From a virus, in the IMG/VR virus record IMGVR_UViG_3300009086_000103, positions 1-23,895 of that record: a stretch of DNA of 23,895 nt; one strand, given 5' to 3'. The notes beneath the pieces were generated by a model. The model was not told the origin of the DNA. It made no database searches and saw only the letters and a list, made by a program, of their open reading frames with translations. Each line of letters begins with the position of its first letter. The first letter of the stretch is position 1. Position numbers and translations under genes: made by a program. Shown piece after piece: positions 1 to 23,895 of the stretch.

Positions 1-72
1 ATGTCAAGTGTTTTGTGAAAAAAAGTACAAAAAAAAGTCCTTGCAAAACAAGGACTTAGAAATTATTTTAAA
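1..72 (-). repeat. Terminator-plus-promoter repeat, copy A (cut by window edge)
   Basis: Bases 1-72 match 7682-7753. Bases 18-72 are identical over 55 bp and bases 1-17 differ at three positions. The unit holds the terminator hairpin and, at 2-7, a minus-strand TTGACA -35 box whose -10 box would lie outside the window. The neighbouring gene outside the window is therefore probably driven by the same type of early promoter. Confidence 0.85.
29..57 (-). terminator. Rho-independent terminator after the 85-303 gene
   Basis: On the minus strand a perfect 9-bp stem (AAGTCCTTG paired with CAAGGACTT, 5-nt loop) is followed directly by a run of about eight U. It closes the transcript carrying the endolysin and the 85-303 gene. 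An identical copy lies at 7710-7738. Confidence 0.9.
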
Positions 73-84
73 TTATTTTTGACA

Positions 85-303
85 TTATGCAGATATATCT
101 ACGTTTTGCCCCATAGGTTTGAGGGGTTCTACTGATTGCCCTCTGTTATTATAGGTGGTGTATGACACCTCAGATACCCTGACAGGCCCATCGCCCGTCT
201 GTGTGTGCTTTACATGTACAGTAGTTAGAGTGTCTCCTACAGGATAAGTCCTTGTATAATTACTCACTATCCGTACTGGTAGTATTGGTGTTATCTCTGT
301 CAT
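85..303 (-). CDS. Small hypothetical protein, 72 aa
   Basis: This is an unrecognised small protein rich in Thr, Val and Tyr, with alternating polar and hydrophobic residues that suggest beta structure. It has no signal peptide, membrane segment or cysteine. I chose the ATG at 303 because AAGGG precedes it. The frame is open upstream to an ATG at 381 (MSRRHS...), but that extension would be read through the GC-rich inverted repeat at 320-375 and looks non-coding. The gene is the last of the endolysin transcript and ends just before a strong terminator. Its position suggests late expression with the endolysin, but the sequence gives no function. Confidence 0.6.
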   Translation of the reverse strand: MTEITPILPVRIVSNYTRTYPVGDTLTTVHVKHTQTGDGPVRVSEVSYTTYNNRGQSVEPLKPMGQNVDISA

Positions 304-319
304 TGGTTTACCCTTACGG

Positions 320-375
320 CGGCGGCATCCCCTCGCATTGTGTAAGAGAGAGAAAGGAGCAAGGGAATGCCGCCG
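320..375. repeat. GC-rich inverted repeat between endolysin and the 85-303 gene
   Basis: Bases 320-328 (cggcggcat) pair perfectly with 367-375, and the stem extends through 329-331 with 363-365 after a one-base bulge. The loop is about 31 nt. No U-run follows on the minus strand, so it is not a standard terminator. It is markedly richer in GC than its surroundings. It sits between the endolysin stop (387) and the start of the next gene (303), where it could act as an RNA processing, stability or translation-control element. Confidence 0.7.
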
Positions 376-386
376 AGACATGCTGG

Positions 387-1247
387 TTAGACTAGGAGTT
401 CTCCTAGCGTTGCAGGCCCAGCTATCCCATCTGCAACTAACCCATTGGCGGATTGCCATTCTTTTAAAGCACGTTCAGTGCCTGGGCCGAAGTCGCCGTC
501 TGCTGTGATACCTAATGCTTCTTGCATCATCACAACACCAACCGACTTCATGCCTTTTCGTAATACACCAATATCTTCTGGTGAAGGCACATCATCACTT
601 GGAGAGGCAAAGGACTCATGGTCTCCAGCCTCACTACCTAGCATATGTAGTGCTTCTTTCCAGTGATGGATACGGTCTTCCAGACCAATATAACCACCAT
701 TGATACGTTTAGTCATTGTTTTGATATCACCACTATCTGCATAACGGTTCAATCCATTCTTATTCCAGTACCAGATGGCGGACATGAGAGCGACCTCTTT
801 ATCTTCTGAAACCTTGTCTGGATTGTCAACAACGTCAACATCCATGTCGGAGGCAAATGCACTATAGTTTGCTTTACCTGTCAACTGGATTGGGCCTCTG
901 CCACGATACTTCCATCCGTCACCTGAGTCAGTATCCCCATTCGACATACGGTTAGCATAGACTACGTTAGCAATCTTTTCTGGTTGTCTGTGATATGGTT
1001 CTGAATCTCGTGCGGCACGTTTGAAGTATTTGCCGAAGATTGCATCCAGCGCCTTGGCACTGTAGTTAAGGTTTTCAGAGAACACTCTCCAACCACCACT
1101 CTCATGTCCACACTGAGCTATGAAAGATGCAATACGTTCTGGTGTATTGATTTCATATTTCGGGAAGACTTCGTTCATTGCATCTACCCATCCATCTGGG
1201 TCTTTGCAATTAGGAAATAGTTCTTTGAACTGACTAGCTGTCAACAT
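387..1247 (-). CDS. Endolysin: GH19 (chitinase-like) domain plus peptidoglycan-binding domain
   Basis: This 286-aa protein is predicted to cut the glycan strand of peptidoglycan at the end of infection. Residues 1-200 show the glycoside hydrolase 19 pattern: GHES at 47-50 with the likely acid Glu49, a second Glu58 in SENLNYS, and GWKYRGRGPIQLTG at 111-124. Residues 228-284 match a PG_binding_1 repeat (VMMQEALGI, DGDFGPGTERALKEWQ, DGIAGPATL), which anchors the enzyme to the wall. There is no signal peptide, so export should depend on a holin. The ATG at 1247 follows AAAGGAG. It lies 2 nt after the 1250-1705 gene and downstream of a TATAAATA late-promoter box at 1749, consistent with late expression. 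The spanin-like genes are far away, at 14.8-15.5 kb. Confidence 0.9.
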   Translation of the reverse strand: MLTASQFKELFPNCKDPDGWVDAMNEVFPKYEINTPERIASFIAQCGHESGGWRVFSENLNYSAKALDAIFGKYFKRAARDSEPYHRQPEKIANVVYANRMSNGDTDSGDGWKYRGRGPIQLTGKANYSAFASDMDVDVVDNPDKVSEDKEVALMSAIWYWNKNGLNRYADSGDIKTMTKRINGGYIGLEDRIHHWKEALHMLGSEAGDHESFASPSDDVPSPEDIGVLRKGMKSVGVVMMQEALGITADGDFGPGTERALKEWQSANGLVADGIAGPATLGELLV

Positions 1248-1249
1248 TG

Positions 1250-1705
1250 TTATTGACTCCTTTGATAATTGTCATTCCATCCAAAGGCTTCTTTAACTAC
1301 GTTTTCAGAAAGTCCCTTGAATACCTTATGTAAGGATTTGTCTTTTGCGGCGATAATTAGTTCGGCCTCTGAGATATGCAAACCTTCAAGCATCTGAATG
1401 AACATGTTTTCTTTCTTAAACGTAGCAAGAGTAGTATTACCACCTTTGATAAAGTGATACAGTTTCCTTGATTCTCTACGCAAGACGGTATGTTCTGTAC
1501 CTTCAGTAGCTTCGTTTGCTGTATACGGAACTTCCCCAGCGGGGATTTCCCATTCGATTGCTGGGTCAAATGAAGATTTGATAATCATTCTCAAAGAATC
1601 ACAATCGTGTTCCTTTAAGATCTCAATCTTCTTGCCCTTAGTTTTTGCATTGTGTACTTTCTTTAATACCTCAGAAAGTAGAGGTGTGTATGTTTTCTGA
1701 TTCAT
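1250..1705 (-). CDS. Conserved T4-like marine phage protein (DUF6433-like), 151 aa
   Basis: This soluble, Lys- and Glu-rich protein begins MNQKTYTPLLSEVL and contains IIKSSFDPAIEW, LYHFIKGG, MFIQMLEGLH and VKEAFGWND. I recognise these as shared with a protein widespread in T4-like cyanophages and related phages, which I recall as DUF6433; the family name could not be checked here. Its function is unknown. It has no membrane segment or signal peptide and no evident catalytic motif. An in-frame TTG at 1711 is possible, but the ATG at 1705 lies 2 nt after the RNase H stop (TGATTATG) and is the better start. Together with RNase H upstream and the endolysin downstream it forms a tight three-gene unit. 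Confidence 0.75.
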   Translation of the reverse strand: MNQKTYTPLLSEVLKKVHNAKTKGKKIEILKEHDCDSLRMIIKSSFDPAIEWEIPAGEVPYTANEATEGTEHTVLRRESRKLYHFIKGGNTTLATFKKENMFIQMLEGLHISEAELIIAAKDKSLHKVFKGLSENVVKEAFGWNDNYQRSQ

Positions 1706-1707
1706 AA

Positions 1708-2568
1708 TCAAAAGTCTCCGATATCGTTCATAAGATTTCTCAATCTTTTATTTATAAAGTAATTTAGCAGTTTACTCCTGTCACCTTTTGGGGGCATCCT
1801 ATACTCTTCTAGAATCCTACCTGTCAGTTCTTCTGGAATACACTCTAAATCAATTAGTGTTTTGTTTCGTTGATAGTTACGCATCATCTCTTCATTGAAA
1901 ACATCTTCTGGTTCATGTTCAATCCAACCAGCAATCTTTTTCTTTGACATAGGTTTCTGTCGCATCTCATCTACGAATGTATTGTCTGGCGATAAGAAGT
2001 TTGGTATACCATCACTCCTATCACCCTTTAACACATGTTCCTTAATATATATATTCGGGTCAATATCCTTAATAAACTTTTTAAGAACAGGTGAATATTG
2101 TTTTACAAAGTTGTGTTTTTGCAACTGTATGAAATCTTTATCACCAGATAATATTAAGATGTGTTCGAATTCATTCGGTGTCTTAGATATATGTTGACAT
2201 ATGACTGCAATACAATCATCTGCCTCAGCACCTTCCACTTCAATAACTTTGTAGGGGAAAGTCTCACGAATTTCATCACGAATAGCATTAAGTGTCTCAA
2301 AGATTGTATTCCAATCTAAGTCTGACTTAGCCCTATCCTTCTTACGGTTTGATTTGTAGTTGGGGAAGTATTCTCTTCTCCAATACTTTTTGCTATCATA
2401 ACAAAGTACAAGTTCACCAAACGCCTCTGAAAACTTTGAACGGTACATCCGTAAAGAATTCAAAACCATATGACGAACTAAGTCCTCATCGACTTGCTTG
2501 TTCTTTGACTGATTTATTTGTACCATCAGATTACTGATAGTAACTTGGTTCATATCCACTAGAATCAT
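1708..2568 (-). CDS. rnh: RNase H / 5'-3' exonuclease, T4 Rnh type (FEN/PIN family)
   Basis: This 286-aa enzyme is predicted to remove RNA primers from lagging-strand fragments. Its length is close to T4 RNase H (305 aa). Metal-binding acidic residues of the FEN-like nuclease family are visible in order: Asp5 in ILVDMNQ, the EGAEADDC block at 112-119, SGDKDFIQL at 141-149, and GDRSDGIPN at 182-190 (the helix-hairpin-helix/H3TH region). The N-terminal arch segment contains YFPNYKSNRKKDR. The ATG at 2568 has only a weak Shine-Dalgarno sequence. Upstream lie both a sigma70-type promoter (2594-2622) and a late-type TATAAATA box (2582-2589), so the gene may be expressed in two phases. It shares a transcript with the DUF6433-like and endolysin genes. 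Confidence 0.9.
   Translation of the reverse strand: MILVDMNQVTISNLMVQINQSKNKQVDEDLVRHMVLNSLRMYRSKFSEAFGELVLCYDSKKYWRREYFPNYKSNRKKDRAKSDLDWNTIFETLNAIRDEIRETFPYKVIEVEGAEADDCIAVICQHISKTPNEFEHILILSGDKDFIQLQKHNFVKQYSPVLKKFIKDIDPNIYIKEHVLKGDRSDGIPNFLSPDNTFVDEMRQKPMSKKKIAGWIEHEPEDVFNEEMMRNYQRNKTLIDLECIPEELTGRILEEYRMPPKGDRSKLLNYFINKRLRNLMNDIGDF
1749..1756 (-). promoter_or_regulatory. T4-type late promoter box TATAAATA upstream of the 1250-1705 gene
   Basis: This is an exact match to the T4 late promoter octamer on the minus strand. It lies inside the 3' end of rnh, about 44 bp upstream of the next start codon at 1705 and in the right orientation to serve the conserved hypothetical gene and the endolysin. 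The assignment rests on the match and its position. Confidence 0.6.
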
Positions 2569-2581
2569 AATTTTCTCACTT

Positions 2582-2589
2582 TATTTATA
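2582..2589 (-). promoter_or_regulatory. T4-type late promoter box TATAAATA before rnh
   Basis: An exact TATAAATA on the minus strand ends 13 bp upstream of the rnh ATG. It overlaps the predicted start region of the sigma70 promoter at 2594-2622. A late transcript from it would have a very short leader. Confidence 0.5.
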
Positions 2590-2593
2590 TACA

Positions 2594-2622
2594 ATGATAC
2601 CACTTATCGACTCATATGTCAA
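2594..2622 (-). promoter_or_regulatory. Sigma70-type promoter for rnh (TTGACA-17-TATCAT)
   Basis: The -35 TTGACA (2617-2622) is consensus, the spacer is 17 nt and the -10 is TATCAT (2594-2599). It sits between the 3' end of tRNA-Pro and rnh, so rnh can be transcribed independently of the tRNA block. Confidence 0.8.
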
Positions 2623-2630
2623 TAGATTTT

Positions 2631-2707
2631 TGGTCGGAGTATAAGGATTCGAACCTTAGACCTCTACGTCCCAAACGTAGCGCACTACCAGACTGTGCTA
2701 TACTCCG
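2631..2707 (-). tRNA. tRNA-Pro (anticodon TGG)
   Basis: This is a complete 77-nt cloverleaf with encoded CCA. The acceptor is CGGAGTA/TACTCCG with discriminator A. The anticodon arm is CTACG-TTTGGGA-CGTAG and the T arm contains GGTTCGAATCC. The C1-G72 pair and A73 are typical bacterial tRNA-Pro features. It reads CCA codons. Confidence 0.95.
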
Positions 2708-2714
2708 ACAATAA

Positions 2715-2789
2715 TGGCTGGAACGATAGGATTCGAACCTATAATCTGCACTACCAAAAAGTGATGCATTACCGTTATGCTACGTTCCA
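2715..2789 (-). tRNA. tRNA-Gln (anticodon TTG)
   Basis: This 75-nt cloverleaf has encoded CCA, acceptor TGGAACG/CGTTCCA with discriminator G, and anticodon loop TTTTGGT. The first pair of the anticodon stem is a T-C mismatch, leaving four pairs. The T arm is ATAGG-TTCGAAT-CCTAT. It reads CAA codons. Confidence 0.92.
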
Positions 2790-2793
2790 AAAC

Positions 2794-2869
2794 TGGAGCT
2801 CCCCGCCCGATTCGAACGGGCCACCTGCTGATTACAAATCAGCTGCTCTACCAAATGAGCTAGGGGAGC
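2794..2869 (-). tRNA. tRNA-Thr (anticodon TGT)
   Basis: This 76-nt cloverleaf has encoded CCA, acceptor GCTCCCC/GGGGAGC, and anticodon arm GCTGA-TTTGTAA-TCAGC. The discriminator base is T. It is the first tRNA of a three-tRNA run (Thr, Gln, Pro) spaced by 4-7 nt, which suggests one processed precursor. It reads ACA codons. Confidence 0.94.
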
Positions 2870-2875
2870 AATAAC

Positions 2876-3262
2876 TTATATATCATTGTCTGGATTCTCA
2901 TCTCCAAACAACTCATCAGACACGCCCTGTATCATATCAAGGTCAATGTCCATAGTAGGTATACCATCCTCTTCTGTATAATCAATAAAGAGTTTAGTAA
3001 AATCCTGTAGAGGATGGTCTAAACCACCTTCTCTGAATATCATACTTTTAATCAACTCAACCAAAAAGGCAGTGTCTCTAAGGAAGTCGGGATGATCTAC
3101 GTCAATGCCATTCTCTGACATATTGTGTATCATATTTACCACAAGTCCCTGAGTCAAATCTTCAGTAAACAAAATATGTTCACGAGCAATACCAGCGGTG
3201 TTGTCAACTTTGATTATCTTTCCTTTTGGGAAATTGATGATATTATCTTTCTTCTTCGACAT
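2876..3262 (-). CDS. Hypothetical acidic protein, 128 aa
   Basis: I do not recognise a characterised family. The protein begins MSKKKDNIINFPKGK and has a predicted helical core (LTQGLVVNMIHNM, TAFLVELIKSMIF). It ends in a strongly acidic tail (MDIDLDMIQGVSDELFGDENPDND), so it is basic at the N-terminus and acidic at the C-terminus. There is no signal or membrane segment. I chose the ATG at 3262, inside the end of the preceding gene (20-nt overlap). The upstream in-frame extension reads through coding sequence of that gene in another frame. It lies directly before the Thr-Gln-Pro tRNA run and is probably co-transcribed with it. Confidence 0.75.
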   Translation of the reverse strand: MSKKKDNIINFPKGKIIKVDNTAGIAREHILFTEDLTQGLVVNMIHNMSENGIDVDHPDFLRDTAFLVELIKSMIFREGGLDHPLQDFTKLFIDYTEEDGIPTMDIDLDMIQGVSDELFGDENPDNDI

Positions 3263-3761
3263 GATGAGCTCCCATCCATGTATAACCAAGGTCTGGATAG
3301 AATACACCCTCTGTTCTTTTGGGTGTACCATCAGCATAATATGCCATTGCAACACAACGATACTTTATGGCACTTTGTTGATGTTCACCATAACGTGTAT
3401 CAACATAATCACCATCACGCAAATAACGATGTAGATTTCTAATGTAACCTTCGTGTTGAGATACTTGCGCCTCTGCACCCTTTACCTTATCACGAACACC
3501 ACGTTTAGCAGCAGACAACAAATCCTTTTGTGTCTTAATCCACATCTGCACCTTCTTCATACTAAGAGGGTCATCATCACCACGTTCAACCACACTAGGA
3601 TGAATACTTTTATATTGTGGTGGGTTCTCAGCGAGACGTTTCTCTCTAGCAAGAGCAAGACGTTCACCAGCAGCCTTCTTTTGTTCAGGCGTCATTGGTT
3701 TACGTTTCTTACGAGGTTTCTTTATAGTCTCATCCGTATTTATTGTTGGGCGCCGTGCCAT
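3243..3761 (-). CDS. Hypothetical basic protein, 172 aa
   Basis: This is an unrecognised protein. Residues 1-45 are very basic and low-complexity (KKPRKKRK, LALAREKRLAE), likely disordered or nucleic-acid binding. Residues 60-115 look helical (MKKVQMWIKTQKDLLSAAKR, IRNLHRYLRDGD). The C-terminal part (YRCVAMAYYADGTPKRTEGV, then DLGYTWMG) looks like a beta domain. A start at 3761 gives AAGG 7-8 nt upstream. It follows the bS21 gene by 12 nt and overlaps the next gene by 20 nt. The basic N-terminus is compatible with RNA or ribosome contact next to bS21, but that is inference. Confidence 0.75.
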   Translation of the reverse strand: MARRPTINTDETIKKPRKKRKPMTPEQKKAAGERLALAREKRLAENPPQYKSIHPSVVERGDDDPLSMKKVQMWIKTQKDLLSAAKRGVRDKVKGAEAQVSQHEGYIRNLHRYLRDGDYVDTRYGEHQQSAIKYRCVAMAYYADGTPKRTEGVFYPDLGYTWMGAHHVEEER

Positions 3762-3773
3762 ATCACTACCTTA

Positions 3774-4034
3774 TTAATAACCAAGTTCTTCTTTACGTTT
3801 TTCCATATTTCTTTTGAAACGTCTCGTAGCAGCTTTCTTATCTTTCCTACGTTTAGTTCCTCTAGATTCATAGAAGGTTCTATCTCTGAGTTCTTGAAAG
3901 AACCCATCGTTTAGTAATTTTTTCTTTAAGATACGCATTGCTTTATTGACATCATTGTCACGCACCTCAACAGTCAAACCACCTTGTGGCTTGTTTTCTT
4001 TTCTTTTATTCTGGTTGTACTTATTATACCTCAT
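3774..4034 (-). CDS. rpsU: Phage-encoded ribosomal protein bS21
   Basis: This 86-aa basic protein closely follows the bS21 pattern: VEVRDNDVNKAMRILKKKL, then GFFQELRDRTFYES, then a Lys/Arg-rich C-terminal helix (KRRKDKKAATRRFKR). bS21 is a small-subunit protein near the anti-Shine-Dalgarno end of 16S rRNA and takes part in initiation. Phage copies are known in marine phages, including those of SAR11. It has about 17 extra N-terminal residues rich in Asn, Lys and Gln compared with bacterial bS21. The ATG at 4034 follows TGAGGAAC. It lies next to tRNA-Arg(TCT), placing two translation genes together. A role in steering host ribosomes to phage mRNAs is inference. Confidence 0.88.
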   Translation of the reverse strand: MRYNKYNQNKRKENKPQGGLTVEVRDNDVNKAMRILKKKLLNDGFFQELRDRTFYESRGTKRRKDKKAATRRFKRNMEKRKEELGY

Positions 4035-4052
4035 TTGTTCCTCAAAAATAAT

Positions 4053-4129
4053 TGGCCTGCCCGATAGGACTTGAACCTATAACCTACAGCTTAGAAGGCT
4101 GTTGCTCTATCCAGTTGAGCTACGGGCAG
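4053..4129 (-). tRNA. tRNA-Arg (anticodon TCT)
   Basis: This 77-nt cloverleaf has encoded CCA, acceptor CTGCCCG/CGGGCAG, discriminator G, anticodon arm ACAGC-CTTCTAA-GCTGT, and T loop TTCAAGT. It reads AGA codons and lies between the secreted-protein gene and bS21. Confidence 0.95.
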
Positions 4130-4140
4130 AAAATTAACCA

Positions 4141-4599
4141 TTAGTATCGGTTAAATTTTACCCTGTGCTGTTTCCCCTCATGGGAAAAAGTCACTATACT
4201 GTGAGAGTAAACTGTATTTCTCTCTATAGTATATGTGGTGTTCTGATAACATTGTTGTTGCTGACGATAACCCACAATTTGATTTTGTTTGTTTTGTTTC
4301 TTGTCTGCTTGAAATATGCCACCTAGCACTGCACCAGCTGCTGCACCGTTATCTTTTCCAGTGATACCCTTACCAAGTAATCCACCGATAATCATTCCAC
4401 CTAATACGTCCGTACCAGATGCACCACCACCACCAACATTTCCATAGATAGGAATATCGACAGTATTACAGATATTCTCTGTATGTGGGACTTTCTTTTC
4501 AATAGTCTTATACTTATCTTCTACAGTTGCGTCACCAGCAAATGCTGTTGTTGCAAGTAGAGTTGTCGCTAAGACAGTTCCAATAATTGTAATTTTCAT
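4141..4599 (-). CDS. Secreted glycine-zipper protein, 152 aa
   Basis: A clear Sec signal peptide (MKITIIGTVLATTLLATTAFAG, probable cleavage after AFA) is followed by a mature region with a glycine-zipper stretch (GGMIIGGLLGKGI, NGAAAGAVLGGIF) like those of 2TM glycine-zipper and Rickettsia 17-kDa-antigen proteins. There are two cysteines, one on each side of the zipper (ICNTV and QQCYQN), which could form a disulphide in the periplasm. A Gln/Asn-rich linker follows. The ATG at 4599 is preceded by AAGGAG. The gene lies in the early region rather than the lysis block, so the protein may act in the envelope early, for example by altering the host surface or in superinfection exclusion. That role is inference. 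Confidence 0.8.
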   Translation of the reverse strand: MKITIIGTVLATTLLATTAFAGDATVEDKYKTIEKKVPHTENICNTVDIPIYGNVGGGGASGTDVLGGMIIGGLLGKGITGKDNGAAAGAVLGGIFQADKKQNKQNQIVGYRQQQQCYQNTTYTIERNTVYSHSIVTFSHEGKQHRVKFNRY

Positions 4600-4601
4600 A
4601 A

Positions 4602-4751
4602 TCACTCCTTCACTGTTTGTACGCATGAACCAGTTCCAAACAATTCGTAACCATTTCCCTCTGGGGCAATTGTAACACGAACATAAGTTTCTAGCGTCTC
4701 GCACATTATTTTGGCAGCAACTACTGCCTCTTCTAAAGTTTTATATACCAT
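4602..4751 (-). CDS. Small protein, 49 aa
   Basis: This is an open frame from ATG 4751 to TGA 4602-4604, starting MVYKTLEEAVVAAKIM and ending GTGSCVQTVKE. The stop lies 2 nt before the ATG of the secreted protein, and its last codons supply that gene's AAGGAG ribosome site. The fit is typical of translational coupling. Its own Shine-Dalgarno is weak. It is the first gene after the promoter at 4780-4808. No family is recognised. Confidence 0.65.
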   Translation of the reverse strand: MVYKTLEEAVVAAKIMCETLETYVRVTIAPEGNGYELFGTGSCVQTVKE

Positions 4752-4779
4752 TTTTTATTTACTTACCATTTACTTATAC

Positions 4780-4808
4780 ATCTTATCAGACTTAACTTGT
4801 CTTGTCAA
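4780..4808 (-). promoter_or_regulatory. Sigma70-type promoter (TTGACA-17-TAAGAT)
   Basis: The -35 TTGACA is at 4803-4808, followed by a 17-nt spacer and -10 TAAGAT at 4780-4785. Most of it lies within the last codons and stop of the 4792-4995 gene. It should drive the 49-aa gene, the secreted protein, tRNA-Arg(TCT), bS21 and the genes downstream. Confidence 0.8.
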
Positions 4809-4995
4809 GAGGTATTAGTTCCTTTTCCTTAGTTTTTTCATTATATGACACTTTGACGTAGTTTCCTTTTTCAAGTGTATCAAGTGTAAACTCAACTGCT
4901 TCTTCAACAGCGTCCTTCTTACCGAAGTGGACGCCGAGATAATAAAATGCGGCAAGCAACCCTGTCGCTAATAATGAATGTTCTAATCCTGTCAT
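4792..4995 (-). CDS. Small membrane-anchored protein, 67 aa
   Basis: Residues 6-25 (HSLLATGLLAAFYYLGVHFG) form one predicted membrane span. A soluble charged tail follows, with an acidic helix (DAVEEAVEFTLDTLEKG) and a Lys/Glu-rich end. The ATG at 4995 follows GAGAGG, 5 nt after the stop of the preceding gene. The promoter for the next unit is embedded in its 3' end. No family is recognised. The type is common among early phage proteins that act at the inner membrane. Confidence 0.7.
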   Translation of the reverse strand: MTGLEHSLLATGLLAAFYYLGVHFGKKDAVEEAVEFTLDTLEKGNYVKVSYNEKTKEKELIPLDKTS

Positions 4996-5000
4996 TGGTT

Positions 5001-5213
5001 CTACCTCTCTAAGATAACGTAATCGCCAAAGTATTTATCAAACACAGAAATAAGGTTTTCGTAATCACCAGACTTCATCTCTTTGAGGATTTCAGATTTA
5101 TCGAACCCCAACTGTTTAGCAAGATTTGATGCTTGTCCCATTAGAGAAAAAGCATTTCCTGCTGGGCCTGTCAAGTCAATGACAAGTTCACTAGGTTGTT
5201 TATTGCGAATCAT
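5001..5213 (-). CDS. Small hypothetical protein, 70 aa
   Basis: This protein begins MIRNKQPSELVIDLTGPAGN and appears to be a mixed alpha/beta soluble fold. The ATG at 5213 is preceded by a perfect AAAAGGAG with good spacing; a longer frame from a TTG has no such support. It overlaps the end of the 56-aa gene by 14 nt, indicating coupled translation. The sequence FSLMGQASNLAKQLGFD looks helical. No known family or motif is seen. Confidence 0.7.
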   Translation of the reverse strand: MIRNKQPSELVIDLTGPAGNAFSLMGQASNLAKQLGFDKSEILKEMKSGDYENLISVFDKYFGDYVILER

Positions 5214-5370
5214 TTGCAAACTCCTTTTCAAACGCAGAGATAATTTCTTTCTTCTCTGCAATCAAATTTTCGACTGACTGAAGCGCCATTCGCTTCTCAT
5301 CAGACGCACCCTCATCCATAGCAATCAATAAAGACTCTAGGATATTGATATCACGAATCACATCTACCAT
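5200..5370 (-). CDS. Small acidic helical protein, 56 aa
   Basis: The frame runs from ATG 5370 to TAA 5200. The product (MVDVIRDINILESLLIAMD..., ending KEFANDSQ) is predicted to be almost fully helical and acidic. Its ATG shares a base with the stop of the 5370-5909 gene (TAATG), and AAGGAG lies just upstream within that gene's last codons. This context strongly supports translation despite the short length. Function is unknown. Confidence 0.7.
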   Translation of the reverse strand: MVDVIRDINILESLLIAMDEGASDEKRMALQSVENLIAEKKEIISAFEKEFANDSQ

Positions 5371-5909
5371 TATACAAACTCCTTGTATGTTACAATATTC
5401 ATTATTTTTTTCACAAGTTCTTTACCATAGTCTGTGAACAGGATACCATATCCATAAACAAAAGACTCGACATCTTGACTGTGGTAAAAGTCTTCACCCT
5501 CAACTAACCAACGTAGAGCAGTCTCTTCATTACGAGCCCCACAGTTGATAGTGTTGGTAAGGATAGACTGAAATGTATCAACACATTGTTGCGCCCACTC
5601 AGACTCTTCCTTTATATTCGCCTCAATGGTATCACCATATTGGTCACACAAGTCTTCCAACTCTGCATTGGTTTTGAATTTGAAGTTCATCATACGAGCA
5701 TAACTCTTAGAGTATGCTTCAGCACACATGTAGTATGCATCTTCTTCCAACATAGCACGCTTGTATTTCACGAGGGTAGTCCAACCATTCTCTTCAAAGA
5801 AAGCAGGGTCGGTAGGTATCATTCCTGCCATACGTCCCTCAGCAGCGTCAACCCATTCTTGGGTTTCAGCGTTCTTAGCAGTGATATAATCAACTAGTGC
5901 TTGTTCCAT
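5370..5909 (-). CDS. Hypothetical acidic protein, about 179-181 aa
   Basis: This is a largely helical acidic protein rich in Tyr, Trp and Glu (WTTLVKYKRAMLEEDAYYMC, EESEWAQQCVDTFQSI, DFYHSQDVESFVYGYGILF). No family is recognised. Two start codons occur as ATGATTATG at 5915 and 5909, with AAAAGGAA just upstream. The spacing favours the second. The leader is repeat cassette copy 1, whose sigma70 promoter lies at 5941-5969, so this is probably a strongly expressed early gene. The cassette-driven gene at 6520-6771 has the same double start, which suggests the cassette moved with its ribosome site. Confidence 0.75.
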   Translation of the reverse strand: MEQALVDYITAKNAETQEWVDAAEGRMAGMIPTDPAFFEENGWTTLVKYKRAMLEEDAYYMCAEAYSKSYARMMNFKFKTNAELEDLCDQYGDTIEANIKEESEWAQQCVDTFQSILTNTINCGARNEETALRWLVEGEDFYHSQDVESFVYGYGILFTDYGKELVKKIMNIVTYKEFV

Positions 5910-5915
5910 AATCAT

Positions 5916-5971
5916 TTCCTTTTCTCAATCTTACCTATACAGTATACATGTTATTAAAACAAATGTCAAGT
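5916..5971 (-). repeat. Early promoter cassette, copy 1 (56 bp)
   Basis: This cassette covers promoter, leader and Shine-Dalgarno. It matches copy 3 (7635-7690) at 55 of 56 positions and is similar to copy 2 (6780-6835). Confidence 0.9.
5941..5969 (-). promoter_or_regulatory. Strong sigma70 promoter (TTGACA-17-TATACT), cassette copy 1
   Basis: The -35 is at 5964-5969, the spacer is 17 nt and the -10 is at 5941-5946. The TGA stop of the 5966-6163 gene lies inside the -35 box. It drives the 5370-5909 gene and those after it. Confidence 0.9.
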
Positions 5972-6163
5972 ACTTTTTTCAGATATTTGTCTTTTTATTT
6001 GTATAATTAAAGTCTGGAGTTCAGACAAGTATTCATTCGCTTCACCCCTGCCGTAGAAGTAGGGCGTACCACTTGTTGAGTGGTTTATAGAGTCGATACC
6101 ATTGCTGATACCATACTCTAAATCACCCTTATAAGCTTCTAGGAAAGTTAATGTTTCTTCCAT
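5966..6163 (-). CDS. Small hypothetical protein, 65 aa
   Basis: This protein begins MEETLTFLEAYKGDLEYGIS and ends with a helix (ELQTLIIQIKRQIS). Its N-terminus resembles the 7389-7628 protein (TFLEAYKGDLE against EFISAYKGGIK), so the two may be distant paralogues. The ATG at 6163 has GGAAGGA upstream, overlapping the end of the preceding gene. Its last codons and TGA stop lie within promoter cassette copy 1, so the 3' end was either trimmed or created by cassette insertion. Function is unknown. Confidence 0.7.
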   Translation of the reverse strand: MEETLTFLEAYKGDLEYGISNGIDSINHSTSGTPYFYGRGEANEYLSELQTLIIQIKRQISEKST

Positions 6164-6166
6164 TTC

Positions 6167-6520
6167 TTATCCTTCCACTCTATCATGGACAGCGACAGCG
6201 CCGTAGAAATTCACACCAAGCAACCTTTCACAAAGTTCTGAGAACCTTGAGTCAGAAGTTCCAGCGTAGTTACCACCGAACATTGTCCACTTACCTTTCT
6301 TGGATTCTGGAATCAATCGTAGTATTTTCTTACCACCGATTGGTTCTGCCATCACAAGTTCAGCAGCAGGGTAATCTTCAGACGGTTCGAAAGGCCCATC
6401 AGCATTCACAACAGTGAACCCTTTTGCATAGGATGATTCACCACCCATTGTGCAATCAATTGAACCTAACCAAGAATCTTCTTGTCTTGCTTCTTTATAG
6501 ATGTTTACATGTAATCCCAT
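6167..6520 (-). CDS. Hypothetical protein, 117 aa
   Basis: This protein starts MGLHVNIYKEAR and is predicted to be mainly beta, with several Gly/Pro turns (VVNADGPFEPSEDYPAAELV, MFGGNYAGTSDSRF). No cysteine cluster, membrane segment or catalytic pattern is recognised. The ATG at 6520 forms a TAATG overlap with the preceding gene and has GGAG in the right place; an in-frame GTG 9 nt earlier is less likely. It is second in the transcript starting at promoter copy 2. Confidence 0.75.
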   Translation of the reverse strand: MGLHVNIYKEARQEDSWLGSIDCTMGGESSYAKGFTVVNADGPFEPSEDYPAAELVMAEPIGGKKILRLIPESKKGKWTMFGGNYAGTSDSRFSELCERLLGVNFYGAVAVHDRVEG

Positions 6521-6771
6521 TATTTCCACTCCAATTTAAATTTTTCAATCATAATATCACGAACACGTTCTCTGTCGAGACTGTCTCCACCACCCCAAGT
6601 CACTTCTTCAGTAAGAGAATTGAAGTACATCTTGACAGACTTCGCAATCATTTCAGTTGTTGCACCAATAGGATACACACCACCTTTACCATAGAAAGAT
6701 TCTACATAGGTAATGAAGTCAAGCACTTCAGAAACTACCACTTCAACTCTTTCTTTTTCAAACATAATCAT
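6520..6771 (-). CDS. Small early protein, 83 aa, similar to the 7389-7628 protein
   Basis: This acidic protein of unknown function is read from promoter cassette copy 2. The segment GKGGVYPIGATTEMIAKSVK (residues 28-47) matches GEGVVGYGDTAEMIAYVLK in the 7389-7628 protein, including the T-x-EMIA core, which suggests paralogy. A Gly-rich turn (TWGGGDS) and an acidic/basic C-terminal helix follow. The start is ATGATTATG at 6771 or 6765, with AGGAAG upstream. Its stop overlaps the next ATG. Confidence 0.75.
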   Translation of the reverse strand: MIMFEKERVEVVVSEVLDFITYVESFYGKGGVYPIGATTEMIAKSVKMYFNSLTEEVTWGGGDSLDRERVRDIMIEKFKLEWK

Positions 6772-6779
6772 ATTTTAAC

Positions 6780-6835
6780 TTCCTTTTCTCTATCTTATGT
6801 AACCATTATACTTGTTATTAAAACAAATGTCAAGT
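6780..6835 (-). repeat. Early promoter cassette, copy 2 (56 bp)
   Basis: The -35 region, spacer and Shine-Dalgarno side match copies 1 and 3. It differs mainly around the -10 box and the first transcribed bases. Confidence 0.88.
6805..6833 (-). promoter_or_regulatory. Perfect consensus sigma70 promoter (TTGACA-17-TATAAT), cassette copy 2
   Basis: The -35 TTGACA is at 6828-6833, the spacer is 17 nt and the -10 TATAAT is at 6805-6810. Both hexamers are exact consensus. It lies just downstream of tRNA-Arg(ACG) and drives the 6520-6771 gene. Confidence 0.93.
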
Positions 6836-6863
6836 ACTTTTTTCACTTTTTTTCAAAAAAGAT

Positions 6864-6940
6864 TGGTGCGCCTGAAAGGATTCGAACCTTTGACCTTTGG
6901 TTTCGTAGACCAATACTCTATCCAGCTGAGCTACAGACGC
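6864..6940 (-). tRNA. tRNA-Arg (anticodon ACG)
   Basis: This 77-nt cloverleaf has encoded CCA, acceptor GCGTCTG/CAGGCGC (one G-T pair), discriminator A, anticodon arm TTGGT-CTACGAA-ACCAA, and T loop TTCGAAT. A34 is normally deaminated to inosine by host TadA, so it would read CGT, CGC and CGA. It ends the transcript from promoter copy 3 or is processed from it. Confidence 0.95.
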
Positions 6941-6947
6941 ATTAAAT

Positions 6948-7130
6948 TTAATCATAAGTGATTTGGGCCGCATAATCAATTCGATCAAAGATTGCCTCAA
7001 GTTCTGCAATCTTCTCTTTACACTTCATCTTGGCAAATCCGTTGCCAGGCGTTTTCTTTTTAATCTTTTCGATAGTATTCAGCATATCTGAAAAGAATTT
7101 GTGTTGTTCTTGCAACTGTGCGATATCCAT
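6948..7130 (-). CDS. Small helical protein, 60 aa
   Basis: This protein is predicted to be mostly helical, with a heptad-like start (IAQLQEQHKFFSDMLNTIEK) and a second helix (KMKCKEKIAELEAIFDRID). It could be a coiled-coil dimer. The ATG at 7130 overlaps the preceding stop (TAATG) and has GAGGAG upstream, so translation is coupled. It lies 7 nt before tRNA-Arg(ACG). No family is recognised. Confidence 0.7.
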   Translation of the reverse strand: MDIAQLQEQHKFFSDMLNTIEKIKKKTPGNGFAKMKCKEKIAELEAIFDRIDYAAQITYD

Positions 7131-7387
7131 TATACCCACTCCTCGTTTAGTGCTGCTTCTAATAATAAACGTCCCTTCTCACCAGTTGTAACCAACATAC
7201 GGCGGCCCAGTTCATTCTTCATTGCATCTTCTGTGTAAACTTTCGTAGCACCATCATTGTACATAACGCTTACTAATGTTACATCATCTGCATCTTCGTG
7301 TACAGAAGTTATCTCACCTTCTGCAATATAGTTGTCTTTTCCCAATTGGGGATAAACACGAACAACTTCCATACCAACTTCAAACAT
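7130..7387 (-). CDS. Small beta-rich hypothetical protein, 85 aa
   Basis: This begins MFEVGMEVVRVYPQLG and continues with alternating strands (EGEITSVHEDADDVTLVSVM, DGATKVYT), resembling a small beta-barrel (SH3/KOW-like) fold. A helical end (GRLLLEAALNEEW) follows. The fold is only a visual impression. The ATG at 7387 lies 1 nt after the preceding stop region, with GGAG upstream. It is second in the transcript from promoter copy 3. Confidence 0.72.
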   Translation of the reverse strand: MFEVGMEVVRVYPQLGKDNYIAEGEITSVHEDADDVTLVSVMYNDGATKVYTEDAMKNELGRRMLVTTGEKGRLLLEAALNEEWV

Positions 7388-7388
7388 A

Positions 7389-7628
7389 TTATACTAACTC
7401 CATTGCATCATTCCAAAGTTTCCACGCATCATCGTGGTTCTCAAACCCCTCTTCATCAGCAAAGTCCATAGAAGAACTGTGACTAGCACCAGAAGAAAGT
7501 CCTTTAGTTTTTAGGACATAGGCAATCATCTCGGCAGTGTCACCATAACCAACAACACCCTCACCAGAGAACATTTTAATCCCACCTTTGTAGGCAGAAA
7601 TGAATTCGATTTCGTTTTGTTTTGACAT
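7389..7628 (-). CDS. Small early protein, 79 aa, similar to the 6520-6771 protein
   Basis: This is the first gene after promoter cassette copy 3, with AAAAGGAA ahead of ATG 7628. The region GEGVVGYGDTAEMIAYVLK (residues 23-41) resembles the 6520-6771 protein. The start EFISAYKGG resembles the 5966-6163 protein. A Ser/Gly-rich linker (SSGASHSSS) leads to an acidic C-terminus. It is a soluble acidic protein of unknown function. The family likeness of genes sitting behind near-identical promoters suggests duplication of promoter plus gene. Confidence 0.75.
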   Translation of the reverse strand: MSKQNEIEFISAYKGGIKMFSGEGVVGYGDTAEMIAYVLKTKGLSSGASHSSSMDFADEEGFENHDDAWKLWNDAMELV

Positions 7629-7634
7629 GTTTAG

Positions 7635-7690
7635 TTCCTTTTCTCTATCTTACCTATACAGTATACATGTTATTAAAACAAATGTCAAGT
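7635..7690 (-). repeat. Early promoter cassette, copy 3 (56 bp)
   Basis: This cassette differs from copy 1 (5916-5971) at one of 56 positions. It is joined at 7682-7753 to the terminator unit also found at 1-72. Confidence 0.9.
7660..7688 (-). promoter_or_regulatory. Strong sigma70 promoter (TTGACA-17-TATACT), cassette copy 3
   Basis: The -35 is at 7683-7688, the spacer is 17 nt and the -10 is at 7660-7665. It starts directly after the terminator at 7710-7738, insulating the 7389-7628 transcript from the genes upstream. Confidence 0.9.
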
Positions 7691-7753
7691 CTTTTCTTAA
7701 AAAAAGTACAAAAAAAAGTCCTTGCAAAACAAGGACTTAGAAATTATTTTAAA
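7682..7753 (-). repeat. Terminator-plus-promoter repeat, copy B
   Basis: This is the second copy of the unit at 1-72: 55 identical bases (7699-7753) and 14 of 17 in the rest. Copy B is complete on its promoter side because it continues into cassette copy 3. Confidence 0.9.
7710..7738 (-). terminator. Rho-independent terminator after the DUF1127 gene
   Basis: This is identical to the terminator at 29-57: a 9-bp perfect stem, 5-nt loop and U-run on the minus strand. It ends the transcript of the three C-x2-C-D genes. Confidence 0.9.
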
Positions 7754-7768
7754 AAAAGTTGAAAAACT

Positions 7769-7987
7769 TTAGTAGTCCCAACCACCTCTAGGTACAGTTT
7801 TACCCATTGCAATGCTCTTGATATCTCCACGACATATACCCATGTCACTAAGTTCTCTGTCAGTCAATGAATGCAGTTCTCTGTATGCTTTCTTGTCCAT
7901 CTTTGGAGTGATAGCATCTCTAAAGTTTGTATACAAGTCTGCGACTATATCACAGAATGCACAATATGTTGCTGTAATTGTTACCAT
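7769..7987 (-). CDS. DUF1127-type small protein with N-terminal C-x2-C-D motif, 72 aa
   Basis: Residues about 37-62 (AYRELHSLTDRELSDMGICR, then GDIKSIA) match the DUF1127 (YjiS-like) pattern common in Alphaproteobacteria. There, small DUF1127 proteins have been linked to RNA binding and phosphate or carbon regulation. The N-terminal half is unusual for that family: CAFCDIV (Cys9, Cys12, Asp13), then an amphipathic stretch. The ATG at 7987 has GGGGAGC upstream and overlaps the previous gene by 7 nt. It is last of three adjacent genes with C-x2-C-D and is followed by a terminator. A regulatory role on host RNA is inference. Confidence 0.8.
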   Translation of the reverse strand: MVTITATYCAFCDIVADLYTNFRDAITPKMDKKAYRELHSLTDRELSDMGICRGDIKSIAMGKTVPRGGWDY

Positions 7988-8115
7988 GTTGATGCTCCCC
8001 ACATTATAAGTGCAGGCAATACTAGTGGAAATGTTACAAGGAATAACCCCTCAACAATATCACAGAACCTACACACCTTTTCGTTCTCTCTCAGTTTCAT
8101 TATCATTTCACTCAT
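7981..8115 (-). CDS. Tiny membrane protein with C-x2-C-D motif, 44 aa
   Basis: The product starts MSEMIMKLRENEKV, has CRFCDIV (Cys15, Cys18, Asp19), then a hydrophobic span (GLFLVTFPLVLPALIMWG). The ATG at 8115 has GGAG upstream and overlaps the previous TGA (ATGA). A longer upstream frame is not supported. It shares the C-x2-C-D-I-V signature with the 7769-7987 protein. No family is recognised. The membrane span is a clear hydrophobic run. Confidence 0.72.
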   Translation of the reverse strand: MSEMIMKLRENEKVCRFCDIVEGLFLVTFPLVLPALIMWGASTW

Positions 8116-8312
8116 TTCTTGATCTCCATCATTAATTTTTTCGCTTCTGCATGATATCCCATACGAGATAATTCTGATGCAGCTCTTGCTCGTCCAGCCG
8201 ACTCTGTTACTGATATGCATAATATCAATAGTCCTGTTAGTGCCTTACTAATCCAATCACAAACCGCACATGTATGTTTGTAACCTTGGTTTATTAATAA
8301 ACCGACTGACAT
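8112..8312 (-). CDS. Small protein with C-x2-C-D motif and DUF1127-like tail, 66 aa
   Basis: The N-terminal half has CAVCDWI (Cys15, Cys18, Asp19) followed by a hydrophobic stretch (LTGLLILCISV). The C-terminal half (RARAASELSRMGYHAEAKKL) resembles a variant tail of alphaproteobacterial DUF1127-like proteins, though less clearly than the 7769-7987 protein. The ATG at 8312 is preceded by AAAAGGAG. It is the first of three overlapping genes with the same cysteine motif, so the three probably arose by tandem duplication and divergence. Confidence 0.75.
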   Translation of the reverse strand: MSVGLLINQGYKHTCAVCDWISKALTGLLILCISVTESAGRARAASELSRMGYHAEAKKLMMEIKK

Positions 8313-8314
8313 TT

Positions 8315-8470
8315 TTAGGTTCTCCTTTTAGTCATTATGTTGTCGTAATAAGCAAGTACATCGTGATCGTGTAAGTGCTTTACTTCGTTTGAATATTCTG
8401 TCCGTATGAAACGTACAATATCATTCGTCTTTGGTTTTGATTTGAACAAATCCAACATCCATTTTGTCAT
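8315..8470 (-). CDS. Small basic protein, 51 aa
   Basis: This begins MTKWMLDLFKSKPK and continues with a charged helix (DIVRFIRTEYSNEVKHL) and a His/Asp-rich segment (HDHDV). The ATG at 8470 is chosen because AAGAGGAAG precedes it; the longer frame from 8506 would start inside the hairpin at 8495-8517. It ends 2 nt before the first C-x2-C-D gene. No family is recognised. Confidence 0.65.
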   Translation of the reverse strand: MTKWMLDLFKSKPKTNDIVRFIRTEYSNEVKHLHDHDVLAYYDNIMTKRRT

Positions 8471-8494
8471 TTTATTTCTTCCTCTTAAAATGAT

Positions 8495-8517
8495 AAAGGG
8501 ATGCATAGCATCCCCTT
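8495..8517 (-). terminator. Hairpin after the 15-codon frame, possible terminator or leader structure
   Basis: A 10-bp stem (8495-8504 with 8508-8517, one G-T pair) closes a 3-nt loop. Only a short interrupted T-stretch follows on the minus strand (ATCATTTT), so termination would be weak. It may control or stabilise the mRNA ahead of the 8315-8470 gene. Confidence 0.5.
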
Positions 8518-8518
8518 G

Positions 8519-8566
8519 TTAATTATTTTGAGCACTCAGGCTCGCTCTGTCCATTTGATTGGGCAT
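8519..8566 (-). CDS. Possible 15-codon micro-ORF
   Basis: The frame MPNQMDRASLSAQNN (ATG 8566, TAA 8519) has an excellent AAGGAG 9-10 nt upstream and is followed at once by the 8495-8517 hairpin. The length is too short for composition to help. The ribosome site and position between a candidate promoter and a hairpin suggest either a real micropeptide or a leader peptide acting on the genes downstream. Confidence 0.4.
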   Translation of the reverse strand: MPNQMDRASLSAQNN

Positions 8567-8636
8567 TTTTTGAATCTCCTTGGGGGTGGTTCACATTTAT
8601 TTAGGTAAATGATGCTGTCATATGTTACGAAAAGTA

Positions 8637-8665
8637 ATGTTATTTCTGCATACTCGTTATATCAA
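8637..8665 (-). promoter_or_regulatory. Candidate sigma70 promoter (TTGATA-17-TAACAT)
   Basis: The -35 TTGATA is at 8660-8665, the spacer is 17 nt and the -10 TAACAT is at 8637-8642. The match is weaker than the cassette promoters, with one -35 and two -10 mismatches. It lies in the 110-nt gap after the GIY-YIG-like gene and could start the 8.6-7.7 kb transcript. Confidence 0.4.
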
Positions 8666-8677
8666 AAATGCATTTCT

Positions 8678-9106
8678 TTAGAACTTATTCTTGTACTCTT
8701 CTTTAAGTACCTTAGAGCTACCAACTCTAACATTGATGATACCATTATAGTACTCATCACTAAGCAATACTGCTCTGTCGAATTGTTCTTTAGCTTCTAG
8801 ATAACTGAGCATTCCTCTACTTTGACAGTAGTATAGAATCTCTCTGGTGAACTTGTCTTCACCAAGTCCTTTTACATCAGCATTCAAATGATCTGAAGAA
8901 CCCCAATAGGTTCTCCAATCACTTTCTTTACTTGAACGCCGTTTGTTCTTTCTTCCTTTTAGTGGGGGTCTTGTAACCTTGAAACGTGCTAGTTTCTTAC
9001 CAATGTACTTCTGTTCATTAGTAAGATTAGTTATCAGATATACAAAACCCTCACAGTCTTCTGGTAGGTTGTCAACAGGGTCGCCTTTATAAGTCCATTG
9101 TGACAT
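8678..9106 (-). CDS. GIY-YIG-like nuclease domain protein, 142 aa
   Basis: The N-terminal half shows the degenerate GIY-YIG pattern: GFVYLITN (20-27) for the GIY strand and KYIGKK (33-38) for YIG. A basic stretch with Arg residues follows (TRPPLKGRKNKRR). Glu104 in SYLEAKEQFD is a fit for the catalytic glutamate. A DNA-contacting tail is not obvious. Related stand-alone genes in T4-like phages are usually called homing endonucleases, and T4 has a homing endonuclease gene beside its nrd genes. Here the gene lies just after nrdB, consistent with that pattern, but a repair or other nuclease role is equally possible. The ATG shares a base with the preceding stop (TAATG). Confidence 0.7.
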   Translation of the reverse strand: MSQWTYKGDPVDNLPEDCEGFVYLITNLTNEQKYIGKKLARFKVTRPPLKGRKNKRRSSKESDWRTYWGSSDHLNADVKGLGEDKFTREILYYCQSRGMLSYLEAKEQFDRAVLLSDEYYNGIINVRVGSSKVLKEEYKNKF

Positions 9107-9273
9107 TAGTAATCTTCGTCTTCTTCCTCATCGAATAGTTCATCTTCATTATCCTCTTCGATGTTCTCAGAACAAAAAGGGCAGTACTTAACGCCATAAC
9201 TCCATTCATCCATATTATGGGCGATTCTGAATACTGCCTCGCACCCATCACATAAGATTTCTTTTCTACTCAT
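9106..9273 (-). CDS. Small zinc-ribbon protein with acidic tail, 55 aa
   Basis: The product MSRKEILCDGCEAVFRIAHN continues to YCPFCSENI. The pair C-x2-C (8, 11) and C-x2-C (31, 34) forms a probable four-cysteine zinc ribbon. An acidic tail (EEDNEDELFDEEEDED) follows. Similar small zinc proteins occur beside nucleotide-metabolism genes in T4-like phages. It is downstream of nrdB and its stop overlaps the ATG of the GIY-YIG-like gene. The Shine-Dalgarno is weak (AAAGG). A box AATAAATA at 9295-9302 might act as a late promoter. Confidence 0.75.
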   Translation of the reverse strand: MSRKEILCDGCEAVFRIAHNMDEWSYGVKYCPFCSENIEEDNEDELFDEEEDEDY

Positions 9274-9294
9274 AAATTTGTCTGCCTTTTATTA

Positions 9295-9302
9295 TATTTA
9301 TT
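9295..9302 (-). promoter_or_regulatory. Possible late promoter box AATAAATA after nrdB
   Basis: This matches NATAAATA, 22 bp upstream of the zinc-ribbon gene start, in the short AT-rich gap after nrdB. Base composition alone could produce it, so confidence is low. Confidence 0.3.
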
Positions 9303-10503
9303 ATGCGGCGTAAACATCATCCCACTTACCTGTCAAACCAGCAACCTCATATTCGGTTACTCTGTTCTCAAAGAAGTTGGTGTGGTCTGCACCGTTAAGT
9401 ACCCACTCCAACCAAGGTAAAGGATTATCTTTTACTTTGTAGTTACCTTTGAGTCCTAGTTGTAGAAGTCTTCTATCAGTAATGTATCTTACATACTGTT
9501 TCACTTCTTTCTGATCTAGTCCTTCAATGTCACCCATTTTATAAGCCAAGTCAATAAAGTTATCTTCTAACTTCACAGCTTGTCTTGCCATCTCATATAT
9601 ATGTCCCTTAAATTCGTCATCTATAATACGAGGATGTTCTGCACAATATGCCTTGAATAGTTTTGCAATACCCTCAACGTGAATTGATTCGTCACGAATA
9701 CTCCACTCAACTACCTTACCCATACCTTTCATCTTACCGTAGCGTTGAAAATTCAACAACATTACGAATGATGCAAATAGTGCCACACCTTCATTCATTA
9801 CAGATTTCGCCATTGTAAGTCCAAGTCCACGAACAGTGTTTGGATCACTCTCCATCATAAACTCAATCTTATCTGCCATCTCTGTATACTCTAGGAAGGC
9901 ATGATACTCGGCATCAGATAACCCAAGTGTCTCATTAAGAAGTGCATATGCACGTTGGTGAATGGCTTCTCTATTTGCAAAAGAACCAAGCATATTCCGT
10001 ACTTCATTGTTCTTAAACTTTGGTATAAGTTGGTCATAATAGTTCTGTCCTACTGCAACATCAGACTGTGTAAACAATCTTAGAATGTTTGTGATGTATT
10101 CTTTTTCGATTGCACTTACCTTACCAGACTTCCAATCAGACACATCTTCAGACAAGTCAAGTTCATCTTCAATCCAGTGAACCTTCTCATGTCTTGTTGT
10201 GATTTCAACTGCCCAAGGATAGTGGAATGGTTTATATGTTTCTGAGAACACCATCAATCCACCACCTTTCTTTTTGACAAAGGTATCTGCAACAGCAATA
10301 AACTGGTCGTATGTACCAATCAACTTATCATCAATAAAGATTTGTGGTACTGAACGAGCGTTTGGTACACGTTGATAAAATGCAAGACGTTCTTCTTCGT
10401 TATCCATTTTGATTTCTGTGTACTCATATCCATGTGAGTCAAACCAATGTTTGGCCTTCTCACAAAATGGACAATGCGATTTACTATAAATTTCTACTTT
10501 CAT
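9301..10503 (-). CDS. nrdB: Glutaredoxin fused to class Ia ribonucleotide reductase beta subunit
   Basis: This 400-aa protein joins two domains in one frame. Residues 1-76 are a glutaredoxin: active site CPFC (11-14), SVPQIF with the conserved cis-Pro53, and GTYDQF. After a KKKGGG linker, residues 84-400 are NrdB, which makes the tyrosyl radical used by NrdA. Visible ligands are Asp148, Glu179 and His182 (EAIH), Glu238, and Glu272 and His275 (ESIH); Tyr186 is the radical tyrosine. The fused glutaredoxin could re-reduce NrdA directly. ATG 10503 lies 13 nt after nrdA. Met84 (ATG at 10254) follows a purine-rich GGTGGTGGA and starts exactly where a normal NrdB begins, so a separate NrdB could also be made. 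Confidence 0.95.
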   Translation of the reverse strand: MKVEIYSKSHCPFCEKAKHWFDSHGYEYTEIKMDNEEERLAFYQRVPNARSVPQIFIDDKLIGTYDQFIAVADTFVKKKGGGLMVFSETYKPFHYPWAVEITTRHEKVHWIEDELDLSEDVSDWKSGKVSAIEKEYITNILRLFTQSDVAVGQNYYDQLIPKFKNNEVRNMLGSFANREAIHQRAYALLNETLGLSDAEYHAFLEYTEMADKIEFMMESDPNTVRGLGLTMAKSVMNEGVALFASFVMLLNFQRYGKMKGMGKVVEWSIRDESIHVEGIAKLFKAYCAEHPRIIDDEFKGHIYEMARQAVKLEDNFIDLAYKMGDIEGLDQKEVKQYVRYITDRRLLQLGLKGNYKVKDNPLPWLEWVLNGADHTNFFENRVTEYEVAGLTGKWDDVYAA

Positions 10504-10516
10504 TTCTTCTTTACCC

Positions 10517-12340
10517 TTATCCTTCGCAAGCGACACATTCGTCTTGCGATTCCATTGTTTGTGTTTCAAAGTCTTTCAATGCATCACGAGCAACCTTTAG
10601 TGATACATTCTCTGCTCTTTGTGAAGTCTCTGTTCGTAAATAGTACAGACCCTTCGTTCCTAACTTCCAAGCGGCAAAGTGTGCCCTATGCAAGTCTTTC
10701 TTATCTGCCCCAGCAGGGAAGAATAGATTTAGTGATTGTCCTTGACAGAGATATTCTTGTCTGTCTGCAGCTTGTTCTACCAACACGAGTTGGTCTAATT
10801 CAATTGCTGTTTTGAAAACATCTTTGATTTCATCTGACAAGAAATCCAAATGTTGTACTGAACCACCATTAGTAATAATACTAGACCAAACGTCTGGATG
10901 ATTCTTTCCAACCTTTTCTAATTCTTCTTCTAGATATATATTCTGCACCAAATGTGAACCAGCACGAGTACGGTGTGTATATGCATTCGCTTTCATTGGT
11001 TCAATAGATGGCGAAGTAGAAACAATAATACTAGAGTTTGCATTGGGGGCAATTGCCAGTAAATGTGCATTGCGTCTACCAGTACCTCTCATATCAGGTG
11101 CCTCGCCCTTCTCTGCACCTATACTTATACTTTCCTTAACTGCTTCATCTTTGATGAATTTAAACACTTCACGATTTAATTCTCTAGCCTCTGGTGAATC
11201 GAATGCAACTCTCTTCTGATGTAGAAGTGAATGCCAACCCATTGCACCTAGTCCAAGACTACGTTCTTGTGTTGCTGAGTATCTAGCACGAGAAATCTCA
11301 TCGCCTGCATTATCAATGAAAAACTGTAGTACGTTGTCAAGGAATCGAATAAGATCACGAACAAGGGTTGTATCTTTCCATTCATCATACTTCTCTAAGT
11401 TTAGTGAAGAGAGACAACAGACGGCAGTTCTATCTTCTGATGTTGGTAGATGGATTTCATTACATAGATTAGAACCATGTATCTTTAATCCCTTCGACTT
11501 CATTGTGTGTGGTAATGCACGATTAGCAGTATCAATGAAGTTTAGATATGGTTCACCTGTACGATAACGTACTTCTAGGATTTGTTGCCATAACGTCCTA
11601 GCAGGCATACTTTCACGAACTGTATCTTCATGTGGGTCTTTTAAATCCCACATACCATCTCTTTCAACAGCACGCATGAAATCATCTGTGATATTAATAG
11701 CATGATGCAGATTAAGGTTCTTACGGTTAACGTCACCTGTCGGCACTCGCATATTCAAGAACTCTATCAGGTCTGGGTGTGAGACATCCATATACGCTGC
11801 ATACGAACCTTTCCTAGTTTTTCCTTGTCTGTATGCAGTCATATCTGCGTCTACCGTATGCAAAAATGGCATTGGCCCTGGCGCCTTATCTGAGATGGCA
11901 CGAATGTCACTCCAGTGTCCACCGACACCACCACCTTTAACAGACAACCAACGCAACTCAGCAGAGTGGTCGATTAGTCCTTCAAGTGAGTCTGGAACGT
12001 AAGTCAAGAAACACGAGATAGGTAATGCTTTTGCTTTCTGCCCTGGCATTGGGGCGTTTGATAATACTGGAGATGCAAACATAAACCACCCTTTAGATAC
12101 TGCATCATAGATGCGTTGAGCAAGTTCTAAGTCACCATCACAATATGCTACTGCAGCACGAGCGAAAGCTTGTTGTGGGGAATCTTCGTTGTCATTACAA
12201 TAATAGTCTTTAAGAAGTTTGTACGCTTGTTCTGATAAATCTTTGTCTTTGTTTCTGTTTATGTTGATACCGAGGTGGTCGAGACCTGTTCTTTCCTCAG
12301 TCTTGGTGAAGGGGATGATAACTTCTGCCAGACTTTTCAT
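10517..12340 (-). CDS. nrdA: Class Ia ribonucleotide reductase alpha subunit
   Basis: This 607-aa catalytic subunit reduces ribonucleoside diphosphates. Key residues are in place: Cys110 (ISCFLTY), the NLCNE motif with Asn291, radical Cys293 and Glu295, and the partner cysteine in AVCCLS (308-309). The radical-transfer tyrosines are 566-567 (GLYYLRTE) and the C-terminal redox pair is C-V-A-C (602, 605). It is shorter than E. coli NrdA and begins without a recognisable ATP-cone, so dATP feedback on overall activity is probably absent. I chose ATG 12340 because GGAG precedes it at good spacing; ATG 12355 is the alternative. It is co-transcribed with primase upstream and nrdB downstream. Confidence 0.95.
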   Translation of the reverse strand: MKSLAEVIIPFTKTEERTGLDHLGININRNKDKDLSEQAYKLLKDYYCNDNEDSPQQAFARAAVAYCDGDLELAQRIYDAVSKGWFMFASPVLSNAPMPGQKAKALPISCFLTYVPDSLEGLIDHSAELRWLSVKGGGVGGHWSDIRAISDKAPGPMPFLHTVDADMTAYRQGKTRKGSYAAYMDVSHPDLIEFLNMRVPTGDVNRKNLNLHHAINITDDFMRAVERDGMWDLKDPHEDTVRESMPARTLWQQILEVRYRTGEPYLNFIDTANRALPHTMKSKGLKIHGSNLCNEIHLPTSEDRTAVCCLSSLNLEKYDEWKDTTLVRDLIRFLDNVLQFFIDNAGDEISRARYSATQERSLGLGAMGWHSLLHQKRVAFDSPEARELNREVFKFIKDEAVKESISIGAEKGEAPDMRGTGRRNAHLLAIAPNANSSIIVSTSPSIEPMKANAYTHRTRAGSHLVQNIYLEEELEKVGKNHPDVWSSIITNGGSVQHLDFLSDEIKDVFKTAIELDQLVLVEQAADRQEYLCQGQSLNLFFPAGADKKDLHRAHFAAWKLGTKGLYYLRTETSQRAENVSLKVARDALKDFETQTMESQDECVACEG

Positions 12341-12360
12341 ATTTTTATTCTCCATTGTTT

Positions 12361-13377
12361 CTAATATGTGCGTTTCCACGAATTGAAAACGGTTTTTGCT
12401 TTTAACCCCGAATGGGAGTTACTATGTATAATTCCTAAAACCTCTGCTGGTAACATTCCAGAGAGAATCATGTCGTTTATGTCTTTTTCTTTTATGGTAT
12501 TAGGCCAAAGACATACCTTATATCCTTCATCAATACACCGCTCAATCTGTTTACAAATCTCAGGATTTCTAGGTTCGTTGTCGGGTACTAGAACTGCTTT
12601 ATCTTTAAACTGGGGTACACGCAAATCACTCTGTGCAACAGCAATAGAGTTGTCAAGGAACAGACTATCGAATGGCCCCTCTGTAACATAAATGTTACGA
12701 GTCGGGTCTACTCTATCCATCCCAAAGATTTTGGGATATTCTGTATCCAATATAATCGTAATGTACTTTTGTTTTTCGTCACCGAATGATCGCCCTTGAT
12801 AGGCGAATATTTGTCCGTTCTCCTTTCTAAATGGAATAATCATACGAGGATGATCTCCGTCCAATGAAGGGAACTTATCTTGGACTTGAGTATTGGTGAA
12901 CTCATAAAACTTAGGACTGAAATATATATCATTCCAAGAATCTCTGGGCAGCGATCTTTCATCTAAAAACGACAAAGCTGGATGATTTTTTTCCAGTTCT
13001 GCAAAAGTTTTTAGATTACCTAAACGACTCTTGAATTTAGGTGCAGTGAAATCGAACTTTGGTTTTGGAGTTTTGTATCCACCTTTATAAGGCGTACCAT
13101 TAGTACCTTCCTTATATCGTTCCATAACATACTCTTTGTACAAGTTTGCATCAACGAACTCAATCAGTTTAGCAACAGTTGTACCCATAGCACAGTTGTG
13201 GCATTTAAAGAACAAATCATTCTTTGTTCTGTAAACAAACCCACGTGCTTTGTTCTTTTTCTTTGAGGAATCGCCACAATACGGACACGAAAAATTCCAC
13301 AAGTAATCTTTCTTCTTGGAGAAGTTTCGGAGTCTGGGGCCTATAAGGGACATGTACTTCGTATCAATATAATTCAT
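12361..13377 (-). CDS. 61: DNA primase, T4 gp61 type
   Basis: This 338-aa primase is expected to make RNA primers with the replicative helicase. A zinc-binding domain (CPYC at 31-34, CHNC at 59-62) precedes a TOPRIM-like region: VTEGPFDSLF (Glu233, Asp237) and VPDNEPR (Asp266). The arrangement and length match T4 gp61 (342 aa). The N-terminus MNYIDTKYMSLIGPRLRNF looks like that of cyanophage homologues, supporting ATG 13377 over Met9. A sigma70 promoter at 13384-13412 puts its -10 box only 6 nt before this ATG, so the mRNA would be almost leaderless. Starting at Met9 (13353) would restore a leader but lose conserved residues. Confidence 0.93.
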   Translation of the reverse strand: MNYIDTKYMSLIGPRLRNFSKKKDYLWNFSCPYCGDSSKKKNKARGFVYRTKNDLFFKCHNCAMGTTVAKLIEFVDANLYKEYVMERYKEGTNGTPYKGGYKTPKPKFDFTAPKFKSRLGNLKTFAELEKNHPALSFLDERSLPRDSWNDIYFSPKFYEFTNTQVQDKFPSLDGDHPRMIIPFRKENGQIFAYQGRSFGDEKQKYITIILDTEYPKIFGMDRVDPTRNIYVTEGPFDSLFLDNSIAVAQSDLRVPQFKDKAVLVPDNEPRNPEICKQIERCIDEGYKVCLWPNTIKEKDINDMILSGMLPAEVLGIIHSNSHSGLKAKTVFNSWKRTY

Positions 13378-13383
13378 AGTACC

Positions 13384-13412
13384 AATATACCAGAACTATA
13401 GCACAAAGTCAA
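13384..13412 (-). promoter_or_regulatory. Sigma70-type promoter for primase-nrdA-nrdB (TTGACT-17-TATATT)
   Basis: The -35 TTGACT is at 13407-13412, the spacer is 17 nt and the -10 TATATT is at 13384-13389. The expected transcription start falls on or next to the A of ATG 13377. It separates the metabolism genes from the lysis-type cassette. Confidence 0.82.
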
Positions 13413-13417
13413 TAGAT

Positions 13418-13873
13418 TTACATCATTGCTGGAAGTATTTCTGTTAGGGCGAACCCTACTACAATAGAACCACCGACAATAACATAACGCCATTTCTCAA
13501 GCACACCCACTCTGTCAGTTAGTTCTTCACGCAATTTAGCAAACTGTTCTGCTTCATTACGGCCGTGTTCACGCATAGCATCAACTAGACGGCGTTCCAT
13601 CTCACCCATTTGAGTAGATGTTTCTTTGGCGTTAGAAGTTATGCGACTATGCAAATTTAGTACGGTATCTTTAAACTCGTTCTCTTGTTGTTCCAATTGT
13701 TCTTCCTGACGTATTATTTTTTCTTCATGTACAGCCATAATTGTATGTAATGATTGAGAAACGTCAGCAATCTTTTCAATTGCAGCATCCAATCTAAGAT
13801 GAATTTGCTTCATCTCACTGACTTCTCTCTTGAGAAGTTCTACTTCTGTGTCTAAGGTTTTAACCGTTGCCAT
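13418..13873 (-). CDS. Coiled-coil protein with C-terminal membrane anchor, 151 aa
   Basis: Residues 1-125 are a long charged coiled coil (heptad-like, Gln/Glu-rich: KIIRQEEQLEQQENEF). Residues 128-149 form a membrane span (WRYVIVGGSIVVGFALTEIL). The layout resembles small tail-anchored phage proteins found in T4-like marine phages and, loosely, XhlA-type lysis accessory proteins. The ATG at 13873 overlaps the previous gene by 14 nt. It ends a run of small membrane proteins that includes the spanin pair, so a lysis or envelope role is likely but not shown. Confidence 0.75.
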   Translation of the reverse strand: MATVKTLDTEVELLKREVSEMKQIHLRLDAAIEKIADVSQSLHTIMAVHEEKIIRQEEQLEQQENEFKDTVLNLHSRITSNAKETSTQMGEMERRLVDAMREHGRNEAEQFAKLREELTDRVGVLEKWRYVIVGGSIVVGFALTEILPAMM

Positions 13874-14129
13874 TTTCTAATTTCTTTATACGAGTTTCTA
13901 GTTCATCTATTTTCTTAGTAACAAAAGGATACTTCTTTCTCCAAGCATCCTCTGGTTGTTTTAACCAATTCCACTTATATTTAGTCACCAAATAATCTAG
14001 AAACTGGTCTAGTTTACCATAACTCCAAATACCCATCTTAGTATCTTTGAAGTAAGCAAGGAACGCTGCACCAAGCAACGCACCAATTATACTGGTATAA
14101 ATCCAGAGTGTATCGTCAAATAGTCCCAT
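13860..14129 (-). CDS. Small membrane protein, 89 aa
   Basis: Residues about 8-27 (LWIYTSIIGALLGAAFLAYF) form one membrane span. A cytoplasmic-looking basic domain (KYKWNWLKQPEDAWRKKYPF) and a short coiled coil at the end (KKIDELETRIKKLE) follow. The ATG at 14129 shares its last base with the lipase stop codon (TAATG). It could be a holin-like or accessory protein; one span with a charged tail is not enough to tell. It overlaps the next gene by 14 nt. Confidence 0.72.
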   Translation of the reverse strand: MGLFDDTLWIYTSIIGALLGAAFLAYFKDTKMGIWSYGKLDQFLDYLVTKYKWNWLKQPEDAWRKKYPFVTKKIDELETRIKKLENGNG

Positions 14130-14824
14130 TATAGATTCTCCGTATGTTTAATATAGTTATCCATACCGTGGTCTTTAACACCATCTATGGCACTACTTCT
14201 CCAACCTCTCCACTTGTCCTTTGCCATCTGCCAAAATGTAAGTGTTCTAATATTACCATAGAAGTTGATGTATGTCAAGAAGCCATGATGTTTATATCCC
14301 ATCAACCACAATGGCACTCTTGTTACAATATCATTGTTGTTTACAACTCTAAGGTGTGGTGTCTGAATATTCTTTACGAACTTACGAGTACCAACACGAG
14401 GCGAACCAAACGTAGTCAATTGTACTACTGTCTCATTCTCTTCAAATCTTGAACATGCAATAGTTGCCATAGCAGCACCTAATGAATGTCCAGTGATATA
14501 GAAACTCTTTTTGAGATGTTTACTTCTATGTGCTACGAGTTGTTCCCATAACTTATTACACTCTTTTACAAAACCAGAATGTACTAAACCGTGTGTCATT
14601 GCACCACGAGGCCATGCATTCAAGTCTGCAAGAATATCAGATAGTTCATCTGGTTCTGTTCCTCTGAAACATAAGACATACATCTCCTTGTTCCATACAG
14701 CATGACATTGTGCGCCATCTACCTCAAAAAACTTATGGGTAAATCCCATACTTCTAAAAATAACTTTTGCTTCTTTACCGTCTAAGTATGCATTAGCTGC
14801 CAGTTTTGCCATCAGATTGATCAT
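14129..14824 (-). CDS. Class 3 lipase family (alpha/beta hydrolase)
   Basis: This 231-aa enzyme has the class 3 lipase layout: FRGTE (53-57) for the oxyanion region, nucleophile elbow GHSLGAA with Ser114, FGSPRVG (139-145), acid Asp165 in NNNDIVTRVP, and a probable catalytic His219 (KDHGMDNY). All three triad residues are present. The likely substrate is an acylglycerol or phospholipid. There is no signal peptide. The ATG at 14824 has AAGGAG upstream and lies 32 nt inside the o-spanin gene. Its place within the spanin and membrane-protein cassette suggests that it attacks host membrane lipid during lysis, which is inference. Hydrolysis of storage lipid is an alternative. Confidence 0.88.
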   Translation of the reverse strand: MINLMAKLAANAYLDGKEAKVIFRSMGFTHKFFEVDGAQCHAVWNKEMYVLCFRGTEPDELSDILADLNAWPRGAMTHGLVHSGFVKECNKLWEQLVAHRSKHLKKSFYITGHSLGAAMATIACSRFEENETVVQLTTFGSPRVGTRKFVKNIQTPHLRVVNNNDIVTRVPLWLMGYKHHGFLTYINFYGNIRTLTFWQMAKDKWRGWRSSAIDGVKDHGMDNYIKHTENL

Positions 14825-15209
14825 CTTCTTCTCCTTGGTTAGTTATTGCACTCTCGTAATAAAGAATAATTTGTTTCTGTTGTTCAATATATCGTCTTAA
14901 CTCTGCAATATTTTTTGATAAATTTTCGTAGTCCTTTACAGATATAGCAATGTATGAATCTGCTCCGTTCTTCGCTTCGAATTCTTTTTTGAATTCTTCA
15001 AAGTTTTCTTCTGGCGATACAACGTAAATGGATATATCATTTAGTTGAACCGACTTTGGCCCAGGCACAGTTGGAATTTGTCTTTCGATAATCTCCGTTA
15101 CTGTTATAATTTTTGGTTCTGGTCTTATTGACGAACAGCTACTCAGTAATACTGTCGCTGTCAGAACTAGTAATAGACTCAAGGTCATCCCATAGTTTGT
15201 CTGTCGCAT
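14793..15209 (-). CDS. Probable o-spanin (outer-membrane lipoprotein)
   Basis: This 138-aa protein has a lipoprotein signal (MTLSLLLVLTATVLLSSCSS) with lipobox LSSC and acylated Cys25. A Pro/Ile-rich linker and a helical, Glu/Lys/Gln-rich body follow (NIAELRRYIEQQKQIILYYE). It starts inside the i-spanin-like gene (71-nt overlap, different frame), the arrangement seen in Rz/Rz1 pairs. Such pairs span the periplasm and fuse inner and outer membranes as the last lysis step. The ATG at 15209 is preceded by AGAGG; Met8 is a second option. It is longer than lambda Rz1. Its 3' end overlaps the lipase start. Confidence 0.8.
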   Translation of the reverse strand: MRQTNYGMTLSLLLVLTATVLLSSCSSIRPEPKIITVTEIIERQIPTVPGPKSVQLNDISIYVVSPEENFEEFKKEFEAKNGADSYIAISVKDYENLSKNIAELRRYIEQQKQIILYYESAITNQGEEDDQSDGKTGS

Positions 15210-15537
15210 TTTGCATCCTCTTTTCAATTAGCCCTGGCTTCTTATTCGCCAAGTGAGTCAAATTGTGCTTATTCAAAGTGTTACGCAATTCATCACCATA
15301 CTTCTCTGACTTCTGTAAGTCCTGTACAAGTTGATTAGTAAGGTTGTTTAACCTTTCTGCGTCTGCACCCATCTTATTGATAGTCGCCTGATTTGTCTCA
15401 TTAGCAACTTCTAACTTTGCGTTATTCTCACGCAACTGGGCAATGGTATTTTGGGTGGTGTCATAATAGTACTTAGCACCATATGCCGCACCACCCAATA
15501 GTCCCACTACAATAATTATTGCATATAATTTAAACAT
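15139..15537 (-). CDS. Probable i-spanin (Rz-like), 132 aa
   Basis: Residues 3-22 (KLYAIIIVVGLLGGAAYGAK) form an N-terminal signal-anchor. A long periplasmic coiled coil follows (TIAQLRENNAKLEVANETNQ through LQKSEKYGDELRNTL), and a KKPGLIEKR segment is conserved in equivalents that I recall from cyanophages. Size, topology and overlap with a lipoprotein gene fit an i-spanin. The ATG at 15537 has GGAG upstream, 1 nt past the previous stop. It would pair with the 14793-15209 product. Confidence 0.8.
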   Translation of the reverse strand: MFKLYAIIIVVGLLGGAAYGAKYYYDTTQNTIAQLRENNAKLEVANETNQATINKMGADAERLNNLTNQLVQDLQKSEKYGDELRNTLNKHNLTHLANKKPGLIEKRMQNATDKLWDDLESITSSDSDSITE

Positions 15538-15538
15538 C

Positions 15539-15793
15539 TCATCTCCAAGGTAGCATGGTCATGCCCAGAAGGTTTAGTAGCAATTCAACAACAACTAATG
15601 CAATACCACCAGCTCCTATTTGCCATGCCCACCATTTCCAACCTTCTAAACTATCTGCCCATGCTTTTAGTTTTGAATTTCTTGCTTTATCATATGCGCC
15701 AGATTTTTCACCGACATGTTCTGCCCACCAATTAGGGTCAAGAATGTTCTTTAACATAATCAAAGGCCAAAATATAATACGCAAGATTCTCAT
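15539..15793 (-). CDS. Small Trp-rich membrane protein, 84 aa
   Basis: A hydrophobic N-terminus (ILRIIFWPLIMLKNIL) is followed by a charged middle section and a C-terminal membrane span at about 57-80 (WQIGAGGIALVVVELLLNLL). Two membrane-associating segments directly upstream of the spanin pair make a holin or holin-like role possible. No holin family is recognised. Its ATG comes immediately after the preceding TAA. Confidence 0.7.
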   Translation of the reverse strand: MRILRIIFWPLIMLKNILDPNWWAEHVGEKSGAYDKARNSKLKAWADSLEGWKWWAWQIGAGGIALVVVELLLNLLGMTMLPWR

Positions 15794-15955
15794 TTATTCA
15801 GATTTCCACATAGTCCATGCGCCATAAGCAATTGCAATACCAGCAGCAATCTTTGCAAGTGGTGCCATAAAGAGAATCATTAGTCCAAGTGCGATACATA
15901 CGCCACCGTCCCATGATGTTCTTTCTTTTAATCTATTTTTAATCCACGTTCTCAT
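15794..15955 (-). CDS. Small membrane protein, 53 aa
   Basis: The product starts MRTWIKNRLKERTSWDGG (basic, cytoplasmic side) followed by an uninterrupted hydrophobic stretch (CIALGLMILFMAPLAKIAAG, then IAIAYGAW), probably a two-helix hairpin. AGGAG precedes ATG 15955. The stop abuts the next ATG. The shape (basic N-terminus, two short spans, about 50 aa) would suit a small holin, but no family is recognised. Confidence 0.7.
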   Translation of the reverse strand: MRTWIKNRLKERTSWDGGVCIALGLMILFMAPLAKIAAGIAIAYGAWTMWKSE

Positions 15956-15967
15956 ATTTTTCTCCTA

Positions 15968-16357
15968 TTAGAAGGATAGTTTTGTGTCTGGAGTTTTAAA
16001 GTCTTTCTTTCTCATTACCGTCTTGGCAACTAAATCCAGTTCTTTACCATCCCATTTTAATACAAACGGCATATTAACATCCGTTTGCATATCGTTGATT
16101 ACTGCCTCGGCATCAGGCCCTAGTTTGGCAATCTTCTTACCATACTTCTTATAAGACTGTTTGAACAATCTAATAAGTTCTGCAACAGTAATCTGTTTCT
16201 TGTTTCGTGCATCATTCACTCTATCTAAAAAGTGTCTGGTGAACTCAACATCAATACCAACAGATTTATACAATCTATCGGCATACTTTTCAACACCGTC
16301 CAGATCACTCTTAGTGATCTCTTGTTCTGACAACAAATATTGATTAAAGGTTTTCAT
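15968..16357 (-). CDS. Conserved hypothetical phage protein, 129 aa
   Basis: This begins MKTFNQYLLSEQE, a start type common to several genes in marine T4-like phages. The body has FTRHFLDRVNDARNKKQITV, then a basic helix and FVLKWDGKELDLVAKTVMRK. The H-x3-R-x3-R-x4-I-T/S pattern vaguely resembles DUF4258/BrnT-like small proteins, but I would not assign that family on this. It is soluble and basic. The ATG at 16357 overlaps the previous TAA. Function is unknown. It is probably conserved among related phages because of the strongly patterned C-terminus. Confidence 0.75.
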   Translation of the reverse strand: MKTFNQYLLSEQEITKSDLDGVEKYADRLYKSVGIDVEFTRHFLDRVNDARNKKQITVAELIRLFKQSYKKYGKKIAKLGPDAEAVINDMQTDVNMPFVLKWDGKELDLVAKTVMRKKDFKTPDTKLSF

Positions 16358-16884
16358 TACTTTATCTTAGATAAAGCAAAGTCTGCTATCTTCATAAACT
16401 CAGCTTTCTTGCCGTTTATCATCTTTAGCATTTTTTGTTGATTTGATTTGTTTACCAAATCGAATACTTGTGTTACAGCAGACGCAGTAAACAAATCTAC
16501 TTTCATAGCACCATCTTTAAATTTGACACTTTTGTTTTGTTTACTCTTTACAATGTTCTTTAGAACATCTACGTTGTCTTCTGCAAGAAGGTATTCATTT
16601 TCTCTGTTAAGAGTATTCTCTTGAACCTTCGCTGCAAGTTTAGATTGTTTCTTCATCTCTCTTTTCGCCTTTAGTTCAGTCATACGTTTGTAGAATTTTC
16701 TTGCTTCTTTTGTTCTAGCATCGTAAGGTTTTTTGTCTTTCTTTTTCTTCTTATCCATCTGCACATCAGGGGGCATTGAGACTGCGCCGCTACTTGCATT
16801 ATTGGTTGGTACGTCTTCTGGTATCAATCCCAAACTTGGATCGTCATAAAACTTTTTCATTAAATCATCAAAGTTAAGTGACAT
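16357..16884 (-). CDS. Conserved hypothetical, probable virion-cluster protein, 175 aa
   Basis: The N-terminal 50 residues are low-complexity and end in a Lys-rich run (MDKKKKKDKKPYDARTKEAR). The middle is helical and basic. The last 70 residues form a patterned domain (KVDLFTASAVTQVFDLVNKS, MLKMINGKKAEFMKIADFAL) similar to proteins I recall from structural gene clusters of T4-like cyanophages. No catalytic motif is seen. GGAG precedes ATG 16884. It is coupled to neighbours by a 1-nt gap upstream and an overlap downstream. Confidence 0.75.
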   Translation of the reverse strand: MSLNFDDLMKKFYDDPSLGLIPEDVPTNNASSGAVSMPPDVQMDKKKKKDKKPYDARTKEARKFYKRMTELKAKREMKKQSKLAAKVQENTLNRENEYLLAEDNVDVLKNIVKSKQNKSVKFKDGAMKVDLFTASAVTQVFDLVNKSNQQKMLKMINGKKAEFMKIADFALSKIK

Positions 16885-16885
16885 A

Positions 16886-17497
16886 TCATAAATCTCCTAT
16901 GTCTAATTCCTTTATATCCTCAGAAGATACAAAAATCTTCTGCTTTGTCCTTTTGTGAATTACAGGGAACACATCTACGCCTAGGATAGTGTCGGCTGGT
17001 GATGTGTCTTCAAATACTTCAACTTCATCTCCACTGAGAGCATCAAAGTCTTCCTCTTCTTCACCTGTTACAATAACATCTTGTGTTAATGTATATATCC
17101 CTTTAGACAACTTTCCATTATCCAAAGTTACTTCTTCTGCAATCGTATTATCAAGTTCGATATTATTCTCTTGCAAGTACTTTAGAAATTCTCTTTCAAA
17201 TACTTGGGGGTCTTCAACATGTTCTTTTAATGTATCTTTTAATAGAAATAGTGCTGCAGCATACGTCCCTACTTTGGAACGTAATCCTGGCACTTTTTGA
17301 AATATTTTTTTGATGTTAAAGACAAGTTTATGCAGTACAGTGTATGCACTCTGTTCTGTTTGCTTGTACAGTTTTTTATCTGTCCTTTGACCCTTCTCAT
17401 CAATGATACCTAGTTTATAAGCATCAGTCTTTTCGAATGGTGTTGTCAACAGTCTAATAAAACGGTAGGTAACAAATAAGTCTATTGCTCTTCCCAT
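16886..17497 (-). CDS. Conserved T4-like marine phage protein, 203 aa
   Basis: The N-terminus MGRAIDLFVTYRFIRLLTTP and the segment DAYKLGIIDEKG recur in T4-like cyanophage proteins of unknown function from the virion gene cluster. The first 110 residues are basic and helical. The last 90 are acidic (GEEEEDFDALSGDEVEVFED) and end in a small beta segment. AAGGAAAC precedes ATG 17497, which overlaps the preceding stop (TAATG). It is likely a morphogenesis or assembly protein by location. Confidence 0.78.
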   Translation of the reverse strand: MGRAIDLFVTYRFIRLLTTPFEKTDAYKLGIIDEKGQRTDKKLYKQTEQSAYTVLHKLVFNIKKIFQKVPGLRSKVGTYAAALFLLKDTLKEHVEDPQVFEREFLKYLQENNIELDNTIAEEVTLDNGKLSKGIYTLTQDVIVTGEEEEDFDALSGDEVEVFEDTSPADTILGVDVFPVIHKRTKQKIFVSSEDIKELDIGDL

Positions 17498-17859
17498 TAT
17501 AGTTTCCTTAGAACTTCTTGAATTCTTTTATCTTCATGTGTATCAGATAACTCTGTCTCTGTTAACATCCCTAAAAAATTCATAAAAGTTTTTAGAGTTG
17601 TCCAGTATACAGGTTCAATCTTGAATATCAATAAAGTAGAACCAGCTTCAGTACCGAATACATTACTGATAACAATTAAATGGTTCAGTATTAAGCGTTC
17701 TTTCAGTTCACCATTATCGTGGTACTTTCTGAACAAACGCTTAAGATACTTGAATCGTTTCATATCGTCATCGAATTCGGGTTCACCTTCACACTGGGGA
17801 TTGTCATAATGTCGCATGGCGAACATCCTAACATTGTCAGTCGTTATTTTTTCAAACAT
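17497..17859 (-). CDS. Conserved T4-like marine phage protein (DUF7207-like), 120 aa
   Basis: The motifs FAMRHYDNPQ, RFKYLKRLFRKYHDNGELKE, LILNHLIVISNVFG and YWTTLKTFMNFLG are ones I recognise from a conserved family of T4-like cyanophages, which I recall as DUF7207; this could not be checked. It is helical, soluble and of unknown function. ATG 17859 has no good Shine-Dalgarno, unlike its neighbours, so initiation may depend on coupling with the gene upstream 15 nt away. Confidence 0.78.
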   Translation of the reverse strand: MFEKITTDNVRMFAMRHYDNPQCEGEPEFDDDMKRFKYLKRLFRKYHDNGELKERLILNHLIVISNVFGTEAGSTLLIFKIEPVYWTTLKTFMNFLGMLTETELSDTHEDKRIQEVLRKL

Positions 17860-17874
17860 AATAAATGTAACCGT

Positions 17875-18282
17875 TTATACGATTTTGGTTTTTAGAAAAT
17901 GTGTTCCGTTAACTACAGCGTGTTCAATCTCTAAAGAAAGACCACCCTCAACTCTATGTGAGATGCCGTCATCATTAATGTCTTCACCTGTTTCATCTTT
18001 ACCAGTGCGTCCACCAAACTGTGTTAGCGGCATTGATACTTTGCTTCCCCCTTCGGCGAGGTTGACTTCATCAAAAGAAAGTCCTAGTCTACTAAGTCTT
18101 TCTCTAACTACACTCAAAGCGTGCTCAGGGACAAGATATTCCATCTGTCCCATTGCACCTAGAAATGAGTTGATTCTTTCAACATTCTTGGGATTAGCAA
18201 TATCATTTGAAAAGGAATCAGTGTCAACTGGATAACCAGCATCAGATGCTTTTTCTACTACGAATTTGCTAAAGTTTTTCAT
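17875..18282 (-). CDS. Hypothetical virion-cluster protein, 135 aa
   Basis: This begins MKNFSKFVVEKASDAGYPVD, has a helical middle (INSFLGAMGQMEYLVPEHAL, VVRERLSRLGLSFDEV) and a Gly/Asp-rich part before a final beta stretch (GGLSLEIEHAVVNGTHFLKT). No family is recognised. The ATG at 18282 overlaps the preceding stop (TAATG). Position between other small virion-type genes suggests a structural or assembly role. Confidence 0.7.
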   Translation of the reverse strand: MKNFSKFVVEKASDAGYPVDTDSFSNDIANPKNVERINSFLGAMGQMEYLVPEHALSVVRERLSRLGLSFDEVNLAEGGSKVSMPLTQFGGRTGKDETGEDINDDGISHRVEGGLSLEIEHAVVNGTHFLKTKIV

Positions 18283-18485
18283 TACTCATCATCCTCTTCT
18301 TCGTCAAGGTCTTCATCAAAATCTTCTTCGATTTCAACTTCTTCTACTTCGACTTCTTCAACTTCTTCAACTGGTGAAGAGTTTGGATTTACTTCCAAAA
18401 TTTCTTGAAGTGTTTCTTGAGACTCTTCCCAAGTTACAACTTTCTTTTGGATAGGTGATCCATTTGCGCCCATACGTTCAGCCAT
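18282..18485 (-). CDS. Small very acidic protein, 67 aa
   Basis: The first 30 residues are ordinary (MAERMGANGSPIQKKVVTWE). Residues 40-67 are almost pure Glu/Asp with Val spacing (VEEVEEVEVEEVEIEEDFDE). It has a perfect AAGGAG before ATG 18485. Such tails are disordered and often bind basic partners. It may be a chaperone-like or scaffold component of virion assembly, but no family is recognised. Confidence 0.7.
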   Translation of the reverse strand: MAERMGANGSPIQKKVVTWEESQETLQEILEVNPNSSPVEEVEEVEVEEVEIEEDFDEDLDEEEDDE

Positions 18486-18495
18486 GATTATCTCC

Positions 18496-18948
18496 TTATG
18501 CTAATGTACAACCCACATGAGATAGAACAACCCAATTACTATTTGTAAACAAACATGTAACCGTGTCACCTACGTCATTTAGGGTAATAGTTGAATATCC
18601 AGCAAGTGCAGCGGGAGTAATAACAGAGTCACCACCATCAGCAATCATTGTGATGATTTTGATTTGTCCGTTAGTTCCGTTTGCCATTGAACCAGCATGT
18701 GCGCCACCAGCAGTCGTTGTATCAACGTGCGTGATAGAAGTTGCAACAGAAATTGCTTCTGTAGTTGTGTCACATGTATGTACTGCATCGTCCAATGCAA
18801 TGTATGTTGGAATGTTATTAAAAAAGTTAGCAACTGTAAGTTTCTTATTTACAGGGTTGCCACTTGGGTCATCAATAACGTGTAATAGATCTTCAGCGGC
18901 AATGCCTGCTCCAAGATCCGCTAGTGCAGTAATTTTTTTATCTGCCAT
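18496..18948 (-). CDS. Virion structural-type protein, 150 aa
   Basis: The N-terminal segment ([13 protein letters not shown], then [20 protein letters not shown] and [11 protein letters not shown]) is a module seen at the start of many marine phage fibre and decoration proteins. The rest is Thr/Gly/Ala-rich and beta ([50 protein letters not shown]), as expected for a capsid-surface or fibre-associated protein. AAGGAG precedes ATG 18948. Exact location on the particle is unknown. Confidence 0.75.
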
Positions 18949-18975
18949 TTCTTTTCTCCTTAATTGTTAAAACCC

Positions 18976-19233
18976 TCAACTCAATACCTCCGTTACGGCG
19001 GCATTATTGTCTTGCGAGGGAATGCTACTGTCGGGACTCGACTCACTTAATAGGTTTAGAAAGACATCACATTGTTGGATTGCGCCTTGTATGGCATTAC
19101 CCTGTGAAGTTAACTGCACCTTCATCTTATCTAGGTCATTGAGACGATCTTGAACTTTATCAAGATCGCCTTTCAGAACCAATTTTGTATTTTCAATTTC
19201 ACTAACACTCAGTGTCTTTTCATTATTTTTCAT
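18976..19233 (-). CDS. Small coiled-coil protein, 85 aa
   Basis: Residues 10-60 form a helical coiled coil (ENTKLVLKGDLDKVQDRLND, LDKMKVQLTSQGNAIQGAIQ). A QQCDVFLNLL segment and a Ser/Asp/Asn-rich tail follow. Proteins with the same I-Q-G-A-I-x-Q ending of the coil occur in T4-like cyanophage structural clusters. AGAGG precedes ATG 19233. Function is unknown. Confidence 0.7.
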   Translation of the reverse strand: MKNNEKTLSVSEIENTKLVLKGDLDKVQDRLNDLDKMKVQLTSQGNAIQGAIQQCDVFLNLLSESSPDSSIPSQDNNAAVTEVLS

Positions 19234-19255
19234 AATATCCTCTTCTTTATACTAC

Positions 19256-19798
19256 TTAGGCAACCGCTGTCATCGTGGCTGTACCAGCAACAACTGCAAC
19301 ACCAGAGTTAACTGTTGTACCAGTATCTTTGATTGATCCACCAGCAAGTGCAATGTTCTGTACAGCAATTGACAATACGTCATCAGCAGATACAGTAGAA
19401 CCGGCTGCACCGATTGTATGTCTGAATACAAGTTTGTTAGTACCTGTACCAGATTGATACGTTGCACTCAACGAAGCAGCAGAACCGCCACCAGCTTGTG
19501 AGTTAGTAATTGCGATTGTTGGTGAACCTGTTACAGTTACCTTCTCATTGAAAGTAAGTCTAACATCAATGTTACCACCAGCACTTACATCAAATGCTGC
19601 ACCAACGAATGCCGATTTATTAATGTCTGCACCAGCAATTGCTGTTGCAAGTCCACCGATTGAACAAATTACTTCTTCAAGTCCTTTGCCATTTAGTTGT
19701 ACCCAACCTTTTGATGTTGCGTATACGTCTTCTTTTTGAGCTGCAGTAAGCCACTTTGGTTTCGCTTCATCTGCATCTGTGTTTCCCCATAGGGCCAT
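19256..19798 (-). CDS. Virion structural-type protein with Ig-like/SwmB-like domain, 180 aa
   Basis: The start MALWGNTDADEAKPKWL is typical of a family of virion proteins in T4-like marine phages. Residues about 60-180 form a Gly/Ala/Thr-rich beta domain with FVGAAFDVSAGGNIDVRLTF, EKVTVTGSPTIAITNS and TGTNKLVFRHTI, resembling SwmB-like or other Ig-fold repeats of secreted bacterial proteins. Such add-on domains on phage capsids are thought to bind host or particle surfaces. AAGGAG precedes ATG 19798. A late-promoter box lies about 33 nt upstream. Confidence 0.78.
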   Translation of the reverse strand: MALWGNTDADEAKPKWLTAAQKEDVYATSKGWVQLNGKGLEEVICSIGGLATAIAGADINKSAFVGAAFDVSAGGNIDVRLTFNEKVTVTGSPTIAITNSQAGGGSAASLSATYQSGTGTNKLVFRHTIGAAGSTVSADDVLSIAVQNIALAGGSIKDTGTTVNSGVAVVAGTATMTAVA

Positions 19799-19830
19799 AG
19801 TCTTTCTCCTTAATTAAGATTTTACTCTTT

Positions 19831-19838
19831 TATTTATC
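19831..19838 (-). promoter_or_regulatory. Late-type promoter box GATAAATA before the 19256-19798 gene
   Basis: This matches NATAAATA, the form described for late promoters in T4-like cyanophages. It ends about 33 bp upstream of the start of a virion-type gene, overlapping the stop of the nucleotidase gene. The 35-nt gap here is one of the few in the structural block. Confidence 0.55.
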
Positions 19839-20346
19839 TAAATCCATTTCTCTTCAGCTGAGAAATAGTGTTGTTGGGGGATGTATGATGAATCCCAATA
19901 CCACCAGCGGACTCCCATTCCTTGATATTTTTGATATAATCATCAATCAAGATGTTAGGTTTCCCACCAGTTGTGGCATATTTTTCTTTATCTGCTCTCT
20001 TTACTAGATGTACTTTACCAGTAGGTTTAGCATTCTTCGCTAACCACGCCTTCTTGCCAGGCCTACTGTTTCCATCGTTACTTGAGTATGCAGATAAAAT
20101 ATTCGCTTTATATCTGTTAATAAATTTCCACATCTTGTCTGCGCCAGGCATCCAAGGAAGAGTGTGCCAAAAATCTTTCTTTGCACGAATCTCTTCCCAA
20201 CGTGTCTCTTTCTCAACAGTATCAAACTTCTTACCAGTGAGTTTCTTATACCCACCAAGTAAATCTACGATAACCATATCCATGTCACAGTAAATTTGTG
20301 GTAGCTCTTCTTCATTAATTTTTGTGAGTTCCACAAGACTTTTCAT
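19834..20346 (-). CDS. HAD-superfamily 5'(3')-deoxyribonucleotidase-like protein, 170 aa
   Basis: The catalytic motif I is IYCDMDMVIVD (Asp21, Asp23), a variant of the usual DxDGVLxD with Met instead of Gly. Motif II is probably ILSAYSSND (Ser85). Lys101 or Lys117 could be the conserved lysine. Motif III is PNILIDDYIKN (Asp135, Asp136). The pattern and length fit the NT5C-type nucleotidases that dephosphorylate deoxynucleoside monophosphates. The gene lies within the virion block rather than beside nrdA/nrdB, though similar genes in related phages occupy such places. ATG 20346 follows AAAGGGC, overlapping the previous gene's end. Substrate is inferred from family resemblance only. Confidence 0.78.
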   Translation of the reverse strand: MKSLVELTKINEEELPQIYCDMDMVIVDLLGGYKKLTGKKFDTVEKETRWEEIRAKKDFWHTLPWMPGADKMWKFINRYKANILSAYSSNDGNSRPGKKAWLAKNAKPTGKVHLVKRADKEKYATTGGKPNILIDDYIKNIKEWESAGGIGIHHTSPNNTISQLKRNGFR

Positions 20347-20348
20347 CT

Positions 20349-20936
20349 TTAGCCCTTTTCTTTAACTGCAACTTCTACTTTTGACATAGGTTTCCCTGTC
20401 ATAGTAGTGTCACCCTTAGAATCTTTAGATGGTTTCTCATCTTCATCTTCTTCTTCAGTCTTAGCGTCTGCTTTCTTTGCTGCCGCTTCCCACATTGAAC
20501 GAACAGCATCAGCGACTGTATCTTCTTTCATAGACTTAGAAACTGCCTTGCGTCTTTTGTGCAAGAACTTATCTGAAGAATCAACATCACCATCATTGTC
20601 GATATCTTTGTCTTTACGGTCAGCAAACTTCTTCTTTACTGCTTTAGGTTGAACTGCGTCCAAACCTTCACCGTCATCAGACTTGTCGTTCTTATTAGTT
20701 TCAGTTTTCAATGCTTCTTCAACATCGTATTCCTTACCACCAATAGTAAAGGTTTTGTCACCCTTTTCTTTTGCCATCTTTGCAGCATGGATGTAGTTAT
20801 TCTCATCCTTTTCGTCTTTGGGTTTCTCACCCTTTTCTTTTTTAGAGATAGCGATTGCAGCTTGTTGAGCAGGGGAAACTGCCTCAAGCACAGCCTGTTC
20901 TAGACTACCTTCTTTTGTTTTAAGATACTTGGGCAT
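20349..20936 (-). CDS. Structural-cluster protein with EF-hand/dockerin-like calcium loop, 195 aa
   Basis: Residues 111-122 (DIDNDGDVDSSD) form a near-perfect calcium-binding loop of the EF-hand/dockerin type. It follows basic KKKFADRKDK and precedes KFLHKRRK. The remainder is Lys/Glu/Asp-rich and probably disordered. Loops of this kind recur in structural proteins of T4-like marine phages. ATG 20936 has AGGAG upstream, overlapping the end of the preceding gene; an earlier in-frame ATG at 20954 lies within it. The likely role is in virion assembly with calcium, but the partner is unknown. Confidence 0.75.
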   Translation of the reverse strand: MPKYLKTKEGSLEQAVLEAVSPAQQAAIAISKKEKGEKPKDEKDENNYIHAAKMAKEKGDKTFTIGGKEYDVEEALKTETNKNDKSDDGEGLDAVQPKAVKKKFADRKDKDIDNDGDVDSSDKFLHKRRKAVSKSMKEDTVADAVRSMWEAAAKKADAKTEEEDEDEKPSKDSKGDTTMTGKPMSKVEVAVKEKG

Positions 20937-20937
20937 A

Positions 20938-22434
20938 TTATTTCTCCTGTGCATTCATCTTGTTAATAGTTTCTTGCGCCTTTGCGATTTGCAATTGCAA
21001 TTGTGCGATACGAGTTTTCTTCTTATCGTCTCTACCCTTTTCTACTTCTTTTGCAGAATCAGGTTTGTTTGGTTCTTCTGCTTCTTCCTTCTTCCAAGGA
21101 AATTTACTTAGAGTTACTTTCTCTTTACCTTTCTTGGAAGAGGCAGCTGACTTTGCGAGTTTCTTTGCAAGGTCTGCCTTTTTGTTTTCAGAAACTTCTT
21201 CTTCTGGTTTATCATGTGTATAACCCATCTTCTTCATTTTAAGATGGTCATCCATAGTATTCGCCTTATAACCTTTACCAGTTTTAGGGTCGTACATCAT
21301 GTGTGGTTCAAAGTCTTCTTTAATATCTACTGGTGATACTGCCATATCTCCCATAGCCATTGTAACCTTTTCGTCTCTCTTATACAAGTATCTTTTTGCA
21401 CTTGTAGGACTATCTTTTCTTGCCATGGTAATCTTTTCTACTCTACCTTTGTTTACCATGTTCTTAGACTTGACAATATACTCAATAAAATCTTTACCCT
21501 TCTCTAATGTAGAGTCGTGTTTAATTTTAACAGTAGAACCCTTCTTTAATTTGTCAAAGACTTTTAGTAGTTTAGGGTCATTCATCTTCATCCCTTCAAC
21601 TAAAGCATCTGGGATTTCACCTTCAACTTCTTCTTTGTACATATTAAGTTCATATGATTTACCAGTGTTGTATACTTGTACTTGGATACCCTTCTTACTT
21701 CCTTTTGCTTTTAGTCTGTAAGTGTTTGTTTTGCCTGTCTTTGGTTTTGCTGGGCCTGTTGCAACCTTATCATCAATCTCTTCTGGGTCGATTTCCATAC
21801 CAAACTTCTTTTTAGCAAATGCATATGAATGTTGCATTGCGCCAGAGAATGTTTTGTGGTACAAGTCGTAACCTGTAGATGATTTTGCTTCTTGCATCAT
21901 ACGTCCATTCTTGTACATACCATGCTTCTTTAGAATCTGTATCACTCCATCACGAGGGTCAGTATCCATATCTGAAACAAACTTCTTCATTAACATGAAT
22001 GCTTTGTCTTGTACTGATTTTGATGAGTTCTTACCAATAACACGAACATATGCGGCAACCTTCTGAAAGTCAGTCTTATCAATACCACCACTTTTCTTAG
22101 CGTAGTCTTCTAAGGATTTAGATGCAGCATCAAAATTAATTGCTTCTTCGATTGATTCTTGACCTGGCACACTTTCTTGCGGCATTTCTGATACTTCTTG
22201 CACACTTTCTTGCGGTTCAGTATCTTCATTCTGTCTTTTAAGAACTGCGGCGACTTGTTTATGATCAGACAACCCCTTCTTAATCTTTTCAATAGCAGTA
22301 ACAGCACCTGACATATTACCACCAGCATATCTTTTATCTGATGCAATACCGATTGCCATCTTGATTTGTTTTGGAGAATACCCTTCACGAACTTCGGAAA
22401 GAGCTTCCATCATTGTTTTTCCATATCTTGTCAT
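20938..22434 (-). CDS. Large modular virion structural-type protein, 498 aa
   Basis: This begins MTRYGKTMMEALSEVREG with a helical domain, then a Gln/Glu/Ser repeat (PQESVQEVSE and PQESVPGQES). Residues about 300-373 carry a module (STVKIKHDSTLEKGKDFIEY, ARKDSPTSAKRYLYKR, TMAMGDMAVSPVDIKED) that I recall from several structural proteins of T4-like marine phages. The last 80 residues are Lys/Glu-rich and end in a coiled coil. No enzyme motif is seen. The upstream frame of about 47 codons is discarded because ATG 22434 follows GGGAAAAG and lies 1 nt past the preceding stop. Its place on the particle is unknown. Confidence 0.75.
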   Translation of the reverse strand: MTRYGKTMMEALSEVREGYSPKQIKMAIGIASDKRYAGGNMSGAVTAIEKIKKGLSDHKQVAAVLKRQNEDTEPQESVQEVSEMPQESVPGQESIEEAINFDAASKSLEDYAKKSGGIDKTDFQKVAAYVRVIGKNSSKSVQDKAFMLMKKFVSDMDTDPRDGVIQILKKHGMYKNGRMMQEAKSSTGYDLYHKTFSGAMQHSYAFAKKKFGMEIDPEEIDDKVATGPAKPKTGKTNTYRLKAKGSKKGIQVQVYNTGKSYELNMYKEEVEGEIPDALVEGMKMNDPKLLKVFDKLKKGSTVKIKHDSTLEKGKDFIEYIVKSKNMVNKGRVEKITMARKDSPTSAKRYLYKRDEKVTMAMGDMAVSPVDIKEDFEPHMMYDPKTGKGYKANTMDDHLKMKKMGYTHDKPEEEVSENKKADLAKKLAKSAASSKKGKEKVTLSKFPWKKEEAEEPNKPDSAKEVEKGRDDKKKTRIAQLQLQIAKAQETINKMNAQEK

Positions 22435-22435
22435 T

Positions 22436-22702
22436 TTACTTTTCCCAAATTTGTATTTGTAAAGAGTCATCACCTTTAATAATTCGATGATACTCCATTG
22501 CGTTAATATTGTAGAGTTCGCCCTTAACCAACTCCACTGGAAGTTCATTGTCCATTTGAAGTTGCCAACCGACACCCTCTAGGATTTTAATCTCCCTATC
22601 ATTCTCATCACGATGCCAGACTAGTTCCTCTTCATCTACATGTTCAGAAAAGGTTCTAAGTTTGTATCCTTTCTCTAGTATGTCCTCATAAGGATCTACC
22701 AA
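22436..22702 (-). CDS. Small cupin-like protein with TTG start, 88 aa
   Basis: This protein (DPYEDILEKGYKLRTFSEHV, then LVWHRDENDREIKILEG and GELYNINAMEYHRIIKG) has the two-motif layout of a small cupin: a first histidine/acid motif (His30, Asp32), Gly turns, and a second histidine in EYHR. It may bind a metal or small ligand, but the usual second histidine of motif 1 is an aspartate. An in-frame stop lies 9 nt before the start, and no ATG precedes the conserved region. Translation must therefore start at TTG 22702, which overlaps the upstream gene by 7 nt and has a GGGGG tract upstream. Similar proteins occur in cyanophages. Confidence 0.75.
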   Translation of the reverse strand: MVDPYEDILEKGYKLRTFSEHVDEEELVWHRDENDREIKILEGVGWQLQMDNELPVELVKGELYNINAMEYHRIIKGDDSLQIQIWEK

Positions 22703-23895
22703 AAGAAATTACCCCCACCACTCAATCCAAGTTGTTTTGCATATCTTGGCAAATTACATGCCCAATATCCTGCCTTGGTTTTGTCTTTCTTGTTTGCACA
22801 ATCATGTCTTGCAGCAAACGATTTTCTTGCCTCTGGGTCATTCAACTTAACTTTAAGTCCACTTGTGTCTCCCCAAGAAACCTTCTTAATATTACCAGAT
22901 GATGGGTCTTTTACATACACATAGTACTTCTTAGAACCACCAGACTTAGGTTTATTTAAGTCAACATCTTTACCTTGATACTCAGATTCCATCATAGGAC
23001 AATCTAAAGGTACATTCTCTCCCTCATAAATTGCATACTTACCAATGTCACCTTCCATCAAGTCCCTGTTGAACCCTGTAGGATTAAACTCACCAGCCCT
23101 ATACTCAACTCTCTTCTCTTGAAAATATTCGTAGTACTTCTCAGAACCTACACGATATACGTTTGATTCTATTAGACTAGCAGTCTTACATTCTTGACAA
23201 CAATCTTCTGTGCCACAATGCGAATGTTCTTTGAACGATAGTACTGGTTGGAAAGGAGTCATTTTCTGTCTTTCTTTTCTTTGTGCATCAGTTCCGATTT
23301 CACGAGAATCTTCTGCTTCTTCTTTCTGTCCTTTGGCTTGTTTCCACAAGTCTGCATCACCAGTAGTTCTAGTTTTACCACCTGTGATAAAAGAGTTGAC
23401 TCTAGCAAACGCCCACTGTTGTGGTGTTGTGCCAGGGCGGTGTCCTGTCTTCCACGCCGCCATACCTCTGTCGTATACTTTCTTTAAGATGCCGTATGAG
23501 ATACCAGACTTATCTGCTTTCGTAACAAGTCCTTCAATCTTCTCATCCAATAAAATGATTTCAACTTCAGGCGGGTAATCGTACCCCTCTTTAGGAACAC
23601 AGTTAGGAACTTCCTTACCGTTCTTCATCTTAACGCCAACTTGTTTATGAGTGTCCCAACATGGGTCGTCCTCACCAAACATTTGTTTAAACTTCTTAGT
23701 GTGTTTAGATGGTTTAGTATCTGCACCCTTATCGCCAGGCGCAGGCCCATCTTTTGCTTTTGCAAAGTGTGCCGCACGTTTCTTCTTAGTTGCAACAGAC
23801 ATCTCATCACCATCAGCATCTTTTGCATAATACTTTGCTGGTTCTGAACCTTTTCTGTCTTTAATATCTTTATCTTGTTTTACTTCGTACAACCA
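22696..23895 (-). CDS. Large virion structural-type protein, 5' end outside window
   Basis: The frame is open to the window edge, so the N-terminus is missing; at least 399 codons are present. Visible modules, numbered from the TTG at 23892: CWDTHKQVGVKMKNGKEVPN (78-97), of a type frequent in T4-like structural proteins; LVTKADKSGISYGILKKVYD, then GMAAWKTGHRPGTTPQQWAF (122-162), resembling DUF5824; a cysteine-rich patch HCGTEDCCQEC (225-235), possibly metal-binding; and a C-terminal module YYVYVKDPSSGNIKKVSWGD, EARKSFAARHDC and GYWACNLPRYAK (323-386). It ends GGGNFFW. The module mix suggests a particle component; the exact role is unknown. Confidence 0.78.
   Translation of the reverse strand, partial: WLYEVKQDKDIKDRKGSEPAKYYAKDADGDEMSVATKKKRAAHFAKAKDGPAPGDKGADTKPSKHTKKFKQMFGEDDPCWDTHKQVGVKMKNGKEVPNCVPKEGYDYPPEVEIILLDEKIEGLVTKADKSGISYGILKKVYDRGMAAWKTGHRPGTTPQQWAFARVNSFITGGKTRTTGDADLWKQAKGQKEEAEDSREIGTDAQRKERQKMTPFQPVLSFKEHSHCGTEDCCQECKTASLIESNVYRVGSEKYYEYFQEKRVEYRAGEFNPTGFNRDLMEGDIGKYAIYEGENVPLDCPMMESEYQGKDVDLNKPKSGGSKKYYVYVKDPSSGNIKKVSWGDTSGLKVKLNDPEARKSFAARHDCANKKDKTKAGYWACNLPRYAKQLGLSGGGNFFW

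Follow-up and report, generated by a model that had tools for sequence, protein, structure and literature searches.

Functions for bacterial DUF1127 proteins have been described only recently and comprise PhoR binding, RNA turnover and membrane-associated two-component control. Phosphate uptake is tuned by the DUF1127 proteins of Agrobacterium (SDP1-3) and by YjiS of E. coli, which bind the sensor kinase PhoR; the SDPs modelled on PhoR are positively charged (PMC12501420). In Salmonella, YjiS is associated with the inner membrane and pulls down SsrA/B, without binding RNA, and the RNA binding of CcaF1 has been tied to its DUF1127 arginines (PMC11707872). In Rhodobacter sphaeroides, the 71-aa DUF1127 protein CcaF1 is an RNA-binding protein that acts together with RNase E (PMC10253847). 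On the viral side, no study of phage DUF1127 proteins was found in the available parts of the literature on DUF1127 and phages.

Here we describe a cassette of tiny genes, one of them encoding a DUF1127 protein, in a viral DNA of 23,895 nucleotides from IMG/VR, hereafter called the window (the whole stretch that was analysed). Among annotated phages, matches over the length of the window were confined to the four Melnitz isolates, which infect OM43 methylotrophs and are T4-like members of the Kyanoviridae; the alignment covers 25 % of the window, at 80 % identity. The source of the cassette is a Melnitz-like, T4-like marine phage. Genes 44-46 of Melnitz EXVC044M (Methylophilales phage, MZ577097.1) correspond to ORF0, ORF1 and the DUF1127 gene in identical order, near nrdA/nrdB; their products share 60 % (ORF0), 44 % (ORF1) and 79 % (gene 46, ORF3) identity with the window proteins. 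Unlike the window, Melnitz is devoid of ORF2. Its gene 46 carries no annotation beyond “protein of unknown function DUF1127”, the counterparts of ORF0 and ORF1 are listed as hypothetical, and the accessible part of the Melnitz paper (PMC9004378) does not discuss genes 44-46. No described system with this gene set was found, in agreement with the initial annotation. ORF1 and ORF2 represent unnamed families; DUF1127 itself is already known.

Organization of the cassette

Three minus-strand reading frames of 66, 44 and 72 aa (ORF1 to ORF3) are present where the initial annotation had placed them (Table 1). ORF1 and ORF2 overlap by 4 nt (ATGA) and ORF2 and ORF3 by 7 nt; their starts are preceded by the Shine-Dalgarno sequences AAGGAG, TGGAG and GGGGAG, respectively. 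The initial annotation had also described these genes as coupled and bounded by a terminator. The overlaps and the terminator are indeed there, but the unit starts at least one gene earlier, with ORF0, whose end lies 2 nt from the start of ORF1. When compared with relatives, dN/dS amounts to 0.26-0.34 for ORF0, 0.13-0.22 for ORF1, 0.17-0.21 for ORF2 and 0.16-0.21 for ORF3. All four genes are under purifying selection, and the low values for ORF1, ORF2 and ORF3 indicate that these genes are real and evolve as proteins. The cassette is a conserved small-protein unit, ORF0-ORF1-(ORF2)-DUF1127, lying between terminator-like hairpins, and the same gene order is found in Melnitz and in many IMG/VR contigs.

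Neighbouring genes recognised from their translations include nrdA, nrdB with a glutaredoxin-like gene, primase and RNase H, as well as tRNAs and a GIY-YIG endonuclease of the SegE type (PF19835). The best PHROG of this endonuclease, phrog_447, is labelled “NAD synthetase” and looks misannotated. No sRNA family was matched beside the cassette.

Table 1. Coordinates of features in the window and in related loci
Feature	Sequence	Position	Strand	Remarks
Degenerate T4-type late-promoter-like box	window	8605-8598	minus	CCTAAATA
Micro-ORF	window	8519-8566	minus	MPNQMDRASLSAQNN, 15 aa; reading frame and AAGGAG Shine-Dalgarno only
Terminator/attenuator-like hairpin	window	8517-8495	minus	AAGGGGATGC-TAT-GCATCCCTTT; just 5' of ORF0, kept in many relatives
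ORF0	window	8470-8315	minus	51 aa, '[RK]TEY' protein; the unit's first complete gene
ORF1	window	8312-8112	minus	66 aa; CAVCDWI, residues 15-21
ORF2	window	8115-7981	minus	44 aa counted from an internal ATG; CRFCDIV, residues 15-21
ORF3	window	7987-7769	minus	72 aa; CAFCDIV, residues 9-15
Intrinsic terminator ending the unit	window	7738-7716	minus	AAGTCCTTG-TTTTG-CAAGGACTTTTTTTT
GIY-YIG endonuclease	window	8678-9106	minus	SegE type
Na+/Pi cotransporter	L015	6305-6787		PF02690; 3' of DUF1127 or DUF3563 cassette
Na+/Pi cotransporter	L024	1533-2015		as above
Na+/Pi cotransporter	L025	6305-6787		as above
Na+/Pi cotransporter	L059	4276-4761		as above
N-x-N-L-[KR]-G-W-V tail	L014	770-997		
N-x-N-L-[KR]-G-W-V tail	L026	1467-1649		
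N-x-N-L-[KR]-G-W-V tail	L027	5616-5810		
N-x-N-L-[KR]-G-W-V tail	L028	5762-6001		
N-x-N-L-[KR]-G-W-V tail	L029	5634-5822		
N-x-N-L-[KR]-G-W-V tail	L102			ORF0-like
N-x-N-L-[KR]-G-W-V tail	L112			
Plastocyanin/azurin-type copper protein	L026	about 2045-2485		PF00127

The encoded proteins

ORF3 matches PF06568 (DUF1127) with 32.4 bits (gathering cut-off 23.3, E 7.9e-8), which bears out the earlier assignment of the third gene; judged by this score, it is a true phage DUF1127 protein. The AlphaFold model, built on a 28-sequence alignment (mean pLDDT 75), predicts one N-terminal helix (residues 2-26) that holds C9 and C12, followed by three short helices that make up the DUF1127 part. A fold search against the PDB gave no match at E<=0.001, only weak HTH-like ones, and the best structural neighbours in BFVD are phage YjiS/DUF1127 proteins with weak E values of 0.04-0.09. 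No relatives of solved structure were found with the ORF3 and ORF1 profiles. ORF3 has the conserved C-terminal segment of the DUF1127/YjiS family (Agrobacterium SDP1-3, E. coli and Salmonella YjiS, Rhodobacter CcaF1) and a similar size. However, it differs from its bacterial counterparts in being phage-borne, in residing in a cassette with ORF0, ORF1 and ORF2, and in having a net charge of 0 instead of being basic.

A DUF1127-like tail had been ascribed to ORF1 as well. This assignment has to be rejected: ORF1 has no Pfam match and none of 35 family members matches PF06568 at E<=1. The family instead has a C-terminal signature of its own, G[RTY]ARAA[AS]EL[ST]R[MQ]GYHxEAKxLM, with the window form GRARAA.ELSRMGYH.EAK.LM. 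It comprises 353 IMG/VR loci, of which 80 were fetched, and 35 members were used in the tests. Since the ORF1 profile detected only two loci in the contigs of 84,980 bacterial and archaeal genomes, the family is essentially viral, and an origin of ORF1 from host genomes was rejected on the same grounds. The ORF1 model (AlphaFold, pLDDT 80) consists of one long helix enclosing C15 and C18 plus a short C-terminal helix; its matches in BFVD are long helices only. The mid-segment is membrane-like in 24 of the 35 members (19-residue Kyte-Doolittle mean >1.5) and only amphipathic in others (0.4-1.0); with hydrophobicity as low as 0.4, not all ORF1 members can be transmembrane.

The ORF2 family (22 loci) combines a charged N-terminus, the C-x2-C pair and a predicted transmembrane stretch. 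The maximal 19-residue Kyte-Doolittle mean is 2.22 for ORF2, within a family range of 2.11-2.75, and the protein is predicted to be a single-pass membrane micro-protein. The hydrophobic or amphipathic stretch that had been noticed after the cysteine motif is thus present, being of the membrane type in ORF2 and in many ORF1 members. ORF2 has no match in Pfam, DUF1127 included, and neither ORF0, ORF1 nor ORF2 matches a curated family; defence and counter-defence libraries gave no match for the cassette proteins.

The cysteine-pair module

The pattern C..C[DEN] within the first 25 aa is recovered by residue shuffles with p = 0.0027, 0.0031 and 0.0038 for ORF1, ORF2 and ORF3, respectively. The shared cysteine motif is more than chance. 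It had been described as C-x2-C-D. The cysteine pair is both repeated and conserved (30/35 ORF1, 9/9 ORF2 and 16/28 DUF1127 homologues), but the aspartate is not, as it follows the second cysteine in only 13/30, 3/9 and 11/16 of the pair-bearing members. Nine diverse ORF2 members retain the two cysteines without exception, followed by D or N. Homologues without the pair occur in L014, L026, L027, L029 and L132. A search of 299 genomes with the ORF3 protein and of 398 genomes with PF06568 yielded bacterial DUF1127 ORFs, and none of the 58 that were examined has C-x2-C; in this sample, C-x2-C on DUF1127 is therefore a phage-side addition.

ORF1 and ORF3 resemble each other beyond the cysteines. 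Their N-termini are alike with a column-shuffle p of 0.001-0.014, from a shuffle that does not keep helical periodicity, and hhalign gives probabilities of 73 and 96, the latter possibly helped by a common C-terminal tail. In both AlphaFold models C-x2-C lies inside the N-terminal helix. Moreover, the adjacent ORF1 and DUF1127 genes of one relative (L102) begin almost identically (MTTQTLTTYYCKICD / MTTQTLTTYYCQFCD). Given this resemblance and the near-identical starts, it is likely that ORF1 and ORF3 share an N-terminal module. For ORF2, with hhalign probabilities of 1-47 against ORF1/ORF3, the case for a shared module is weak.

The initial annotation implied that the cysteine pairs would be conserved together in the partner proteins, which does not hold. 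For ORF1 and the neighbouring DUF1127 protein, the pair is found in both in 9 cases, in ORF1 only in 17, in DUF1127 only in 3 and in neither in 3 (Fisher p 0.65). Strict co-conservation of the three pairs was rejected on this count, and the lack of co-variation argues against a metal site shared between ORF1 and DUF1127. The zinc hook of Rad50 is of the C-x2-C dimer type, and by analogy one C-x2-C per chain could form an inter-chain tetracysteine site. However, there is no homology to Rad50, and here C-x2-C lies inside a helix and not at a hairpin tip.

Variation of the cassette among phages

ORF0, which precedes ORF1 in Melnitz and in nearly all relatives, and ORF1 itself are nearly constant, whereas the content after ORF1 varies. 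This slot can hold a DUF1127 gene with C-x2-C (Melnitz type), ORF2 plus DUF1127 (window type), ORF2 without DUF1127 (L043, L045), a DUF3563-like protein (L059, L061, L062, L079, L081) or another protein of 44-45 aa (L064, L069). The DUF3563-like protein (43-64 aa), which is absent from the cassette of the window, fills in related phages the place that DUF1127 has here; its match to PF12086 (DUF3563) is shown for L061, two of three tested members scoring below the gathering cut-off. In one group of relatives a cysteine-free DUF1127 gene lies upstream of ORF1, and ORF2 occurs without ORF1 or DUF1127 in L125, L128 and L129. The Sinorhizobium phage phiM12 has a DUF1127 protein with neither ORF1 nor the cysteine pair; single homologues of this kind, which the initial annotation took as speaking against its three-gene system, thus exist for DUF1127 and in part for ORF1. 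Since the content after ORF1 varies and ORF2 or DUF1127 occur elsewhere without ORF1, the set of three genes represents one of several arrangements of a cassette with exchangeable parts, not a fixed system. An obligate three-protein complex is not supported by these data: Melnitz and many relatives do without ORF2, which stands alone elsewhere, the slot after ORF1 is interchangeable and the cysteine pairs of ORF1 and DUF1127 are not associated.

Some further features were observed in the relatives. A tail of the form N-x-N-L-[KR]-G-W-V is common to otherwise unlike small phage proteins (DUF1127, DUF3563-like, ORF0-like and one ORF1), and the similar tails NPNLRGSV and NENLRGWN end two DUF1127 proteins of one Rhodobacteraceae genome (hosts L133, L147). 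This tail could be a transferable tag for targeting or stability. In L054 (offset +193 from ORF1) and L106 (offset +370), a tiny protein beginning MMFKKFLKAMEYRSYCMSIRQLRDMGEFTKADEISEFK... is encoded beside the cassette and contains a segment (QLRDMG...A..I) that resembles the C-terminal signature of ORF1. The copper protein of L026, which has an apparent signal peptide, is encoded just 3' of the DUF1127 gene.

Leader region and expression

The sequence NATAAATA is the late promoter consensus of marine T4-like phages (PMC2984593). Most close relatives have NATAAATA/TATAAATA at the position of the window's CCTAAATA, the late box NATAAATA lying about 270-310 nt 5' of ORF1. Among distinct loci, 25 of 45 contain NATAAATA within 500 nt 5' of ORF1, against 8.4 expected, and late expression of the cassette is therefore likely. 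An exact TATAAATA was sought before the cassette in the window and is absent, only CCTAAATA being present.

The leader (8495-8605, minus strand) contains a late-promoter-like box, a micro-ORF and a hairpin, an attenuator-like layout that recurs in relatives. These have other micro-ORFs of 14-25 aa in the same slot, for example MWPYTEEE... peptides of 19-25 aa.

A tentative function at the host inner membrane

Because ORF3 is a phage version of DUF1127, the cassette probably acts late in infection to adjust a regulatory or membrane process of the host. Our preferred reading, to which we give roughly one chance in three (0.35), is a membrane-docked modulation of a host inner-membrane regulator, for which we infer the location, the cysteine chemistry, the partners and the effect. 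The C-x2-C segments would serve as short helices, hydrophobic or amphipathic, by which the proteins dock at the inner membrane, and the cysteines may stabilise homo- or hetero-oligomers through disulfide or metal. Late in infection, the DUF1127 part would bind and tune this regulator, for which a PhoR-type sensor kinase is the most likely candidate, with a change in phosphate uptake as one possible outcome. Instead of being fixed subunits, ORF1 and, in phages that have it, ORF2 would be partners that can be exchanged or would serve as alternative adaptors.

A link to phosphate is suggested by three related lineages (L015, L023/L024/L025 and L059), in which a gene for a Na+/Pi cotransporter (PF02690, E 3e-16) lies directly 3' of the cassette. 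This neighbourhood is suggestive; in the window itself no Na+/Pi gene lies 3' of the cassette. The idea that the cotransporter belongs to the cassette transcript is weakened by terminator-like hairpins located before the Na+/Pi gene in L015 and L059. Against an interaction with PhoR, ORF3 with its net charge of 0 is less basic than the positively charged SDPs, and a late role at the membrane has to contend with the degenerate promoter box of the window, the weak similarity of the ORF2 module and the low hydrophobicity of some ORF1 members.

A role in RNA metabolism appears rather unlikely, although ORF3 shares both its size and its domain with CcaF1, and interference with host RNA decay is known from T4-like phages. 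ORF3 would then be a CcaF1-like RNA-binding protein that alters the processing or turnover of host (or phage) RNA with RNase E, ORF1 and ORF2 tethering it to a membrane-bound degradosome. This reading is not favoured by the net neutrality of ORF3, since the binding of CcaF1 is tied to its DUF1127 arginines, nor by YjiS, which shows no RNA binding (PMC11707872); the lack of an sRNA family match beside the cassette also speaks against it. It is improbable that the genes serve superinfection exclusion or lysis timing, i.e., that they encode late membrane peptides changing the envelope in the manner of Imm, Sp or holin-antiholin systems, with DUF1127 as an accessory. The predicted late promoter and the hydrophobicity of ORF1 and ORF2 would fit, as would the modular exchange of small genes, which is typical of such accessory loci, but no homology to known exclusion, holin or defence families was found in Pfam, PHROGs, PADLOC or NCBIfam.

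Two further explanations concern the cysteines themselves. The repeated C-x2-C could be convergent or minor, arising by drift in independent hydrophobic helices that have no shared function. The weak profile similarity of ORF2 and the loss of the pair in L014, L026, L027, L029 and L132 agree with this, but retention of both cysteines in 9/9 ORF2 and 30/35 ORF1 members despite their divergence, together with the shared module evident from the N-terminal identity of ORF1 and DUF1127 in L102, makes it an unlikely explanation. At the other extreme, ORF1 to ORF3 might assemble into a metal- or redox-switched hetero-complex, as the initial annotation proposed with the suggestion that it could divert a host DUF1127 pathway. 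A single C-x2-C from each protein would then enter a common Zn or Fe-S site, similar to a zinc hook, or a disulfide relay. The conservation of the pair in all three families, the translational coupling and the proximity of nrdA, nrdB and a glutaredoxin-like gene are in its favour. Nevertheless, we regard such a complex as distinctly improbable: the ORF1 and DUF1127 pairs do not co-vary (9/17/3/3), Melnitz lacks ORF2, which in L125, L128 and L129 occurs on its own, the ORF1 pair is kept even when a DUF3563-like protein devoid of the pair comes next, and each protein offers only two conserved ligands.

Beyond the preferred reading of membrane-docked modulation lies a broader one, which we consider unlikely. 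In it, marine T4-like phages would have at their disposal a set of exchangeable membrane micro-proteins that build on a common helical docking module with C-x2-C. DUF1127, the ORF1 domain, DUF3563 and ORF2 would be its interchangeable effectors, and the set would reprogram the small-protein regulatory network of the host (DUF1127/DUF3563, e.g., phosphate sensing) late in infection.

Significance

The ORF1 family, a nameless viral family with more than 350 IMG/VR loci, is frequently adjacent to DUF1127 or DUF3563 genes, which constitutes a testable lead. A conserved phage DUF1127 protein, equipped with an N-terminal module and partner genes of its own, would give an independent handle on the role of DUF1127. 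As the cassette is carried by abundant ocean phages, it would also help to understand how host regulation is rewired by phages that infect streamlined marine bacteria.
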